This document shows positions 1 through 64,000 of a stretch of 64,000 nucleotides of DNA, piece by piece. Source of the DNA: Phycisphaera sp. GTDB lineage: Bacteria; Planctomycetota; Phycisphaerae; Phycisphaerales; UBA1924. The stretch's first letter is position 1. Each line of letters opens with the position of its first letter. The position numbers were made by a program, and so were the translations under genes. The notes beneath the pieces were generated by a model. The model was not told the origin of the DNA and searched no databases. It saw only the letters and a list, made by a program, of their open reading frames with translations. The stretch lies in the NCBI GenBank assembly GCA_025916675.1, contig CP098402.1:3343205-3407204 (forward strand). The letters run 5' to 3'.

Positions 1-401
1 AGCCTGTCGTGCAGTTCGAGCGCGTGCTCTATGCCTAATGCGTTGCCCGACACATAGCGCACGCCCACGGCATCGCGGGCAAGCGCCGGCCATGGAAACC
101 CATACGTTCGCCGCCAGTAGTCCACGCGATGGTCCTCGCCCTGGTACATCGTTGTTGCCGATCGCGTATGCACGGCAACGATCGGCGAGACCCGATCGAA
201 CGCCGCTGGCAGTGGTTCCTGTTCGGCCGGATCAACAAGCCACGCCGGCAATGGTTGGGCTGGCCGCGGCCATTCAAGCATCCCGCGCGACACGTCCTCG
301 GTCAGCGCCACGACCACCGGCACACCCACCGCCCACACCAACGCTGCGAGCACCGCCACCACGATCGACCACAGCGGAATTGTCGCTCTCAGTCGTGGCA
401 T
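1..401 (-). CDS. Membrane-anchored protein of unknown function (3' end beyond window)
   Basis: The minus-strand frame opens at the ATG ending at 401 (MPRLRATIPLWSIVVAVLAA) and stays open to the window edge, giving 133 visible residues with no stop. Residues about 8-30 form one hydrophobic segment that could be a membrane anchor or uncleaved signal. The rest is soluble-looking, with an aromatic stretch (DYWRRTYGFPWPA) and no motif I recognise. It lies 13 bases after the stop of a small membrane-protein gene on the same strand, so it is probably the third gene of a three-gene membrane operon. The other frames here, including a longer plus-strand one, have Arg/His/Pro-rich translations typical of GC-rich shadows. 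Confidence 0.6.
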   Translation of the reverse strand, partial: MPRLRATIPLWSIVVAVLAALVWAVGVPVVVALTEDVSRGMLEWPRPAQPLPAWLVDPAEQEPLPAAFDRVSPIVAVHTRSATTMYQGEDHRVDYWRRTYGFPWPALARDAVGVRYVSGNALGIEHALELHDR

Positions 402-414
402 ACCTTGACACCGA

Positions 415-594
415 TCACGGGATCGCCCCTGTAATCCACAAGATCAACACCACGTCGATCCCCGCAAAGAAGAACTCCAGCGCCGCCCGCCCGGGCTTCC
501 TGGGCTCGTGCCGCAGCGCCTCGAAGCCCGCCCACAGGCTGCGCAGGCCGAAGACCGCGAGCGCCACGACGATGAGCCACCAGATCCAGTGCAT
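415..594 (-). CDS. Small two-segment membrane protein, 59 aa
   Basis: This short gene starts at MHWIWWLIVVALAVFGLRSL and ends in WITGAIP. Two hydrophobic segments (about 3-18 and 41-58) flank a basic loop (RHEPRKPGR), so the product is a small inner-membrane protein with two helices. It sits between two other membrane-protein genes on the same strand with gaps of 24 and 13 bases, which supports co-transcription. I cannot name a family. Its reality rests on the hydrophobic pattern and tight spacing, since it is too short to prove by length. Confidence 0.55.
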   Translation of the reverse strand: MHWIWWLIVVALAVFGLRSLWAGFEALRHEPRKPGRAALEFFFAGIDVVLILWITGAIP

Positions 595-618
595 GCCGAC
601 CTCCTTGCTCTACGTGCC

Positions 619-1098
619 TTATTGCTTGGGCAATACCTGGGCGATCATCGCGAGCCACGTTGCCGACATCAGCAACGCGCCGAACGCGCTCAGGCCGATG
701 CAGATCACCAGCGTGACCACCGGCCAGGCCGCCTTGAGGTAGACCGATCGCTCGGCGGTCCCCGCAACCAAGCCGGTCGAGTTGTTCGCGAGCGTGGTAC
801 TCAACGATCGCATCTCGCCCGCTTTGCTGCCGATGGCGACCAGCATTGCCACGCTCACGCCCGCCGTCACGATCCCGATGAGCGCCATCACGATGGGCAG
901 CACCGGCTGGATCCAGACCTCGCTGTCGCTGTACATCGCCATGTCCCGCATCTGAACAGCCGAAAACATGAACGATGTCAACGCCGACACGTTGATCCAC
1001 CAATACAGCCCCACCCAGCCCACCAGTAACGCGAGCATCAGTCGCACGTTGCCGTTGAGATCACGGATGCGCGCCCCGATCAGTTCTTTCTGGTCCAT
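619..1098 (-). CDS. Multi-pass membrane protein of unknown function, 159 aa
   Basis: The protein has three or four hydrophobic segments (about 18-37, 62-88 and 125-155), the middle ones separated by a polar loop (IGSKAGEMRSLSTTLANN). The ATG at 1098 is preceded by a G-rich ribosome-binding stretch (AAAGGGGG, about 5 bases upstream). It is first in a run of three minus-strand membrane-protein genes and lies 18 bases downstream of the O-methyltransferase stop, so all four may share a transcript. No family is recognised. The location should be the cytoplasmic membrane. Confidence 0.7.
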   Translation of the reverse strand: MDQKELIGARIRDLNGNVRLMLALLVGWVGLYWWINVSALTSFMFSAVQMRDMAMYSDSEVWIQPVLPIVMALIGIVTAGVSVAMLVAIGSKAGEMRSLSTTLANNSTGLVAGTAERSVYLKAAWPVVTLVICIGLSAFGALLMSATWLAMIAQVLPKQ

Positions 1099-1116
1099 CG
1101 CAACCCCCTTTGCGTG

Positions 1117-1788
1117 TTATCCGACCTTCCGCGCCACCATCACACCCTCACGCAGCGGCACGCAGAACGCCTCGAAGTCCCCATCCGCCGCCACCAGCCG
1201 ATTGACCTTATCCGCCGCGTCGCGGTGCTCGTTCTCGCCCTCGGGCGTGTCGATCCACCAGTCGCCCGAGCCCAGCATGTTGTCGGCCACCAGCAGGCCG
1301 CCGGGCCGCAGCAGTTTTTTCGCGTGCGGCAGGTAGTCGGGGTACTCGCTCTTGATGGCGTCCAGAAAAACCAGGTCCACCGTCCCCGCCCGCTCGCCGG
1401 CCATCGCCTCCAGCACCGGCGTGCCATACCCGCGCACGACCTCCACGCGATCGCCCACGCCCGCCTCGCCAAACATCCGCTCGGCGAAGTCCGCGTGCAT
1501 CTCATTGGGCTCCACAGTCAGCAGCTTTCCGCCGTCAGAGAGCCCCCGGGCCAGCCAGATGCCCGAGTACCCCGCCAGCGTGCCGACCTCCACGATCAGC
1601 CTCGCGTCCACGAGCCCGGCGAGCGTCATCAGCATCCGCCCCACCGACGCCGACACCGCGATATCCGGGATGCCCGCCTCGATCGCCCGGGGCATGAGAT
1701 TGGCCAGGTGCTCGTCCTGATCGCCAAAGACCGTGTCCAGGTAATCGCACGTGTGACGCCATCGCTCGGGGGTCATCTCAATAGCCAT
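1117..1788 (-). CDS. Class I SAM-dependent O-methyltransferase, 223 aa
   Basis: This belongs to the catechol/caffeoyl-CoA O-methyltransferase fold family (Methyltransf_3), which moves a methyl group from S-adenosylmethionine to a hydroxyl, usually with a divalent metal. Visible motifs, counted from the chosen start, are the SAM-binding loop VEVGTLAGYSGIWLA near 65-79, FLDAIKSEYPDYL near 141-153 with the metal-type Asp, and LLVADNMLGSG near 165-175. The frame stays open 27 codons upstream, but that part has no family similarity and runs into the divergent gene, so I chose MAIEMTPERW. The true substrate cannot be read from the sequence. Confidence 0.88.
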   Translation of the reverse strand: MAIEMTPERWRHTCDYLDTVFGDQDEHLANLMPRAIEAGIPDIAVSASVGRMLMTLAGLVDARLIVEVGTLAGYSGIWLARGLSDGGKLLTVEPNEMHADFAERMFGEAGVGDRVEVVRGYGTPVLEAMAGERAGTVDLVFLDAIKSEYPDYLPHAKKLLRPGGLLVADNMLGSGDWWIDTPEGENEHRDAADKVNRLVAADGDFEAFCVPLREGVMVARKVG

Positions 1789-1881
1789 ATTGGACCGTAG
1801 GTCCGAAACGCTGGCGCGCCCCTCCCAATACCCTCGGTAGGGCCCCGCCCCGTGGGGCCCCAGGAACACGGGAGAGACACC

Positions 1882-3204
1882 ATGCGTCGCCTATCCATCT
1901 GCTTTGCCCTATTCGCCATCGCGATCCCCGCGCTCGCCCAGGACCTGCCCAGCCGCGGCCGCGTCGTGCCCCAGCTCAGCGCCCTCGACCAGCTCATGCA
2001 GGACACGATGACGGGCAACGGCATCACCGCCGGCGTCCTGGCCGTCGGCTTCGACGACCACGTGGTCTACCAGCGCTCCTTCGGCTGGCTCGACCGCGCC
2101 CGCACGACGCCGCTACCGATGGATGCTGAGATGCGTCTGGCCAGCGTCTCCAAGCCCATCACCGCGTCGATCATCCGCAACCTCGTCGCCGAGGGCCGCC
2201 TGTCGCTGAGCGACAAGGCCTTCGATGTCGGCCAGCCGGGCGGGGGCATCCTCGACATCGACCCGTTCCCCTCGCTCGGCGACGCTCGCATCGGCGACAT
2301 CACCATCAGCCACCTCCTGCTGCACCGCGGCGGCTGGAACCGCGACCTCGTGGGCAACCACGCCTTCCGCGACGTCCAGATCGCCGCCGAGATGGGGGTG
2401 CCCAGCCCGCCCGGCCGCGTGAACAAGATGCGCTGGATCATGGGCCGGCCCCTCGAGTTCGCCCCCGGCACCCAGTACGCCTACGCCAACATCGGCTACC
2501 ACGCGCTGGGCCTGGTCGTCGAGGCGGTCACCGGCAATACCTACGAGCAAGAGGTCGAGCGGTTGTTCGACGGCCTGGGCCACCCCGGCGCCGTCCGCGT
2601 CGGCCGCACGTTTGCTGCCGACCAGGGCCCCCTCGAACCCTGGTACGACCAGGAAGACATCGGCTTCGGTCAGAACGTCTTCGATCCCACCGGCCCGTTC
2701 GTCCGCTGGCCCTACGGCGGCTGGGACCACGAGGGCTCGTCGGCCTTCGGCGGCCTGATCGCCTCGGGCCCGCCGCTGCTGGCCCTGGCCGACAACCACA
2801 TCGTGTCCGGGGCATCGATTGGCTCGATCCTGCCCGACGGCATCAGCCCCAGCTTCTTCAGCGCCCACAGCGGCTCGCTGCCGGGCACCGACACCGTCGT
2901 CTGGCAGCGCGGCCAGAGCCTGCGCGTGGCCGTCATGTTCAACCACCGCGACCAGACGTTCGGCCAGGCCTGGGGTGTCGACGTGGCCGCCGAGATCGAC
3001 CGCATGTTCGTCGCCGGCGAGATCGCCGAGCCCCCCTGCGCCGCCGATCTGGACGCCGATGGCAGCCTGACCATCTTCGACTTCCTGGCCTTCCAGAACC
3101 GCTTCGACGCCGGCTCGCTCGAGACCGACTTCGACGGCGACGGGGCCCTGACCATCTTCGATTTCCTTGGGTTCCAGAACGTGTTCGATCTGGGGTGTCC
3201 CTAG
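1882..3204 (+). CDS. Secreted beta-lactamase-family serine hydrolase with C-terminal GC-type dockerin
   Basis: A signal peptide (MRRLSICFALFAIAIPALAQ) leads a penicillin-binding/class C beta-lactamase-type hydrolase domain. The catalytic SxxK is SVSK at 88-91, and a YAN motif (second active-site box) lies in GTQYAYANIGYHALG. Such enzymes cleave esters, peptides or beta-lactams, and the substrate is unknown. The last 55 residues are a dockerin-like module: Cys, then two D-x-D-x-DG-x-LTIFDFL-x-FQN repeats, ending GCP. An upstream in-frame start at 1852 exists but would bury the signal peptide. The enzyme is probably exported and attached to a partner or the envelope through the module. It is divergent from the O-methyltransferase gene, and a strong hairpin follows the stop. 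Confidence 0.9.
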   Translation: MRRLSICFALFAIAIPALAQDLPSRGRVVPQLSALDQLMQDTMTGNGITAGVLAVGFDDHVVYQRSFGWLDRARTTPLPMDAEMRLASVSKPITASIIRNLVAEGRLSLSDKAFDVGQPGGGILDIDPFPSLGDARIGDITISHLLLHRGGWNRDLVGNHAFRDVQIAAEMGVPSPPGRVNKMRWIMGRPLEFAPGTQYAYANIGYHALGLVVEAVTGNTYEQEVERLFDGLGHPGAVRVGRTFAADQGPLEPWYDQEDIGFGQNVFDPTGPFVRWPYGGWDHEGSSAFGGLIASGPPLLALADNHIVSGASIGSILPDGISPSFFSAHSGSLPGTDTVVWQRGQSLRVAVMFNHRDQTFGQAWGVDVAAEIDRMFVAGEIAEPPCAADLDADGSLTIFDFLAFQNRFDAGSLETDFDGDGALTIFDFLGFQNVFDLGCP

Positions 3205-3210
3205 ACAGCA

Positions 3211-3282
3211 AACGAGGCCCTGGCGCAAGCCTGGGCTCTTCCGAATTCGGGCGGGAGCCCAGGCTTGCGCCAGGGCCTCGTT
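3211..3282. terminator. Perfect 27-bp inverted repeat hairpin
   Basis: Arms 3211-3237 and 3256-3282 are exact reverse complements of 27 bases around an 18-base loop that itself holds the palindrome CCGAATTCGG. The hairpin begins 6 bases after the serine hydrolase stop and ends 12 bases before the GTG start of the RibBA-like gene. No T-run follows the first arm pair on either strand, so it may act as an unusual terminator, an mRNA stabiliser or a REP-like element rather than a textbook intrinsic terminator. Confidence 0.75.
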
Positions 3283-3294
3283 CTATCCTCGCGG

Positions 3295-4491
3295 GTGACA
3301 ACGCACCCCCCCCCCGGCTTCAGCACCATCCCCGAGATCCTGGAAGAACTCCGCGCCGGCCGCATGGTCGTGCTCACCGACGACGAGGACCGCGAGAACG
3401 AGGGCGACCTGGTCATGGCCGCCCAGTTCGTGACCCCCGAGGCCGTGTCCTTCATGGTCCGCCGGGGCGGGGGCTACCTCTTCGTGAGCCTGACCGAGGC
3501 CATCTGCGACCGGCTCGACCTGCACCCGCAGACCGCCCGCAATACCTCCGTCCGCGGCACGCCGCTGATGGTCTCGATCGATGGCCACCCCCGCCACGGT
3601 TTCACGACCGGTGTGAGTGCCTTCGAGCGGGCGCGCACGATCCAGATGACCATCGACCCCAACACCCGCCCCGACGATTTCGTCCGCCCGGGCCACATCA
3701 ATCCGCTTCGGGCTCGCGACGGCGGCGTGCTCGTGCGCATCGGCCAGACCGAGGGCTCGGTCGACCTGTGCCGCCTGGCCGGCCTCACCCCAGCGGCCAT
3801 GGGCATCGAGATCATGCGCGAGGACGGGCAGATGTCCCGCATCCCCGACCTGGTCGAGTTCAACACGCAGCACGACCTCAAGATGTGCTCGATCAAGCAG
3901 ATCATCGAGTACCGTCTGAGCCGCGAGAGTTTTGTCGAGCGTCTCGAGCCTAAGGCCGGCACGCCAATCGAGACCAAACACGGCCAGTTCACCTTACACG
4001 CCTTCCGAAGCATCACCGATCCGCTGCCGCACCTCGCACTGACACTCGGCGGCGTGGGCGACCTTGACAACTCGGGCCACGTCGTCGAACAAGCCGAACC
4101 AACCATGGTGCGTGTCCACCGCCGCGACCTCTTGGGCGACATCTTCGCGGCCACACAGGGCGATCGCAACAGCCGCGCCATCCTCGACAGCGCGATGGCC
4201 CAGATCCAGCAGGCGGGCAAGGGCGCGATCGTCTATCTCCGCCCGAGCGGCGGGCTGGACACCCCCGATGATCGCAACGCCCTGAACAACCGCCTCACCC
4301 AGCCCTTCGACCTCAACAACGAGGACAGCCCCACCAAGAGCCAGGCCGCCGGCGCCCTCGAATACGGCACCGGCAGCCAGATCGTCCGAGCCCTGGGCAT
4401 CAAGCAGATGCGTCTGCTCACCAATAGCGACGCGGCATATCCCCAACTCGAAGCGTTCGGGCTCAGCATCACCGAGAGGGTGCGCCTCTAA
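3295..4491 (+). CDS. ribBA: RibBA-like fusion: DHBP synthase domain plus degenerate GTP cyclohydrolase II domain
   Basis: Residues about 1-205 match 3,4-dihydroxy-2-butanone-4-phosphate synthase, the riboflavin enzyme that acts on ribulose 5-phosphate: the acidic loop DDEDRENEGDLVMAA, TTGVSAFERARTI and RPGHINPLRA are present. Residues about 206-398 align with GTP cyclohydrolase II through the ends (VRVHRRDLLGDIF and MRLLTNSDAAY). The family's zinc cysteines (normally SEC...RCDC) are replaced by RRD...TQGD, and the active-site YxRQEGRGIG is replaced by YLRPSGGLDTP. In the first domain the usual GHTEA box reads GQTEG, losing the metal-binding His. The GTG start at 3295 follows the hairpin; a TTG inside the hairpin is less likely. 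The second domain is probably not a cyclohydrolase, and first-domain activity is uncertain. The 3' end overlaps the DUF559 gene by 4 bases. Confidence 0.8.
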   Translation: MTTHPPPGFSTIPEILEELRAGRMVVLTDDEDRENEGDLVMAAQFVTPEAVSFMVRRGGGYLFVSLTEAICDRLDLHPQTARNTSVRGTPLMVSIDGHPRHGFTTGVSAFERARTIQMTIDPNTRPDDFVRPGHINPLRARDGGVLVRIGQTEGSVDLCRLAGLTPAAMGIEIMREDGQMSRIPDLVEFNTQHDLKMCSIKQIIEYRLSRESFVERLEPKAGTPIETKHGQFTLHAFRSITDPLPHLALTLGGVGDLDNSGHVVEQAEPTMVRVHRRDLLGDIFAATQGDRNSRAILDSAMAQIQQAGKGAIVYLRPSGGLDTPDDRNALNNRLTQPFDLNNEDSPTKSQAAGALEYGTGSQIVRALGIKQMRLLTNSDAAYPQLEAFGLSITERVRL

Positions 4492-4928
4492 CCCCCTCCC
4501 CCGCTCCCAGCGGGGGAGGTGCCGAGGTCCTCCGAGGCGGAGGGGGTCTTCAATCGCGTCGCCTCGCGGGCAATGGTCCGAAGCACCGCACCAATGTCCG
4601 AACTCACATCCGCCGCACGCACACGCAGCACAAACAACCCACGCTCTCGCATCCACTCGTCTCGTAGCGCATCATGGTCCTTTTGTTCGCCCTGATGCTG
4701 CGGGCCATCCACTTCCACGACGAGTGCACACTCGTGGCAATAGAAGTCGGCAACAAACGGCCCGAGGGCGTATTGCCTGCGGAACTTGAGCCCATCCAGT
4801 TGGCTACGGCGCAACCGTGACCACAACACACGCTCCGGGACGGACGCACCCGTTCGCAGTTCTCGGCTGCGGGCTTGCGTGTTGCGTGACGCTTTCAGTT
4901 CGTTCCTCAGCGGTCTCGCCATCGGCAT
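4488..4928 (-). CDS. DUF559-family Vsr-like endonuclease, 146 aa
   Basis: The protein matches the DUF559 family, whose fold is related to very-short-patch-repair (Vsr) and restriction-type nucleases. Characteristic blocks are ERVLWSRLRRSQLDGLKFRR (31-50), FVADFYCHECALVVEVDGPQH (58-78, with the D...E-x-D-x-x-x-H catalytic-type residues) and GLFVLRVRAADV (96-107). The substrate is unknown. The start at 4928 has GGAGGGGG 11 bases upstream, inside the right inverted repeat, and the last 20 residues (SEDLGTSPAGSGGGG region) are encoded in the left repeat. The repeats therefore supply both ends of the gene, which makes it look like a compact cassette. The stop overlaps the convergent ribBA stop. 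Confidence 0.85.
   Translation of the reverse strand: MPMARPLRNELKASRNTQARSRELRTGASVPERVLWSRLRRSQLDGLKFRRQYALGPFVADFYCHECALVVEVDGPQHQGEQKDHDALRDEWMRERGLFVLRVRAADVSSDIGAVLRTIAREATRLKTPSASEDLGTSPAGSGGGG
4491..4548. repeat. Left inverted repeat flanking the DUF559 gene
   Basis: This block (ACCCCCTCCCCCGCTCCCAG... ending GGAGGGGGTC) is nearly the exact reverse complement of 4938-5001, differing only by a few substitutions and one- or two-base indels. Each copy carries an internal hairpin CCTCCCCCGCT/AGCGGGGGAGG. The block starts on the last base of the ribBA stop codon and encodes the Gly/Ser/Pro-rich C-terminal tail of the DUF559 protein on the other strand. Confidence 0.85.
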
Positions 4929-4937
4929 CCTCGGGCA

Positions 4938-5001
4938 GACCCCCTCCGACCTCGGAAGACCTCGGCCCCCTCCCCCGCTGGGAGCGGGGGAGGGGGAGGG
5001 G
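4938..5001. repeat. Right inverted repeat flanking the DUF559 gene
   Basis: This is the inverted partner of 4491-4548, with the same internal G/C-rich hairpin (CCCCCGCTGGGAGCGGGGG). It contains the likely ribosome-binding stretch of the DUF559 gene (GGAGGGGG on the minus strand). The copy is slightly longer than the left one through an extra G-rich stretch at its outer edge. Confidence 0.85.
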
Positions 5002-5009
5002 AAAGAGAT

Positions 5010-5825
5010 CTAGAACCGAAACTCCAGCCCTACCTCCACCGACGCCGCGTCCAGGCTCAGCAGTCGCATCCGCGTGTCGGTGTCGTCGTAGAAGTGGATG
5101 TTGCTGTACGTGCGGTACCGCACCATGCCGTACAGCGCCACGGGCTCGGCGAGCTCCACGCTCACGCCGGCCATCGCCTGCAAGCTCAGCGCCCCGCGCG
5201 AGTCGTCGTAGTCGCTGGGGCTCTGGTCGCTGATGGTGAACACCGACGCCCCCAACCCGCCGCCGGCGAACAGGCTCACGCGCCCGAGCTTGATGTCGGG
5301 CATCAGGTTCACCGAGAAGCCGTACTCGAACAGGTCGCCGTCGGCCACGATCGGGCCGCCCCCGCGTCCGACCCGGTCGTACTGGCTGTAGCCGAACAGC
5401 CCCTCGACCTCGAAGCGCATCCCCACGCGCGACCACGGCCCGTCGGCCCACAGCCGGTACCGCCCGCCGATGGCCAGGCTCACCAGCAGGCCCGGGGTGT
5501 CGAAGTCGGCGTCAAAGTCCATGCCGTTGAAGTTCTCGAATCGGGCGCTGCCACGGTCGGTCGCACCCACACCGATGCGGTAGTAGAACCACATCTCCTG
5601 CTGGGCGATCTCGCGTCGCCGCCGCGTCCAATCGACGTCGTCCTGGAGCATGCCGCCCGCCGCCGCGCTCGCCGCCCCGACCGAACTGGCCCCCACCGAG
5701 CCCGGCAGCCCGATCGACGCCGGCACCACGTACGGCTCGTGCACGAAGCTGGGCCGCCCCGAGGCCAACGCCCCGCTCGCCATCACCAAGAGGCCCGCCA
5801 TCGCCGCCGTGATCGCTGTCCGCAT
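5010..5825 (-). CDS. Outer-membrane beta-barrel-like protein, 271 aa
   Basis: A signal peptide (MRTAITAAMAGLLVMASGAL...) precedes a linker rich in Ala/Gly. From about residue 75 there are alternating hydrophobic/polar strands rich in Tyr, Gly and Phe (MWFYYRIGVGATDRG, LLVSLAIGGRYRLWA, MRFEVEGLFGYSQYD, FLAGGGLGASVF-like segments), and the chain ends in VEVGLEFRF with a terminal Phe as in outer-membrane barrels. The role is probably structural or porin-like in the outer membrane. Upstream in-frame codons to 5933 are rejected because the signal peptide begins at 5825. Downstream is the DUF559 cassette, 8 bases away. Function is not assignable beyond the barrel. Confidence 0.75.
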   Translation of the reverse strand: MRTAITAAMAGLLVMASGALASGRPSFVHEPYVVPASIGLPGSVGASSVGAASAAAGGMLQDDVDWTRRRREIAQQEMWFYYRIGVGATDRGSARFENFNGMDFDADFDTPGLLVSLAIGGRYRLWADGPWSRVGMRFEVEGLFGYSQYDRVGRGGGPIVADGDLFEYGFSVNLMPDIKLGRVSLFAGGGLGASVFTISDQSPSDYDDSRGALSLQAMAGVSVELAEPVALYGMVRYRTYSNIHFYDDTDTRMRLLSLDAASVEVGLEFRF

Positions 5826-5991
5826 CGCTCGCTCCCTCGCCTGCATCCGGGCTGCCGACATCGGCCAACTTCCCTGGGCCGATGGGGCCAATCCTAACCA
5901 GCCGCCCGGCCCCGGTCGGCCCGCCCACCCCATCCGCTAGAATGGCCGCTCAGTTCCTGATCCGCTTGATATCGAAGCCCCCGGAGTCGCC

Positions 5992-7401
5992 ATGGCCTGG
6001 TCCCCCAAGATCGAAGAGCACGTCCTGTGCAAGCGCATCCCCACCTGGCCCTACGGCGATCCCAAGGACCGCCGCGTCGTCGGCTACGACGACTACGTCA
6101 AGACCGGCGGCTACGAGGGCCTCCGCAAGGCCCTGACCACGAAGCCCGGCGACGTCACAGACGCCGTCAAGACCTCCATGCTCCGAGGCCGCGGCGGCGC
6201 GGGCTTCCCCACCGGCCTCAAGTGGACCTTCCTGCCCAAGATCGAAGACGGCAAGGACAGCCTCGAAGACCGCGGCCCACGCTACCTGGCCATCAACGCC
6301 GACGAGTCCGAGCCGGGCACCTTCAAGGACCGCCTGCTCATGGACTTCGACCCCCACCTGGTCCTCGAAGGCATCGCCATCACCTGCTACGCCTGTCGAT
6401 TGGACAAGGCCTACATCTACATCCGCGGCGAGTACCACCACCAAGCTAAGGTCCTCGAGAAGGCCATCGCCGAGGCGTACGAGCAGGGCATCTTCGGCCC
6501 CAAGGGCCTGACCAACACCGACGCCAACACCGGCGGCACGAAGTTCCAGGTCGACTGCTACGTCCACCGCGGCGCGGGCGCCTACATCTGCGGCGAAGAG
6601 ACCGCGCTGCTCGAGGGTCTCGAGGGCAAGCGCGGCTGGCCGCGCATCAAGCCGCCATTTCCCGCGGTGGAAGGCCTCTTCGGCCGGCCCACCATCATCA
6701 ACAACGTCGAGACCCTCGCCCACGTGCCCAGCATCGTCGAGAACGGCGCCGAGTGGTTCACCAAGCAGGGCGTCGACAGCACTATCGGGGCCCCGCCCAG
6801 CTTCGGCACCAAGCTCATGGGCGTCAGCGGCCACGTCAACCGTCCGGGCTGCTACGAGCTCGAACTCGGCATCCCCCTGAACGTCCTGGTCGAGGAATAC
6901 TGCGGCGGCATGCGCAATGGCAAGAAGTTCAAGGGCGCCATCCCCGGCGGCGTGAGCATGGGCATCCTGGGCACCGACCAGTACGAGGCCGAGATGGACT
7001 TCGACATCGGCAAGAAGTACAACGTGCTGGGTTTGGGCACCGCCGGGCCGACCGTCTTCGATGAAGACACCGACATGGTCGCCGTCGCCCGCAACATCGC
7101 CCGCTTCTACAAGCATGAGAGCTGCGGCCAATGCACGCCCTGCCGCGAGGGCAGCGGCTGGCTCTACCAACTCGTCAGCCGCATCGAGGACGGCCACGCG
7201 AAAACCAAGGACCTCGACATGGCCCTCGAGATCGCCACCAGCATGGGCTCCATGCCCGGCACGACGATCTGCGGCCTGGCCGATGGCAACAATTGGGCCT
7301 TGCGTACCATCATGAACAAGTTCCGCGACGAGTTCGAGACCCGCGTGAAGCCCAGCCACGTCGCGGTAAAAATGACCATCGGCGCGGCAGCGCACGGGTA
7401 G
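5992..7401 (+). CDS. nuoF: NADH-quinone oxidoreductase subunit F (NuoF)
   Basis: NuoF is the flavoprotein of respiratory complex I. It binds FMN and NADH and passes electrons to its 4Fe-4S cluster N3. Visible motifs are the NADH/FMN loop RGRGGAGFPTGLKW (about 65-78), AYICGEETALLEGLEG (about 196-211), the flavin region NNVETLAHVP, and the cluster motif ESCGQCTPCREG (about 375-386), whose Cys residues bind iron. At 469 residues the length is slightly above the usual 420-450. The ATG has a GGAG about 8 bases upstream. No other nuo gene is visible nearby: it stands between the barrel protein and an unknown gene, unlike the usual nuoEFG order. Confidence 0.95.
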   Translation: MAWSPKIEEHVLCKRIPTWPYGDPKDRRVVGYDDYVKTGGYEGLRKALTTKPGDVTDAVKTSMLRGRGGAGFPTGLKWTFLPKIEDGKDSLEDRGPRYLAINADESEPGTFKDRLLMDFDPHLVLEGIAITCYACRLDKAYIYIRGEYHHQAKVLEKAIAEAYEQGIFGPKGLTNTDANTGGTKFQVDCYVHRGAGAYICGEETALLEGLEGKRGWPRIKPPFPAVEGLFGRPTIINNVETLAHVPSIVENGAEWFTKQGVDSTIGAPPSFGTKLMGVSGHVNRPGCYELELGIPLNVLVEEYCGGMRNGKKFKGAIPGGVSMGILGTDQYEAEMDFDIGKKYNVLGLGTAGPTVFDEDTDMVAVARNIARFYKHESCGQCTPCREGSGWLYQLVSRIEDGHAKTKDLDMALEIATSMGSMPGTTICGLADGNNWALRTIMNKFRDEFETRVKPSHVAVKMTIGAAAHG

Positions 7402-7446
7402 GAACACCCACCCGGCAGTGAGATTATTGAGGTAGAGAGCTCAAGA

Positions 7447-8229
7447 TCAGTTAGCCGTCTTATCCGCCGGTCCATCCGAGTCCGTCTGCTGCTTCGAGTC
7501 TTCCTCGGCTCCAATATCGTCATTGACCTCAGATTGTGGCAGTTTGGGTTCCATGGAAGCCGCCCACGCGGTGCGAATCTCCACGGATGAGTAGTACTCA
7601 CTCAGTGGCTTCGCTGAGCCCTGCACCAGCGTCCAGTACTTGGTATATTGGTCCTGAACATCCTCGTCCGCATCGACCAGCGGCTTCGAAAGCATGAACT
7701 TGGCGATGTGCCAGATGAGATCCTCCGACACGGAGTAGATACGCTCGCGGCCCTTGCCCTGGCGGCGAAACTTGATGTACTCGCTCCATCGGAGCCAGAC
7801 TGCGGCCAAGTACCTGCCCTCGCACATCGCAATCGAGCTCAGGCACGCGTCTTCGGCATGAGCTGCAAGACCCAGACGGTTCATGCCACCAAAGATCTCC
7901 CGAACCGACCGCCGGGCTTCGCCGAGCCTCGCTCTGAGATGTGCCTTGTCGTCTTCGGATGGTTTCTGGGCCCACTTGGCGACCTCGATGAGATAGAAAC
8001 CGGGCTGACGCAGTCCTTGGGCATCCTCATGCTCCTCAGCGGTGCCGGAGGAAGGCAGTGCCAGAATCTTATCAATCATGGGGCGTTGCTCGGCAATCAG
8101 CGAACTGGCATTCAGCAATCGGTCTTCCATATCGCGAACGACTCGACATTCCTGTCGCAGCAACTCGAGGGTATAGGTGACCGGGGCTGGTGCCGGAACA
8201 TAGGCCCTGCTTTCAATCTGCTCAGTCAT
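7447..8229 (-). CDS. Unknown soluble protein, 260 aa, atypical composition
   Basis: No family is recognised. The protein is mostly helical, with Arg/Lys/Glu-rich segments (LLRQECRVVRDMEDRLLNAS, LRARLGEARRSVREIF) and an acidic, Gln/Asp-rich tail (EVNDDIGAEEDSKQQTDSD). Three Cys are scattered. No signal or membrane segment is seen. The gene and the roughly 170 bases upstream of it are visibly richer in A/T than their neighbours, with codons such as TTA and ATA that are rare around it, suggesting recent arrival. The start MTEQIESRAY is preceded by AAGGAGAATTCGCC, a clear ribosome-binding site. Confidence 0.7.
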   Translation of the reverse strand: MTEQIESRAYVPAPAPVTYTLELLRQECRVVRDMEDRLLNASSLIAEQRPMIDKILALPSSGTAEEHEDAQGLRQPGFYLIEVAKWAQKPSEDDKAHLRARLGEARRSVREIFGGMNRLGLAAHAEDACLSSIAMCEGRYLAAVWLRWSEYIKFRRQGKGRERIYSVSEDLIWHIAKFMLSKPLVDADEDVQDQYTKYWTLVQGSAKPLSEYYSSVEIRTAWAASMEPKLPQSEVNDDIGAEEDSKQQTDSDGPADKTAN

Positions 8230-8399
8230 TGGCGAATTCTCCTTCGACCATCGTCGATCTCACAACAAACAAAGCACACGCATAATGAGCGAAGTATGTT
8301 CTGCTTACGCGCAGTGTTACCCAATACCAATGCCACTTTGCCGCACCGGGGAACAAGTTCCCTATCGTTCAGATGCCTGTGCGCTAGGAGCCTCTGCTC

Positions 8400-8702
8400 A
8401 TGAAAGATCCCGCCCCACCGACATTACCCAGCAACAAGCCCACCCCCCCCAAAGAAGAGCCCAACGTCTACAACATCGTCACCGACGTCGCCGCGGGCCC
8501 CAATGTCCGCCTGAAGGACAACCTCTTCCAGGCCGTCTTCATCCTCGCCAGCATCGCCATCGCCGCCGGCATCGGCGCGTTCGTCGCGCCCGAGGAAGTC
8601 GGCCCGGGCTGGGGCGCCGCCATGGGCGGCATCGTCGGCCTCGTCGCCGGGGCACTGCTCAGCGGCGGCATCCTGATGGTCTACCGCCTGTTCAAGCACT
8701 GA
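8400..8702 (+). CDS. Small membrane protein with two helices, 100 aa
   Basis: A Pro/Lys-rich cytosolic-looking N-terminus (MKDPAPPTLPSNKPTPPKEE) is followed by two hydrophobic helices (about 43-62 and 72-93) joined by a short loop with EEVGPG, ending RLFKH. This resembles small Gly-rich (glycine-zipper-like) membrane proteins: GWGAAMGGIVGLVAGALLSG has small residues at four-residue spacing. The start is preceded by TAGGAGCCTCTGCTC. It converges on the TolB-like gene 21 bases downstream. Function is unknown. Confidence 0.75.
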   Translation: MKDPAPPTLPSNKPTPPKEEPNVYNIVTDVAAGPNVRLKDNLFQAVFILASIAIAAGIGAFVAPEEVGPGWGAAMGGIVGLVAGALLSGGILMVYRLFKH

Positions 8703-8723
8703 GGGGCTTGCGCCCGCCTTGCG

Positions 8724-9614
8724 CTACGGCTCCCGCCGGACCGGACACCACACCGGCTCGCCGTCGTAGCCGGGCGTGCTCGTCAGGTTCCTGCGGCCCG
8801 TGCCGTCGGCGAGCATCGCGAAGACGTCCGCGTCGCCTTCCTCGGTCCTGCCCTGGAAGAGGATCCACGCCCCGTCGGGCGAGTACGAGCACTCGCCCTC
8901 GGCCCCGGGCGTGTCGGTCAGCCGCGTGACGGTGCCGGTGCGCACGTCGATCGTGTAGAGGTCCGGCGCGCCGTCTTCGGCGTCGTCCGGCCCGGCGCTG
9001 TACAGCACCGTGGTTCCATCGGGCGAGAACGACGCATACCGCTCGCGCAGCGAGGGCGTCTCGGTCAGCCGCCGCGTCCGCGTCGCTACCCCGTTGCCAT
9101 CGAGTTCGAGCAGGTACAGCTCGGTATTGCCGTCGCGGTTCGAGCTGAAGAGCACCAGCGAGCCATCGGGCGAAGCCGTCGGCCCCCAGTTCTCGCCCGC
9201 GTCGCGGGTCAGCCGCGTCCGCTCGCCCGAACGCGTGTCCTCGATGTATACATCAAGCCCGGTCTCGTCGTCGATGCTCCGCACCGCGCGCACGCCGTCG
9301 GGCAAGAACGAGATGCCGTAGACCTTCGAGCCATCCGTCGGCTCGATGCTCGTGCCGTCGGCCAGCATCCGATGCGGCGCATACCCATCGCCCGATCGCT
9401 GGGACCGGAACACGATCGACCGCCCGTCGTCGGTCCACCGCGGCGCGTGGTCGCCCTCGGGATGCTGCGAGCGATTCGCCTGCTCGCCACCATCCCCGCG
9501 CATCGTGTAGATCTCCCAGTTGCCATCGCGGCGAGAGATGAATGCAACGTCGTAGGGCGGCGACTCAATGGCAACCGAACCCATGACAATACCAATCGTG
9601 AGGCCGAGCATCAT
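8724..9614 (-). CDS. TolB-like beta-propeller protein, 296 aa
   Basis: An N-terminal hydrophobic segment (MMLGLTIGIVMGSVAI) is followed by tandem WD40-like/PD40 repeats, recognisable by the DGxxIVFxSxRxGxxxIY pattern: RDGNWEIYTMRGDGG, DGRSIVFRSQRSGDG, DGSLVLFSSNRDGNTELYLL, DGTTVLYSAGPDDAED and DGAWILFQGRTEEGDADVF. About six blades are visible. Such propellers are found in TolB, which holds the Tol-Pal envelope complex together, and in many secreted planctomycete proteins; no Tol partner is nearby, so a general periplasmic or surface role is more cautious. It converges with the small membrane-protein gene. Confidence 0.85.
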   Translation of the reverse strand: MMLGLTIGIVMGSVAIESPPYDVAFISRRDGNWEIYTMRGDGGEQANRSQHPEGDHAPRWTDDGRSIVFRSQRSGDGYAPHRMLADGTSIEPTDGSKVYGISFLPDGVRAVRSIDDETGLDVYIEDTRSGERTRLTRDAGENWGPTASPDGSLVLFSSNRDGNTELYLLELDGNGVATRTRRLTETPSLRERYASFSPDGTTVLYSAGPDDAEDGAPDLYTIDVRTGTVTRLTDTPGAEGECSYSPDGAWILFQGRTEEGDADVFAMLADGTGRRNLTSTPGYDGEPVWCPVRREP

Positions 9615-9692
9615 GCATAGAGCGTAGCACGCAGCCCGTGATTGACAGAACCCAGCAAGATCTCGACAGGCGCGTACTCGAACGATACTCGG

Positions 9693-11141
9693 TCATAAGT
9701 AACTCCCCGCCTTCAGCGCCCCCGGTCGATCCAGATTCGTCACCAGGTACCGCAACGCATCCACCGCGTGGTCGGGCCCATCCTTGGCGGGCTCCTCGCT
9801 CATCGGCCGCTGCATGTCGTAGTGGTACCGCTCCAGGCTCTCGATCAGGTGCGGGCAGTCGGGCGAGATGTACAGGGTTGGCTCGCCGGTGGCCGGCCGC
9901 AGGCGGGCGCGCAGCAGGTCGAGGCCGGCCCGGATGGTCGTCCGCCGCGCGCGCACGGTCAGCCCCGCGCGTTGGATCTGCTGGGCATCGCTGAGCCCTG
10001 TTTGCGCGTTGCCCTGCCAGCCGGCGGGGTCGATGCCGATCCACGCCGGCTTGCGACTTTCATTGTCGAGCATCGCGTCGATGTGCTCGCCCAGCAGACA
10101 CCGCGACGCCACTCGCTCGCGCAGGATGTGCAGGACGCCATCGGGCGACAGCGCGCCCCACACGATCACCGTCGGCGAGCGGTAGCCGAAGTCCATGCCC
10201 AGCACCCAGGACCAATCCTCATCGAACGTCGGAGCCGCGCGCACGTGGACGGCCTGGTCGAACTCGGGCAGCACCGCGTCGTCGCTCTTGGGCCGCTCGC
10301 ACCGCATCTCGGCGTCCCACGTGCTGAGCGACACCCGGCCCTTGAGCGAGATCGCGTCGGCGATCGACAGGTGCCCCGGCGTGCGGTCCTTCGGCTTCGC
10401 CGAGCCCCGGCACTCGTTCCACAGCGGGCAGCCCTCGCACTCGTATTCCGGGCCGCAATGGGAGAGCACATCGACCACGCCCCACTTGAACAATCGCCGT
10501 GAGCCCTCGGCCGCCTGCTCCACGACATCACGCATCAGCCCGTGCGCGCGGTGCATGGTGCTCAGGGCCTCGATCGAGCCGCGGATGGTGTAGGTCTTGC
10601 CGTCGTACTGGACTTGTTTGCTCCGCGTGGTGAGCTGGGCCGCCTCCCACACCGCCGGGTCGAACAGCTCGACCTCGTCGCAGCGAAGTTTCTGGATGCG
10701 CGTGCCCCGGACCGACGCCTGGCTCTGGGCGAGCAGCTCCAGCCGCGAGCCGTTGATGAGTTCCAGCTTGCGATCGGTCACGCGGCCCTCGACCAGGTCG
10801 CTGACAGCCGGAGAGCGAATGAGGTGCCGCAGGTGCGCGTGCATGCGCTGGGCCTGCTCGAGCGAGCCGCCCAGGATGCGGACCTCGATGCCCGGCTTGT
10901 ACACAAGATCCAGCAGCGTCGCGACGGCGCCAAGAAAGGTCTTGCCACCACCCCGGTTCGCCCAGACCACGGCATCGATCGCATCATCGCTCGCGTTGCC
11001 CAGCGCCTCGGGCATGTGGTCCGCAAAGAACGCGTGGGCGAGGTATTCCAAGGGCTTGGCGCTCAGTTGCACGTCCAAGGCGGTGCGCACGCACTCGGCG
11101 AGTCCATCGATGGTCGCCGGCCGTGTTGGCAGGGGGGTCAT
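9693..11141 (-). CDS. Phage terminase large subunit-like ATPase/nuclease, 482 aa
   Basis: The protein has the two-domain layout of terminase large subunits, which pump phage DNA into capsids and cut it. The ATPase half has a Walker A-type loop (ANRGGGKTFLGAV, about 61-73) and Walker B (LRCDEVELFD, 152-161). The RNase H-like nuclease half has acidic positions in GMDFGYRSPT (D317), GIDPAG (D371) and PDHAVDALRYLV (D461). Between them is a four-Cys cluster, C-x5-C-x2-C-x5-C at 229-244, probably a metal site. The start overlaps the stop of the GNAT gene in an ATGA, so translation is coupled. No portal, capsid or small terminase gene is visible. It may be a phage remnant or a domesticated DNA-processing enzyme; complete motifs favour activity. 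Confidence 0.85.
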   Translation of the reverse strand: MTPLPTRPATIDGLAECVRTALDVQLSAKPLEYLAHAFFADHMPEALGNASDDAIDAVVWANRGGGKTFLGAVATLLDLVYKPGIEVRILGGSLEQAQRMHAHLRHLIRSPAVSDLVEGRVTDRKLELINGSRLELLAQSQASVRGTRIQKLRCDEVELFDPAVWEAAQLTTRSKQVQYDGKTYTIRGSIEALSTMHRAHGLMRDVVEQAAEGSRRLFKWGVVDVLSHCGPEYECEGCPLWNECRGSAKPKDRTPGHLSIADAISLKGRVSLSTWDAEMRCERPKSDDAVLPEFDQAVHVRAAPTFDEDWSWVLGMDFGYRSPTVIVWGALSPDGVLHILRERVASRCLLGEHIDAMLDNESRKPAWIGIDPAGWQGNAQTGLSDAQQIQRAGLTVRARRTTIRAGLDLLRARLRPATGEPTLYISPDCPHLIESLERYHYDMQRPMSEEPAKDGPDHAVDALRYLVTNLDRPGALKAGSYL

Positions 11142-11812
11142 GATGCCCCCCGATCGTGCACGAGCGCGACGGGCGGGTGCGTGAGTGCGGCGAACGCGCG
11201 GCCCGGGAGGTCGCCGCCGCGCAGCTTGCGCGCGCTCGCCCAGGCACGCAGGCTGGGCGCGATGCTGTCGGGCGGGTGGTGCAGCAGGTCCGCCGGCTCG
11301 AGCCCATGTCGGTCCAAGGCTCGCAGCAACCGGGCGTCGGCCTTACTGGGTGGCAACTCGATCCGCCGCATGCCCGCACGCTCGAAGAAGGGGCACGCGT
11401 GGGCCATGGTGGCCAAGGCCTCCGTGCGCGCGGTTTGGGGATTGTCGAGGTACGCGCGCACGAGGCGGACGGCCAGCCCCCGCCCGCGGTATCGCGGATC
11501 GACGATCACACGCGAGATGACGCGCACGTCGTGATTCAGGCGCAGCGCGTTGGCGCGCTTGTCGGGGGTGTCGTACTCGCCCGGCCACGCGATGGGCCGC
11601 CATCGCCCGTTGAGCGTCGGCATCGAGGCGACCAAGACGCCCACGACTTCGTTGTCATCGACGGCGCGCAGGACGCGGGCGATCGGGCCGGGGCGGCCCG
11701 CGGCGTAGTGGAAGCGGGCCAGCGGCGCGAGGTCGGCCGGCACGCCGGCCTCGATGGTGATGGTGTCGGGATCGGGACTACTGAACCGGCGGGCGAGCGA
11801 GGCGTGTGCCAA
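11138..11812 (-). CDS. GNAT-fold acyltransferase, 224 aa, coupled to ABC ATPase gene
   Basis: The GNAT superfamily transfers acyl groups from acyl-CoA. Motif A, which binds the CoA pyrophosphate, is RVIVDPRYRGRGLAVRLV (101-118) with R-G-R-G-L-A at its centre, followed by ATMAHACPFFERAGM. The frame is open further upstream inside the ABC gene, but similarity begins only near ITIEAGVPADL, so I chose the TTG at 11812, which has GCGGAG about 7 bases upstream. The start overlaps the ABC gene by 35 bases and the stop overlaps the terminase start by 4. An ABC-type ATPase fused or adjacent to such an acyltransferase is the COG2401 arrangement known from phages and archaea. A nucleic-acid target is inference. 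Confidence 0.75.
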   Translation of the reverse strand: MAHASLARRFSSPDPDTITIEAGVPADLAPLARFHYAAGRPGPIARVLRAVDDNEVVGVLVASMPTLNGRWRPIAWPGEYDTPDKRANALRLNHDVRVISRVIVDPRYRGRGLAVRLVRAYLDNPQTARTEALATMAHACPFFERAGMRRIELPPSKADARLLRALDRHGLEPADLLHHPPDSIAPSLRAWASARKLRGGDLPGRAFAALTHPPVALVHDRGAS

Positions 11813-12464
11813 TGGTGTGCTCCGCGGGGGCGCGGGCGATGATGGTGGGCGGCGACGGGCGTTCGCCGGGCGGGGGCAGGGCAATGAGCAGGTCGGGCGC
11901 GAGCGCTTCGAGGGTGTCCTCTTGCGCGCTGCAGGCGATGAGCGTGATGGAGTTGCGACGGCACCAGCGGGCGAGCGCATGGGCGAGCGACTGCGCGGTG
12001 GCGCGGTCGAGGGCGGCGGCGAACTCGTCGACGATCAGGACGCAGCCGGGCGTGCAGCGGTCCATGGCCGCGGCGATGGTGAGGCGCGCGAGCTGGCCGG
12101 TACTCAACGCACCGGCGGGGCGCGGCAGCAGCGCCGCTTCGGCCAGGCCGGCGGCGCTGAGCAGGCCGAGGGCCTGGTCCAAGTCGGCGCCGACCTGTTC
12201 GACCGTCGGGCGGCGGCGTGAGAGGTGGGCGGGCGGTCGGACGACCGGGCGATTGGCGCGCGACAGGTGGCGGCGGAGCCACGTGAGTGCCGTGGTCTTG
12301 CCGCTGCCGCTGGGGCCGGTGAGCAGCGCGACCTGGCCCGGGTCGAGTTGCACCAGAGACCTGGCGGCGGCTCGGGCGGCACGCAGGGCGCTGCGGCGGG
12401 TGGGGTCGGCCGTCGTGGTCGGTAGGGCGAACAGGGCTCGGGCGTGTGCGAGGCGGTCGGTCAC
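11778..12464 (-). CDS. ABC-type ATPase (COG2401-like), 228 aa
   Basis: A soluble ABC-class ATPase: Walker A GPSGSGKTT (50-58), signature-like LSTGQLARLTIA (120-131, replacing LSGGQ), and Walker B with catalytic Glu CVLIVDEFAAALDRATA (141-157). The H-loop position reads CSAQEDTLEAL, with Gln where His is usual. No membrane segments exist and no permease is nearby, so it is not a transporter component. The VDEFxxxLDR wording resembles the ATPase half of phage ABC-acyltransferase proteins. The GTG start at 12464 overlaps the upstream HTH gene stop in a GTGA. Upstream in-frame codons to 13301 are Arg/Pro-rich and rejected. Confidence 0.8.
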   Translation of the reverse strand: MTDRLAHARALFALPTTTADPTRRSALRAARAAARSLVQLDPGQVALLTGPSGSGKTTALTWLRRHLSRANRPVVRPPAHLSRRRPTVEQVGADLDQALGLLSAAGLAEAALLPRPAGALSTGQLARLTIAAAMDRCTPGCVLIVDEFAAALDRATAQSLAHALARWCRRNSITLIACSAQEDTLEALAPDLLIALPPPGERPSPPTIIARAPAEHTIGTRLARPPVQ

Positions 12465-12898
12465 GCCAGGGTCTCCGCCGCGGGGCGCAGGCCGGGGGTC
12501 TGCGTGAGGGCTCGGAACGCGTCGCACTGCTTGCGCACGCTGTGGTAGCTGATGCCCAGGCGCAGGGCGACCTGGCGCATGGGTAATCCCTCGATCGAGG
12601 TGAGACGGGCGACCTGGCGGAGCTGGCGGGGCAGGTCGGGGCTCAGGCCGACGGCGGCATCGAACGACGGGTCGCACACGCGTCGGACCAGGGCCCTGAC
12701 GCGTCGGCGGAGCTGGCGTTCGGGGGTGCCCAGCATGGTGGCGGCCTCGCTGACGGCCATTCCGTGGCGATAGATCGCCACGAGGAGCTGGCGTTCGTCG
12801 GCGGGGAGGTGGTCGGCGGCGTCCAGGACGCGGGTGACCAGGGCCCGGCGGCGCTTGCGGCGCATGTCGAGGGTGGCATCGTCGAGTCGGGTCTGCAT
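12461..12898 (-). CDS. Helix-turn-helix DNA-binding protein, 145 aa
   Basis: The sequence is basic and helical, with two helix-turn-helix-like segments: MAVSEAATMLGTPERQLRRR (near 49-68) and LPMRQVALRLGISYHSVRKQ (near 105-124), the second resembling sigma-70 region 4/LuxR-type recognition helices. This suggests a two-headed DNA binder, for instance a sigma-like regulator or a small-terminase-like DNA-recognition protein. The latter fits its position at the head of the operon leading to a terminase large subunit. Its start at 12898 faces the S24 repressor gene across 183 bases that hold an operator-like dyad. Confidence 0.65.
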   Translation of the reverse strand: MQTRLDDATLDMRRKRRRALVTRVLDAADHLPADERQLLVAIYRHGMAVSEAATMLGTPERQLRRRVRALVRRVCDPSFDAAVGLSPDLPRQLRQVARLTSIEGLPMRQVALRLGISYHSVRKQCDAFRALTQTPGLRPAAETLA

Positions 12899-12955
12899 AG
12901 CTGGGCCTCCGTTTACTGATTACTGGTCGATTCTCTCCTATTGTCGACTGGATTG

Positions 12956-12980
12956 CAAACAATTGCAAGGGTATTGTTTG
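12956..12980. promoter_or_regulatory. Operator-like inverted repeat CAAACAAT-N9-ATTGTTTG
   Basis: A perfect 8-bp dyad (12956-12963 and 12973-12980) lies in the 183-base region between the HTH-ABC-GNAT-terminase operon and the S24 repressor gene, in the most A/T-rich part of the surroundings. Further ATTGT half-sites occur at 12940 and inside ATTGCAAACAAT. The natural reader would be the adjacent repressor, controlling both directions. The binding protein is inferred. Confidence 0.6.
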
Positions 12981-13081
12981 GTATGTCCACCAGATAGCGC
13001 ACCGGCGTGGCGATGCGCGGCGATTTTGACCGCTGGAACCCTGTGAGAGCCTCCGAAGTGGGGAAATCGAGGATGATGACC

Positions 13082-13945
13082 ATGGCAGGCGAGACCCAGG
13101 ATGGCCCGCTCGGGCCGATGGTGTTCGGGGCTCGGGTCCGCGATCGGCGGATGCGACTGGGCCTGAGTTTGCGCGAGGCCGCCGAGCGGGCGGGGTGTAC
13201 GAAGGGGTACCTGTCGCTGCTCGAGCGCAGCAAGCGTGGAGCCCCGACGCCCGGGTTGCTGGCTTCGCTGGAGGGGGCCCTTGAGATGGAGCCCGGTTCA
13301 CTGGCCGCAGCGGCGGCGATGGAGACGACGCCCAAGCGGGTGCGGAAGGAGCTTGAAGAGCGGCGCGAGCAGGCCGAGGCGGGGCGGCAGCTCGCGGCGC
13401 TGTTACGAGGCGCGGGGCCCGGCGGGTTGGATCGCGCGTTCGAGTCTGGCGCTTTGGCGAGGCTGGTGGATCGGATCTCTCCGGCGGACGAAAGATCGGG
13501 CGAGGGGGAGAAGGTCGGGGCGTTGCTGCCTCGGGCGGTGCCGCTGATCAATCTCGTGCCGGCGGGGCAGGCGGCTGAGTTCACGGATCTGGGGTACCCG
13601 GCCAGGGTTGCCGACAGCTACGTGGCGGCGCCCGAGCTCGGCGATCCGGACGCGTTCGCGGCCCGGGTGACGGGCGACAGCATGGAGCCGACGTATGTGG
13701 AGGGCGACGTGGTGATCTTCAGCCCCGGGCGTGAGGTGAAGAGCGGCATGGACTGCTTCGCGCGGCTGATCGAGCCCGACAGCGAGACGACCTTCAAGCG
13801 GGTGTACTTCGAGCGGACGGGTGAGGGCGAGGAGTTCATCCGGTTGCAGCCGTTGAACCCGAGGTATCGGGCCCGGGTGGAGCCCCGGGAGAAGGTGGCG
13901 GGGTTGTATCCGGCGGTGAGTGTGACCCGGAAGGTGGGGGAATAA
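13082..13945 (+). CDS. XRE-HTH / S24 (LexA-like) repressor, 287 aa
   Basis: A phage-type repressor: an XRE helix-turn-helix near 28-49 (LSLREAAERAGCTKGYLSLLE region), a helical linker with Arg/Glu-rich coiled-coil character (80-110), and an S24 peptidase domain. The catalytic pair of self-cleaving repressors is present: Ser200 in VTGDSMEPTYVEGDVVIF and Lys239 in ETTFKRVYF. A potential Ala-Gly cleavage site occurs at 161-162 (NLVPAGQAAEF). It could therefore be cleaved through RecA on DNA damage and release the divergent operon. I chose the third of three closely spaced ATGs because GAGG lies 9 bases before it. Confidence 0.85.
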   Translation: MAGETQDGPLGPMVFGARVRDRRMRLGLSLREAAERAGCTKGYLSLLERSKRGAPTPGLLASLEGALEMEPGSLAAAAAMETTPKRVRKELEERREQAEAGRQLAALLRGAGPGGLDRAFESGALARLVDRISPADERSGEGEKVGALLPRAVPLINLVPAGQAAEFTDLGYPARVADSYVAAPELGDPDAFAARVTGDSMEPTYVEGDVVIFSPGREVKSGMDCFARLIEPDSETTFKRVYFERTGEGEEFIRLQPLNPRYRARVEPREKVAGLYPAVSVTRKVGE

Positions 13946-14118
13946 GGAGGCATCGGGCACTGGGTATCAGGCATCGGCCAGAGCGCGTGGCGGCGGGCTT
14001 GGGTCACGGTGTGGGTGACGCCGCAGTCGTCTTCAACCTTGCGTGGTATGCGATGGGCCACGGGGGAGGTTAGGTGTTTGCGGACAGAGCCCGGGCCTGG
14101 TTATCGAAGCGGGTTTGC

Positions 14119-15234
14119 TCAGGCGGCTTGGATGTCTCGCACGGCCTTGCCGCGGCCGAGCTGGCGGAGGGCGCGGGGCCGTTCCTGTTGGGTGAGGTGG
14201 TCGGTGACGGCTTGCCAGTCCTGGATGGCCCTGGTCTCGCCGCCGCGGCGGCGGATGGCTTCGGGCGAGGTTCGGCAGGTGAGGAATACGGTGGGGCCGC
14301 CGAAGATGGGGCGCACGGGCTCGGTGGAGTCGAAGTCTTCGGGATACCGGGCGAGCGTGTCGGGGTTGGTCACCTTGCTGGTCATGGCGTGGAGCACGAA
14401 CTCGTAGGCGGTGACGCCCAGGCAGACGATGGCCTTGAGGTTGGGCATGTTCTTGATGACGAAGCGCAGCGTGGGGGCGACGATCTTGCGGACCTGGTCG
14501 CGATGGGCGGCGAGCTCATCGCGTTCGTTGGAATTGATCAGCAGCGGGCCAAAGGCGGTGCCGGCCAGGACGCCCCGGCTCGCCAGGGGGAAGGCCAGGC
14601 GGGCCAGCCCATAGGTGGCGGAGGTTTCGTTCTGGCAGTACGGGCGTAGGGTGTTGCGTTGCAAGCGTGCCTTGACCACCTGCACGTGGGTGGGGGCCGA
14701 GTCGAGGACGAGGACCTTCCCATCCCACCGGCCGTACACGGACTCGAGGGCGAACAGCCGTGGTTCTTCGGGGAGGATCTCGTAGACGCTGGTGAAGCCG
14801 GGGGCGCGCACGTCGCGGATGTGCTGTGGGATGGGGGGCGTGCGCATGAGGCGTGCCTGGGCGCTCTGGCCGGCGGGGGCGTTTGCACCGAGCAGGAAGG
14901 CCCGAGCTTCCTCGGCGGTCATGCGCTTGGGGTTGGGCTTTGGCTTGGACTCCGCGGCGACCCTGGCCTTGCGACGCTGGGCGGGACGCGGGGGCTCGGC
15001 CTTTGGCTGGGGCGCGGGCTTGGGCTGGGGCAGCATGCCGACGCTCGGCCCGAGCCCGCTGGTGAGGCTGCCCTCGAACAGGCCGGCCATCTCGCTCAGG
15101 AGGTTGGGCGCGGTGCCAGCGGCCGACGCCTTCCCGGCCCGGGGGTGAAGGGCCGACATCTTGAAGACGGCCGGGCGGGGCTCGGTGGTCTCGACGCTCT
15201 GGGGACTGGTCTGGGTGTTGGTTTGGCTGGCCAT
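14119..15234 (-). CDS. Uracil-DNA-glycosylase-like protein with Pro/Lys-rich N-terminus, 371 aa
   Basis: The first 150 residues are low-complexity, rich in Pro, Lys, Ala and Gln (PKPAPQPKAEPPRPAQRRKA). The C-terminal half resembles the uracil-DNA-glycosylase superfamily, whose members cut damaged or modified bases from DNA: KVLVLDSAPT in place of the family's VGEAPG, LINSNERDELAAH, AIVCLGVTAYEFV, and FGGPTVFLTCRTSPEA where the family has HPS. The key motifs are diverged, so catalysis is uncertain. The start MASQTNTQTS at 15234 excludes an implausible upstream extension. It sits 173 bases beyond the S24 repressor gene and converges on it, so it may belong to the same island. Confidence 0.6.
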   Translation of the reverse strand: MASQTNTQTSPQSVETTEPRPAVFKMSALHPRAGKASAAGTAPNLLSEMAGLFEGSLTSGLGPSVGMLPQPKPAPQPKAEPPRPAQRRKARVAAESKPKPNPKRMTAEEARAFLLGANAPAGQSAQARLMRTPPIPQHIRDVRAPGFTSVYEILPEEPRLFALESVYGRWDGKVLVLDSAPTHVQVVKARLQRNTLRPYCQNETSATYGLARLAFPLASRGVLAGTAFGPLLINSNERDELAAHRDQVRKIVAPTLRFVIKNMPNLKAIVCLGVTAYEFVLHAMTSKVTNPDTLARYPEDFDSTEPVRPIFGGPTVFLTCRTSPEAIRRRGGETRAIQDWQAVTDHLTQQERPRALRQLGRGKAVRDIQAA

Positions 15235-15424
15235 ACCCGGGTTATCGAACGTGCGCGGGGGCGGCTTGAGTCCGAAATGTAAGAAATCGAACCGCAGTGG
15301 CAGGAACTGCGCGTTGGTTATCGGAAGAATTACCGTTCGTGGCTGCGGTGCAACCTGGGAGCGGGTCGGGCGTAGTACGGTGTGGGGTGGTCGGCAAGAT
15401 CGGTTCTGGTGCGAGGAGGCCCCG

Positions 15425-16402
15425 ATGGGCAACGGCAGGGCGCGTGGATTTACGCTGATCGAGCTGCTGGTGGTGATCTCGATCATCGGGGTTCTCATGG
15501 GCATCCTGATCCCGGCGCTGGCTGGGGCGCGGCTGACGGCGCGATCGACGGTCGGGGTGGCCAACCTGCGGAGCTTGTCGCAGCTCATGATGCTGTACGA
15601 GCACGAGCAGCGGTTCTTCCCCACGCCGTTCAACTCCGAGGATGGCCGGGGGCGGCGCGTGCCGGGCACGGTGTGGAGCGACGCGCTGCACCCGACCCAG
15701 GACGAGCCGGTGTGGAACTTCGAGGTGCCCAGCGCCCCGCAGTGGAGTACGGAGTTCTTCGGGGTGTACTGGTATTCGTGGCTGAGCGATTGGAACGCGC
15801 AGGGCGGGCGCGACACCGAGGTGCAGTACTCGCCGGCCGATCGGCTGGGGCTTGATCAATTGAACCAGTATCGGTCGTTGCAAGAGAGCCGCAACGGGCA
15901 ATACCTGTGGCCTTCGAGTTATTACATGAGCCCGACGCTGTGGAGTGCGCCCAGCCGGTTCGGGGCGGGCACGCGTGGAGCAATGAACGCCGGGACGCTC
16001 GCGCCCACGTCGACGGCGAGCATCGGCCAGCCGGCCGACAAGGTGCTGCTGTGGGAGCGTGCGGATTTTGCCAAGAACAACAGGATCGCGATCAGCGGCG
16101 GGAGCGCGACGCGGCAGAAGATGGCGCCCAACTGGTGCAACCCCGAGGCGCGGCCGCACGTGGCGACGGGTGACGGCGGCGTGCGGCAGGCCGACATGCG
16201 CAAGATTGGCGAGGCGGCGGCGGAGAACGACGAGTTCTTGCCGGGCGGGCGCATCCAGCCGAGCGACCTGATGCCGCTGTTCCCGAGTTGGCGGCCCGAG
16301 CGGCTCCAGCCGCTGGGCGGCGTGGCGGGGAGCGATGGGGAGTATCCGCTGTACTTCTGGGCTACGAACGGTGGGGTTCGTGGGGTTGATCTGCCGCGGT
16401 AG
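15425..16402 (+). CDS. Type IV pilin-like (prepilin N-terminal) secreted protein, 325 aa
   Basis: The N-terminus MGNGRARGFTLIELLVVISI is a textbook prepilin leader: cleavage is expected after Gly8, before FTLIELLVV, by a prepilin peptidase, leaving a long hydrophobic helix. The body is globular with many Trp/Tyr and resembles the DUF1559/pseudopilin-like proteins that are greatly expanded in planctomycetes, including the near-terminal ATGDGGVRQADMRKI region similar to their H-X9-DG-type tail. GAGGAGG lies upstream of the ATG. The stop overlaps the convergent zinc-ribbon membrane gene by 41 bases. It is probably a minor pilin or surface pseudopilin. Confidence 0.85.
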   Translation: MGNGRARGFTLIELLVVISIIGVLMGILIPALAGARLTARSTVGVANLRSLSQLMMLYEHEQRFFPTPFNSEDGRGRRVPGTVWSDALHPTQDEPVWNFEVPSAPQWSTEFFGVYWYSWLSDWNAQGGRDTEVQYSPADRLGLDQLNQYRSLQESRNGQYLWPSSYYMSPTLWSAPSRFGAGTRGAMNAGTLAPTSTASIGQPADKVLLWERADFAKNNRIAISGGSATRQKMAPNWCNPEARPHVATGDGGVRQADMRKIGEAAAENDEFLPGGRIQPSDLMPLFPSWRPERLQPLGGVAGSDGEYPLYFWATNGGVRGVDLPR

Positions 16403-17288
16403 GGGTGAAGCCCATGCCCTTGCGGAAGTAGGCGATGGCGAAGAGGGCGACGGCGATGCTGAGGCCCATCGTGATCGGCCACCCGTAGGGCGGATCGATG
16501 GGCAGCAGATTCGGCGTGGGGAATTGGCTTGTCGCCGGAAGGCCGAATAGCCTGAAGACCCCGTCACTACTAAACGACAAGGTTGCCGGCAGCGTGACCA
16601 AGGGCGCCATGGTTCCCACGGCCAGGCCCATGAGTAGCCTGGAGCTCAGCGTTCGGCTGCGCTGGGCTAGCGACTGCAGATAGAACACCGTGTACACGGG
16701 CAGGAAGATGAAGGCCAACCACAGGATGAAGATGTGGTCGAGCGGGCTGCGGCTGCTCCAGGTGAACTGGTCCGTGCCGACGAGCGCGAAGATGATGGCG
16801 GACATGGCGGCCGTGGCCACGGCGATGCAGGCCATGATGCGGATGACGGTGCGGAGCATCTTGGCCCTGGCGTCTTCGCCGGGGAGGCGTTGGGAAGAAA
16901 GCGCCCACATGTGCTGGGCGGCGACGCCCGTGGCGATGAGCAGCAGGGCGCTGCCGAAGATCGTGCAGAACAGCGGGGCACGGCCGGCGAGGGTTGTGCT
17001 GATCAGCGTGTACCCAATGGACAAGAGGGCGAGGCCCGCCAGTGCGAGGGCACCGGCCTTGGTCAGTCCTCGTGTGCCCTTATCCACGGCGGCGAGGAAC
17101 GACGGCGGCGCGTGTTCGATGCTGATGAAGTTGACCGAGGGTGCGATTCGGTCGCCGCACTCGGGGCACTTGGCGCGGATGTCCATGCCGGAGATGTCGT
17201 AGCGGCAGCCCAGGCACATCGCGCCCTGGGGCGCCTTGTCGAGCAGGTCGGGGTCGATCTGTGAGCCTTGGCTGGTGTCGCCTGCCAT
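16362..17288 (-). CDS. Zinc-ribbon multi-pass membrane protein, 308 aa
   Basis: An N-terminal zinc-ribbon-like site uses Cys25, Cys28, Cys41 and Cys44 (CLGCRYDISG...CPECG). It is followed by about six or seven hydrophobic segments spread from residue 78 to 290. The following minus-strand gene has the same layout, with Cys13/16/29/32, so the two are paralogues 8 bases apart and probably one operon. Proteins with the [C-x2-C]YxLxGL...CPECG ribbon followed by helices are common and unnamed in Phycisphaerae. The role is unknown; cytoplasmic membrane is likely. The C-terminal 14 residues are read opposite the pilin-like gene's 3' end. Confidence 0.75.
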   Translation of the reverse strand: MAGDTSQGSQIDPDLLDKAPQGAMCLGCRYDISGMDIRAKCPECGDRIAPSVNFISIEHAPPSFLAAVDKGTRGLTKAGALALAGLALLSIGYTLISTTLAGRAPLFCTIFGSALLLIATGVAAQHMWALSSQRLPGEDARAKMLRTVIRIMACIAVATAAMSAIIFALVGTDQFTWSSRSPLDHIFILWLAFIFLPVYTVFYLQSLAQRSRTLSSRLLMGLAVGTMAPLVTLPATLSFSSDGVFRLFGLPATSQFPTPNLLPIDPPYGWPITMGLSIAVALFAIAYFRKGMGFTPTAADQPHEPHRS

Positions 17289-17296
17289 GGATGAGC

Positions 17297-18121
17297 TTAG
17301 GTCTCTGTGGACGGGTTATGGATTTCGGCCTGCACGCGGCGGACGCATCGCTCGGCCATGCGGGTGCGCAGGGCGTGGGTGAGGAAGAGCAGGCCGATGG
17401 CGCCGATGATGAGGAGGGCGAGAGCGAGGCGGTTTCCGATGAATGCCAACGGGGTGAGCAGCACGCAGGCGAGCGAGCCGTAGGCCGTGGTGTATTGGAG
17501 GCGTGACCAACTCGGGTTCTGGCCGCAGCGTGCGATGATGGAGTTGGCGTGATCGAAGAGGCAATAGAACAAGCCGCCCGCGCACGCGAGCGAGATCGGG
17601 CCGGTGATGATGAGCAGGCAGCCGGCGGCGCCGCCGGTGACGATTGTCAGGACGAGGCTCCCGACGAACGGGGCGACGCACCACCAGAAGCATTTCGAGA
17701 TACCAGAGCGGCCGGGCTGGTCGAGCGTGCCCCGGGCGTTGCGATGGCGTGTGCTGATGAGCACGCAGACAACGAGGCCATAGATCAAGCCGGCGGCGAC
17801 GGCGGGAAAGCCGAGGACGCCGATCGATGCGATCAAGCGGGCGGTTCGTGGGAGTTGCGGTACCGACGCGAGGGTGATGGATGCCAACGCGAGGAGGGCG
17901 AGGCCGGCCAGGACGATGGCGTCGGCGGCGATGAGGTTGCGCAGTTGGGTTCGGGCGGCGCTGATGAACCTCGGGTGGGCTTCTCGCAGGGCGTTGGTGG
18001 GCGTGGTGGTGGGTGCTCCGTAGCCGCACTCGGGGCAGGGGGTGCCCCAGGGCAGGCCGGCGAGGCTGTACGTGCAACTCGCGCAGGCGAGGCCTTCGGG
18101 GATGGTGTCGGCCTCGGGCAT
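17297..18121 (-). CDS. Zinc-ribbon multi-pass membrane protein (paralogue), 274 aa
   Basis: A zinc-ribbon site (Cys13, Cys16, Cys29, Cys32 in CASCTYSLAGLPWGTPCPEC) precedes about six hydrophobic segments. The organisation matches the adjacent downstream gene, so this is a tandem duplicate that has diverged strongly in the membrane part. The frame remains open to 18238, and starts at 18202 or 18238 are possible, but those would overlap the divergent gene's promoter. I chose MPEADTIPEGL, close to the conserved ribbon. No enzyme motif is visible. Confidence 0.7.
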   Translation of the reverse strand: MPEADTIPEGLACASCTYSLAGLPWGTPCPECGYGAPTTTPTNALREAHPRFISAARTQLRNLIAADAIVLAGLALLALASITLASVPQLPRTARLIASIGVLGFPAVAAGLIYGLVVCVLISTRHRNARGTLDQPGRSGISKCFWWCVAPFVGSLVLTIVTGGAAGCLLIITGPISLACAGGLFYCLFDHANSIIARCGQNPSWSRLQYTTAYGSLACVLLTPLAFIGNRLALALLIIGAIGLLFLTHALRTRMAERCVRRVQAEIHNPSTET

Positions 18122-18219
18122 CGTCCAGTGTAAGGGTGCGGTGTTTTCGGGCGTGTCTTGCCCTTCCAATGCGCCGCCGTTTCCGATACAATGGACTGTC
18201 ATCAAGGCGGAAACCTGGT

Positions 18220-18744
18220 ATGAGCGATAAGTCCGCATTTGAAGAGGTCCTGGCCGAGATCGGCCGGCGCATCGACGCCGTACTTAACGGCGTGCGCGAG
18301 TGGCGTGAGCGGATGCACAATCGCATGGCGACGGGCGGGTTGTTCGAGCGGTTCCAGCGCCCGATGTCGGGCGGCCCGAGCGCCAAGGAGAAGCTGGACG
18401 AGCGCGTGGCGACGCTGCGCGAGGGATTCGAGGGCGGGTCGATGAGCCCGAAGGTGGTACTCGGGGCGTTCGGAGCGGGGGCGGCGCTGGTGCTGGTTGT
18501 GGTGCTCGTGCTCGTGTTTGGCTTTGGGATGTTCCGGGGCACGGGGCTGACGGCCTCGGACCTGGAGAACGATGCGCAGCTGCGGGCGGCGGCCGAGAGG
18601 GCGCGGGCCGAGCAGGAGGGGACGCTGAACCCGGCGGCCATGATGCAGCAGCAGGAGCGGGACCGGGCGGTGGCCGATGAGGTGCGAGAGGCACGGCATG
18701 GTGGTGGGGACTCCGGCAAGGGCGGGGCCCAACCGGGCGGGTAG
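18220..18744 (+). CDS. Single-pass membrane protein with charged cytosolic region, 174 aa
   Basis: The first 90 residues are charged and helical (FEEVLAEIGRRIDAVLNGVR, EKLDERVATLREGFEGG). One strong membrane segment follows at about 81-107 (LGAFGAGAALVLVVVLVLVF). The tail is Gln/Glu/Ala-rich, possibly coiled (LRAAAERARAEQEG, MMQQQERDRAVADEV), and ends in a Gly-rich stretch. No family is recognised. It is divergent from the zinc-ribbon gene and lies 20 bases before uvrC on the same strand, so it may be cotranscribed with it. A TACAAT box about 30 bases upstream is a possible -10. Confidence 0.75.
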   Translation: MSDKSAFEEVLAEIGRRIDAVLNGVREWRERMHNRMATGGLFERFQRPMSGGPSAKEKLDERVATLREGFEGGSMSPKVVLGAFGAGAALVLVVVLVLVFGFGMFRGTGLTASDLENDAQLRAAAERARAEQEGTLNPAAMMQQQERDRAVADEVREARHGGGDSGKGGAQPGG

Positions 18745-18764
18745 GTTTCGCGGGCTCGTACAAT

Positions 18765-20171
18765 GTGAGCGTGGCCGACGAACCAGTGAACGCCGAGCAA
18801 TCTGGAGAGCAGGACGAGGGACGTGCCGAGCGGTTAGCGCGGTTGCTCAAGCGTGCGCGGTCGCTGCCGGCGGTGCCGGGCGTGTACCTGATGAAGGATG
18901 CGCGGGATGTCGTGGTATATGTTGGCAAGGCTCGGAAGCTGCCGGATCGTGTGGCGAGCTACTTCGTGCCCAGCGCGGACCTTGGGCCGGCCAAGGGGCC
19001 GATGCTGGACGTGGTGGCGGATGTTGACTTCATCGAGTGCGAGACCGAGTTCGAGGCGCTGCTGACCGAGAACCGGCTGATCAAGGACATCCGGCCGCGG
19101 TTCAATGTTCGCTTGACGGACGACAAGACGTTCCCGTATCTGGTGATCACGCAGCGGGAGGACTTCCCGCGGGTGTTCGTGACGCGGAACCCCGCAGGCG
19201 TGCGGGCGGACGGTTCGACGCCCGAATACATGAAGGGCGCGAAGGTGTTCGGGCCGTTCGTGAACGCCGGGGCGCTGCGCGAGGCGGTGCAGGTGGCCCA
19301 GAGGGTGTTCAAGTTCCGCGATTGCAAGCTAGATATTGTCGAGGGCGATCCGAAGAACAAGTACTTCCGGCCTTGCTTGCTGTACAGCATCGGGCAGTGC
19401 ACGGCCCCGTGCGCCGACAAGGTGACACTGACGGCGTATGGCGAGCAGGTGGATCGGTTCGTGCGGTTCATGGGCAGCAAGCGGAGCAAGATGCTCGTCG
19501 AGCTGCGGCGGGAGATGGCTGAGGCGAGCAAGGGGTTGGAGTTCGAGCGGGCGGCGGAATTGAGGGATCAGATCGCGGCGATCGAGAAGCTGGAGGAGCG
19601 GTCGACCAAGCGCGACGGGTGGCAGCCGGAAACCGAGATCGGGTATGTCGATCCGGAGAAGGGGTTGCGGAGCTTGCAGAAGACGCTGGGGCTTGACGAG
19701 CCGCCGCGCGTGGTCGAGGGGTTCGACATCGCGCACCTGGGTGGCAACGAGACGGTCGCGAGCAAGGTGTGCTTCGTGGATGGGCGGCCATTCAAGAGCG
19801 AGTACCGGCGGTTCAAGATCAAGGGCACGGGGAACGACGATTATGCGTCGATCCGGGAGGTTGTGAGCCGCCGGTATCGCGAGGCGGGCGCTGGGCACGA
19901 GTTGTATCCCGACGTGATTTTGATCGATGGCGGACTCGGGCAACTGCACTCGGCGATGGAGGCGCTGCGCGAGATGGACGTGCCGGCGCCGATGGTGATC
20001 TCGCTGGCGAAGAAGGAAGAGCTGATTTATGTGCAGGAACGGGAGGCTCCGATCCGGCTCGGGCGCGAGAACTTCGGGCTGCGGCTGTGCCAGCAGGTGC
20101 GCGACGAGGCGCACCGGTTTGCGCGGCATTACCACCACGTGTTGAGACGGAAGAGGGTCGTCGGCGAGTAG
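18765..20171 (+). CDS. uvrC: Short-form excinuclease ABC subunit C (UvrC), 468 aa
   Basis: UvrC makes both incisions in nucleotide excision repair. Present are the GIY-YIG nuclease (PGVYLM 38-43, VYVGKA 51-56, catalytic-type Glu in LLTENRLIK), the four iron-sulphur Cys (187, 204, 212, 216), the UvrB-binding UVR helix (about 246-272), and the RNase H-like second nuclease (FDIAH 320-324, NDDYA 357-361, IDGGLGQL 387-394, DEAHRFA). Compared with the 610-residue E. coli enzyme it lacks about 130 residues between UVR and the RNase H part and ends at HHVLRRKR, with no C-terminal helix-hairpin-helix domain. All catalytic residues are kept. GTG start; a second GTG two codons later is possible. It converges with topA, 3 bases apart. 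Confidence 0.93.
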   Translation: MSVADEPVNAEQSGEQDEGRAERLARLLKRARSLPAVPGVYLMKDARDVVVYVGKARKLPDRVASYFVPSADLGPAKGPMLDVVADVDFIECETEFEALLTENRLIKDIRPRFNVRLTDDKTFPYLVITQREDFPRVFVTRNPAGVRADGSTPEYMKGAKVFGPFVNAGALREAVQVAQRVFKFRDCKLDIVEGDPKNKYFRPCLLYSIGQCTAPCADKVTLTAYGEQVDRFVRFMGSKRSKMLVELRREMAEASKGLEFERAAELRDQIAAIEKLEERSTKRDGWQPETEIGYVDPEKGLRSLQKTLGLDEPPRVVEGFDIAHLGGNETVASKVCFVDGRPFKSEYRRFKIKGTGNDDYASIREVVSRRYREAGAGHELYPDVILIDGGLGQLHSAMEALREMDVPAPMVISLAKKEELIYVQEREAPIRLGRENFGLRLCQQVRDEAHRFARHYHHVLRRKRVVGE

Positions 20172-20174
20172 TCG

Positions 20175-22976
20175 TCAGGCCGACTTGGCGACGGCATCGG
20201 CTTTGGGTACCGGGCGCTCGTGGGTGCTGACGGCGTCATCGGGCATGGTGTCGAGGACGAGTTGCGAGATCGTTGGTGCGTGCTCGAGGGGCTTGCCCTT
20301 GGCGTCGGTCAGGGGGGTGCCATCGAGGCGCTCGATGATGGGCGTGGGGTTCTCACGCTCGTGGGCTTCGAGCTTGTTTTCCAGCTCTTTCTGCTTCTTC
20401 TCGTCCAGTTCGCTCCACTTTCCGCGGCCGCGGCACTTGGGGAAGCGCGAGCAGCTCAGCCACGGGCCGCGGGCGCCATTTCGTAGATTGAGCGGGGCCT
20501 CGCAGGTTGGGCAGGGCAGCTCGGTCTCGATGGGCGGCACCGAGGGCGCGACGACGTGGCCCTTCTTGTCGATGTTCAGGATCAGGCCGTCCTCGGGGCT
20601 CTCGCCCTCGGCCAGATCGGTGGCGATGAAGGGTCCGAAGCGGCCCGTGCGGTGGACCATTGGGCGGCCGGTGCGCGGGCAGCGGACGTCGACGTACTCG
20701 ATGGGGCGGGGCTTGCCCGTGCTGTCGACGGGGCACGCGTAGTTGCAGTCGGGGTAGTTGCTGCAACTGAGGAATCGGCCGTTCTTGCCGAAGCGGTAGA
20801 CGAGCTCGGCGCTGTCGCGTGGGCAGAGGTAGTCGCTGGGCTGGATCTCGGCCTTGGCGTGCTGGAGGTTTTCGAGTGCGTGCTCGAGGTTCTCTTTGAA
20901 CGGTCCGTAGAAGCGCTCGAGCATGTCGATCCAGTCGAGGTGCTCTTCTTCGATCTTGTCGAGCTCGGCTTCCATCTCGCGCGTGTAGCCCAGGTCCATG
21001 ATGCGCGGGAAGGCCTCGATGAGCTTGTCAGTGACGACTTCGCCCAGGTCGGAGGCGTAGAAGCGGCGCTCGCGTTGCTCGGCGTACTTGCGATCCTGGA
21101 TGGTCTGCACGATGCTGGCGTAGGTGCTGGGCCGGCCGATGCCCTCGCTCTCGAGCGTCTTAATAAGGCTGGCCTCGGTGTATCGCGCGGGTGGGTTGGT
21201 GAAGCGCTGGCGCGGGTCGATGGCGAAGGCGTGGAGGGTCGATTGCTCCTGCACGGTGGGCAGGGTGGCCTCGTCGCTGGCGGTTGGCACGCCGGCGACC
21301 TTGTAGAAGCCGTCGAAGACGAGGACGCGACCGGTGGCCTTGAACGTAAGCGTGTCGGGCTTGCCACCATCAATAAAGACGGCGGTGGCGTCCCACTGGG
21401 CGGGTGTCATCTGGCAGGCGACGAAGCGTTGCCAGATGATCTCGTAGAGGCGGGCCTGGTCGGGCTTGAGGCTCTTGCGCACCATGTCGGGCGTGAAGGC
21501 GACGTTGGTGGGGCGGATGGCCTCGTGGGCCTCCTGGGCGCTCTTGTTGGTGCTGCCGAAGAAGTTGGGCTTCTCGGGCAGGTACTTGTCGCCCCAGATC
21601 TTGGTGATGTGCTCGCGCGCCATGTTCAGCGCTTCGCCGGCGATGTGCGTCGAATCGGTACGCATGTAGGTGATGAGGCCAACGGGCCCCTCGCCGGGGA
21701 TGTTGACACCCTCGTACAGGCCCTGGGCGGCGCTCATGGTCCGGCGGGCGCCGAAGCCCAGGCGCGTGCTGGCGGCTTGCTGGAGCGTGCTCGTGATGAA
21801 CGGCGCGGGCGGGCGTGAACTCGTGCGCTTGGTCTCGATGGAGCGGACGGTCCAGGGCATCGCCGGGTCGGGCGTGCCGGTGATGGCGTGCTTGAAGCGG
21901 GCGGGGCCCTTGGCTTCCGGATCCTCTTCGCTCTCGACATTGATGTTTGTCAGGCCGGCGGACTCGAGAAGCTTAACCACGCGCGGGGTCAGGTCGGTGG
22001 GCTCTGCGTCACCGGGCTGGCCGATGTCGAATTTTTGGCCGGCGACTTCGACCAGTTCGGCTCGGAAGGCGCCGTGGTCGGCCAGCCAGGCATTCTGCAT
22101 CTTGAGGGGCGGTGGGTTGCCCTTGTCGTCGCGCTTGGCGAGCAGTTCGGTCCATTGTGGGGCGAGCTTGCTCGCGGTGGCCTGGTCGCCGGTGAAGCTG
22201 GCCGAGACCGACCAGTGCTCATCGGGGATGAAGTTGCGGATCTCGCGCTCGCGCTCGACGACGAGGCGGACGGCCACGCTCTGCACGCGGCCGGCGCTCA
22301 ATCCTCGCGTGACCTTCTTCCAGAGCAGCGGCGAGACCTGGTAGCCCACGATGCGGTCGAGGATGCGCCTCGCCTGTTGGGCGTTGACCTTGTCGACGTC
22401 GATGGGGTGGGGGTTGTTGAAGGCCTTGCCGATCTCGGCCTTGGTGATGGCGGCGAAGACGACGCGCTTGGCGTCGGCGGCGTCGATGCCGATCTCTTGC
22501 GCCAGGTGCCAGGCGATGGCCTCGCCCTCGCGGTCGAGATCGGTCGCGAACCAGACCTTGCCGCCGCTGCCCGTCGCGTCGGTCGCGGCCCGCTTGAGCT
22601 CCTTCATCACCGCTTCCTTGCCGCTCAACACGCGGTAGGTCGGGGTGAAGCGCTTCTCGAGGTCGACGCCGGGCACGGGGCTCTTGTCGCCCTTGTCGGC
22701 CTTCTCGGGGAGGTCGCGGACGTGGCCGACGCTGGCCAGCACAACGTACTCGTCGCCCAGGTACTTATTGATGGTCTTGGCCTTGCTGGGGCTCTCAACG
22801 ATGACCAGGTCCTTGCCCTTGGCGGCGCCGGCTTTGTAGCCCGTGCCGCGGCTGGATCGGCCACCACGACCCCCGCCCGCCTTGGCGGCGGTCTTCTTGG
22901 CCACCTTTTTCGAGGTCGTCTTGCCGACCTTCTTGGTGGTCTTTTTCGAGGTTCGTTTGGTAGTCTTCTTGGCCAT
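20175..22976 (-). CDS. topA: DNA topoisomerase I (TopA), 933 aa, with histone-H1-like N-terminal tail
   Basis: A type IA topoisomerase, which relaxes negative supercoils by a single-strand passage. The Toprim domain starts at KDLVIVESPSKAKTINKYLG and includes ATDLDREGEAIAWHL (D-x-D-x-E). SAGRVQSVAVRLV and the active-site Tyr in GLITYMRTDSTH follow. The C-terminus holds zinc-ribbon-type repeats: CPRDSAELVYRFGKNGRFLSC..., RCPRTGRPMVHRTGRFGPFI (partly eroded) and CPTCEAPLNLRNGARGPWLSC. Unusually, it begins with about 50 Lys/Thr/Ala-rich residues (MAKKTTKRTSKKTTKKVGK) like histone H1 tails, which may add nonspecific DNA binding. An extension upstream of this Met is open but unsupported. Confidence 0.96.
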   Translation of the reverse strand: MAKKTTKRTSKKTTKKVGKTTSKKVAKKTAAKAGGGRGGRSSRGTGYKAGAAKGKDLVIVESPSKAKTINKYLGDEYVVLASVGHVRDLPEKADKGDKSPVPGVDLEKRFTPTYRVLSGKEAVMKELKRAATDATGSGGKVWFATDLDREGEAIAWHLAQEIGIDAADAKRVVFAAITKAEIGKAFNNPHPIDVDKVNAQQARRILDRIVGYQVSPLLWKKVTRGLSAGRVQSVAVRLVVEREREIRNFIPDEHWSVSASFTGDQATASKLAPQWTELLAKRDDKGNPPPLKMQNAWLADHGAFRAELVEVAGQKFDIGQPGDAEPTDLTPRVVKLLESAGLTNINVESEEDPEAKGPARFKHAITGTPDPAMPWTVRSIETKRTSSRPPAPFITSTLQQAASTRLGFGARRTMSAAQGLYEGVNIPGEGPVGLITYMRTDSTHIAGEALNMAREHITKIWGDKYLPEKPNFFGSTNKSAQEAHEAIRPTNVAFTPDMVRKSLKPDQARLYEIIWQRFVACQMTPAQWDATAVFIDGGKPDTLTFKATGRVLVFDGFYKVAGVPTASDEATLPTVQEQSTLHAFAIDPRQRFTNPPARYTEASLIKTLESEGIGRPSTYASIVQTIQDRKYAEQRERRFYASDLGEVVTDKLIEAFPRIMDLGYTREMEAELDKIEEEHLDWIDMLERFYGPFKENLEHALENLQHAKAEIQPSDYLCPRDSAELVYRFGKNGRFLSCSNYPDCNYACPVDSTGKPRPIEYVDVRCPRTGRPMVHRTGRFGPFIATDLAEGESPEDGLILNIDKKGHVVAPSVPPIETELPCPTCEAPLNLRNGARGPWLSCSRFPKCRGRGKWSELDEKKQKELENKLEAHERENPTPIIERLDGTPLTDAKGKPLEHAPTISQLVLDTMPDDAVSTHERPVPKADAVAKSA

Positions 22977-23185
22977 GGGTCCTGTCGCTTGTTCTGCCTG
23001 CTTCCGGCGGCGCGGTCGCTGGACAGGGAAGGTTGCCGGCGGGGCGATGTCAAGCGCCAGCCGGCCGATGGGGCCGCTCCGACACTCGGACACGGCTTTC
23101 CATCGGCTCTGAATCGGCCCGGGGGCCCGAGATATTCATACTGCTTTGGTGGATCGGGCGTGGACAGCCTGCCGAAAACCCGTGG

Positions 23186-24154
23186 CTAATCCGTTGTAAA
23201 ACATTGTTGCACAAGAGTTTGTGTGAAGGTGCCCGCGTCCTCGGATTCGGGATGGAATGCCAGCCGTTTGGGGCTGCTGGCGGCCTGCGAGGCCAGGCGG
23301 CGGAGCCAGGTGCGCTGGTTCTTGGCAAAGCGGCGGGTCTCGATTTTTGTCCGCTCGATGGTGGAATCGAGGGGAAATCCGGATTGCAAATGTGCGAGGA
23401 TTTGTTTTGTGCCCAGGGCCTGGGCGGCTTGCGGGCCCAGGCGGTTGGCTTCCCAGAGGTGGCGGGTTTCCTCCACCAGGCCGGCCTGGACCATGGCCTT
23501 CACGCGGGCGTTGATGCGGGTGTTGATGGCCTCGGTCGGCCACTGGAGGGTGACCAGGAGCAGGCGGTCGGCCAGGGGGCCGGTCCCACTGTCCCACTGG
23601 TTCTGGTGGTCTGAGATGGGCGTGCCGGTGATGCGGTGGACCTCGATGGCGCGGATGGTGCGGCGTTGGTCGGCGGGGTGGATGCGCTGGGCGGCTTGGG
23701 GATCGACGAGTTCGAGTTCGGCCCGGAGTTCCGCCGGTGGCATCGCGCGGAGTTGTTCGCGCAGGGCGTCGTCGGCGGGGGGGCCATCGAACAGACCGTC
23801 GATGAGGGCCTTGATGTAGAGGTGGGTGCCGCCGGCGATGATGGGCCAGCCGCCCGCGGCCTCGATCTCGTCGATCCTCTGTGTCGCCAGTTCCAGCCAC
23901 TGGGCCACGGTGAAGGGTTCGGTCGGTTCGACGATGTCGATCAGGTGGTGGGGCACGCCGTCGCGTTCTTCCCTCGTCGGCTTGGCGCTGGCGATGTCCA
24001 GGCCGCGGTAGACCTGGAAGGCATCGGCCGAGATGACCGCCGCGTGCGGTGTGAGGCCACTCGCCTCGGCCAGCTTCGCGCAAGCGATGGCCAGGCCGGT
24101 CTTGCCGCCGGCGGTGGGGCCGGCGATGACGGGGATGAGCGGGCGGAGGGGCAT
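23186..24154 (-). CDS. miaA: tRNA dimethylallyltransferase (MiaA), 322 aa
   Basis: MiaA adds the isopentenyl group to N6 of A37 in tRNAs reading codons that start with U. The P-loop is AGPTAGGKTGLAIACAKLA (10-28); conserved blocks AVISADAFQVYRGLDIASAKPT (about 39-60), GVPHHLIDIVEPTEPFTVAQW and IIAGGTHLYIKALIDGLF follow, and later ALGTKQILAHLQ and RRFAKNQRTWLRR match the family's end region. The length is normal. The gene lies between topA (208-base gap) and a divergent unknown gene, with no miaB or mutL nearby. Confidence is high from motif agreement throughout. Confidence 0.96.
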   Translation of the reverse strand: MPLRPLIPVIAGPTAGGKTGLAIACAKLAEASGLTPHAAVISADAFQVYRGLDIASAKPTREERDGVPHHLIDIVEPTEPFTVAQWLELATQRIDEIEAAGGWPIIAGGTHLYIKALIDGLFDGPPADDALREQLRAMPPAELRAELELVDPQAAQRIHPADQRRTIRAIEVHRITGTPISDHQNQWDSGTGPLADRLLLVTLQWPTEAINTRINARVKAMVQAGLVEETRHLWEANRLGPQAAQALGTKQILAHLQSGFPLDSTIERTKIETRRFAKNQRTWLRRLASQAASSPKRLAFHPESEDAGTFTQTLVQQCFTTD

Positions 24155-24222
24155 GAATAAAGATAACCATTGAGTGGCGTCAGTGACTAGGCATACGGAG
24201 GGCCGACTGGCTACCTTCGTGT

Positions 24223-24666
24223 GTGGAAGACCGATTCACGGCACATCAAAGGCATGTCCTGCTGGCGATCGCTCGCGTGGCTTCGAAGGCGTACCAGGAC
24301 AAGTGGTGCATCCGCGAGGCCACCGCCAGCGAGTACGCGCTGCTGGATGAGATCATTTCGGACACGCTCGAACTGGTCCAGTGGAACGTGGAGCGGCGGG
24401 AGCGAGCCGTGCAAAGAGCCCGCCCCGATCTGGCAGCCGGTCCGTGGACTCCAGTGGAGCTAAAAGCGCTCCAGCGGTTTCTTGACCTCGCGGGCGGCCC
24501 GTTCACGGACATCCCGTGCCATGAGGCCAGCCCCACGATCGAGCAGTTGGTCCACGAAGATCCCCGCGTGGCCCGGATCAGTGACGCGGCTCAGGCGTGC
24601 CTAGACGCGTACGGCGTGAGCGTGGCGCTGGAAGAGATCGAGGCTGCCGACGAGGCACGATCATGA
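24223..24666 (+). CDS. Unknown soluble protein, 147 aa
   Basis: A small acidic, helical protein without signal or membrane segments, starting at a GTG (MEDRFTAHQRHVLLAIARVA) and ending EEIEAADEARS. No motif is recognised. It is transcribed divergently from miaA across 68 bases. A stem CCGCGTG/CACGCGG at 24682-24701 follows the stop and may end transcription before the convergent trpS gene. Codon use looks typical of the region, which supports a real gene. Confidence 0.65.
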   Translation: MEDRFTAHQRHVLLAIARVASKAYQDKWCIREATASEYALLDEIISDTLELVQWNVERRERAVQRARPDLAAGPWTPVELKALQRFLDLAGGPFTDIPCHEASPTIEQLVHEDPRVARISDAAQACLDAYGVSVALEEIEAADEARS

Positions 24667-24756
24667 AGTTTGGGTGTTGGTCCGCGTGCTCACGCACGCG
24701 GCTCGGAAAGAGCCCTCTTCTACTCCAAGCCCTCCGCGACCTCCGCGTTCAACTTC

Positions 24757-25827
24757 TTACCTCGGAAACCGCAACTCCCGCCCGAAGAAATCCAGCCCCA
24801 TCGCCGCCTTCGCTCTTGCCAGTGTGTCTTCGGCCACGGCGTTAGCCTTGTTGGAGTGGTCGCGAAGGATCTCCAACACCACCTTGTCGCCCGCCTCGCC
24901 CGCGAGCTCGGCGCGTTTCTCGCGGATGGGGGCGATGAGCTCGTCGATGGCCTGGGCGACCTCGACCTTGATGTGGCCGTCGCCGATGTTGTCGCCGGCG
25001 GCGTACTTGGTCTCGAGTTCCTTCACGCGGGTCTCGTCGCGGATGAAGGCGCGGACGTAGTCGAAGAGGGCGTTGGTGGTGTCGCCGGGCTCGTCCATGG
25101 TCTGGCGCCCGGTATAGAGCTGGCCCATCTTCTTCTTGATCTGCTTGAAAGTGTCTCCCAGCATGATGGCGTTGTTCAGGCTCTTGGACATCTTTTGTTT
25201 GCCGTCGGTGCCGACCAATCGCCCGATGCGGCCGACCTTGGCCTGGGGGATCGGGAACACGCCGCCCAGGGCCTCGTGCTCGTGGTCCTCGGCGTGCGGG
25301 TCGACGCCGCAATAGACCTGGTTAAAACGCCTCGCGGCCTCGCGGCACATCTCGATGTGGGCGACCTGGTCCTCGCCCACTGGTACGAGCTCGGGGCGGA
25401 AGGCGAGGATGTCGGCGCACTGGCCGACGGCGTACATGGGGAAGCCGAAGGAGTAGGTGTCGCCCAGGTCCTTGTCCTTGATCTCGGTCTTGAGCGTCGG
25501 GTTCTTCATGACGCGGTTGAAGGGCAGCAGCATGGCGAAGAACCACGTGAGTTCGGCGATGGCGGGGACCTCGGTCTGCAACACGAACACGGCGCGGCTG
25601 GGGTCCATGCCGACGGCCAGCCAGTCTTTCACGATCTCGAAGGTGCTCTCGCGGATGCCCGCCGGCTTGTCGGCCCGGGTGGTGTAGGCGTGCATGTTGG
25701 CGATGAGGAAGAAGCAGTCGTACTCGTCCTGGAGCGCGACGCGGCTCTCGAGGCTGCCCACCAGGTGGCCCAGGTGGAGCTGGCCGGTGGGGGTGTCGCC
25801 GGTGAGGATTCGGGGTTTGGTGGTCAT
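24757..25827 (-). CDS. trpS: Tryptophanyl-tRNA synthetase (TrpS), 356 aa
   Basis: A class I aminoacyl-tRNA synthetase that charges tRNA-Trp. The HIGH-type motif is HLGH in TPTGQLHLGHLVGS (12-25), with the Trp-pocket block VGEDQVAHIEMCREAARRFN (about 147-166) and the KMSKS loop in DGKQKMSKSLNNAIML (about 206-221). Length and motif order are normal for bacterial TrpS. The gene is monocistronic as far as seen: it is divergent from a dockerin-protein gene and convergent with the small unknown gene. No tRNA or T-box leader is recognisable in the 95 bases upstream. Confidence 0.96.
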   Translation of the reverse strand: MTTKPRILTGDTPTGQLHLGHLVGSLESRVALQDEYDCFFLIANMHAYTTRADKPAGIRESTFEIVKDWLAVGMDPSRAVFVLQTEVPAIAELTWFFAMLLPFNRVMKNPTLKTEIKDKDLGDTYSFGFPMYAVGQCADILAFRPELVPVGEDQVAHIEMCREAARRFNQVYCGVDPHAEDHEHEALGGVFPIPQAKVGRIGRLVGTDGKQKMSKSLNNAIMLGDTFKQIKKKMGQLYTGRQTMDEPGDTTNALFDYVRAFIRDETRVKELETKYAAGDNIGDGHIKVEVAQAIDELIAPIREKRAELAGEAGDKVVLEILRDHSNKANAVAEDTLARAKAAMGLDFFGRELRFPR

Positions 25828-25921
25828 AGGCGGAGAGGGTAGGGAGGGCGTTCGCGGGTCTTCTCGAAGTCTTCATCGCGATCGCGGCGGTTTTCGTTAC
25901 AATGCTAAAAGGAGGTGGAGC

Positions 25922-26806
25922 ATGCGGTGGTGGAAGATCATCCTTGGATCGTCGGCGGCGCTCGCGGGGCAGGTGGCGGCCCAGGATCGCGAAATCAGCC
26001 GGATCGTCGAGGCCGAGGCGCTGGCGCTGGTGTTCGATGATCCGGTGCGCGACCGCGACCTGGCATCGTCGATGGAGGCTGGTGACTTTGTTGAGTCGGT
26101 GTCGGCCCTCGCGGCCATCCCGCCGTTCGCGTCGAATCGATCGCGTGCCGAGCAGGTGAGCTTCTTTGTTCCCGATTCACCAATGGCGGGCGGCGACCTC
26201 ATCGACGCCTCGGGCTCGGCCGTGGCGCAGCTGTTCATCCAGGGATTTGGCGAGGCATACGCCACGAGCCTGTACCGCCTGGAGTTCGTGGCGGCCGGCT
26301 CGGCGACGCTGCTCATCGAGGACTTCGAGCTGCTGGTCGATCGGGCCTTCGATGGAATCGTGTCTCGTGATCGTCCCGGCGATGCGGGGGCGTCGATCCG
26401 GTTGGTGAACACGGGCACGTTCGAGGTCGAGTTCGAGGTGGAGGCCGTGCTGGACGACATCGGCACGCGGCTGCTGCTGCGGCCCGTGGCGCCTATCGAG
26501 ATCGCGCTCGATCCGGGGGCCTACGAGCTGCGCATTGCGGCGACGGCCGCCGATCGGACCGACGGCTTCGAGGAGGTCAGCGACAGCCTTGCGGCCGCGA
26601 GTTATTTCTTTGAGGCGACGCTCTTCGAGGCCGACGCGTGCGGGGCCGATCTCGATGGTGATGGCGTGCTCACCGTATTCGATTTTCTTGAGTTCCAGAA
26701 TCTGTTCGATGCGGGCGATCTCGCAGCCGACTTCGATGGTGATGGCGAGCTCACGCTGTTCGACTTCCTGGCGTTCCAGAACGCCTTCGACCTCGGTTGC
26801 CCGTAA
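25922..26806 (+). CDS. Secreted protein with GC-type dockerin, 294 aa
   Basis: The gene starts at MRWWKIILGSSAALAGQVAA, a signal peptide, with an excellent AAAGGAGGTG about 5 bases upstream. The middle (residues 25-235) is a beta-rich domain of unknown family, with strand patterns such as FEVEFEVEAVLDD and PGAYELRIAATAAD that suggest an immunoglobulin- or CARDB-like fold. The last 58 residues are the dockerin module: Cys, DLDGDGVLTVFDFLEFQN, a linker, DFDGDGELTLFDFLAFQN, and terminal GCP. It is probably exported and anchored through that module. It sits beside an ECF sigma/anti-sigma pair transcribed toward it. Confidence 0.85.
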   Translation: MRWWKIILGSSAALAGQVAAQDREISRIVEAEALALVFDDPVRDRDLASSMEAGDFVESVSALAAIPPFASNRSRAEQVSFFVPDSPMAGGDLIDASGSAVAQLFIQGFGEAYATSLYRLEFVAAGSATLLIEDFELLVDRAFDGIVSRDRPGDAGASIRLVNTGTFEVEFEVEAVLDDIGTRLLLRPVAPIEIALDPGAYELRIAATAADRTDGFEEVSDSLAAASYFFEATLFEADACGADLDGDGVLTVFDFLEFQNLFDAGDLAADFDGDGELTLFDFLAFQNAFDLGCP

Positions 26807-26809
26807 CTG

Positions 26810-27535
26810 TCACTCGCCCTCCACCCCCAACAACGGCAGCACCACCGGCTTTTCCAGCGTGCTGATCTCGTCGACGACCAGGCCGCCAAGCATCGTGGTG
26901 TGCTGGGTGAAGCCGTGGGTGTAGTTAGTGTCGAAGCGCAGGGTACCCGGCGGGCGGAAGACGACGATGACACGCTCGCCGCCGGGAGCGCGGGCGAGCA
27001 GGACGCGCAGGGGCTTCTCGCCGGCTTCGACATCGCGGCCGTAGCGGCCCTCGTAGGCGGTCCAGCCGATGAGTGCGACGTTGCTGGCGGCGGCTTGCTG
27101 GAAGTCGGCAAGCAGGGGCACGCCGAAGGTGTCCAGGCCATACTGGCGGAACTTCTCGCGGGTGTCGCAGACCTCGGCGGGCTCGAAGGGGCCCTCGAAG
27201 ACGCCGCGGGCGTGGCCGAGCTGGACGGTGCGCACGGGCTCGTGCATAAAGAACACACTCAGCGTGATCGTGATAGCCAGGGCGGCGGCGAGGGCGGCGA
27301 CGGCTCCGTAGATCCGGAACTGGCGGCGCGAGCATCGCGCGGGTGTGGATGGCGGCGCGGCAAAGTGGTCGCGCAGGGCGGTGTCGTTCGCGTGGAGCTG
27401 TTGCAGCGCGCGGGCGAGTTCGGGGCGTTGCTCCAGTTCGGCTTCGAAGGCCGCGCGTTCGTCGGGCGTGCCCTCGCCATCGGCGTGGGCGATGAGTCGT
27501 TCGAGATCCCGGGGTGTGGGTGGCTGGGCAGTCAT
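26810..27535 (-). CDS. Anti-sigma-factor-like membrane protein, 241 aa
   Basis: The N-terminal 70 residues (LERLIAHADGEGTPDERAAF, LEQRPELARALQQLHAND) look like an anti-sigma domain without the zinc His-Cys-Cys. One membrane helix follows at about 76-99 (AVAALAAALAITITLSVFF). The remaining 140 residues would be outside the membrane as a sensor-type domain. It overlaps the ECF sigma gene by 4 bases (ATGA), the classic sigma/anti-sigma pairing, so it most likely sequesters that sigma factor at the membrane until a signal arrives. The signal is unknown. Confidence 0.8.
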   Translation of the reverse strand: MTAQPPTPRDLERLIAHADGEGTPDERAAFEAELEQRPELARALQQLHANDTALRDHFAAPPSTPARCSRRQFRIYGAVAALAAALAITITLSVFFMHEPVRTVQLGHARGVFEGPFEPAEVCDTREKFRQYGLDTFGVPLLADFQQAAASNVALIGWTAYEGRYGRDVEAGEKPLRVLLARAPGGERVIVVFRPPGTLRFDTNYTHGFTQHTTMLGGLVVDEISTLEKPVVLPLLGVEGE

Positions 27536-28047
27536 GGGGTGTCGCCTCTCGATTCGAGGCGTTCGAGCAGGTGGGCGCGTGCCCGATAGGTGTGGCTGCG
27601 TGCGGTGGCGGCGGGGATGTCGAGGATGGTGGCTATCTCTTCATAGGTGTGCTCGCCCACCACGCGCAGCAGCAAGCACTCGCGTTGGGCGGGGGACAGT
27701 TCGGCTAACGCGTCGAAGAGCGGCGCGTGCTGCTCGAACGTGGGGTTATCGGCGGGCTTGGGCTGGCGGCGTGGGAGGAGCCGGGGCGTTCGTTCGCGGC
27801 GGCCGCGGGCCTGCTCGCTGCGGCGGTGGTTGCGAGCGGCACCGCGTGTGATGGCGGCCATCCAGGCGCGAAAGTCGGTGCCGGCCTCGAAGCGATCGAG
27901 CCGCTGGAGCGCGATGATCGCGGCCTGTTGCACCACGTCGTCGGCGTGGGCCCGGCCCACCTCGGCCGCCGCGACCAGGCGCAGCGTGGGCGTGGCTCGA
28001 TCGAAGAGCTCGGCGAACTCGGGCTGGTCCAGACGCGTGGCGGGCAT
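27532..28047 (-). CDS. ECF-type RNA polymerase sigma factor, 171 aa
   Basis: An extracytoplasmic-function sigma factor. Region 2 spans about 10-85 (HADDVVQQAAIIALQRLDRF, FRAWMAAITRGAARNHRR) and region 4 about 113-165 (LSPAQRECLLLRVVGEHTYE, IATILDIPAATARSHTYRAR). The linker between is Arg-rich. It is the first gene of a two-gene operon with its anti-sigma partner. The 287 bases to the divergent dockerin/lamin-tail gene probably hold the promoters of both; I could not identify a convincing ECF promoter sequence there by eye. Confidence 0.9.
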   Translation of the reverse strand: MPATRLDQPEFAELFDRATPTLRLVAAAEVGRAHADDVVQQAAIIALQRLDRFEAGTDFRAWMAAITRGAARNHRRSEQARGRRERTPRLLPRRQPKPADNPTFEQHAPLFDALAELSPAQRECLLLRVVGEHTYEEIATILDIPAATARSHTYRARAHLLERLESRGDTP

Positions 28048-28334
28048 CGTGATGGCGGCGGGCCCGGCATCGGCTCGCGCTCGGCGTGGTCTCCTGCTTG
28101 GTGTCGGTCTCGGGCATCGGCCGGTCCCGTCTGGTTGCTCCAGTCATGTGGTGCATCCCCGCTTGGAGGTATCCCGAAGTGGGATCTGTTGCGATGGGGC
28201 ACAAAAACGCTCGCATAGCAGTTGACCGGTGCAACGTCGCGGAGTGCCGCGAACATTTCATGGGTGTGGCGGAGTCGATGTCGGCCATGGTTAATCGAGA
28301 CGCCAACAGAAACCAAACTGGATCGGAGAATATT

Positions 28335-29132
28335 GTGTCCAACTCTTTACTGCTTGCCGCGTGTGGTGCTTTGGTCGTGTCCTCATCGATGGCGACGGCG
28401 CAAGTCGACCCGATTGAGCGCGGCGTCCAGATTGTGCGCGTGAGCTTTGCCGACGGCACCATCGAGATCGCCAACACGACCGACGAGACGATCGCGCTCG
28501 ACGGCTGGCGGTTGTGCTCCCATGACTTCAACGAGGCGCGCCGGTATACGGGCTCGACCGGGCTGAACGGGTTCAGCCTCGACGCCGGCCAGAGCCTGAC
28601 GGTCTTCACCAACGACGACATGCCCGGTGGCTTCCCGTCCGGCGTGAACGCCAGCGATCTCGGCGGCGCGATTGCCGGGCCGCTCGACCAGGATGCCTTC
28701 GGTATGCAGGTGTTCTTCCCCGGTGACGACGGCACCGTGCGTTTCGGCGACAGCTCCGACATCGCCGACCACATCCAGTGGAACGTTGATGGCCGCGATA
28801 TGGGAACATCCGAGCAGCGCACGGGCCAGGCCGTGGGTGAGGGTCTGTGGACCGCCGCGGGCGAGTTCATCGTGACGCGGACTGACTCTGTCGAGATCGA
28901 GCTGGTCTCGGCGGTTGGTGAGCTGCTCCACGGGCCGGCAAACTACATGGTGACGGACCCGGTTTGCCGGGCGGACCTGGACATGGATGGCTTGTTGACC
29001 ATCTTCGACTTCCTGGCGTTTCAGAACCGGTTTGATGGAGGCGAGGTGTCGGCCGATATCGATATGGACGGGTCGCTGACCATCTTTGATTTCCTCGCGT
29101 TCCAGAACCTCTTCGACGCGGGTTGCCCGTAG
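28335..29132 (+). CDS. Secreted lamin-tail-like protein with GC-type dockerin, 265 aa
   Basis: The GTG at 28335, preceded by GGAGAATATT, opens a signal peptide (MSNSLLLAACGALVVSSSMA). The open frame extends upstream to 28086 without signal character, so this start is preferred. Residues about 28-140 resemble the lamin-tail (LTD) beta-sandwich: IVRVSFADGTIEIANTTDET, ALDGWRLCSHDF, FSLDAGQSLTVFTND. The end is the dockerin module with two DxDMDG-x-LTIFDFLAFQN repeats, the preceding Cys and terminal GCP. LTD domains in bacteria are secreted and often accompany nucleases or surface proteins. The gene is divergent from the ECF sigma operon, a natural candidate target. Confidence 0.85.
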   Translation: MSNSLLLAACGALVVSSSMATAQVDPIERGVQIVRVSFADGTIEIANTTDETIALDGWRLCSHDFNEARRYTGSTGLNGFSLDAGQSLTVFTNDDMPGGFPSGVNASDLGGAIAGPLDQDAFGMQVFFPGDDGTVRFGDSSDIADHIQWNVDGRDMGTSEQRTGQAVGEGLWTAAGEFIVTRTDSVEIELVSAVGELLHGPANYMVTDPVCRADLDMDGLLTIFDFLAFQNRFDGGEVSADIDMDGSLTIFDFLAFQNLFDAGCP

Positions 29133-29233
29133 GGGCTCTCTCCTAAGCCCCGCGCGAAGACAAGGAGAGCCGGCTCGCCGGGGTTCTCTTACGCGACCCC
29201 GGTGTGGCCGGCCTCCGTTCTCGTGCGTGGAAC

Positions 29234-30496
29234 TCAACGCCGTTGGTGCAGCCAAGAGACGATGGCGTCGATGTGATCGACGGGTGTCGTCCGCGAGCTG
29301 CCGGTCTTGCGCGCGATGGCGATGAGGAACTGGGGCTTGCCGCCGCCGCCCCCACCCAGACCGGTCCATCGCTCGTCCATGGCGGCCGCCCGGTCGATGG
29401 CCCACATGCCGGGGGGCAGGCCTGGGCTATACACCTCATCGGTGGCGTTCTGGCCGATCCAACGCTCGACGGTGAGGCAGCTCTCGACCATCGCCGAGAA
29501 CTCGGGAAGGCCGAAGTCGTGGACGTGGTAGGGCGTGGGGCCGATACGGTTGGGCGTGCTGATGACCAGCGTGCCGCCGGGCTTGAGGATGCGGTGCAAT
29601 TCCGCGATGAGCCCCGTTGCGTTCTGGACGTGCTCGATGGTCTCGAAGCTGGCGGCCAGGTCGTAGGTGTTGGAGTTCAGGGGTGTGTCGCAGGCGTCGG
29701 CGGCGTGGAACGCGCAGCGACCCTCGCACGCGTGGTGGCGGCGGGCGTACTCGATGGCGTCGGGGTCGAGGTCGACGCCGTCGGTGGTGGCGTCGGCGAT
29801 CGTCGCGAGCAACCGTGAGCCGTAGCCGGTCCCGCTGGCAACGTCGGCGATGCGCCGGGCGTTGTTCTCGAGTGCGATGTCTGCGGCGAGCTCGTACCGA
29901 CGCGCGTGCAGCTCGGTCCGCGCGGGAGGGATGATGGGCAGCAGGGCATCGTGACGCTCGCCGCGGTTGTCGACGAGCCAGCGGGCATCGTCGAGAGGGA
30001 TGCCGCGGGCGACGAGGCGTTCGACGGTCGTGTTGGCGTCCCAGAGGGAATCGTCGGGCAGGTAGAGCGAGACGACCTTGACCGCTGTGCCGGCGAAGGC
30101 GGCGTGGGCGCGATCGCGGAGCGTGTCTTCGTGCTCGGTGGCGCTGAGGACGACGGCCTGGAAGGTCGGGCTCTGGGCGGCTTGGGTTGGCGAGAGGACA
30201 CAAACGCCGGCGAGGTGGTCGCGCTCGGGCTGGTCGTCGAGGACGGCGGCGACCTCGATGCCGTGGAACAGCCAGGGCTGGCGGATGATGGCACGGGTGT
30301 GGCGGCCGCCGGGGTAGAGGGCGATGCGTTTCACGCCATGAGCGGCCAGCCAGGCGGCGGTGCGGTCGAGCAGTCGCTCGCGGAGCTGGGGCACGAGCGG
30401 CAGGCGCGGGGCCTTGGGCTGCCATGTGGCGGGTGGCGTGGACTCGGTCGGCAGGTTCTGCGTATGCAAGGCGCTCACGGGGCGGTCATCGGCCAT
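29234..30496 (-). CDS. SAM-dependent methyltransferase with N-terminal sugar-transferase-like domain, 420 aa
   Basis: The C-terminal half is a class I methyltransferase: RIADVASGTGYGSRLLATIA (SAM loop, about 216-235), VDLDPDAIEYARRHH, DLAASFETIEHV and LKPGGTLVISTPNRIGP are the successive Methyltransf_11 motifs. The first 190 residues have a Rossmann-like nucleotide-sugar-epimerase-style pattern (VKRIALYPGGRHTRAIIRQP, AAVLDDQPERDHLAG) seen in SAM enzymes of glycan clusters. The start at 30496 gives MADDRPVSAL; codons upstream belong to the divergent gene. The genes that follow encode glycosyltransferases, so it probably methylates a surface sugar. Confidence 0.8.
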   Translation of the reverse strand: MADDRPVSALHTQNLPTESTPPATWQPKAPRLPLVPQLRERLLDRTAAWLAAHGVKRIALYPGGRHTRAIIRQPWLFHGIEVAAVLDDQPERDHLAGVCVLSPTQAAQSPTFQAVVLSATEHEDTLRDRAHAAFAGTAVKVVSLYLPDDSLWDANTTVERLVARGIPLDDARWLVDNRGERHDALLPIIPPARTELHARRYELAADIALENNARRIADVASGTGYGSRLLATIADATTDGVDLDPDAIEYARRHHACEGRCAFHAADACDTPLNSNTYDLAASFETIEHVQNATGLIAELHRILKPGGTLVISTPNRIGPTPYHVHDFGLPEFSAMVESCLTVERWIGQNATDEVYSPGLPPGMWAIDRAAAMDERWTGLGGGGGGKPQFLIAIARKTGSSRTTPVDHIDAIVSWLHQRR

Positions 30497-30536
30497 CTTC
30501 TGGTGCGGGCACGAGCCCGGGGCCGATGGACTGGGG

Positions 30537-32627
30537 ATGTCCGCGATCCCCGCTGTCCGTGCGCCCGCTGGGTCTGGCCCGCTGCTCGAGCTCGCGCGGT
30601 CGTTGTGGCCGTTGGCGAGTGAGCGGTGGGGGATCTCGGGCGGCGTGCTCGAAGGTGTTGGCTCGGCACTGGCCGAAGCGCCGGTGGCTGGGGGTGGCAA
30701 GGTGATCTGGCCGGCGGGCGAGCGGTTCGCGCCGCCGGTCGCGGTGGCGGGGCTGGGCTCGGCCGACGTGCTGGTGCGAGCGATTGCCGACAGGTCTGGC
30801 GTGTTGCAGTATCGGCCACGGATCTTCGTTGTCGAGCCTCGGGCCGAGGTCGCGCTGGCGGCGATCGCGCGGTACGCCGCCTCGGATGGCCAGGCCGCGG
30901 CGCGGGATCTGCTCGGTGCTCCCGGAGTCGAGTGGTTCATCGGGCCGCTGGGCATGTCGGCGTTCCAGGCGTGGCTCACCGAGCGTGTGGACGACCCACT
31001 GCCCAAGGACGTCATCCCCAACGGGGCACCGCCCGAACTGGCGACGGGCGTGGCCAAGGTGCTGGGCGAGGCGCACGCGCGGCAGCAGGCGTTGATGCGC
31101 GATCGCGTCGCCATGATGCGCGAGGGGGCCAACAGCCGGCAGCGGCGCGAAGCGGTCCGGGCGCGTTGGCGGGAAGGAAAGACGCTGCGGATCCTCGTCA
31201 GTACGACACGTTTCTCGACGTACATGCGGCACGCGGCGGCGGACCTGGTCGATGCGCTCGACGCGATCGGCCACGAGGCCAGGCTGCTGCTCGAGCCCGA
31301 CGACCACACGCGTCAGACGCAGCTGCATTACACGCGTGCGGTGGCCGAGTTCGATCCCGATGGTGTCGTGCTGCTGAATTTTTTCAGGCCGCAGATCGGC
31401 CCGGTGCTGCCGCCGCACGTGCCCGTGGTGACCTGGTCTCAGGATGCGATGCCGCACTACTTCACCGGAGCCTCGCCGCCGCGGGTGGGCACGCTCGACT
31501 ATGTAGTCGGTATGCTGTATCCGGAGCTGCGGACGCGCGTCGGACTGCCCGAGGAGCGGATGCTGGCGTGGCCCAACGCGGTGTCGCCGGCGAAGTTCCA
31601 TCGCGAGCCGGTGGGTGAAGAGTTCGAGCACCTGCGGTGTGACGTGGCGATGATGACGCGGCACAGCGAGCTTCCTGCGGCGTACGTGCGGCGGAAGATC
31701 GAGGAAGCCGGGGGCGCGACACCCACGGGCCGCGCGATCGCGGAGATGGAACGGCTGGTTCCCATTGGGCTGGAGCGCGCGCAGCGCGAGCACCGGTGGA
31801 CAGCGCGGGAGCTGCGAGCCCGATGCGAGGAGGCGATCCGCAGCGGGTGCGGGCGGACACCGCCGGCGGCGATGGTCGAGGGTTTCCTGCACGAGATCGT
31901 CATGCCGTTGGCCGATCTGCACTATCGCCAGCAATCGGCCGTGTGGGCCGCCGCGGTGTGCGAGCGCAACGGCTGGCGGCTGCACCTGTATGGCAATGGC
32001 TGGGAGGAACACCCCGAGTTGGCCGAGTACGCCAGGGGCGAGCTGGGGCACGGCGAGGAGCTGCGGGCCGCGTACCAGCTCGCGGGCGTGACAATCCACG
32101 CGTCGGTGCGCGGGCTGATGCACCAGCGCGTGGCCGAGGCGGCGATGAGCGGTGGGCTGCCGGTCGTGCGGCGGAGCTTCGAGGACGTCGATCGGGCGCG
32201 GTGGTTCCAGCTCAACGCCATGGTGGGGCAGGTCGAGCCCGATGGCCGGACCGAGGACGGGCGGCCCAGCTATGTCATCGCGAATCACGATGGGCTGATA
32301 CGCGTGGCGGCGTTGTGGGGGCGGTGCGGGCTGACGCTCGGCGATGATGGTGTCGTGTCGCCCTCGGCCTACGAGATGGGCATCCTAAAAGACTGCCCGC
32401 TGGGCAAGCCCAGGATGCCCGAGGACGATCCGGCTGTGATGCTGGTGGACGTGGGTGAGATCGGCTTCGCGAGCGAGGACGAGTTGGAGCGGATAGCGCG
32501 CAAAGCCCGGGATACCGGCTGGCGTGAGCATTGGTCAGCGTCGATCAACCCCCGGGTGCGCGAGCGGTTCGCGATGGATCGGTTCGCCGACGCGATGATC
32601 GGGCTGGTGCGCAAGAGCTTCGTGTAG
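30537..32627 (+). CDS. CgeB-like glycosyltransferase family protein, 696 aa
   Basis: After a variable N-terminal 200 residues, the segment TLRILVSTTRFSTYMRHAAA begins a GT-B-like part with VVLLNFFRPQIGPVLPPHVP, VTWSQDAMPHYF, DVAMMTRHSELPAAY, and near the end LHLYGNGWEEHPELAEYARG, VTIHASVRGLMHQRVAEAAM and SGGLPVVRR, the acceptor/donor pattern of CgeB/Glyco_trans_1_2 proteins. It probably transfers a sugar in surface glycan or glycoprotein synthesis. The start at 30537 is the first Met after the divergent methyltransferase start and has no strong ribosome-binding site, so an upstream start is possible. The 3' end overlaps the convergent gene by 93 bases. Confidence 0.75.
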   Translation: MSAIPAVRAPAGSGPLLELARSLWPLASERWGISGGVLEGVGSALAEAPVAGGGKVIWPAGERFAPPVAVAGLGSADVLVRAIADRSGVLQYRPRIFVVEPRAEVALAAIARYAASDGQAAARDLLGAPGVEWFIGPLGMSAFQAWLTERVDDPLPKDVIPNGAPPELATGVAKVLGEAHARQQALMRDRVAMMREGANSRQRREAVRARWREGKTLRILVSTTRFSTYMRHAAADLVDALDAIGHEARLLLEPDDHTRQTQLHYTRAVAEFDPDGVVLLNFFRPQIGPVLPPHVPVVTWSQDAMPHYFTGASPPRVGTLDYVVGMLYPELRTRVGLPEERMLAWPNAVSPAKFHREPVGEEFEHLRCDVAMMTRHSELPAAYVRRKIEEAGGATPTGRAIAEMERLVPIGLERAQREHRWTARELRARCEEAIRSGCGRTPPAAMVEGFLHEIVMPLADLHYRQQSAVWAAAVCERNGWRLHLYGNGWEEHPELAEYARGELGHGEELRAAYQLAGVTIHASVRGLMHQRVAEAAMSGGLPVVRRSFEDVDRARWFQLNAMVGQVEPDGRTEDGRPSYVIANHDGLIRVAALWGRCGLTLGDDGVVSPSAYEMGILKDCPLGKPRMPEDDPAVMLVDVGEIGFASEDELERIARKARDTGWREHWSASINPRVRERFAMDRFADAMIGLVRKSFV

Positions 32628-34553
32628 GTCGATTAATTCGGTAGGCAGGCCGGTGGCGCGGCAGCGGTCGAGCATGGGCTCGCGCAGCACGAACAGGCCG
32701 TTGGGCTTGAGTCTGGCCAAGCCACTCTCGAACGGGTGCGCGGGCAGGCCCATGTGGGTCGTGGGGTCGAGCGCGTCGTCGTCGAGCCAGCCGAAGATGG
32801 GTGCGCCGTGGCGGATGGGGGCGGCGAGGATGGGTGAGCGCTCGGCCGTGCCAGCGACGCAGAGGCGTGTGCAGCCTTGGTGTTGTAAGCGCGCGAGGGC
32901 ACTCTCGGCGGCGTAGACGCCTGTTTCAACATGCATGTTGGGTGAGACGGCGACGCCCAGGCCACGGGTACGCCACTGCTCCAAGACTGCCGGGTGTGGT
33001 CGAGGTGACGCGGCCCGCACGAGCACGGCATCGCAATCCTCTTCCGGTTGGTCGTAAGCGATGTATGCGTAGCCGGCTTGGCAGAGCTCGCGTTCGAGCC
33101 AGGCGTCGGCCTCGATTTCGCTTGCGGGCGAGCGAGGGGCCAAGGGCCATTGCTCGGTCGTGTGTACGGCATGGTCACTTCTCGAAGCCAATCGAGGATC
33201 GTCGCATCGAACGCCGCGTGAGACGAGTTGGGCGGCCAGAGCGAGGGCGCGGTTGTCGTCAAAGGAAACGCGCGTGGGCTTGAGTACGAGCGCGGTATCG
33301 AGGAGTGATTGGGCGCGTTCGTGCTCGGCGGCGATAGGGTCGAGGATGACCTCGTGGGCGCGTGGGTGGTCGAGCGAGGGCGTGTTGGTATTCTGGAAGT
33401 TGAGCGGGCTCAAGCCAACGCACAGCAGGTGGTCGTGTGTATTGGTCGTCATTGCGCGCAGGGCGTGATCGACGATCCGTGGTCGCGGTTGCGTGTGATC
33501 GCAGATGGCGATGTGCAGCGTGTCGCAGGGGGAGGGCGCAACGCGAACGCGGGCCATGGATGGGATGGGGTTGGCGTTGCTAGCCGGCGTTGCACCGAGC
33601 AGCGTGCGCGCGACGTTGGTTGCGGCCTTGGGTGTGTGGAGCTGGTCGAGTATGGCCCGCTGGTTCCTGAGGTCTGGCGATGCCAGGGGCGCATCGAGGA
33701 CAGCCGAGCATGTCGTGAGGTACTCGATGGGCAAGTTGCCGAGCGGTGCGTTGTCGGGGGACGCCTGCCACACCCACGCGGCGGGCACCCACAGCGGCCA
33801 GGGATGCGGATGGGCAACGGCCGTGGGCACGCCGGCGAGCATTGATTCGACGGCGAGCGTGCTGGCAGTGGTGAGCGTGGCCTTGGCACCGGCGAGGGAC
33901 TCGATAAGTGCGGCCGTGTCGACCGGCACGCCGAGCGCGTCGGCCAGATGGGGAGCGATGCGCCAACGTACACTGAGATTGCGACGCTTGGACTCGTCAC
34001 GAATGGTGCGAAGCATGCCTCGCACGCGGCTCAGCGCATCGTCGTCCATGGCGGGTGTGAGAGCGGTGACGGCGAGCAGCCACTGGTTCGGCTCGAGGTG
34101 CTTTCGCGCTTCGGTAATGCGGTTCTCGAAGCCGTCCAGGCGTGGCAGGCCCGTGGTGACGACGCGGTTGCCGAGGTGTTCGAGGAGCTTCGCTTGCAGT
34201 GGGCCCGTGGCGAGTACGAGGTCGTGGGGTGTGCGTTGGAGGTGCGTGGGGCCGAGCCAGGGATTCATGAAGGTGTTGGCGTATTCGACGACGCCGTCGA
34301 CGAGCAGAACGGTGGGGATGCCCCGCTCGCGGGCGAGGCGTGTCGGCGCGAGGTGCGCGTTGTAGCTCAGGTCGGCGAAGGCGAGCGCGTGCGCACCGTC
34401 GATGGCATTGGGGTTCGCGTGATGGCCGAAGCGCATCTGGCGATCCCAGAGGCGTTCGTAGACGACCTCCGTGCCCAGTTGTTCCAACGTCTGCGGCACG
34501 CCGGCGAACTGGTCGAGCGGGCGGCGGCTGCCGAACAGGACGACGCGTTTCAC
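32535..34553 (-). CDS. Large glycosyltransferase-like (GT-B) protein, 672 aa
   Basis: The first half resembles CDP-glycerol:glycerophosphotransferase/GT-B proteins: KRVVLFGSRRPLDQF at the start, TVLLVDGVVEYANTFMNPWL, DLVLATGPLQAKLLEHLGNR, VTTGLPRLDGFENR, and an Ala/Ser-Thr rich donor-loop AKATLTTASTLAVESMLAG followed by VPTAVAHPHPWPLWVPAAWV. The second half (from about 360) is a further glycosyltransferase-like or sugar-recognition region with no clear motif. It is coupled to the GT2 gene upstream by an ATGA overlap at 34550-34553. The last 31 residues are encoded antisense to the convergent glycosyltransferase gene. Confidence 0.7.
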   Translation of the reverse strand: MKRVVLFGSRRPLDQFAGVPQTLEQLGTEVVYERLWDRQMRFGHHANPNAIDGAHALAFADLSYNAHLAPTRLARERGIPTVLLVDGVVEYANTFMNPWLGPTHLQRTPHDLVLATGPLQAKLLEHLGNRVVTTGLPRLDGFENRITEARKHLEPNQWLLAVTALTPAMDDDALSRVRGMLRTIRDESKRRNLSVRWRIAPHLADALGVPVDTAALIESLAGAKATLTTASTLAVESMLAGVPTAVAHPHPWPLWVPAAWVWQASPDNAPLGNLPIEYLTTCSAVLDAPLASPDLRNQRAILDQLHTPKAATNVARTLLGATPASNANPIPSMARVRVAPSPCDTLHIAICDHTQPRPRIVDHALRAMTTNTHDHLLCVGLSPLNFQNTNTPSLDHPRAHEVILDPIAAEHERAQSLLDTALVLKPTRVSFDDNRALALAAQLVSRGVRCDDPRLASRSDHAVHTTEQWPLAPRSPASEIEADAWLERELCQAGYAYIAYDQPEEDCDAVLVRAASPRPHPAVLEQWRTRGLGVAVSPNMHVETGVYAAESALARLQHQGCTRLCVAGTAERSPILAAPIRHGAPIFGWLDDDALDPTTHMGLPAHPFESGLARLKPNGLFVLREPMLDRCRATGLPTELIDLHEALAHQPDHRVGEPIHREPLAHPGVDRR

Positions 34554-35527
34554 ACGCCCGTTCCAACGGGGAAGATGCTGGCAGCCGTGGGTGACGGCTT
34601 GCCATTGACGGCAGCCAGATAGCCGGCGGCACGGGCGGCCATGCGCCAGGTGCGGGCGCGGGCGAAGAGGTCGTGGATGTTAGCGCTCAGCGCGGGTCGC
34701 GTGGCTACAGCCTCGAAGTGCGCGTATTCCTGCGCGGCGTCGGCGGTGATGAGGGCCTGGGCGTCGCTGGTCGAAGCCGGCGAGCCGTCGAAGCGATCAC
34801 CGAAGACGGCGGTGGCGCAGGCGGGGTTGGTGCGGTGCAGGGCCAGGGCCTGGTGGCCCAACAAGGCCTCGCGCGCCAGGATCTGCGCGGGCTCGTAGCG
34901 GTGGTGGTGGGTTACGCTGGCCTCGGGGCGGTAGAGCACGGGCGCGCCGTTGTCGGTGGTGACGCGGTAGGCCCATTCGAGGTCGTCGAACATCGGATGG
35001 CTGAGCCGGCCGTCGAAGGGCTCACAGATCGCACGCGGCACCGAGAGGTTGAGCGTCCACGCGTGGCGGAAGCTCCAGTCTCGATCCCGCTCCATCGAGT
35101 TCATGTCGCTGTAGAAGAACAGGAGGGCCGTCTCGCGCGTGAGACGGTCGATGACGCGATCTTCGCCCGGCACGGCGAAGGGGGCATCGCCCAGGACGAG
35201 CTTCGGCAAGCCGTCGCGATGCGCGGCGCGGTGGTGGTCGACGAGCCGCGGCGCGGGGACCACGTCGTCGTTCAAGAACAGTACAAGATCACCCTCGGCG
35301 TACTCGAGCGCCCGGTTGCGCGCGGCTCCTGGCCCGCCCTGCTCGCCGGCGACAACCTTCACCGAGCCGTCGCGCGTCAGGGGTTCGAGCTCGTCGGGGG
35401 CGTCTGGGGCATCGATGCTCGCGATGATGCGGAGCCTGGCGTCGCGCCCGGCGAGCAACGCCGCGACGCAACGGGCGAGGGGGCCGCCGGGTGTTCCCCG
35501 GCTTGGGATGATGGTGGTCACGCGCAT
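34550..35527 (-). CDS. Family 2 glycosyltransferase, 325 aa
   Basis: A GT-A fold glycosyltransferase that would build a polysaccharide or glycan from a nucleotide sugar. VTTIIPSRGTPGGPLARCVA starts the nucleotide-binding domain, GGPGAARNRALEYAEGDLVL follows, and the metal-binding acidic motif is FLNDDVVP (about 88-95). FDDLEWAYRV (about 179-188) is the catalytic-base region. There is no membrane helix, so it is a soluble or peripheral enzyme. It is the first gene of a coupled pair with the large GT-B protein downstream, and 70 bases from the convergent-side ogt gene. Confidence 0.85.
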   Translation of the reverse strand: MRVTTIIPSRGTPGGPLARCVAALLAGRDARLRIIASIDAPDAPDELEPLTRDGSVKVVAGEQGGPGAARNRALEYAEGDLVLFLNDDVVPAPRLVDHHRAAHRDGLPKLVLGDAPFAVPGEDRVIDRLTRETALLFFYSDMNSMERDRDWSFRHAWTLNLSVPRAICEPFDGRLSHPMFDDLEWAYRVTTDNGAPVLYRPEASVTHHHRYEPAQILAREALLGHQALALHRTNPACATAVFGDRFDGSPASTSDAQALITADAAQEYAHFEAVATRPALSANIHDLFARARTWRMAARAAGYLAAVNGKPSPTAASIFPVGTGV

Positions 35528-35597
35528 GCGTGTGTATCAACGGATGATTGCCGCGCTGACCTGAAGAAAAGGGTCTCTACCCCCCCGCGGGAGGCGG

Positions 35598-36155
35598 TCA
35601 GCTCGCCGACGCGAACAGGCCGCCCACGGCCGTGCGCTCGTGGTCGATGAGCCAGCGTTTGCGATCCAAGCCCCCGCCGTAGCCGTGCAGGCTGCCGTCG
35701 GCGGCCACCACCCTGTGGCACGGCACGACGATGGCCAGCCGGTTGGCCCCGTTGGCCGCCCCGACCGCCCGCGAGGCCCCGGGCTCCTTGCCGATGGCCC
35801 TCGCCAGGTCGCCGTAGCTGATGGTCTGGGCGTAGGGGATGTCGAGCAGGGCGTTCCACACCGAGCTCTGGAAGGCGGTGCCGGCCAGCTCGAGGGGCAC
35901 GGTGAACTCGCGCAGGTCGCCGGTGAAGTAGGCGGCCAGCTCCCGCATGAGCAGGGCCAGGGCCGGGCACTCGGGCGGGTCGACGCTGGGTTTGACCTCC
36001 GCATCGAAGAGGGTGGCCAGGGCGTCCATGGCCGCCGGGGCCCGGTGGCCGAACTCGACCAGGGCGACGCGGGGGCCGTCGGCATTGGTGATGGAGGCCA
36101 GGGTGAGGACGCCCACGGGGCTGGTGAGGGTGGTGGTGGTGAGGGTGGGGGGCAT
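35598..36155 (-). CDS. ogt: Methylated-DNA-protein-cysteine methyltransferase (Ogt/MGMT), 185 aa
   Basis: This suicide repair protein moves methyl groups from O6-methylguanine to its own Cys. The active site is VVPCHRVVAADGSLHGYGGG (about 145-164), with the accepting Cys in PCHRV. The preceding FQSSVWNALLDIPYAQTISYGDLA and ASRAVGAANGANRLAIVVPC are the family's DNA-binding helix and Arg finger region. The start MPPTLTTTTL at 36155 is chosen because the upstream open frame to 36479 is formed by a 21-bp tandem repeat. Length is normal for the single-function enzyme (no Ada transcription domain). Confidence 0.94.
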   Translation of the reverse strand: MPPTLTTTTLTSPVGVLTLASITNADGPRVALVEFGHRAPAAMDALATLFDAEVKPSVDPPECPALALLMRELAAYFTGDLREFTVPLELAGTAFQSSVWNALLDIPYAQTISYGDLARAIGKEPGASRAVGAANGANRLAIVVPCHRVVAADGSLHGYGGGLDRKRWLIDHERTAVGGLFASAS

Positions 36156-36229
36156 GCCGAACAATAGCCTTATATAATGACCCCGGCGAACGCCAATCTG
36201 TGAGGGTTCGTTGGATTGCGGTCCGCAAA

Positions 36230-36460
36230 CCTCGATATTCTGCTCTTGCGCATTGTGTGTCGGCCGTTGCGCATCGACTGTGTGCTCTTGCGCACTGGCT
36301 ATCAGCTCCTGCGCATCGTCTGTGGGCGGCCGAGGGACGATGCACAGGAGCCGCGAAGCGCTTGCCGGGAGCCGATGATCGGTCATCGAGGGCCGCCAAT
36401 CGGTCGCGGGGAGCCGCCAATCGACAATCGGGGCCGAAGCGGGGCCTTCGAGGGCGGTGG
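36230..36460. repeat. Degenerate 21-bp tandem repeat array, about 11 units
   Basis: Cut every 21 bases from 36230, the units line up. Four early units end in a TGCG core (for example CATCGACTGTGTGCTCTTGCG at 36272-36292 shares CTGTG and CTC-TGCG with its neighbours), and later ones share an AATCGG...GGGAGCCGCC core (36377-36439). One unit holds the palindrome CGATGATCGGTCATCG. Because 21 is a multiple of three, several reading frames stay open and give heptad peptides on both strands. The array fills the 362-base region between ogt and the next gene, which are divergent. No separate promoter could be singled out. Confidence 0.75.
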
Positions 36461-36517
36461 CCCACTGACCGCTGATCACAGATCGTGGGCCGTGTCCGAT
36501 GTGTACGTTCCACGACG

Positions 36518-37075
36518 ATGAGTGACGCCGCCATGCACGAGCTTCCAGCTTCTGTTCTCGACGAGATGCTTGCGTCCCACGCGCATGGTTCGTTCCCGGC
36601 GTTCAACTTCGGTTTCTTTGGTGCGTCCACGGAGCGCGTGCTCGAGCGTGTGACCGAGATGCTCGGCCAGCCTGGGTTTGCGTTCGTGGTCAAGCAGGTC
36701 TATGGCGACGGCTGGATCGAGCAAACAAGCAGCCTCAGCGAGGCTTTGGACGAGCTAGCACGCCGGGGCATGCAGGGCACCATCAATGTCCAGGTCTCGC
36801 TGGAGGACGAAATCCTCTTCGACTACAGATCGACGCTCGATTTCCACCAGCAGACGATGGACGTCGAGTTCGTCTTCGACGAGGAGCGGCTGAACGTCGT
36901 CCATCGCTCCAAGCTGTGGTACCGCATGGTCGAGTACGCTTGTAACGCCACGCGCATGGCGGGGGTTCGATGTATCTTCGTTTACGACGGAACGATCGGG
37001 GCGCACGACGCCGAGCGCATCATGGCCGGGCGCGATCCATCGCGCCGTGATCAGGTCATCTGGGTGGATCAATAG
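36518..37075 (+). CDS. Unknown cytosolic protein, 185 aa
   Basis: A soluble protein beginning MSDAAMHELPASVLDEMLAS, with two Phe-rich patches (SFPAFNFGFFGASTE) and a mixed alpha/beta pattern (GTINVQVSLEDEILFDYRST, MDVEFVFDEERLNVV). No signal, membrane segment or named motif is visible. The stop lies 3 bases before the LysR gene on the same strand, so the two probably share an mRNA. The promoter would lie in or beside the 21-bp repeat array upstream. An earlier in-frame start at 36485 is possible. Confidence 0.7.
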   Translation: MSDAAMHELPASVLDEMLASHAHGSFPAFNFGFFGASTERVLERVTEMLGQPGFAFVVKQVYGDGWIEQTSSLSEALDELARRGMQGTINVQVSLEDEILFDYRSTLDFHQQTMDVEFVFDEERLNVVHRSKLWYRMVEYACNATRMAGVRCIFVYDGTIGAHDAERIMAGRDPSRRDQVIWVDQ

Positions 37076-37078
37076 CCC

Positions 37079-37963
37079 ATGGAACTCACCCCCCTCCGAT
37101 ACCTCCGCGCCATCGCCGACGCGGGCACCATGACGGTCGCCGCCCAGCGGCTGGGGCTCAGCCAGCCGACGCTGTCGGCCGCGGTCCGAAAGCTTGAGGA
37201 GGAGTTGGGCGTCGACCTGTTCAGCCGCACGGGGCGGGGGTTGACGCCGACCGAGGCGTGCCTCACGCTGCTCGAGCATACCGACCAGGCGGTGCGCAAC
37301 GTCGACGCAGGAGTGCGGGCGGTGCGGGCGCTGGCGGGGCTCGAGGCCGGGACGGTGCGCATCGGCGCGGGGGCGACGGTGGTGACGTATCTGCTGCCCG
37401 GCGTGGTCGAGCGGTTCCGCCGCAAGCACCGCGACCTGCGGGTCAGCGTGCGCGAGGCGGGCAGCAGCCAGGTGGCCGAGGCGCTGCTGAAGGGCGAGCT
37501 AGACCTGGGCGTGGTCACGCTGCCGGTGAACATTCCTGGGAGTGGCGAGCTGATGACCGTGGCACGGGCGCAGGATGAGCTGCGGCTGATCCTGCCGCCC
37601 GGGCATGCGCTCGCGGGGCACACCGACTTTGCGTGGGAGGAGCTCGCGGGCGAGGCGGTCGTCGGCTTCGAGGCCGGCAGCAGCGTGCGAGCGGTGATCG
37701 ATCAGGCGGCCATCGCGCACGGCGTGCATCTCGAGGTCGTCGTGGAGCTACGCTCGATCGAGGGCATCGCACGCATGGTGCAAGCGGGCGTGGGGGTTGG
37801 GTTCGTCAGCCGGATGGCCCTGAGCGAGACAACCGGATTGGCGTGCCGGGACGGCCGATTGCTGCGCGGGCTCGCCCTCGTGCGGCGGCGCGACCGCGCG
37901 CCCTCGCCCGCGGCGGCGGCGTTCGAGCAGGATCTCCATGCGGCGATGGCAACAGCGTCGTAG
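37079..37963 (+). CDS. LysR-family transcriptional regulator, 294 aa
   Basis: The winged helix-turn-helix spans residues 1-60 (LTPLRYLRAIADAGTMTVAA, QRLGLSQPTLSAAVRKLEEE, LGVDLFSRTGRGLTPT), the best-preserved LysR signature. The effector domain (about 90-290) has the periplasmic-binding-protein-like fold: GTVRIGAGATVVTYLLPGVV, FRRKHRDLRVSVREAGSSQV, LDLGVVTLP, VQAGVGVGFVSRMAL. The inducer is unknown. LysR regulators often act on a divergent neighbour, but here both neighbours run in the same direction, so targets cannot be guessed from position. Confidence 0.93.
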   Translation: MELTPLRYLRAIADAGTMTVAAQRLGLSQPTLSAAVRKLEEELGVDLFSRTGRGLTPTEACLTLLEHTDQAVRNVDAGVRAVRALAGLEAGTVRIGAGATVVTYLLPGVVERFRRKHRDLRVSVREAGSSQVAEALLKGELDLGVVTLPVNIPGSGELMTVARAQDELRLILPPGHALAGHTDFAWEELAGEAVVGFEAGSSVRAVIDQAAIAHGVHLEVVVELRSIEGIARMVQAGVGVGFVSRMALSETTGLACRDGRLLRGLALVRRRDRAPSPAAAAFEQDLHAAMATAS

Positions 37964-37972
37964 TGTGTTGGC

Positions 37973-38596
37973 ATGCGCATCCTCGCCTGCTCGGACATCC
38001 ACACCAGCCGCCCGCACGCCGAGGCTATCGTCGCGCACGCCGGCGGCGTTGATGTCGTGGTCGTTGCCGGGGATCTGGCCAACCAGCACCACGGGCTCGA
38101 GCCGACGGTGGACGTGCTCCAGGCCATCGAGAAGCCCACCGTGCTGGTGCCAGGGAATAACGAGCGGCCCGACGCGCTCGCCGTCGCGTGCGCAGGGTGG
38201 GACAGTGCTTGCGTGCTCCACGGCGAGGCGGCCACGATCGGGTGCGTGCCGTTCTTCGGTCTTGGCGCGGGTGTTCCCGTGACGCCGTTTGGGGCGTGGA
38301 GCTTCGACCTGACCGAGGACGAGGCGGCGAAATTGCTGGAGTCCTGTCCCGAACAAGCTGTGATTGTCAGCCACTCGCCACCGCATGGCGTGCTCGACGT
38401 GACCAGCGCCGGCCGGCACGCCGGGTCGCTTTCGGTGCGCGCGGCGATGGAGCGTGTGGGCTCGCCATTGGTGGTTTGCGGGCACATCCACGACAGCGGC
38501 GGGCGGTTCGAGCGTCAGAGTGGGGCGATCGTGGTGAACGCGGGGCCGGTGGGCTTCGTCATAGACCTGGAGGCCGGCGAAGTATCGGCGCTCTAG
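37973..38596 (+). CDS. Calcineurin-like metallophosphoesterase, 207 aa
   Basis: All signature blocks of the metallophosphoesterase superfamily are present in order: D-x-H in LACSDIHTS (4-12), GD-x-x-N in VVAGDLANQ, GNNE in LVPGNNERPD, H in VIVSHSPPHG, and GHIHD in VVCGHIHDSGG. These bind two metal ions. Members hydrolyse phosphomono- or diesters, cyclic nucleotides or nucleotide sugars, so the substrate is not predictable. The start follows the LysR stop by 9 bases and the patatin gene follows by 15, suggesting one operon. Confidence 0.92.
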   Translation: MRILACSDIHTSRPHAEAIVAHAGGVDVVVVAGDLANQHHGLEPTVDVLQAIEKPTVLVPGNNERPDALAVACAGWDSACVLHGEAATIGCVPFFGLGAGVPVTPFGAWSFDLTEDEAAKLLESCPEQAVIVSHSPPHGVLDVTSAGRHAGSLSVRAAMERVGSPLVVCGHIHDSGGRFERQSGAIVVNAGPVGFVIDLEAGEVSAL

Positions 38597-38611
38597 GCAC
38601 GGGAGGCACGG

Positions 38612-39682
38612 ATGGCCAAGCACGACGAACGCCCGGAGGTCCGCTGCCGTGCGCTGCGCAGCGGCGAATTCGCGCAGAGCGCGGCCGACGTGGTGTGCCC
38701 GGCGGGGCCGGTCAAGCCTTTGACCGTGCTGGCGATCTCGGGCGGCGGCAAGTTCGGGGCGTTCAGCGCGGGATATCTCACAGGCTGGGCCGAGCGCGGC
38801 GATCGGCCCAAGTTCGATGTGGTCACCGGCATCAGCACGGGCTCGCTCATGGCACCACTGGCGTTCTTGGGCAATGACAAGGCTGACGCGGCGCTGCGCG
38901 AGATCTACACCACCGTGACGACCGAGAAGGTCTACAAGAAGCGGCTGTGGGTGAGCATCCCGTTCAGCAAGTCGCTGCTGAGCTCGAAGCCGCTGGCCGA
39001 GCTGATCGAGAAGCACATCACCAAGAGCGTCATCAAGGAGGTCGCCGAGCAGGGTGCCGACCGCGGGCTGTATGTCGCGACGGTCGATCTTGCGGATGGC
39101 CGGCTGGTGATCTGGGACATGGTGTGCATCGCGTTGGCGAACGAGTACAAGCTGTTCCGCAAGGTGTTGCTCGCAGCGAGCGCGGTGCCCATGGCGTTCC
39201 CGCCGATCAAGATCAAGTCTGGCTTGCGCGACGATCGGCAGAGGCACCGCTGGCACGTCGATGGCGGGCTGCGCGAGAACGTTTTCTGGCGGCGCGAGCT
39301 GGCGCAACTATCGCACGTGCTCGAATCGCGGCGCGACGATCCGAGCGTGCCGCCGGCCCGGCTGTACGCGCTCATCAACGGGCAGATGCGAAGCCAATAC
39401 CGCGAGGTCGACTTCGGCTGGGTGCCCATGCTGGGCATCGCCCGACGGTCGGTGGGCACGATGATCAGCGAGGTCGCCATCGGCAGCCTGCAGAAGCTCT
39501 ACGCCGAGGCGTTCGAGGCCGGCGTCGAGTTCCGGTTCAACTACATCCGCCAGTTCGATGGCAACCCCGAGTGGGACGACTTCGATCCCGAGGACATGAC
39601 CGCCCTGTTCGAGCACGGGCAGGAACTGGGGCGATTGGAGCACTGGGAGACCCAGCCGCCGGACGAGCCAATAGACGGGTAG
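38612..39682 (+). CDS. Patatin-like phospholipase, 356 aa
   Basis: A Ser-Asp dyad lipid acyl hydrolase. The oxyanion-hole motif is AISGGGKFGAFSAGYL (about 42-57), the nucleophile elbow G-x-S-x-G is VTGISTGSLMAPL (about 71-83, Ser in GISTGS), and the catalytic Asp is in HVDGGLRENVFW (about 214-225). No signal peptide is visible, so the enzyme may be cytosolic or use another export route. Bacterial members degrade phospholipids and may act in envelope turnover or as effectors. It follows the phosphoesterase gene by 15 bases. Confidence 0.92.
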   Translation: MAKHDERPEVRCRALRSGEFAQSAADVVCPAGPVKPLTVLAISGGGKFGAFSAGYLTGWAERGDRPKFDVVTGISTGSLMAPLAFLGNDKADAALREIYTTVTTEKVYKKRLWVSIPFSKSLLSSKPLAELIEKHITKSVIKEVAEQGADRGLYVATVDLADGRLVIWDMVCIALANEYKLFRKVLLAASAVPMAFPPIKIKSGLRDDRQRHRWHVDGGLRENVFWRRELAQLSHVLESRRDDPSVPPARLYALINGQMRSQYREVDFGWVPMLGIARRSVGTMISEVAIGSLQKLYAEAFEAGVEFRFNYIRQFDGNPEWDDFDPEDMTALFEHGQELGRLEHWETQPPDEPIDG

Positions 39683-39800
39683 CTGGCTCGTTATAGTCAT
39701 TGTCTATATAAACTCTGCACACAAGCAGTTGGACCAATAGGTCCGACCCGGCGATACTACTGGTAGACCTGCTCGCAACGCCCCTTCAGGAGGACTCACC

Positions 39801-42677
39801 ATGGCCAGCAACCCGTTCAACAGCCGCCGCTCGCTCAGCACCAGCAAAAGCGGGGACTACACGTACTACGCCCTTGAGGCTCTGGCCGACCAGAAGGTGG
39901 GCAACGTCAGGAAGCTGCCGTACTCGATCCGCGTGCTGCTCGAGGCGATGCTGCGGAACGTCGACGGGTTCACCGTGACCCAGGACGACGTGGCGGGGTT
40001 GGCCAACTGGAACGCCAAGGACGTGAACCGCGTCGAGATGCCCTTCTCGCCCGGCCGCGTGGTGCTGCAGGACTTCACCGGCGTGCCGTGCGTGGTCGAC
40101 CTGGCGGCCATGCGCGACGCCATGAAGCGGCTGGGCGGCGACCCGACGATGATCAACCCGGAGGTGGCGTGCGACCTGGTGATCGACCACTCGGTGCAGG
40201 TGGACGATTTCGCCACGCGTGTGGCGCTGACCATCAACGCCCAGCACGAGTTCGAGCGCAACAACGAGCGGTATAAGTTCTTGAAGTGGGGGCAGCAGAG
40301 CCTGAGCAACTTCCGCTGCGTGCCGCCGGCGACCGGCATCGTGCACCAGGTGAACCTGGAGTATCTCGCGCGCGGCTGCCTGACACGGACCGTTAACACC
40401 GCCAGCGGCGAAGAGCGCCAGGTGTACCCCGACAGCCTGGTGGGCACCGACAGCCACACGACCATGATCAACGCCCTGGGCGTCTTGGGCTGGGGCGTGG
40501 GCGGCATCGAGGCCGAAGCGGTCATGCTGGGGCAGCCGGTGTACATGCTGACGCCCGAGGTGGTGGGCTTCAAGATGACCGGCAAGCTGGCCGAGGGCGT
40601 GACGGCGACCGATCTGGTGCTGACCGTCACACAGATGCTCCGCGAGTTCGGTGTGGTCGAGAAGTTCGTCGAGTTCTTCGGGCCGGGTATGGCGGCGCTC
40701 AGCCTGCCCGACCGCGCGACCATCGCGAACATGGCACCCGAGTATGGCGCCACTTGCGGCTTCTTCCCCATCGACGACAAGACCATCGAGTACCTCCACC
40801 TGACCAACCGCAGCGAGGAGGAGATCGAGCTGGCCGAGAAGTACGCCAGGGCCAACATGCTGTGGTGGGACGAGAGCCAGCCCGACCCCGAGTTCACCGA
40901 CGTGATGGAGCTGGACCTGAGCACCGTGCAGCCCTCGCTGGCCGGCCCCAAGCGCCCGCAGGACCGCGTGGACCTGCACGACATGAAGGCTCGCTGGACC
41001 GAGGAGTTGGCCGGCCCCTTCGGCAAGAACCCGCCCAGCGGCAGCGTGAACCTGAACCGCTGGGCCGGCGAGGGCGGACAGGCCGAGTTCTCGGCGGTTA
41101 ACCCCGAGCATGCCGTTCCGAGCTCCGATGACTCGACCCACTTCGACGAGCACGGCGTTGTCGTCGAGCTGACCGAGGCCAGCCACCCGCCGCGGGTGGG
41201 CCAGAAGATCCGCCTGCACCACGGCTCGGTGGTCATCGCCGCCATCACGAGCTGCACGAACACGAGCAACCCCAGCGTGATGGTGGCTGCCGGTCTGGTG
41301 GCGCGCAAGGCGCGGGCGCTCGGCCTGACGCGCAAGCCCTGGGTCAAGACGTCGCTCGCGCCCGGCAGCAAGGTCGTGACGGAGTATTACGACAAGGCCA
41401 ACCTGACCGAGGATCTCAACGCCCTGGGCTTCCAGACCGTTGGCTACGGCTGCACGACGTGCATCGGCAACAGCGGCCCGCTGCCGCCCGAGATCGAGCA
41501 GGGCATCGTGCGTGGTGACCTGATCGCCGCGAGCGTCTTGAGCGGCAACCGCAACTTCGAGGGACGCGTGCATCCGAAGGTAAAGGCGAACTTCCTGGCG
41601 AGCCCGCCGTTGGTGGTGGCGTACGCGATCGCCGGCCGCATCGATATCGACGTGATCAACGAGCCGCTGGCGACCACACCCGATGGCAAGGAGGTGTACC
41701 TCAAGGACATCTGGCCCAGCATCGAAGAGGTGCAGAAGGTCGTGGCCTCGTGCATCGACCGCGAGCAGTTCGAGCGGCGGTACGGCGACATCTTCACGGG
41801 CAACGAGACGTGGAACAAGGTGCCGGTGTCCGAGAGCGACCTGTACCCGTGGGAGGACGAGAGCACCTACATCCAGAACCCGCCGTTCTTCGATGGGATG
41901 GCCGAGGAGGCCCCGGGCTTCGTGCCGGTGAGCGGCGCGCGGTGCCTGGCGCTGGTGGGCGATAGCGTGACGACCGACCACATCTCGCCGGCCGGCCGCA
42001 TCGAGCCCGAGACGCCCGCGGGGCAGTACCTCATCGAGAGCGGCGTGAAGCAGAGCGACTTCAATAGCTTCGGCAGCCGCCGCGGCAACGACCGCGTGAT
42101 GACGCGAGGCACGTTTGCGAACGTTCGCGTGAAGAACAAGATCGCCGCCGAGGGCGGGAAGCAGCCCGAGGGCGGCTGGACCCGCAACTTCACCAAGGGC
42201 AAGGACCTGGCCAGTGCGCCCGTCGAGTACATCTACGACGCCGCCATGGACTACAAGAAGGCTGGCACGCCCTTGGTGGTTCTGGCGGGCAAGGACTACG
42301 GCATGGGCTCCAGCCGAGACTGGGCCGCCAAGGGCGCGATGCTGCTGGGTGTGCGTGCGGTGATCGCCGAGAGCTTCGAGCGCATCCACCGCAGCAACCT
42401 GGTGTTCATGGGCGTGCTGCCGCTGGTGTTCAAGGACGGGCAGAGCGCCGCGAGCCTGGGCCTGAAGGGCGACGAGACCTTCGACATCATGCTGCCCAGC
42501 CCCATCGAGCCCGGCTGCGACGTGCCCGTCAAGGCGAGCACGCCCGATGGCAAGGCGATCGAGTTCACTTGCAAGTGCCGCATCGATACGCCGATCGAGA
42601 TCGAGTACTACCGCAACGGTGGGATCCTGCACACGGTGATTCGCAAGAAGTTGAACGAGGCGAAGCAGCCGGCATAA
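39801..42677 (+). CDS. acnA: Aconitate hydratase A (AcnA), 958 aa
   Basis: Aconitase interconverts citrate and isocitrate in the TCA cycle through a 4Fe-4S cluster. The AcnA/IRP1-type domain order is complete: [33 protein letters not shown], the first cluster Cys in [14 protein letters not shown] (about 484), the other two in [14 protein letters not shown] (about 550-553), the swivel domain [20 protein letters not shown], and [31 protein letters not shown] precedes the ATG. The VOC gene follows by 12 bases. A long antisense ORF over the whole gene is a composition artefact. Confidence 0.97.
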
Positions 42678-42689
42678 AAGGAGTATTCC

Positions 42690-43073
42690 ATGTCCGACCT
42701 CAACACCAAGCACAACCGCGTCGTCTGGTTCGACCTTCCCGTGGTCGACCTCGATCGCTCGATCGAGTTCTACTCGGGGGTGCTGGCCATCAAGGTCGGC
42801 CGCGAGTCGTTCGATGGGTTCGAGTTTGCCGTGTTTGAGCACGACGAGGGCAATGGCGGCTGCCTGGTGCCCGACGCCGGCACCGTGTGCGAGAAGGGCG
42901 CGCTGATCTACCTCAACGTCGACGGCCGGATTCGCGACGCGGTGGTCAAGGTGCCGACATTGGGTGGGACGGTCAAGCAGGACGTCCACGCGATCGGGCC
43001 GCACGGCTACCGGGCGATCGTCCACGACAGCGAGGGTAACCGTGTGGCGTTGCATTCGCAGAGCGACGCGTAA
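42690..43073 (+). CDS. VOC-family (glyoxalase/bleomycin resistance-like) protein, 127 aa
   Basis: A single vicinal-oxygen-chelate unit pair: VVWFDLPVVDLDRSIEFYSG (11-30) with the typical FYxxVLxxKV pattern, and HAIGPHGYRAIVHDSEGNRV (about 100-119) with the terminal DxEGNxxxLHS. Such small members act as isomerases, dioxygenases or drug binders, and substrate cannot be assigned. It is 12 bases downstream of acnA, with AAAGGAG before the ATG, so cotranscription with aconitase is likely. No functional link to aconitase is known to me. Confidence 0.88.
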   Translation: MSDLNTKHNRVVWFDLPVVDLDRSIEFYSGVLAIKVGRESFDGFEFAVFEHDEGNGGCLVPDAGTVCEKGALIYLNVDGRIRDAVVKVPTLGGTVKQDVHAIGPHGYRAIVHDSEGNRVALHSQSDA

Positions 43074-43090
43074 GGCCGGGAGGGCTCAAC

Positions 43091-43465
43091 ATGCGGCAGA
43101 AGCGATGGCTGGCGATTGGTGGCGTGGCGATGGTGCTGGCGACGGGGGCGGCCCTGGGGCTCGGAAACTCGTCGGCGGCCGACGACCCGGTGCGGGTGTA
43201 CCTGGTCCACGAGGCCGAGCACCCCGAGCGAGGCCAGAGCGTGACGAGCACGGGCGGGGGCATCACCGTGTTCCAGACCGCACGGGGCGCAACATGGCCG
43301 ACGCAGGTGCTGGGCTATCTCCACGACATAGAGGACGACTGGGTCATCCTCCGCAAGGCGGCCGAGGGAAACGAACGGATGGAGATCCACATCCCCCGCG
43401 AGCGTGTGCAGCTCATCGAGCACATCTCCGAGGAGAACCTGCGGATTTTGCTCACGGCCCGTTGA
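43091..43465 (+). CDS. Exported protein of unknown function, 124 aa
   Basis: An N-terminal signal or anchor (MRQKRWLAIGGVAMVLATGA) precedes a small beta-rich domain (LGYLHDIEDDWVILRKAAEG, RMEIHIPRERVQLIEHI). No family is recognised. It lies 17 bases after the VOC gene and reads in the same direction as acnA, so it ends a possible three-gene transcript. The 159-base gap before the next dockerin gene contains A/T-rich sequence (AAAAAATTATCTGG), where a new promoter could begin. Confidence 0.75.
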   Translation: MRQKRWLAIGGVAMVLATGAALGLGNSSAADDPVRVYLVHEAEHPERGQSVTSTGGGITVFQTARGATWPTQVLGYLHDIEDDWVILRKAAEGNERMEIHIPRERVQLIEHISEENLRILLTAR

Positions 43466-43624
43466 GACCCAGTCGCATCGCAAGCGTCGGCATTTACGCA
43501 CGAACACAAAAAATTATCTGGAAGTTGCGTGACTCAGTTGGTTCTGTTCCGCTTTCTGACTCAGCCCCAGCCCGCGTTGTCCAGCGTGAGGTCCGACGCG
43601 CTGGGGCACGGAGGAACAGAACCG

Positions 43625-45481
43625 ATGAAACCGATCCATGTATGTGCTCTTTCTGCCGCGTCGCTCCTGGCGACCGCTGGCCTCGCTTGCGCGCAGTCCG
43701 CTCTCGTTTGGGAGAACGAGAGCGCCGCGTCGGCTACCGATATCGCCGAAGACGCCTGTAATGCACTCGGGCTTTCCGTGACGCTGATCGACGGGAACCT
43801 GCAAGCCGACTTCCGTACCCAGCTCGCCGCCGGTGGGTGGGATGTCGTGGTCGTCAACAATCCCCTGAATCTGTTCGATGCCGACACCATCACCGCGATG
43901 CGTGACTGGGTGAACGGCGGCGGTCGCCTGCATTGCTCCTACTGGAACGGCGACGACCTGCTGAGCGGCGACATCTTCGGCTTCAGCGGCGCAATCGACT
44001 ACTTCGCGCCCAAGGGCAAGGTCGATATCGGTGATTCGTCCTGGGGTGGCACCGGCAACCTCTTCCCCGATGCGGCCGATCCGTACTACGCCGACAACGG
44101 CGACGACCTGACGCTGAACACCGGCTACCGGTCGGGCCTCAGCAGCACGGGTGGCGCGATCGCCACGTCGGTCGGCGGGCGGACCATCTACAACGCCTGG
44201 GACTACCGCTCGATGACCAACCAGGCCCGTACGCAGGCGGGCATCCGCGCCCAGATCCGCTACCTGCTCGGCATCGGCAGTGGCGTGCTGGTGTACACCG
44301 AGGCCCGCGACGACGCGCAGTGGGATGTCGATGCCGCCGATGCCGCCTTTGGTACCGCCCGGTACCGCTTGATCGATAGCGACACTGCCGCGCTCAACGC
44401 GGCGGTCGCCAGCGGTCGGTACGACTGCATCGTGATCCACCAACCGGCGAACAGCTTCGCCGCCGGTTTCGAGGGCATTGTCGATGCGGCGGTGGATGAC
44501 GGCGCGAAGGTCCACTTCTCGTATTGGAACCTGGACGCCTCGCCATCCCTGCAGACGACCTTCGACGTCGCCAGCACGGTCGACTTCTTCGCGCCCAAGC
44601 CCGTCCACAACAACACCGGGCACCCCTCGTGGAGCGTGGCGACCAGCCCGGTCACCGTCGCGGGCGACGAATGGAACGACAACGGCGACGATATGACCGC
44701 CTCGCCCGGTGCCCAGGTTGTCTCGCGATTCACCACCGTGTTCGGCCCCGGTGCGACGATCATCGGTGGCCGCGGCCAGCGCACGCTCATCAACGGCTTC
44801 GAGTACGAATCGATGACCGCTACGGAGGTGGCCGACCTGCTCGAAGCCCAGATGGTGTGGCTGTGCAACCCCGGCTGCATCCAGTTCGAGGATCGTGCCG
44901 CGGCCGAGGCCATTACCAACCAGTACGCCGGCGTGCGATTCAGCACCACGGGCGGCGGGCCGGCTTCGATCTCCGATTTTGTCTCGTTCTTCGGCACCCT
45001 GTCGGTCGTGAACGCGACGGCTGGGGGAACCTCGGGCGACCGCGAACTGACGCTCAGCATGCGGTTCAATCCCTCGATCGACTCGATCGAGTTCGACTTC
45101 AACAGCGCGGGCACGCCCGCGCCAGGGTTCGAGTTCCCAATCCGCTTCTACCGCGGTGCGGCCCTGGTTCGCACCGAAGGGTTGGCATCGACCGGCAACG
45201 ACTGGGCCCGGAACCTTCGCTTCGATGGCCTGTCCGGCGTGACGCGTATCGAGATCGATTCGTTCGCCGACACATGGATCTACAGCATCGACAACATCTG
45301 CTTCGATACCGCCTGCCGGGCCGACATCGATGGCGATGGCGTGCTGACGATCTTCGACTTCCTCGCGTTCCAGAACGCCTTCGACTCGGGCGACCTGCTC
45401 GCCGACTTCGATGGTGACGGCGTGCTGACGCTGTTCGACTTCCTGGCGTTCCAGAACGAGTTCGACGCCGGCTGCCCGTAA
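43625..45481 (+). CDS. Secreted tandem glutamine-amidotransferase-like protein with GC-type dockerin, 618 aa
   Basis: A signal peptide (MKPIHVCALSAASLLATAGL) follows GGAGG about 10 bases upstream of the ATG. Two tandem domains of about 200 residues each share the pattern SALVWENESAASATDIAEDA ... WDVVVVNNP ... GGRLHCSYWNGD ... IDYFAPK and VLVYTEARDDAQWDVD ... YDCIVIHQP ... KVHFSYWNLD ... VDFFAPK. This resembles ThuA/class I glutamine-amidotransferase-like folds without an obvious catalytic Cys. A beta-sandwich-like domain follows (about 445-560), then Cys and two DxDGDGVLT-[IL]-FDFLAFQN repeats with terminal GCP. Likely an exported surface protein of unknown activity. Two strong hairpins follow the stop. 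Confidence 0.85.
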   Translation: MKPIHVCALSAASLLATAGLACAQSALVWENESAASATDIAEDACNALGLSVTLIDGNLQADFRTQLAAGGWDVVVVNNPLNLFDADTITAMRDWVNGGGRLHCSYWNGDDLLSGDIFGFSGAIDYFAPKGKVDIGDSSWGGTGNLFPDAADPYYADNGDDLTLNTGYRSGLSSTGGAIATSVGGRTIYNAWDYRSMTNQARTQAGIRAQIRYLLGIGSGVLVYTEARDDAQWDVDAADAAFGTARYRLIDSDTAALNAAVASGRYDCIVIHQPANSFAAGFEGIVDAAVDDGAKVHFSYWNLDASPSLQTTFDVASTVDFFAPKPVHNNTGHPSWSVATSPVTVAGDEWNDNGDDMTASPGAQVVSRFTTVFGPGATIIGGRGQRTLINGFEYESMTATEVADLLEAQMVWLCNPGCIQFEDRAAAEAITNQYAGVRFSTTGGGPASISDFVSFFGTLSVVNATAGGTSGDRELTLSMRFNPSIDSIEFDFNSAGTPAPGFEFPIRFYRGAALVRTEGLASTGNDWARNLRFDGLSGVTRIEIDSFADTWIYSIDNICFDTACRADIDGDGVLTIFDFLAFQNAFDSGDLLADFDGDGVLTLFDFLAFQNEFDAGCP

Positions 45482-45504
45482 GGAAGATTGGTGAACCCTA
45501 ATAA

Positions 45505-45560
45505 CCGTCGCGTTGCGACGGAATGCCTGCCCCCGCGAGGTGAACTCGCGGGGGCTTTCG
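45505..45560 (+). terminator. Double hairpin terminator after the dockerin gene
   Basis: A small stem CCGTCGC/GCGACGG (45505-45521) is followed by a strong stem GCCCCCGCGAG/CTCGCGGGGGC (45529-45555) with a 5-base loop and then TTTCGT. It lies between convergent genes, so it probably stops transcription from the plus strand, and the larger stem may work both ways. Confidence 0.8.
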
Positions 45561-45568
45561 TAATTCCA

Positions 45569-46315
45569 TCAGGACTTCTGGAACATCGCCGACAGCCGCT
45601 CGCGGGCCTCGGGCGTGGCGAGCACCGAGGCGCTCAGGTCCGCGCCCCGGGCCGCGAGCGTGCCGTCGCCCGAGCCATCGATCTCGGTCAGGAGTTGCTT
45701 CGTCGCGGCGATCGCGTTCGCGCCGCCGGAGGCAAGGCGCTGGGTAATGGTGTCGCACAGCGCATCCAGGTCTTCTCGCGAGTCGGCCAGATCGTCGACG
45801 ATACCGACCGCGTGGGCGCGTGTGCCGCTCATCAGCCCGCCTCGCAGCAGGATGTTCCGTGCCGGGCCCGCGCCGATTTTCCTGACAAGCAGTGGGGCGA
45901 CGACCGCGGGGCACACGCCCAGGTCGACCTCGGGGAAGCCGAGCTTTGCGTCGGCGTGGCTGAGCACGATGTCGCACGCGCACGCCAGCCCGCAGCCGCC
46001 ACCGATGGCCGCCCCGTTGACCTTGGCGACGACGACCATCGGCAGGTTGCGCAGCCGCGTGGTGAGCTTGGCAATGCTGTGGAGCAGCTTGGGCGGGGCG
46101 TGCTCGTCGCCCAGCACGCTCTTGAGGTCCATGCCCGCGCAGAAGCTCTTGCCGGCGCCAGTCAGTACCAGCACGTGCGGCCCCTCGGGGAGCCCATCGA
46201 GCGCCGCGTGCATCGCGTCGAGCAGCGGCAGCGACATGGCGTTGCGCGCGTCGGGGCGGTACATCGTGAGCGTCGCCATCGAATCGGTTGTTTCGAGTGT
46301 TGCGTAGTCGGTCAT
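45569..46315 (-). CDS. Enoyl-CoA hydratase/isomerase family protein, 248 aa
   Basis: The crotonase fold is clear: SMATLTMYRPDARNAMSLPL at the N-terminus, VLVLTGAGKSFCAGMDLKSV (oxyanion-hole segment), and VAKVNGAAIGGGCGLACACD (second oxyanion and catalytic helix), with FPEVDLGVCPAVVAPLLVRK. These enzymes hydrate 2-enoyl-CoA thioesters in fatty-acid or amino-acid breakdown. It follows a second hydratase gene by 4 bases and HMG-CoA lyase further upstream, suggesting methylglutaconyl-CoA hydration in leucine breakdown. Only one Glu of the usual pair is evident, so an isomerase is also possible. Confidence 0.88.
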   Translation of the reverse strand: MTDYATLETTDSMATLTMYRPDARNAMSLPLLDAMHAALDGLPEGPHVLVLTGAGKSFCAGMDLKSVLGDEHAPPKLLHSIAKLTTRLRNLPMVVVAKVNGAAIGGGCGLACACDIVLSHADAKLGFPEVDLGVCPAVVAPLLVRKIGAGPARNILLRGGLMSGTRAHAVGIVDDLADSREDLDALCDTITQRLASGGANAIAATKQLLTEIDGSGDGTLAARGADLSASVLATPEARERLSAMFQKS

Positions 46316-46319
46316 GGGC

Positions 46320-47036
46320 CTACTTCTTCTGGAGGGCTGCGGCGAGGAGAGTGTGGGATTCGTCGTTGCCCACGAGCGAGAGCGAGGTGTCCAGCCCGCG
46401 CTGCGCATCGGCGGGCGAGAGCTCGTTGAGCCATTGCTTGGTGGCGGTCAGCGCGTGTGGCGGCTTGGCGGCGAGCTGCTCGGCCAGCTCCATGGCGCGA
46501 GCGGCCGGCTCGTCGGAGAGTTCGTGGACCAACCCCATCGTGTGCGCGCGGCGGCCGTCGATGAGCCCCGGATCGAGCATGAGCCGCCGGCCCTGGCCAT
46601 CGGGGATCGCTCGCAAGAATGGGGCGCTCACCGCGGGCGAGATGCCAAGACGCGTAACCGGGTATCCCAGCTTGGCATCGGGGTGGGCGAAGACAATATC
46701 ACCGCCACCCAAGAGCGCGCAGCCGCCGGCGATGGCCGCACCCTGCACACCGAGGACCACCGGGCAGGGAAGTGCCCGCATTCCAACGATGCACTGAGAC
46801 AGGCCCGAAAGCAGCGACCGCAGGTTCTCGTCGCCGCGCTCGCCCACGCACAGGTCCAGATCGAAGCCGGCGCAGAAGGCCTTGCCCTCGCCCAGCAGCA
46901 GCAGCGCGTGCGCATCGCTCGCGTTCTCGATGTGCGTGGCGAGGTCATCCAGCATCGCTGGCGTGAGGGCATTGCGCCGCTCGGGGCGAGAGAGAATCAG
47001 CCGCTCGACATCGCCGATGCGTTCCCGTGCGATCAT
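46320..47036 (-). CDS. Second enoyl-CoA hydratase/isomerase family protein, 238 aa
   Basis: A second, diverged crotonase: DVERLILSRPERRNALTPAM, ALLLLGEGKAFCAGFDLDLC, VLGVQGAAIAGGCALLGGGD and YPVTRLGISPAVSAPFLRAI keep the fold. It is translationally coupled with HMG-CoA lyase (ATGA overlap at 47033-47036) and followed 4 bases later by the other hydratase, so all three form one operon. The upstream in-frame extension to 47342 is antisense to nothing useful and lacks the family start, so MIARERIGDVE is preferred. Its exact substrate is unknown. Confidence 0.87.
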   Translation of the reverse strand: MIARERIGDVERLILSRPERRNALTPAMLDDLATHIENASDAHALLLLGEGKAFCAGFDLDLCVGERGDENLRSLLSGLSQCIVGMRALPCPVVLGVQGAAIAGGCALLGGGDIVFAHPDAKLGYPVTRLGISPAVSAPFLRAIPDGQGRRLMLDPGLIDGRRAHTMGLVHELSDEPAARAMELAEQLAAKPPHALTATKQWLNELSPADAQRGLDTSLSLVGNDESHTLLAAALQKK

Positions 47037-48022
47037 GCCGGGGCTCCCGCGCGGGCTCGTGCGACGAGATCGCCGGCCAGGACGCGTGCGATGTTGAGGG
47101 CCGCATGATCGACGCCGGTCTCGTAGCCCGCGTCCTCGACGGTCTGGACCAGCGTGCTCGTGGCGATGTTGCCCGGTGCTCGTTTGCCGGGTGTCGAGGC
47201 ATAGGGGCATCCGCCCAGGCCGCCGACGGCACCATCGAAGGAACGCACCCCCGCTTCGAGCCCCGCGCGCACGCAGTCGGCGGCGCGGTTGAACGTGTCG
47301 TGCAGGTGGAGGTTCACGTTGGTCGAAGGATCGATCCACCATGTCGGTGTCGCATCCTTAATGGCCTCGAGGACGAGCCCGATCTTGCCCGGCGTCGCAA
47401 CGCCGATGGTGTCGCTCGGCGATACCTCGAGGTGCTCGCGCAACCATCGATCGTCCTCGACACCAAAGATCAACGATGCGAGCCGGAGCGTCGAGACCAC
47501 GTTTGCCGGCCTGATGTCTCCCTCGAACGGGCAGCCGAACGCGCACGAAACATACAAGCGCAGCGTAAGCTCGTGTTCCTTCGCGGCTGCCACGACCGGC
47601 CCCATCCGCGTGATGCTCTCCTCGATGCTCGCGTTCGTGTTCTTCTGGCTGAACGTCTCGCTGGCGGCGGTGAACAGGCACACCTTGTCGATCGCGCGGC
47701 GGCCGGTCGCCCTGACCGCCTTCTCGTTGGCGTCGAGCAGGCGGTCCATGCCCCGCTGGTTGGGCACCAGTGCGCTGAACGTGGTGGTCTCGGGCAGGTC
47801 GCCCGTGAGCGAATCGAGCAGTTCCGCGGCATCACCGAGTTGGGGAATCCACTTCGGGCTCACGAAGCTGGTCAGCTCGATCTCGGGGGTACCCGTTGCG
47901 ATCAAAGAGCGAACAAGTTCGGCCTTGTCGGCCGTGGGTACCCTGCCAGGCTCGTTCTGCAGGCCATCACGGGGGCCAACCTCGACGATGCGGACATGCT
48001 TTGTGGGGGTCGGCGGGGCCAT
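47033..48022 (-). CDS. Hydroxymethylglutaryl-CoA lyase, 329 aa
   Basis: The lyase cleaves HMG-CoA to acetyl-CoA and acetoacetate, the last step of leucine breakdown. The HMGL/DRE-TIM barrel signature is VEVGPRDGLQNEPGRV (13-28), with EIELTSFVSPKWIPQLGDA, LRLYVSCAFGCPFEG, DTIGVATPG, NLHLHDTFNRA (metal-binding His) and the mobile-loop Cys in VGGLGGCPYA. Length is normal. It leads a three-gene operon with two enoyl-CoA hydratases. No acyl-CoA dehydrogenase or carboxylase of the pathway is in the window. Confidence 0.93.
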   Translation of the reverse strand: MAPPTPTKHVRIVEVGPRDGLQNEPGRVPTADKAELVRSLIATGTPEIELTSFVSPKWIPQLGDAAELLDSLTGDLPETTTFSALVPNQRGMDRLLDANEKAVRATGRRAIDKVCLFTAASETFSQKNTNASIEESITRMGPVVAAAKEHELTLRLYVSCAFGCPFEGDIRPANVVSTLRLASLIFGVEDDRWLREHLEVSPSDTIGVATPGKIGLVLEAIKDATPTWWIDPSTNVNLHLHDTFNRAADCVRAGLEAGVRSFDGAVGGLGGCPYASTPGKRAPGNIATSTLVQTVEDAGYETGVDHAALNIARVLAGDLVARARAGAPA

Positions 48023-48184
48023 GGGGGCATCATAAACACCGGGCGACCTTCTGCAAGCCCCGGGAACAAGCCGGGCGCTAGCGTTGTTTCACACAGCGTG
48101 GTGACCCGACACCCGGGCCGCTATCGATCCAGCAGACATCCGCCTGCCACGAACTCGGTGGGCCCAGCGTGGAGGAATCGAACC

Positions 48185-48889
48185 ATGGCATGCTCGTTTT
48201 ACAAGTGTGGAGTCACCGGTGCCCTGGCCCTCGGCATGGCAGCGGCCCTTGCCGTGTCGGCCGGCATGGCCAACGGCCAGAACGGCGGCGATCAGCAAGT
48301 CCAGGAGCAGCAGGAACGCTTCACGCTCGACACCGTGCTGACGCGTGACCTTACCTATGCCTCGGGTTCGAGCGAGCGCGACGACAAGGCGTGGGAGAAG
48401 ATCCAGAGCCAGCTCGGCAAGCCCGCTCCCAAGTTCAGCGTTGGCGAGTGGAAGAGCCTCAACAGCGAGATGAAGGGCGGCTCGATCGAGTCGATGCGCG
48501 GCGAGATCGTCGTGATCGACTTCTGGGGCACCTGGTGCCCGCCCTGCCGGGCCGCGATGCCCCACAACACCGAGATGGCCGAGAAGTACGCCGACAAGCA
48601 GGTCCGCGTCGTGGGCATCTGCAACACCAACAAGTCCGAGTCCATGATGGAGACGGCCGAGAAGCACAACGGCCACTTTGCCATGGCCGCCGACCAAGAC
48701 GACAAAACCAAGGAAGCCTACGGCGTGCAATGGTGGCCCTATTACGTCGTCGTTGATCGCGACGGCATCGTGCGTGCCGCCGGCGTGAAGAGCGACAACA
48801 TCTCGAAGATCGTCGACCGCCTGCTCGTGCTCCAGCCCCCGAAGGATAAGGACGAGACCGAGATGGCGCCGCGTCGCCGCAGCCGCTGA
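48185..48889 (+). CDS. TlpA-like exported thioredoxin, 234 aa
   Basis: A signal peptide (MACSFYKCGVTGALALGMAA) is followed by a Gln-rich linker and a thioredoxin fold: GKPAPKFSVGEWKSLNSEMK, IVVIDFWGTWCPPCRAAMPH with the redox pair WCPPC (about 118-122), VVGICNTNKSESMMETAEKH, and the cis-Pro region VQWWPYYVVVDRDGIV. Proteins of this TlpA/ResA family reduce or isomerise disulphides outside the cytoplasm. GGAGGAATC precedes the ATG. The tail (PRRRSR) is basic. A strong hairpin follows. With many Cys-bearing dockerin modules secreted here, it could serve them, but that is inference. Confidence 0.9.
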   Translation: MACSFYKCGVTGALALGMAAALAVSAGMANGQNGGDQQVQEQQERFTLDTVLTRDLTYASGSSERDDKAWEKIQSQLGKPAPKFSVGEWKSLNSEMKGGSIESMRGEIVVIDFWGTWCPPCRAAMPHNTEMAEKYADKQVRVVGICNTNKSESMMETAEKHNGHFAMAADQDDKTKEAYGVQWWPYYVVVDRDGIVRAAGVKSDNISKIVDRLLVLQPPKDKDETEMAPRRRSR

Positions 48890-48917
48890 TCGACCGATTC
48901 CTCGGATTCTGAACCAT

Positions 48918-48961
48918 CCGCCCGCGCGGTGCCCAATGGCGCTGTGCGGGCGGTGTCGTTT
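48918..48961. terminator. Hairpin terminator between convergent genes
   Basis: Stem CCGCCCGC (48918-48925) pairs with GCGGGCGG (48946-48953), followed by TGTCGTTT. It lies between the stop of the thioredoxin gene and the stop of the minus-strand glycosyltransferase-like gene. It probably serves mainly the plus-strand gene. Confidence 0.65.
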
Positions 48962-48965
48962 GGAA

Positions 48966-49997
48966 TCAGATCGTCGTCGGGGCGGCGTCCATCGCCGCGA
49001 GGAGGGCGCGCGACATCTCGATGGCCACGGGCGCGTGCACGCCGTGCACACCGGGTGTGGCGATGCCGGCTTCCAAGTCCGGGTGGCCCTCGGTCAATCG
49101 TGCGGGATCGGCCACGACGGGCACGCCCATCGCCAGCGCATAGGCCACCAGGCCCGGGCTGGCGTGCTGGTGCGGTTGCGGCCCGTAGACGGCGAGCGCC
49201 GCGTGCGATCGCGCGAGCCGCTGGGGCAGGCCGCCGGCATCGAAGGCCACGGTCATGTTCGCAGCCGCGGGCAGCCGGGCGACACGCCGGGCGCCCGCGC
49301 AGCCGGCGGGCAGGATGAGGGTGGTGGGCCCCGAGGCCGCGGCCGCCAGCACCGCCCCGCGCCAGGCGAGGGTGGCCAGTCCCGAGGCCGCGGGGTCGGC
49401 CAGAAGCGCGATGCGCACGGTGCGGGGATCATCGGAGTCGGAAGCCCCGCCGAGCGGCAGCCGCGCCGGTGCGAGGGCGGCGTGGAACACCCGATCGGCC
49501 AGGCTTCCCAGCGCGCCGGCGTCGGCACGCTCACCGCGCAAGAGTTCGAGCTTCGATGACTCGGGGTCGGGCCGGTGTGGGTCGGCTTCGAGCAACGGCG
49601 CCAGGTCACCCCGCCCGGGGCCGAACCCCGTGAGCCGGGCGACGCGAGCCGCAAAGGCGCTCCACGCGATGCACGCGTCGAACCGCACGCCGCAGTTCCG
49701 CACGACCTTGCGCAGCCCGTTCGCCGTGGCGTGGGGTGTGCCGAACGGGACGGGCACACGGGCGACCGGGTCGGCACCCAACGCGGCGGCCCGGCGCTGC
49801 ACGGTCGAAGGCCCCAGCGCGACCACCGCGTGCGCACTCTCATTGGTCTCTTCGGCGTCGAGCATCGCGGCGCAAGCGAGCGCGCTCAGGTCGCCGCCGC
49901 GTTCGATCATGTCCACGGGCGCGTCGGCCTCCGGCGGGGGCATCGCCGGGTGGTCGGCCTCGACCAGGTGGAGCAATCGGTGGGGCGTTCGGGCCAT
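48966..49997 (-). CDS. Glycosyltransferase-like protein (diverged GT-B), 343 aa
   Basis: The start MARTPHRLLHLVEADHPAMP and the C-terminal block RSHAALAVYGPQPHQHASPG, VAYALAMGVPVVADPARLT resemble the donor-binding end of family 4 glycosyltransferases, where such a region precedes the phosphate-binding Glu. The remaining chain is Ala-rich and diverged, so activity is uncertain. It is the last gene of a possible minus-strand run with two lipoprotein genes (8 and 3 bases apart), but the functional link is not evident. It may act in surface glycan synthesis or be a catalytically dead relative. Confidence 0.45.
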   Translation of the reverse strand: MARTPHRLLHLVEADHPAMPPPEADAPVDMIERGGDLSALACAAMLDAEETNESAHAVVALGPSTVQRRAAALGADPVARVPVPFGTPHATANGLRKVVRNCGVRFDACIAWSAFAARVARLTGFGPGRGDLAPLLEADPHRPDPESSKLELLRGERADAGALGSLADRVFHAALAPARLPLGGASDSDDPRTVRIALLADPAASGLATLAWRGAVLAAAASGPTTLILPAGCAGARRVARLPAAANMTVAFDAGGLPQRLARSHAALAVYGPQPHQHASPGLVAYALAMGVPVVADPARLTEGHPDLEAGIATPGVHGVHAPVAIEMSRALLAAMDAAPTTI

Positions 49998-50005
49998 GCG
50001 GTCGC

Positions 50006-50650
50006 TCAGCTTCCCGCCCGGGCGCTCAGGACCTTCTCCTGGGTGTAGAACAGCTCGGCCATCGCCCGGCCGGTGTACTTGGCCAGGTCTTCCATCGCCG
50101 TGCGCTCCTCGGGGCCGCTGCTGGGCACGTAGTCCGGGCGCACACGCATGTTGACATCGAGCAAGAAACCATCGGGCGGTTCGTTGGGCCAGGCCCTCTC
50201 GTTGGCCGTCACGTCGATGACCTTCACCCGGAGCTGCGCGTTGGGTCGGTACTCGCCCGTGCGGGCGGCCAGCGAGAAGCCCTCGACGCGTGCCCAGACC
50301 ACCTGCTCGGCGCCGATGGCCTTGCCGATCTCCGCCAGGCTCATGCGCTCCTGGGCACTGTCACGCTGGAGCACGGCCATCGTGTCGCGGCTGTCGATGA
50401 CCTCCTTCACTTTGGCACCGCTGGCGAGTTGCTCCTGCACCGTGGCCAGCATGACGCGGCGGTACCCCATCGACGGCACGATGCTGTCGGGGTCGTCGAT
50501 GACCACCGCAACCGTGCGCTGGCGGTCCAGGTCGTGCTCGGCGTAGACCTTGGGCGGGCCCTGGAAGATCACGAACGCCGGGCCGAGGATGTTGCATCCC
50601 GTGGCCGAGATCGAGAGCGCGACAAGCACGAGTATGGAGGTGGTCCGCAT
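50006..50650 (-). CDS. Lipoprotein of unknown function, 214 aa
   Basis: The N-terminus MRTTSILVLVALSISATGCN is a lipoprotein signal with lipobox TGC at Cys19, so the mature protein should be lipid-attached in the envelope. The rest is alpha/beta (VAVVIDDPDSIVPSMGYRRV, SLAEIGKAIGAEQVVWARVE) with a C-terminal helix (EDLAKYTGRAMAELFYTQEK). It shares CNILG and the general layout with the next gene and ends 3 bases after it, so the two are paralogues in one operon. The pattern resembles the nucleotide-free TolB-N-like/DUF4136-type lipoproteins, but I do not assign it. Confidence 0.75.
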   Translation of the reverse strand: MRTTSILVLVALSISATGCNILGPAFVIFQGPPKVYAEHDLDRQRTVAVVIDDPDSIVPSMGYRRVMLATVQEQLASGAKVKEVIDSRDTMAVLQRDSAQERMSLAEIGKAIGAEQVVWARVEGFSLAARTGEYRPNAQLRVKVIDVTANERAWPNEPPDGFLLDVNMRVRPDYVPSSGPEERTAMEDLAKYTGRAMAELFYTQEKVLSARAGS

Positions 50651-50653
50651 CGG

Positions 50654-51316
50654 CTAGTACTCCTGGTACCCTGGGTACCGCTCCTGGTGCCGGTAGAAGA
50701 ACCACGACGACCTATTCGCAAAGCGACGCAGCAATTCGAGCGCCACCACCTGGGCGGTGAGGTCGTCGATGGTCGTGTTGGCCCGATCGGGATAGGTTAC
50801 GTTGACGTACTGCTCCAGGCGCACGTCGTCCTCGATGTAGCTGTCGGCCTCGATCACCAGCAGGTTGCCCGCGGCTTGCCCGCTCCACACGTATTGGTTG
50901 CCCGGCTCGGCCAATCGGAACTCGTCGAGTTGGATCACGATCAGCCGGTCGACGCCCAGGCGGGCAGCGACCTCGTCGTACGTGCGATCAAGCAAATCGG
51001 GCTCGTCGTAGAGCACGCGCATGATGTCCGCGGCCGGCACGACGCTCTCCGCTTCCGCGTTGGCCACGAGCCGTGCGATGACCTCGACCAGCACGGCCCC
51101 GACCACTTCCTCGCCGCCCGTCGCGTAGATGTCGTTCGAGGCGTCGACGACCACGGCGACCTTCTGGTCCTCGAGCCCGTTGTACACACCATCGACCCAG
51201 ACCTTGCCGGTGCGGCGGCGCTGCTCTTCGAGGGCGCCGGCGAAGCCCAGGATGTTGCAGCCGCCCGCGAAGGTGGCACCCAGCAATAGCACGAGGATGG
51301 CGAGGGATCGGGTCAT
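50654..51316 (-). CDS. Lipoprotein of unknown function (paralogue), 220 aa
   Basis: The signal MTRSLAILVLLLGATFAGGC has lipobox GGC at Cys20, followed by NILG as in the neighbouring gene. Body motifs are QKVAVVVDASNDIYATGGEE, VAARLGVDRLIVIQLDEFRL and the Tyr-rich tail SSWFFYRHQERYPGYQEY. Both proteins share a V-A-V-V-[IV]-D strand and a G-x-[DE]-x-[LV]-[IV]-x-[AV] strand, suggesting a common fold and perhaps a heterodimer at the outer or inner membrane. It is 44 bases downstream of the DUF2752 gene. Role unknown. Confidence 0.75.
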   Translation of the reverse strand: MTRSLAILVLLLGATFAGGCNILGFAGALEEQRRRTGKVWVDGVYNGLEDQKVAVVVDASNDIYATGGEEVVGAVLVEVIARLVANAEAESVVPAADIMRVLYDEPDLLDRTYDEVAARLGVDRLIVIQLDEFRLAEPGNQYVWSGQAAGNLLVIEADSYIEDDVRLEQYVNVTYPDRANTTIDDLTAQVVALELLRRFANRSSWFFYRHQERYPGYQEY

Positions 51317-51360
51317 CGATGCTCCGGTGGACGGAATGGGGGCTGCTCTACATTAGAGGC

Positions 51361-51846
51361 TCAGCCCGAGAAGGTAACCATCTTGTACGCCCACGCGGCC
51401 AGCAGGATGCCCCCGATGGCCCACCAGAGGCGACCTTTGAACATTTTCCCCGCCAGCCGCACCGTGTCGGCCCCACTGATCAGGCTGTGCAGCCCGCACC
51501 AGAAGGCCATAGCCGCCACAATGGCGAACACCATGCCCGCCGGCTGCACCAGAAAGGACCCGATCAAATCGCCATGGGCCGCATGCGTCACCGCCGTGGT
51601 CATGCCGCAGGTCACGCAGGGTTTGTCGAAGGCCTGCACCCACCCGCAACTGGGCATGCCAAGCTGCGTGTGCGTGCCGTGCCCCTCGGCCGAGGGCGTG
51701 AGCCCGGCCCCGATGAGCAAGGGGGCCAGGGCCACCACGGCGATGATGCCCCCCAGGGCGCGTGGCCCCAGCGTCCGCTCCTTCGGCGGCTCGGCCGGGC
51801 TCGTCGGCGGCACGCCGGGGCGGGTCTGGACGGGGGATGCGGTCAC
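51361..51846 (-). CDS. DUF2752 membrane protein, 161 aa
   Basis: The DUF2752 hallmark is the Cys-rich box [20 protein letters not shown] followed by [20 protein letters not shown]; three membrane helices are visible (about 34-52, 102-122 and 138-156). The GTG start overlaps the HxlR regulator's stop in a GTGA, so translation is coupled and expression follows the regulator. The family's function is unknown; the CxxCG may bind metal or heme-like cofactors, which is inference. An upstream open frame to 52161 belongs to the antisense of the regulator and is rejected. Confidence 0.85.
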
Positions 51847-52229
51847 GGGCACATCGTATGGGCCACGCCGGCCTCTTCGGGATTGGTCATCGCCTCTTCG
51901 GCGAAGCGACGGGCCTTGAAGTCTCGGCCCCACTCCTGCATCGAGACAAGCACCGGTTCGAGCGATCGCCCGTAGTCGGTCACCTCGTACTCGACGCGGG
52001 GGGGCACCTCGGCAAACACGTGCCGCGAGATCACGCCGTCGGCCTCGAGCTCGCGGAGCTGGAGCGTGATCATCCGCTCGGTCGCGTTGGGCACCAGCCG
52101 CTTCAGCTCGCCAAACCGTTTGCGGCCCGAGAGCAGGTGGCACACCAGCACGGGCTTCCACCGCCCGCCGATGACGCTGAGTGTCGCTTCCACGTCACAT
52201 CCGGTCTTCCAGTTGTACTGCCGTGCCAT
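51843..52229 (-). CDS. HxlR-family transcriptional regulator, 128 aa
   Basis: A winged-helix regulator of the HxlR/MarR-like family. [20 protein letters not shown] (about 10-29), [20 protein letters not shown] (about 36-55), [20 protein letters not shown] and [20 protein letters not shown] are the family's diagnostic blocks, and the Cys at 11 is the position used for redox/electrophile sensing in some members. AGGAG 8 bases upstream favours [10 protein letters not shown] over the Met six codons earlier. A dyad at 52268-52287 in front of it is the likely operator, shared with the divergent cupin/oxidoreductase operon. Confidence 0.92.
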
Positions 52230-52267
52230 CGGGCTCTCCTGAGTCATCGCAAACCAAAGAAACTTAA

Positions 52268-52287
52268 TACTTACATTTTTGTAGGTA
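52268..52287. promoter_or_regulatory. HxlR-type operator dyad TACTTACA-TTTT-TGTAGGTA
   Basis: The arms TACTTACA (52268-52275) and TGTAGGTA (52280-52287) match as inverted repeats at seven of eight positions around a 4-base spacer. HxlR regulators are known to bind TACTTACN-type palindromes. The site lies 39 bases upstream of the regulator start and 74 upstream of the divergent cupin gene, in an A/T-rich patch, so it could repress both directions. Confidence 0.7.
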
Positions 52288-52361
52288 CTTGTCGAGAGTG
52301 CAGTATAGCCGTACGTTCCCGCCAGTTGCACCAACACCACGCCAACCGGGAGACCGCGGCC

Positions 52362-53240
52362 ATGCCCATCCACGCTCGATTCCAGATCACACGGGCCCGC
52401 ACCGCCGCCGCCCAGGGTGTCGCTGGCCTGCTGGCGGCCGGCTGTGCGACATCGCAGCCCACCCCGACCGATGCCGCGCCGCAGGACAACGAGGTGCTCC
52501 TGGCCTCGGACGCCGATTGGGGCTCGCTCAACCCCGCCCGCGGCAACCAGGGCCCTGGCGCGGCCAACCTCTGGGGCGACCGCACCGGTACCGGGGCCAC
52601 GGGCATGCTGGTCCGCTTCGCCGACGGCTTCTCGTCGCCGCCGCACATCCACAACGTCACCTACCGCGGCGTGGTCATCCGGGGCCAGGTCCACAACGAC
52701 GACCCGACCGCCGAGCCCATGTGGATGCCCACCGGCTCGTACTGGACGCAGCCCGCCGGCGAGGTCCACATCACCGCCGCCAAGGGCACCAGCAACCTTG
52801 CCTACATCGAGATCCAGCAGGGCCCCTACATGGTGCTGCCCAGCGAGCAAGCCGAGGACACCGGCGAGCGCCCGGTAAACATCCACGAATCGAACCTCGT
52901 GTGGCTCGACGCCGCGACACTCACCCGGATCGAGAGCGATGAAGAGGCCGGCCCGAAGATCGCCTACCTCTGGGGCGATCCGCAGGACGCCGGGCCCAGC
53001 GGCGCGTTCGTCATGCTGCCCGCCGGCTTCAACGGCGCGCTCCAGAGCGAGGGCGCCTCCCTCCGCGCAGTCGTGGTCGAGGGCCAGCCCCGGTACACGC
53101 CCGAGGGCATCGACCTCCAGCCGGGCAGTTACGTCGGCTCGGCACGCGGCTCGACCCACTACATCGCTCTGTCCACTGCCCGGCCCAGTGTGCTCTACGT
53201 CCGCAGCGAGGGCCCGTTCTCCGTCACCCGATCGCGCTAA
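52362..53240 (+). CDS. DUF4437-type cupin lipoprotein, 292 aa
   Basis: A lipoprotein signal ends in LLAAGCATS, so the protein is probably lipid-anchored. The body contains two cupin-like repeats (beta-barrel, metal-binding type): [60 protein letters not shown]; then [60 protein letters not shown]. The HIH and terminal His residues could bind metal. Activity is unknown. It is divergent from the HxlR regulator and 24 bases upstream of the oxidoreductase, which supports one regulated operon. Confidence 0.85.
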
Positions 53241-53264
53241 CCAGAGCCTCAAAGGAGCCACAAC

Positions 53265-54251
53265 ATGCACGCCATGCTCATCAACAACTACGGCCCCGAC
53301 GCTAAGTTCGAGGCCGGAACAGCCGAAACCCCACGGCCCAAGCCCGGCCAGGTGCTCATCAAGATCGCCGCGTCGAGCGTCAATACTGTCGACACCATGA
53401 TCCGCAAGATGGGCGCTGACCTTCCCTTTGCGCCCAAGACGCCCGCCATACTTGGCATGGACTTCGCGGGCACTATCGAAGCGATGGGCGAGGGCGTCAC
53501 CGGCTACGACGTAGGCGACGAGGTCTACGGCTGCGCGGGCGGGCTGGGCGACCTGCCCGGCACGCTGGCCGAGCGCATCGCCGCCGACGCCAGGCTGATC
53601 GCCCACAAGCCAAAGAACCTGTCGATGCGTGAGGCGGCCGCGATCCCGCTGGTTGGCATCACCGCGTACGAGGGGCTCCAACGCGCCGGGATCACGAAGG
53701 GCCAGAAGGTGCTGGTCCATGGCGGCTCGGGTGGCGTCGGCCACATCGCGTTGCAACTGGCCAGGCACTTCGGCGCCGACGTGTACTCCACCGGTGGCGG
53801 CGATGCCCAACTCGCGCTCATCGAAAAGCTCGGCGCCACGCCCATCAACTACAAGACCGAAACGGTCGAGCAATACGTCGTTAGGCACACCGGCGGCGCG
53901 GGCTTCGACGTCGTCTTCGATTCGGTGGGCGGGTCCAACCTGGCCAACTCGTTCGAGGCCGCCGCCCTCAACGGCCAGATCGCGACAACCGTCTCGATGT
54001 GCGAGCTTGATCTGACGCCGGCCCACTTCAAGGGCCTGTCGCTGCACGTGGTCTTCATGCTCATCCCGATGCTGCACGACTTCCGCCGAGAGGCCCATGG
54101 CGAGATCCTGCGCGAGTTGGCCAGCATCGCAGAGGCGGGCGGGATGACCCCGATGCTCGACGAGAAGAAGTTTTCGCTCCAGGAAGCGAGCGAGGCCCAT
54201 GCCCGACTCGAAAGCGGCCAAGCGATGGGCAAGGTTGTGGTTGACCCCTGA
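53265..54251 (+). CDS. Zinc-type-free quinone oxidoreductase (MDR family), 328 aa
   Basis: A medium-chain dehydrogenase/reductase of the quinone oxidoreductase branch. MHAMLINNYGPDAKFEAGTA opens the GroES-like half with AASSVNTVDTMIRKMG; the Rossmann half carries VLVHGGSGGVGHIALQLARH (about 146-165), which binds NADPH, and FDVVFDSVGGSNLANSFEAA. No structural zinc Cys are present. It would reduce quinones or enones. AAAGGAGCCACAAC precedes the ATG. With an HxlR regulator whose relatives respond to electrophiles and quinones, this operon fits quinone stress response; that is inference. Confidence 0.9.
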   Translation: MHAMLINNYGPDAKFEAGTAETPRPKPGQVLIKIAASSVNTVDTMIRKMGADLPFAPKTPAILGMDFAGTIEAMGEGVTGYDVGDEVYGCAGGLGDLPGTLAERIAADARLIAHKPKNLSMREAAAIPLVGITAYEGLQRAGITKGQKVLVHGGSGGVGHIALQLARHFGADVYSTGGGDAQLALIEKLGATPINYKTETVEQYVVRHTGGAGFDVVFDSVGGSNLANSFEAAALNGQIATTVSMCELDLTPAHFKGLSLHVVFMLIPMLHDFRREAHGEILRELASIAEAGGMTPMLDEKKFSLQEASEAHARLESGQAMGKVVVDP

Positions 54252-54374
54252 CAGGCCGCCCACATACTCGTGGGAAACAAACCGATCTCGCTACGAACGC
54301 GACACCCACAACATTTTCAGTTATTTTTGAAACAAATAGTGGACAAACCCCCGCCCACCAGCGATACTGAAGAT

Positions 54375-54962
54375 ATGGATCCCGTCCCCACACCCCCGGC
54401 CCCGCTCGAGCCAGAGGCCGCCATCCGCGAGGCCCAGGACGGCTTCATCGGCGCGTGGGGGCAGATGGCCGGGGCTTGGGGTATCAGCCGCACCATGGCC
54501 GAGGCCCACGCCCTGCTGTTCGTTACCGGGCAGGCCCTGAACACCGACGAGGTGATGGAACGCCTCCAGATCTCGCGCGGCAACGCGTCGATGTCGCTGC
54601 GGGCCCTGCTCGAGTGGGGGATCGTCAGCAAGGCCCACAAGCGTGGCGATCGCAAGGAGTACTTCCAGGCCGAGCAGGACGTGTGGGCCATGTTCCGCGC
54701 CATCGTGCGCGAGCGACTCAAGCGCGAAGTCGAGCCGCTCATTGCCCAGCTCCACGAGATCCGCGACCTCACCGGCGTCAAGCAGCAAGCAGCCAAGCAG
54801 AAGGGCAAGGCCAACATAGCCACCGACTTGGGCGACCACAACGCTCGACTTGACGAGCTCGTCGACTTCTTCGTTACCGTCGATCAACTCGGCCAGCGTT
54901 TCGCGAGCCCGCAGGGGCGCGGCCTGCGCGTGGCCGCCAAGATGCTGGCCAAGGTAACCTGA
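54375..54962 (+). CDS. GbsR/MarR-type transcriptional regulator, 195 aa
   Basis: A winged-helix protein of the GbsR branch: GAWGQMAGAWGISRTMAEAH, LFVTGQALNTDEVMERLQIS, RGNASMSLRALLEWGIVSKA and HKRGDRKEYFQAEQDVWAMF form helices and wing, followed by a helical dimer region (IVRERLKREVEPLIAQLHEI). GbsR in Bacillus controls glycine-betaine synthesis, but members regulate varied targets. The start at 54375 has no clear ribosome-binding site; an in-frame start at 54270 is possible but would add an unrelated N-terminus. The 123 bases upstream are A/T-rich and may contain a promoter. Confidence 0.9.
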   Translation: MDPVPTPPAPLEPEAAIREAQDGFIGAWGQMAGAWGISRTMAEAHALLFVTGQALNTDEVMERLQISRGNASMSLRALLEWGIVSKAHKRGDRKEYFQAEQDVWAMFRAIVRERLKREVEPLIAQLHEIRDLTGVKQQAAKQKGKANIATDLGDHNARLDELVDFFVTVDQLGQRFASPQGRGLRVAAKMLAKVT

Positions 54963-54980
54963 TCTCGCAATGACCCAAGC

Positions 54981-55403
54981 ATGACCACCGCGCACTCCAG
55001 CACGAGTTTCGAGCAACGCATCCGGCACGAGCCCGCGATACGCGCGGCGTGCCTGCGATTGTGCTGGTCGGTTGCTCCCGCCGCGCTGGGCCGCACGGGC
55101 CGGGTGCCTCTGGCCCTCGAACTCAATCTACGCAGCGGCGAGCCCCCGCGCGTCACACTCGATGGTGCCGGGTTCGCGCCTGCGTCCGAGTGGGCGCGAG
55201 ATTGGAACGGCACGCTGGCGATCCGCCGCGTTGGGTCGGGCCAGGGCAAGGGGCTCCTGATCGTCGAAGCCGCACCGATCGCGGTCGCCGTGATTGATGC
55301 CGACAACGCCGATCGGCCGTTGCACGTAGCATGCGATCTGCCAAAGGCCCTGGGCCTGTCGGGCGGGCGCTACGAGATGGTGAGCGGTGGGCTTTCGGCC
55401 TAG
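54981..55403 (+). CDS. Unknown protein, 140 aa
   Basis: No family is recognised. The chain is Ala/Arg-rich with short beta segments (NGTLAIRRVGSGQGKGLLIV, IAVAVIDADNADRPLHVACD) and no membrane segment. It follows the GbsR-type gene by 18 bases in the same direction, so a shared transcript is likely. The 3' end overlaps the convergent dockerin gene by 4 bases. Codon pattern is compatible with coding, but no homology can be claimed. Confidence 0.55.
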   Translation: MTTAHSSTSFEQRIRHEPAIRAACLRLCWSVAPAALGRTGRVPLALELNLRSGEPPRVTLDGAGFAPASEWARDWNGTLAIRRVGSGQGKGLLIVEAAPIAVAVIDADNADRPLHVACDLPKALGLSGGRYEMVSGGLSA

Positions 55404-56614
55404 CAGCCCAGGGCAAATTCCCTCTGGAAAGCCAGAAAATCGAAGAGTGTCAATTCACCATCGCCATCGAAGTCGGCGTGGTAGTCGCCAGCCAGAAAGA
55501 GGTTCTGGAAGGTCAAGAAATCAAAGACAGTGAGTTCGCCGTCCCCGTCGAGATCGACATCGCAGGACACCGCGCGCGACCAAAGCAGGGCCTCGGCACC
55601 GCTCGCCGTATAGCCGAAACCCGCAACGAAGATAGACCGCCCATCGCTCCACACCCCGCGTGCCTCGGAGTGTTCGAATCTTGATGGCAGGATTTCGTGC
55701 AAGTCTTCTACGCGGTCGATCCTCGAACGCCACAGCATCGCGCGAGATGTGACGCTGTCCCTGGCCATCCCAACCTGATACCGGCCCCACACGCCATAGG
55801 CGATCGAGTCCTCGGCCCAGGCCGGGTGGAGCGAGAGGAACGAGTCGGCTGTGCCACGCCACATTGCCGCCCGTAGTGTGCGAAAACCCGAGACCGCTAC
55901 CACACCGACTTGCAGGTCGTCACCTACGGCGTTGATCCAGGATTGATCGAAGCCCACTGGGTGCAGGCTCGATAGCGACTCGGGTGTACCGCGCCAGAGT
56001 GCAGCGCGGGCGGCGTCTTCTTCGTATTGCACCCAGCCCGCTTGCACGGGCCCGTCGGCATCAGCGCCCGCGGCCCAGGCTTCTGACTCGACGGCCTCGG
56101 CAGGGTGTAACTCGGTCCACGACGCGGGTTCTCCCATCCAGAAGCCGGCGCGATCGCCCGAGGCGTACCTCGCAAAGCCGGCTTGCTGGCCCTCGTACAC
56201 ACTCATAGCTGCGGAGGCCAGAGCGCCGTCGGGATGCAGATTGACGTACATCGCGGGATCGCCATGCCACAACGCCGCGCGGAAGATATCAAAGCCCACG
56301 CCGCTCGCTGTTGTGCCGACACTCTGCCCGCCCTGCACATCCAAACATTGCGAGTCATCCCATCCGGCTGGATGGACCGATGCGAACATGTACGGAAAGC
56401 TGAACGCCCACGTCCCCGCAAGGACGTCGGCCGATTGCGCGTAGCCGGCGATGATTGGCCTGGGCCAGGGTCCGAATACGTCTTCGTCGATAGCGAACGC
56501 GCCCGACGAGGATTGGCCGGAAGGATGGAGCGGCTGGGCGGCCCACTGGCCCATGGCGTTCACGGCGATGAGAAACCACGCCGCGAGGGCGCACGCGTAT
56601 GTTCGCATTTCCAT
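55400..56614 (-). CDS. Secreted repeat protein with GC-type dockerin, 404 aa
   Basis: A signal peptide (MEMRTYACALAAWFLIAVNA) precedes repeats of about 50-55 residues built on [RA]AxxWRGxxxSxxxLHPxGxxxS (RAALWHGDPAMYVNLHPDGA, RAALWRGTPESLSSLHPVGF, RAAMWRGTADSFLSLHPAWA, RAMLWRSRIDRVEDLHEILP). They probably form a beta-propeller or solenoid. The module at the end has Cys, DLDGDGELTVFDFLTFQN, then DFDGDGELTLFDFLAFQREF and stops at GC without Pro. GGGGG lies 7 bases upstream of the start. It sits 71 bases downstream of another dockerin gene on the same strand, so the two may be coexpressed. Function unknown. Confidence 0.85.
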   Translation of the reverse strand: MEMRTYACALAAWFLIAVNAMGQWAAQPLHPSGQSSSGAFAIDEDVFGPWPRPIIAGYAQSADVLAGTWAFSFPYMFASVHPAGWDDSQCLDVQGGQSVGTTASGVGFDIFRAALWHGDPAMYVNLHPDGALASAAMSVYEGQQAGFARYASGDRAGFWMGEPASWTELHPAEAVESEAWAAGADADGPVQAGWVQYEEDAARAALWRGTPESLSSLHPVGFDQSWINAVGDDLQVGVVAVSGFRTLRAAMWRGTADSFLSLHPAWAEDSIAYGVWGRYQVGMARDSVTSRAMLWRSRIDRVEDLHEILPSRFEHSEARGVWSDGRSIFVAGFGYTASGAEALLWSRAVSCDVDLDGDGELTVFDFLTFQNLFLAGDYHADFDGDGELTLFDFLAFQREFALGC

Positions 56615-56685
56615 GCCATTACCCCCATCTCAGGCCTTGCTTCTACTGAACTCTACGAGCGAGGAGCGATCGGGTTGCAAGCGCT

Positions 56686-57864
56686 TCAGCATCCCGCATC
56701 GAACAGATTCTGGAACTCCAGAAAATCGAAGATCGTCAGCGTGCCGTCGCCATCGAGGTCGGCCCTGAGATCCCCGCCGTCGAACAGGTTCTGGAAGGCC
56801 AGGAAGTCGAAGATGGTGAGCGCGCCGTCACCGTCGAGGTCGGCAACGCACGCGGGGCCGCCATGGGCGAGCACGAACGCGCGTGCCTCTCCGGAAGGAT
56901 TCGTTCCGTTGCCCAGGATGATGCCGGCATCGTTGATATCCTGGGCGGTCGTCAGCATCCAGCCGTCGCCGGTGGCATCGACCATGCTCGAGAGCGCACG
57001 CGCGCCGTCGTCCTGAGTCCACAGGATCGCGCCAAGCCCCGAACTACCGACGGCCTGCCCACCGGCGTTGATACGGACCAACTGCGAGGTCATGCCCGGG
57101 CCGAGCGCCTCACCCGCGTCGATGGGATCGCCCGCGGCATCCCATACGGTCGCGCGAGTCACCGAGCCCGCGCGCGCGAAGCCGACGATGAGCCCCGAGG
57201 CGTTGCGGTCGTACGCGGCGTCGACACCGGTGAGCCCCGGTTCCAGGCGGTCCAGAAGCCGTGGTTCGCCGGCTGCCGGCCATTCGATGGCCCGCCACAC
57301 GCCCTCGGCCTCGGGGTGGTGGCGTGACGTCCCAACCACGCGCCCTACGGCATCGATGCGCAGCACGGTCGCGGGCTGGCCCCAGGTCTCGAGCACACGC
57401 GGCGAGCCCGGTCCGAGCGGCCAGATGAGCGGCAGCAACGGCGACCCCACTTGCATGAGCACGTCGCCTGAGCCGTTGACGCTGACGGGCGTGACCGTGT
57501 TGCACGTGTCCGGGCCGATGGGCACGAGCCCGCCCGAGGTCGTCCACAAGAACGATCCGGGCGTGCCGCAATCACGGTCGCTCGTGCCCACGACCAGGCC
57601 GCTGGCGATGGAGACGGCTTCGCTCGTCAAGCCGCCATCGAGCGTGCCCAGCACCACCGGCTCGGCATCGAACGACGCCCACGAGACCGCCACAAGGCCG
57701 ATGGCGAGCTGGCTCGACCCGACGATGCGGCCCTGCTCATCGATGCTCGTGGCGATGGTGGCCGTGCCGCCGGGTGGTGGCAGCAACTCGTGGACGGCGT
57801 ACTGGGCGAGCGCGGCCGGGGAACCGACCGCGATGCCCACGGTGGCGATGAGGTGGCGTGCCAT
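56686..57864 (-). CDS. Secreted HAF-repeat protein with GC-type dockerin, 392 aa
   Basis: MARHLIATVGIAVGSPAALA is a signal peptide; the upstream in-frame Met at 57897 is ignored because it precedes it by 11 residues. The body is rich in extracellular HAF-type repeats (IDEQGRIVGSSQLAIGLVAV, AVGRVVGTSRHHPEAEGVWR, RNASGLIVGFARAGSVTRAT, NAGGQAVGSSGLGAILWTQD, NDAGIILGNGTNPSGEARAF), a pattern known in secreted proteins of planctomycetes and proteobacteria, likely a beta-propeller. The dockerin module (Cys, DLDGDGALTIFDFLAFQN, DLDGDGTLTIFDFLEFQN, terminal GC) ends the protein. It is the first of two adjacent dockerin genes. Confidence 0.85.
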   Translation of the reverse strand: MARHLIATVGIAVGSPAALAQYAVHELLPPPGGTATIATSIDEQGRIVGSSQLAIGLVAVSWASFDAEPVVLGTLDGGLTSEAVSIASGLVVGTSDRDCGTPGSFLWTTSGGLVPIGPDTCNTVTPVSVNGSGDVLMQVGSPLLPLIWPLGPGSPRVLETWGQPATVLRIDAVGRVVGTSRHHPEAEGVWRAIEWPAAGEPRLLDRLEPGLTGVDAAYDRNASGLIVGFARAGSVTRATVWDAAGDPIDAGEALGPGMTSQLVRINAGGQAVGSSGLGAILWTQDDGARALSSMVDATGDGWMLTTAQDINDAGIILGNGTNPSGEARAFVLAHGGPACVADLDGDGALTIFDFLAFQNLFDGGDLRADLDGDGTLTIFDFLEFQNLFDAGC

Positions 57865-57974
57865 GCCGCAAAGATAGTCGGGAGGATCGGTTGGCACCCC
57901 CCGATTCGGGCGAAATGACGCAACCGATAACGCCAGAACTTACCTATCTTGGTGCCCATTTGCCATCCCCAACG

Positions 57975-57999
57975 AAAAGCCCGCCGTTCTGGCGGGCTT
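57975..57999 (-). terminator. Intrinsic terminator downstream of atpA
   Basis: On the minus strand, AGCCCGCC pairs with GGCGGGCT around a 5-base loop and is followed by TTTT, 36 bases after the atpA stop. This is a standard rho-independent terminator and shows atpA is not followed by other atp genes on the same transcript. Confidence 0.85.
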
Positions 58000-58035
58000 G
58001 AATCGAGTCCGGCGGTTTCGATCAGTGGCCGATGC

Positions 58036-59640
58036 CTATGCGCCCGCGGCCACCGGCTCGCCCGCCGGCTTGGTGCCGCTCTTCTGGGTCCGCACCCAGT
58101 CGCCGCTGAAGGCCTTGAGGGCGTCCTCGAGTTCGGCGTTGATCTCGTCGGTCAGCTTGCGCTGCTCGTTGATCTTGTCCCAGAGCGGCTTGTAGCTGGT
58201 CTGGAAGGCCTCCAGCAAATCCTTCTCGAACTGCCGCACGTCCTTGAGGGCCACCTCGTCGAGGTAGCCACGCGTGCCGGCGAACATCGAGATGACCTGG
58301 TCGACCACGTGGAAGGGTGTGAACTCGGGCTGCTTGAGCAGCTCGACCATGCGGGCACCGCGGTCGAGCTGGTTCTGCGTCGCCTTGTCGAGCTCGGTGC
58401 CGAGCTGGGCGAAGGCCTCGAGCTCGCGGTAGGCCGCAAGGTCGAGTCGCAGCGAGCCGGCGATCTTCTTCATCGCGCCGATCTGGGCGGCGCCACCCAC
58501 GCGGCTCACCGAGATGCCCACGTTGATGGCCGGACGCACACCACTGAAGAACAGTTCCGGCTCGAGGTAGATCTGCCCATCGGTGATCGAGATCACGTTG
58601 GTGGGGATGTACGCCGACACGTCGCCTTCCTGCGTCTCGATGATCGGCAGGGCGGTCAGGCTGCCGCCGCCGTTCTCGTCGCTCAGCTTGGTGGCGCGCT
58701 CCAGCAGGCGGCTATGGAGGTAGAACACGTCGCCGGGGTAGGCCTCGCGGCCGGGCGGGCGGCGGAGAAGCAGCGACAACTGGCGATAGGCCACGGCCTG
58801 CTTGCTCAGGTCGTCGTAGACGAGCAAGGCGTGCTTGGGCTTGCCGTTGCCTTCTTTGCCCTGCCACATGAAGTACTCGCCCATCGCACAGCCCGAATAT
58901 GGGGCCACGTACTGCATGGGAGCGGGGTCGCTGCTCGACGCGTTCACGACGATGGTGTAGTCCATCGCGCCGTGCTTGCGGAGCTTCTCGACCACGCTGG
59001 CGACGGTCGATTCCTTCTGACCAACCGCGACGTAGATGCACACGACGGCCTCGTCGGTGCCCCAGTACTGCTTCTGGTTGATGATCGCGTCGATGCACAC
59101 CGCCGTCTTGCCGGTCTTGCGGTCGCCGATGACCAGCTCGCGCTGGCCACGCCCGACAGGAATCATCGCGTCGACGGCCTTGATGCCGAACTGCAGCGGC
59201 TCGCTCACCGGCTGGCGGTCGGCGATGCCCGGGGCGATGATGTCGACCTTGCGGTACTCGGCGGCCTCGATGGCGGGGCCATCATCAATCGGACGGCCCA
59301 AGGGATCGACCACGCGGCCCAGCAGGCTCTCGCCCACGGGCACCTCGAGCAGGCGGCTGGTGCTCTTGACCAGGTCGCCCTCCTTCACCAGCAGGTAATC
59401 GCCGTAGATGACGGCGCCCACGGTGTCCATCTCCAGGTTCATCACCTGGCCCATGACGGCGCCCTTCTCGGTCTGGAACTCGAGCAGCTCGCCGGCCATG
59501 GCGTTGGCCAGGCCGTAGACGCGGGCGATGCCGTCGCCGACCTCGACCACGCGGCCGACCTCGGAGACTTCGAGTTCGTTCGAGTACTGCTCGAGCTCGG
59601 TACGGATGACGCTGGCGATCTCGTCGGTTCGGATCTTCAC
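58036..59640 (-). CDS. atpA: ATP synthase F1 subunit alpha (AtpA), 534 aa
   Basis: The catalytic-core alpha subunit of F1. Visible are the N-terminal beta-barrel ([20 protein letters not shown]), the nucleotide loop [15 protein letters not shown] (about 170-184), the catalytic-interface region [20 protein letters not shown], and the C-terminal [15 protein letters not shown]. The GTG at 59640 begins the N-terminal helix; upstream in-frame codons up to 60054 are made by a 21-bp repeat and rejected. No atpF/H/G/D gene borders it: an intrinsic terminator lies downstream and a repeat array upstream. The gene is therefore isolated from the atp operon, which is unusual. The C-terminal tail ([15 protein letters not shown]) is slightly longer than usual. 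Confidence 0.96.
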
Positions 59641-60287
59641 GGCGGGCTGTCCCTTTAGTAAGGAGGCTCTCTGGCTTCTGGTTTTCTTGTCCCGGCCACC
59701 ACCGCCGGGCATCCGCCCGGTTCGGTTGCCCGGACGGGTGCCAAGGGTAGCGGCGCTGGCCCCGATTGTCTCGGCCACTCCGTGGTGGGGTATGGGATCT
59801 GGGCAGGTGAAGGAAGGGGGTGTGGGGGTGAGCGACGCGCGGCCATCCCGATCTCGTGCCGGGCCGCCGGATGCCGTGTCCGGGCGGCCCGAGGTCATGC
59901 CAAGGGCCCCGGAACTCGTGTCCGGGCTTCCTGGCGTCGTGTCAGGGGCCCGGGATGCCGCAATCGGGCTGCCCGATGCCTTGTCAGGGTCCCCGGATGT
60001 CGTGTCCGGGCTGCCTGATGTCTTGTCCGGGTCCCCGGATGTCGTATCAGGCAACCCGGATGGAACATCCGGGGACCCATATCCGGACTTTGCCGGGTCG
60101 AAAACCGGCCCCGGAGGCCCATTTTCGCCCCCGTGGACTTTGTTCTGGTGTTTAGGGGCCTGGTTGGGAGCCGGGAAGACCCTCGCTCGAATCCGCGCGA
60201 GATCGTTTTGGGGCCGGGACCGTTCTGCGGTATCTTGCTATATAGAACTGGGCCGCTCTGGCCAGGCCAATCCACGGGAGACCACGC
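59641..60287. other. Gene-free region upstream of atpA with repeat array and promoters
   Basis: A 647-base stretch between divergent atpA and the PEP-CTERM-like gene. The central 59867-60097 part is a 21-bp tandem array described separately. The plus-strand side has a TATATAG box near 60239 and GGGAGA before the ATG at 60288, compatible with a promoter and ribosome-binding site for the plus gene. No coding frame in it looks real; apparent frames come from repeat periodicity. Confidence 0.6.
59867..60097. repeat. 21-bp tandem array of small palindromes, about 11 units
   Basis: Units of exactly 21 bases can be read from 59867 to 60097, with consensus near CCGGATGTCGTGTCCGGGCNN (unit at 59993-60013 is CCGGATGTCGTGTCCGGGCT followed by G). 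Many units contain their own dyad CCGGA-N7-TCCGG, so each is a potential short hairpin with 5- to 6-bp arms. Positions 59909, 59993, 60035 and 60056 are the best preserved. The unit length gives open frames coding heptads of the type [14 protein letters not shown] on both strands. It lies between divergent atpA and the PEP-CTERM-like gene. Confidence 0.85.
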
Positions 60288-60863
60288 ATGACCACCCGCC
60301 CTGCCACCATCCTCGCCGCTCTGGCCCTGCCCACCGCTGCCCTGGCCCAGTATGAGATCACGATCGATGTGGAGAACCCCACGCTCCTGCCGGGCGAGAG
60401 CACAACGGTGACGATGCTTGCCGGCTTCGATCCCAGCAAGTACGCCATCGCCGCGGTCATGACCGACTTCGTGGCCTCGACCGGCTCGGTCGGACTGAGC
60501 GACGCCGCTGTGGTCGCGCCCATGAATGGGCCTGGCACATCGGCCGGCGCCCCCTCGGCGACCGGGTACGACGGGATTCTGGCTGGCCAGACCAATTTCC
60601 ATAGCACCTATGCCGATTCGACGAACCCGATACCGTTCTGGGAGGTGACGTACACCGCTCCGATGGAGGTCATGGCACCGTTTGACATCGATCTGTCGAC
60701 GATGACAACGAAGTACGACGTGTATGTCGAGAGGTCGTCGTCTCTGTCCGAATCCCGCCTCGCCGAACTCACCGAAGGCTCGGCCACCATCCACGTCATC
60801 CCCGCCCCGGCCTCGGCGTCGCTGCTGGCGTTGGGCCTGCTCGCGATGCGCCGCCGCCGCTAG
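60288..60863 (+). CDS. Secreted protein with PEP-CTERM-like C-terminal sorting signal, 191 aa
   Basis: A signal peptide (MTTRPATILAALALPTAALA) precedes a small beta-rich domain (YEITIDVENPTLLPGESTTV, MAPFDIDLSTMTTKYDVYVE). The end IPAPASASLLALGLLAMRRR is a PEP-CTERM-like tail: a PxP motif, a hydrophobic helix and an Arg cluster, recognised by exosortase systems in planctomycetes and others. The protein is probably exported and anchored, then processed. The stop overlaps the convergent XRE gene by 4 bases. No exosortase gene is in the window. Confidence 0.8.
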   Translation: MTTRPATILAALALPTAALAQYEITIDVENPTLLPGESTTVTMLAGFDPSKYAIAAVMTDFVASTGSVGLSDAAVVAPMNGPGTSAGAPSATGYDGILAGQTNFHSTYADSTNPIPFWEVTYTAPMEVMAPFDIDLSTMTTKYDVYVERSSSLSESRLAELTEGSATIHVIPAPASASLLALGLLAMRRRR

Positions 60864-61087
60864 CCCTCGACGAACTCGAACACCTCGGCCAACGGCCTCC
60901 CAAGCTCGCGTGCGATCTTGAAGGCGACCTCGAGCGAGGGGGCGTACTTGCCGCCCTCGATGGCGTTGAGCGTCTGCCGGCTGACGCCGACGCGCGTGGC
61001 CAGGTCGCCCTGAGTCAGGCCACCCCCGGCGGCCGCGCGCAGCACGCGAATATGGTTGATGACACGACCATCTTGCGTACCCGCCAT
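60860..61087 (-). CDS. Small XRE-family regulator, 75 aa
   Basis: A minimal helix-turn-helix protein of the kind paired with small membrane proteins: NHIRVLRAAAGGGLTQGDLA, TRVGVSRQTLNAIEGGKYAP, SLEVAFKIARELGRPLAEVF covers the full XRE fold (about 10-68). The start at 61087 overlaps the stop of the upstream membrane gene by one base (TGATG). It most likely represses its own operon through the strong dyad at 61573-61600. The upstream open frame to 61264 is rejected because it duplicates the membrane gene region. Confidence 0.9.
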   Translation of the reverse strand: MAGTQDGRVINHIRVLRAAAGGGLTQGDLATRVGVSRQTLNAIEGGKYAPSLEVAFKIARELGRPLAEVFEFVEG

Positions 61088-61506
61088 CACGCGCCCCGGC
61101 GGTAGCTGACCACCTGCAGCACGAGCTTGAGCATCTCGCTTGCGAACATCGACAGCAGCAGGCCGTTGGCCACCCACACGGCCTCCACGTCGAACGCCAG
61201 CGCGGTGATGGCGCAGAACACTCCCGCTCCCAGCACCCACGACGACCGGGCCTCGGCCTTCCACCCGATCAGCCGGTCGCGCTCGTCGGCGTCCTCGGGT
61301 GTGCCGAGCATCGCCGCCAGGACGTGGCCGGCGATCATCACCATGATCAACAGCACGACGGACACCGCAAACACCGCGATGTACGGCGGCATTTCCATCA
61401 CCCCGCTGGCCAGCAGCCGCCCGGCCGTTGCGAAGTATCCGCCCAGCCCGAGCCCCAAGGCGACCAGTTGCACCCAGGCGCTGCGTTCCTCAAACGATGG
61501 CACCAT
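61087..61506 (-). CDS. Four-helix membrane protein paired with XRE regulator, 139 aa
   Basis: Four hydrophobic segments (about 9-30, 37-62, 84-102 and 108-128) and a cytosolic loop GTPEDADERDRLIGWKAEAR make this a small inner-membrane protein. It resembles the DUF2178-like membrane partners that sit with XRE regulators in many bacteria; the pair's function is unknown. AGAGGAG about 8 bases upstream fixes the start at MVPSFEERSAW (61506) rather than Met codons further upstream, one of which would lie at the predicted transcription start. Confidence 0.8.
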   Translation of the reverse strand: MVPSFEERSAWVQLVALGLGLGGYFATAGRLLASGVMEMPPYIAVFAVSVVLLIMVMIAGHVLAAMLGTPEDADERDRLIGWKAEARSSWVLGAGVFCAITALAFDVEAVWVANGLLLSMFASEMLKLVLQVVSYRRGA

Positions 61507-61551
61507 GGCCGATCTCCTCTTGCGTTTGGTGTCAAGTGTTTTGGACATGAA

Positions 61552-61583
61552 GTCAAGTATATTTGACATCATCGACTTGTCAA
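61552..61583 (-). promoter_or_regulatory. Sigma-70-type promoter of the membrane-protein/XRE operon
   Basis: On the minus strand, TTGACA (61578-61583) and TATACT (61556-61561) are separated by 16 bases. Further TCAAGT/TTGAC half-sites occur around it, with GTCAAGT repeated 21 bases apart at 61531 and 61552. The promoter precedes the gene starting at 61506. Confidence 0.75.
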
Positions 61584-61600
61584 GCAAACTTGACAAGTCG
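61573..61600. promoter_or_regulatory. Perfect 12-bp operator dyad CGACTTGTCAAG-CAAA-CTTGACAAGTCG
   Basis: The arms 61573-61584 and 61589-61600 are exact reverse complements around CAAA, and one arm contains the -35 box of the operon promoter. A repressor bound here would block RNA polymerase, so it is very likely the binding site of the small XRE regulator encoded in the same operon. The site is 56 bases upstream of the divergent MraY/WecA-like gene and could affect it too. Confidence 0.85.
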
Positions 61601-61655
61601 GTTGAAGATCAACGATCAGCCGCCGTGGGGGGCCTCCCTCGGCCTACAACCCGCC

Positions 61656-62741
61656 ATGTCCCTGCTCGTGCTGGCCCTAGGTGTCGTGGCGTTGCTCGTG
61701 AGCCTGTTCGCCACGGGGCTCGCCACGCGGCTGGGCCGCCGGCTGAACGCCCTGGACGCCGCGGGTGTGGCCGGGCAGGTGAAGGCCGACGCTCGGCGGG
61801 TGCCCAACATCGGCGGCATCGGTGTGGTAGCCGGGCTGGTGGTGCCCATCGTCGGTGCCCTGGTGCTCGCCCCGATCATCGACGGCCCGCACCGCGAGGC
61901 GACCGATCCCTCGGCGGTGGTGCTCGACGCGATCATCCTGCTGGCCGCCATCGCGCTGCTGCACGTGCTGGGGCTCGTCGACGACCGCAAGCCCCTGGGA
62001 CCGCTCATCAAGCTGGGCCTGATGGCGTTGCCCGCCGTCGCCATACCGCTGCTGACCGATTCGCGCTTGCTCACGCTGCTGGACGCCTATCCGGGTGGCG
62101 AGGCATTGAGCGTCGCCATCACCGCGCTATGGCTGCTGGCGATGACCAACGCGATGAACTTCCTGGACAACATGGATGGGCTGAGCGCGGGCGTGGCGGC
62201 CGTCGCCGGGGCGTTCCTGACCGCCGCGATGCTGCTGGCCGGCCAGTGGTTCGTCGCGGGCCTGAGCGCGTGCGTGGTGGGGGCGTGCCTGGGCTTCATG
62301 CCGCATAATTTCCCGAGGGCCCGCGTCTTCATGGGCGACGGCGGGTCGCTGGTGCTGGGGTTCGTGCTGGGCTTCCTGAGCGTGCGCGGCACGTACATGA
62401 CCGAGGGCGGGTCGCAATGGTGGGGCGTACTGCTGCCGGTATTAGTTCTGGCCGTACCGTTGTACGACCTGACCACCGTCGTCGGCCTGCGCCTGAGCCA
62501 GGGCAAGAGCCCGCTGGTGGGCGACTTGCAGCATGTGAGCCACAGGCTCGCGGCTCGCGGGCTCGGCCGACGCGGCGCGGTGCTGGTGCTGTGGGCGTTC
62601 TCGATGATCGCCGGCGCGTCGGGCTTGCTGTTGCTGACCGTCAACGCCACGGGCGCGATCATCATCGGCGTGCAGGCGGTGGTGCTCATGGGCGTGCTTG
62701 GGGTGCTGGAGTTCTGGCCCAGGGGCAAGGCCCATGGCTAG
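61656..62741 (+). CDS. MraY/WecA-type polyprenyl-phosphate phosphosugar transferase, 361 aa
   Basis: A ten- to eleven-helix membrane enzyme that moves a phospho-amino sugar from UDP to undecaprenyl phosphate, starting glycan synthesis at the membrane. Diagnostic blocks are GLVDDRKPLGPLIKLGLMAL (Asp pair, about 108-127), NAMNFLDNMDGLSAG (about 163-177), FMPHNFPRARVFMGDGGSLV (about 213-232; catalytic Asp and GDGGS) and the terminal RLSQGKSPLVGDLQHVSHRL (histidine loop). This pattern fits the WecA/Rfe-type more than MraY. The start at 61656 avoids an extension that would overlap the operator. It overlaps the O-antigen-ligase-like gene by 8 bases, supporting a shared role in surface polysaccharide. 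Confidence 0.88.
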   Translation: MSLLVLALGVVALLVSLFATGLATRLGRRLNALDAAGVAGQVKADARRVPNIGGIGVVAGLVVPIVGALVLAPIIDGPHREATDPSAVVLDAIILLAAIALLHVLGLVDDRKPLGPLIKLGLMALPAVAIPLLTDSRLLTLLDAYPGGEALSVAITALWLLAMTNAMNFLDNMDGLSAGVAAVAGAFLTAAMLLAGQWFVAGLSACVVGACLGFMPHNFPRARVFMGDGGSLVLGFVLGFLSVRGTYMTEGGSQWWGVLLPVLVLAVPLYDLTTVVGLRLSQGKSPLVGDLQHVSHRLAARGLGRRGAVLVLWAFSMIAGASGLLLLTVNATGAIIIGVQAVVLMGVLGVLEFWPRGKAHG

Positions 62742-64000
62742 CGCGACGCGCGCCAACGCGCTCACACACGGCCTGACCATCATCGTCGCCCTGCTCGCCT
62801 GCGTGCGCGCGATGCTGGCGTTCGATCCGATGCCCGGCTGGGGGCTCGACCCGTACTCGATCGCCGCCCCCGCGGGCGCTTTTGGCCCGCGCGAGGCGGC
62901 CATCATGGACGTGCTGACGCTGCTGCTGGGCGGCCTCGTGCTGCTACTCGCGCCGCCATCGAAGTGGAAGGCATGGGCCGGCTGGGCCGTTGCGTTGGTG
63001 CTGATCGCGCTCGTTGGGCTCGTGCATGGGTTGCCCGATGGCCCGCGGACGGCCGACCTCTCGCCCGCGCTGGCCTGGCTCGCGGCCCTCGCGGGCGCGG
63101 GGGCCATCGCCCGCGGCGGCGCACACGCCAGCACACGCCGCGCCGTGCTCGCGTTGCTCGCGGGCTTCACGGCGATGCTCGTCGCCAAGGGCCTGGTGCA
63201 ATTGCTTGTCGAGCACCCGGCGACGGTCGCCCAGTTCGAGGCCAACGAGCAACAGATGCTGGCCGCCCAGGGGCTGGAAGCTGGGTCGTCGGGCGCGCGT
63301 GCGTTCGAGCGGCGGCTGCGCCAGCCCGAGATCACGGGGTGGATCGGGTTCTCGAATGTCGTGGCCTCGTTCCTGGCGGCGGGTGGCGTGGCATTGGCGG
63401 CGGTGGCCCTGGGCAATCGGAAGGTCGTGAGCGCGATCGCCGGCGTGGGCGCATTCGTGGCGATCTGCCTTGTCATCTATGGCGGCAGTAAGGGCGCGAT
63501 GACCGCCGGCGTCCTCGGCCTGGCGTGCGTGGCGCTCGGGCGATTCGCACCAAAAACGTGGCGCGAGGGCCGCGGTCGCGCGCGGCTGGCGGGCGCTCTG
63601 GCGGGTGTCGTGGTGCTCGGGCCGCTGCTCGTGCTGGTCGCGCGCGGCATGGTCGGCGAGCGCGTGGGCGAGCTCAGCCTGCTCTTCCGCTGGTTCTATG
63701 TTGAGGCGTCCACGCGCATCACGATCGCCAACCCGCTGATGGGTGTCGGCCCTGGCGGGTTCAAGGACGCCTACGCGCTGGCCAAGAACCCCATCAGCCC
63801 CGAGAACGCCGCGAGCCCCCACAGCGTGATGTTCGATGCGATAGCGACCATGGGGGTGGTTGTTGGCCTGGCGGTGCTGGCGTTCCTGCTCTTCGCGGCC
63901 TGGCGGGCGGCGCGCGCGGTGTTGGATCAGGACGCACGGCCGGAGGAGCCGACGCCCCTCCCGCGCCTCGCGTTGATCGCCGGCCCCGCGCTGGCCGTGG
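62734..64000 (+). CDS. O-antigen ligase/polymerase-like membrane protein (3' end beyond window)
   Basis: The frame starts ATGGCTAGC 8 bases inside the upstream gene and remains open to the window end, with 422 complete codons visible. About ten hydrophobic segments occur, with a periplasmic loop containing QMLAAQGLEAGSSGARAFER and GVGPGGFKDAYALAKNPISP, followed by SPHSVMFDAIATMGVVVGLA, the pattern of Wzy_C O-antigen ligase/polymerase proteins. Such proteins join or polymerise oligosaccharides on the outer face of the cytoplasmic membrane. It is coupled to the WecA-like gene. The C-terminus is missing. Confidence 0.82.
   Translation, partial: MASATRANALTHGLTIIVALLACVRAMLAFDPMPGWGLDPYSIAAPAGAFGPREAAIMDVLTLLLGGLVLLLAPPSKWKAWAGWAVALVLIALVGLVHGLPDGPRTADLSPALAWLAALAGAGAIARGGAHASTRRAVLALLAGFTAMLVAKGLVQLLVEHPATVAQFEANEQQMLAAQGLEAGSSGARAFERRLRQPEITGWIGFSNVVASFLAAGGVALAAVALGNRKVVSAIAGVGAFVAICLVIYGGSKGAMTAGVLGLACVALGRFAPKTWREGRGRARLAGALAGVVVLGPLLVLVARGMVGERVGELSLLFRWFYVEASTRITIANPLMGVGPGGFKDAYALAKNPISPENAASPHSVMFDAIATMGVVVGLAVLAFLLFAAWRAARAVLDQDARPEEPTPLPRLALIAGPALAV

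Follow-up and report, generated by a model that had tools for sequence, protein, structure and literature searches.

A conserved phage-derived control and packaging module of Phycisphaera, probably part of a dispersed gene transfer agent-like particle system

Four genes coding for an HTH protein, an ABC ATPase, a GNAT acyltransferase and the large terminase subunit (TerL) form, in this order, an operon on the minus strand of the 64,000-nucleotide stretch of Phycisphaera sp. DNA analysed here (the window), divergent from the gene for an S24 repressor (Table 1). The preliminary description of this DNA had pointed out such a chain of genes with intact motifs, and upon re-checking the coordinates hold, as do the overlaps of 4, 35 and 4 bases (HTH/ABC, ABC/GNAT and GNAT/TerL, respectively); the catalytic residues of TerL are invariant in 40/40 rows from 38 genomes, and the P-loop Gly and Lys, the LSxG motif and the Asp-Glu pair of the ABC ATPase in 18 rows. 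The GNAT gene has a TTG start, and its open frame extends to position 11980.

Table 1. Features of the locus, in positions of the window
Feature	Position	Strand	Profile matches and remarks
S24 (LexA/CI-type) repressor, N-terminal HTH	13007..13945	+	Peptidase_S24 PF00717 4.5e-14; HTH_31 3.9e-9
Divergent control region	12899..13006		intergenic between HTH gene and repressor
HTH protein, two sigma-70-region-4-like stretches	12461..12898	-	PF08281 5.9e-13
ABC ATPase of COG2401-type ABC+GNAT pair	11778..12464	-	ABC_tran PF00005 3.3e-8; AAA_16 1.7e-8; phrog_293 2.5e-15
GNAT acyltransferase of ABC+GNAT pair	11138..11812	-	Acetyltransf_1 PF00583 9.7e-8; phrog_886 1.7e-12
TerL (terminase large subunit): ATPase + RNase H-like nuclease	9693..11141	-	Terminase_6C PF17289 2e-6; phrog_2 1.5e-16

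The repressor resembles LexA and CI in having an N-terminal HTH and an S24 domain with invariant Ala-Gly, Ser and Lys, but differs from them in that its DNA-binding part is of the HTH_31/HTH_3 (XRE) type. The Ala-Gly site and Ser/Lys pair noted previously (Ala151-Gly152, Ser190 and Lys229, numbered from base 13112) are found in 17 of 17 homologues, and with these residues for self-cleavage the protein is putatively autocleavable. The first residues of the open reading frame are without homology support, and ATG codons occur at residues 23, 24 and 26 (from 13073); the true start is likelier to lie at 13073-13082 than at 13007. In the divergent region, the intergenic sequences of 19 loci revealed by eye the element TACCAAACA-N4-CCTTGCA (12964-12983, minus strand), and sigma-70-like TTGCAA/GACAAT hexamers were also seen there by eye. 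Among 37 genomes, TACCAWACA-N4-CCTTGCA has 14 exact matches, 12 of them upstream of the cassette on the contig that carries TerL; with up to two mismatches allowed, the matches number 44 as against 18 for a reversed control pattern. Since only two of the exact matches lie on other contigs, a wider operator regulon is not indicated, which is a further difference from LexA/CI, and the idea was rejected. A GTTCAC-N6-GTGAAC palindrome was seen by eye in several relatives and is weak in the window's genus.

With respect to the other genes, the HTH protein is a candidate activator or TerS-like DNA binder. The ABC ATPase and GNAT genes are adjacent and their products match proteins of the phages SSU5, Cyrano and nickie, in agreement with their earlier assignment to the COG2401 pair, which is predicted in the available part of PMC7824862 to modify a DNA base by acyl modification. 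In SSU5 and Pseudomonas phage nickie this module has the order ParB-ABC-GNAT, followed in nickie by a DNA-binding protein, TerL, portal and capsid. Unlike these phage modules, the cassette described here is chromosomal, has a divergent S24 repressor and, in the window, no ParB gene, and its GNAT is only about 28-30% identical. In the genome of the window, no ParB-like or TerS-like gene separates GNAT from TerL, which would agree with packaging that needs no defined start site. In other families a small gene lies at this place; a search for a TerS yielded no Pfam match, a single PHROG match at 0.078 and a structural model with a pLDDT of 67.8.

Conservation of the cassette was assessed by tblastn (1e-2) in the loci of 20 relatives, which had been fetched because TerL is present. 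ABC ATPase and GNAT were both matched in 20/20 of these TerL-chosen loci, the repressor in 18/20 (missing in L041 and L044) and the HTH gene in 16/20 (missing in L044, L046, L047 and L049). In L044, L046 and L047 clustering places an HTH frame at the locus. Given this recurrence, the arrangement is not due to chance. In several families of the class which keep TerL and capsid, the sequence fetched on either side of TerL shows no ABC-GNAT pair (L156-L159, L309 and L313-L317).

The predicted model of TerL (pLDDT 85.5) has its best Foldseek matches in the D6E terminase (1e-17) and T4 gp17 (5e-16), and the nuclease part is 26-30% identical to that of HTVC, HMO-2011 and Roseobacter CRP phages. TerL is present in 50 of 61 genomes. 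In a tree in which many rows are loci chosen for carrying TerL, the 40 class-wide rows form one clade with the viral TerLs outside (support 100/99), and within it the branching mostly matches taxonomy, family f9 not being a clade. The comparison with phage terminases proposed in the preliminary description sets these rows apart, and its reading of the locus as a domesticated phage-like operon agrees with this clade, with the phage-type gene families and with the class-wide, vertical pattern. Within the window the sign of the GC skew changes near 10.7 kb, and in two other loci (L157 and L159) TerL adjoins a frame that looks DnaA-like by eye. A replication origin at the locus was rejected for the window's genome, where 20 sampled stretches are without coherent skew and DnaA_C is matched elsewhere, namely at 0.70, 1.31 and 2.32 Mb.

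The statement that capsid and portal genes are lacking stands for the window, where 0/14 structural queries match, but not for the genome, in which genes about 58–130 kb away code for a portal of SPP1 type, a scaffold-like protein and a major capsid protein of SU10 type, along with four small frames. The capsid family matches PF17236 at 7e-88 and the portal its profile at 1e-12, the scaffold match being weak (1e-3). In the window's genome the capsid is at 90.5% to that of genome G004, the scaffold frame is open, and a 67-kb integrative element interrupts the portal gene; particle production may therefore be off unless the element excises. No gene in the genus of the window could be recognised as coding for a tail protein. 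Across the 61 genomes, the portal profile PF05133 is matched in 49 at 1e-3 (46 over the cut-off) and the capsid profile in 50 (in G028 and G045 by fragments only). While the genes are dispersed in the window's genome, TerL and portal are only about 6 kb apart in G044, and in another family of the class one locus (L310, genome G438) holds the repressor, HTH–ABC–GNAT–TerL–portal–scaffold–capsid and following genes; the same arrangement is seen in L312 (G446), where it is ended by the contig end. Neither integrase nor replication genes of its own were recognised by eye in the L310 frames or among the scanned cluster proteins, which are a subset of the frames. Phage-derived head and packaging genes as in a gene transfer agent (GTA), namely TerL, portal and capsid, are thus present on the chromosome.

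TerL and capsid also go together across genomes. Among the 61 genomes both are found in 46, TerL only in 4, capsid only in 4 and neither in 7 (p 2e-4, shared ancestry being ignored), and among 298 genomes of the class the respective numbers are 123, 26, 7 and 142 (p 2e-47, with the same proviso). Portal and capsid without TerL are seen in G024, G027, G030 and G060, where assembly gaps are possible. The distances of TerL and capsid correlate (r 0.947, 12 genomes, 0/5000 permutations). Measured in kb, the two are not significantly close where they share a contig (p 0.09 for 18 contigs, p 0.10 for the 9 long ones). Together with the TerL clade, these patterns argue for vertical inheritance across the lineage and not for sporadic insertion, and pairwise dN/dS ratios of 0.10-0.56 (NG86) as well as the invariant catalytic residues indicate that the genes are kept under purifying selection. 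As the capsid is also found outside the class, strict confinement to it fails. Moreover, 17 of 79 viral contigs pair a TerL relative (below 1e-24) with a capsid relative. These contigs and the SU10-type capsid/HMO-2011-like phages resemble the system in their related TerL and its pairing with the capsid, but differ in that no ABC, GNAT, HTH or ParB relative was found at 1e-4 in any of the 79 contigs (fetched stretch up to 10 kb on each side).

We therefore consider it probable that the five genes serve the control and DNA packaging of a GTA-like particle system which derives from a phage, is passed on vertically and has its genes dispersed, in the planctomycete class holding Phycisphaerae. A phage particle was probably taken over long ago, and the bacteria make, or made, DNA-carrying particles of their own; we infer particle production and the packaging of host DNA from the genes. 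Upon DNA damage or similar stress, activated RecA would cause the repressor to cut itself and thereby release the HTH-ABC-GNAT-TerL operon, and the HTH protein or another factor would switch on the particle genes. TerL would then cut DNA and pump it via the portal into the capsid, while the ABC-GNAT pair might mark or protect the packaged DNA by modifying it or a protein of the particle.

An alternative would be a domesticated DNA-packaging particle which, for example, lyses damaged cells, kills kin or interferes with infecting phages instead of transferring genes. The intact cleavage site of the repressor, TerL and the capsid are silent on the benefit, and nothing separates this alternative from a GTA; however, the set of portal, TerL and capsid favours a DNA cargo, and we regard this alternative as unlikely.

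Quite unlikely, in turn, is the capsid-less DNA modification or anti-phage system which the preliminary description had favoured, in which ABC-GNAT would mark self DNA, TerL would cut and pump unmarked DNA and the repressor would provide inducibility. It is in line with the predicted base modification by the pair (PMC7824862, in its available part), with three genomes that retain the cassette although neither portal nor capsid passed the thresholds (G016, the one-contig genome G056, and G057) and with the distribution of GNAT, which occurs in 47 of the 61 genomes and never without TerL (both 47, TerL only 3, GNAT only 0, neither 11). In addition, PADLOC at 0.1 matched the ABC ATPase to mad3 (9e-15) and the repressor to HTH_VI (7e-8) and capH (3e-7). 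These matches are ATPase and HTH likenesses, and the same search gave no model for TerL or GNAT and no complete defence system. The reading had first gained from empty searches for the HK97-type families PF05065 and PF04860 (0/7 genomes of the genus) and was overturned by the PF05133 and capsid profile matches: portal and capsid are present in most genomes with TerL and lie in one locus with it in the outgroups. Also, several families keep TerL and capsid with no ABC-GNAT pair found in the stretch fetched around TerL. The pair may yet act on DNA in the way predicted in PMC7824862, but then within the particle system.

Finally, an ordinary prophage, which the preliminary description had named as the refuting case, is very improbable, be it defective or the outcome of several insertions: the genes are of phage type, the TerL and capsid pair recurs on viral contigs and the portal is broken here, yet the genes are dispersed over split loci instead of forming a sporadic, compact element, they are spread class-wide with a TerL tree largely along taxonomy and dN/dS below 0.6, and common HK97-type prophage portals and capsids are sporadic, exceeding the cut-off in only 6/61 genomes each.

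GTAs are known from few lineages, namely Alphaproteobacteria, Bartonella, Brachyspira, Desulfovibrio and Methanococcus, and RcGTA uses HK97-type proteins. The GTA-like system proposed here shares with the RcGTA-type GTAs of Alphaproteobacteria that phage-derived TerL, portal and capsid have, as is generally held, become fixed in a class and are passed on vertically (for the origin of TerL, see the available part of PMC7947584). Unlike in RcGTA, the capsid is of SU10 type (PF17236) and the portal of SPP1 type (PF05133), and a dedicated S24 repressor and the ABC-GNAT pair flank the packaging gene. In the open literature searched, no such system is described in these bacteria.

Elements are inserted in the capsid and portal genes, which suggests that parasites of such particles exist. 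More speculatively, and with considerable doubt, one could imagine a repressor-switched GTA throughout the Planctomycetota which arose independently, from an SU10-type source, whose cargo DNA would be marked by ABC-GNAT and which would be parasitised by capsid-encoding satellites; integrating at a single place in its capsid gene (about codons 57-65), these would inactivate the gene and provide a head protein of their own while using the TerL and portal of the host, and excision of the 67-kb portal element would act as a switch in the present genome. If the GTA-like reading is true, there would be a class-wide GTA of independent origin in Planctomycetota, perhaps also in other classes of the phylum, the predicted DNA-modifying ABC-GNAT pair would gain a biological setting, and a new test case would be at hand for the question of why costly particles that move genes are maintained in bacteria.

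The preliminary description of the cassette was confirmed with regard to its five-gene layout, its coordinates and the overlaps of 4, 35 and 4 bases between HTH and ABC, ABC and GNAT, and GNAT and TerL, respectively, and its families were matched by scans.

Genes of the cassette in the window
Gene	Position	Strand	Family scans
HTH	12461-12898	(-)	agree
ABC ATPase	11778-12464	(-)	agree
GNAT	11138-11812	(-)	agree
TerL	9693-11141	(-)	agree
S24 repressor, divergent	within 13007-13945	(+)	agree

Across 40 class-wide TerL rows (38 genomes), Arg63, Gly66, Lys67, Thr68, Cys-Asp-Glu 154-156, Asp317, Asp371, Asp457, His458 and Asp461 are invariant, with Gly64 varying in two rows and Gly65 in one. The top Foldseek matches of the TerL AlphaFold model (pLDDT 85.5) are large terminases (phage D6E, 1e-17; T4 gp17, 5e-16; HK97, 1e-11), but with low global TM scores (0.33-0.40) and a high rmsd, the model backs the domain folds only. 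The Ala-Gly, Ser and Lys residues that serve LexA/CI self-cleavage are kept in 17/17 repressor rows as Ala151-Gly152, Ser190 and Lys229 (numbering from base 13112). The GC skew flips sign at about 10.7 kb in the window (stretch examined, 9000-16000) and is then positive for about 30 kb; a matching pattern was not found in the sampled stretches of the window's genome.

TerL is present in 50 of the 61 genomes, including the window's own (3.6 Mb, single contig), and GNAT in 47, none of which lacks TerL. When 20-kb loci from 20 relatives, picked for having TerL, were surveyed by tblastn at 1e-2, ABC and GNAT were found in all 20, S24 in 18 and HTH in 16; TerL identity ranges from 42 to 92%, and the flanking genes mostly differ between loci. 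Loci of families f4, f5 and f6, as well as some belonging to f1, f2, f7, f8 and f9, have ParB-like or TerS-like frames separating GNAT from TerL, while the window's cassette, in which these two genes overlap, has no such frame. In the f9 loci L157 and L159, TerL is divergent from an adjoining frame that by eye is DnaA-like, and ABC-GNAT is absent from the fetched stretch; in G300 (L317), also f9, portal and capsid lie about 10 kb from TerL. PMC7824862 predicts that the ABC-GNAT pair modifies a DNA base. In Pseudomonas phage nickie, ParB-ABC-GNAT occurs near TerL, portal and capsid, and the same trio is present in SSU5.

The earlier statement that capsid and portal are missing holds for the window, where 0/14 structural queries match, but not for the genome, which carries a row of such genes elsewhere. 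HK97-type portal (PF04860) and capsid (PF05065) each exceed the cut-off in 6 of the 61 genomes and in none of the seven of the window's genus; these sparse matches first suggested a capsid-less system, a reading overturned by the SPP1-type portal PF05133, which is found in 49/61 genomes at 1e-3 and exceeds the cut-off in 46, the window's own among them. At most relatives' portal loci the conserved row holds, in this order, portal, a scaffold-like protein (PF06810, 1e-3, below that family's cut-off), capsid (PF17236 SU10_MCP, 7e-88) and the small proteins c13, c7, c8 and c9. The capsid profile A6 matches 50 of the 61 genomes, two of them through fragments only. L308 (G048) has a divided capsid gene, its two pieces on opposite strands, as if an inversion had one end within the gene.

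The most direct evidence tying the window's operon to the particle gene set comes from outgroups in which both occupy one locus. In G438, from another family of the class, about 18 kb hold the order S24 / HTH-ABC-GNAT-TerL-portal-scaffold-capsid-c13-c8-c21-c20-c22, and a frame resembling a hydrolase separates HTH from ABC; in G446, GNAT through c21 lie on a single short contig, and in G044 TerL and portal are about 6 kb apart. The c20 protein weakly matches a tail-collar family (phrog_31611, 7e-6). A portal-scaffold-capsid-c13-c8-c21-c20 row with 59% capsid identity is also seen in the 39-kb L227 (IMGVR_UViG_3300031673_016560), filed as viral, which may be a misfiled bacterial particle locus.

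With respect to co-inheritance, TerL and capsid occur together in 46 of the 61 genomes, TerL alone in 4, capsid alone in 4 and neither in 7 (p 2e-4), and the corresponding numbers for the 298 class genomes (thresholds 1e-40 and 1e-20) are 123, 26, 7 and 142 (p 2e-47), both p values ignoring shared ancestry. All six genomes of family f2 among the 61 lack both genes, and G406 of the same family, from the class sample, has both. TerL and capsid distances across 12 genomes are correlated (Pearson 0.947; 0/5000 label permutations), with a Spearman coefficient of 0.56 across 56 pairs when pairs both of the window's genus are excluded.

In the TerL tree (58 rows, 16 of them viral), the 40 chromosomal rows (38 genomes) are set apart by a branch supported at 100/99, and none of the viral rows falls with them; nearest to them are the viral contigs L051 and L052, in which an HK97-type portal follows TerL. 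Support of at least 100/99 is found for the clades of the window's genus, of f1 and of the order, and likewise for those of f4, f6 and f8, which have few rows, whereas f9 is not a clade because rows of f115 and f116 are nested within it; L165 and L166, chromosomal loci from elsewhere in the phylum, fall outside the main clade. Within the genus, dN/dS is 0.10-0.56 for nine genes. Among 79 viral contigs recruited by capsid, 17 also carry this TerL (<1e-24; two rows identical), and relatives of ABC, GNAT, HTH or ParB were found in none at 1e-4 in the fetched stretch. Of 392 genomes sampled across the phylum, 50 have a capsid match passing 1e-40, and 22 of the 50 do not belong to the class; identity is 47-53% in the 8 that were checked, and a TerL match at 1e-20 accompanies the capsid in 18 of the 22. 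Families f30, f51, f81, f83 and f91 (e.g. L320-L327) hold such capsid relatives, often alongside a distant TerL in the same genome; this wider spread may reflect one ancient system or transfer. In G105, an ABC relative adjoins TerL, both away from the capsid.

In the window's genome, the particle row maps to roughly G000:3222440-3226609, where the frames of scaffold, capsid, c13, c7, c8 and c9 are open. Its portal gene is split by an integrative element of about 67 kb outside the window (G000:3226610-3293820; L217, L216, L193, L215, L195), the first part ending near 3293820 and the remainder lying at 3226061-3226609. Both ends of the element have the 11 bases TTCAAGATGTA in common, an integrase (phrog_1, 8e-15) lies near one of them, and reading frames alone suggest ArdC-like, relaxase-like and coupling-protein-like, i.e. 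mobilisation-like, genes. With its portal gene interrupted in this way, the particle system of this genome may be inactive.

Inserts of about 7-11.5 kb interrupt the capsid gene at around codons 57-65 in L304, L305, L306 and L307 (G023, G008, G406 and G432, respectively). A large serine integrase is found in those of L305 (family scan) and L306 (likeness by eye), and a major head protein (PF25209; in L305 matching phrog_4523 at 4e-77) in those of L304 and L305, the latter also having a primase/helicase-like protein; the TerL profile matches no frame of the inserts. They look like capsid-encoding satellites with the capsid gene as attachment site, that of L307 looking unlike the others.

Among the open-access papers listed by literature searches, no report of such a GTA-like system in these bacteria was found; PMC7947584 mentions a TerL close to RcGTA that belongs to a prophage in a genome of another class, Planctomycetia. 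Counting against a GTA-like particle system are the absence of portal and capsid from the cassette-bearing genomes G016, G056 and G057, the four genomes with capsid only and the 26 class genomes with TerL only, the lack of known tail genes in the window's genus and the broken portal of the window's genome. There is good support for placing the window's operon in a set of particle genes that derives from a phage and is inherited vertically, and which by analogy with RcGTA would function as a gene transfer agent.
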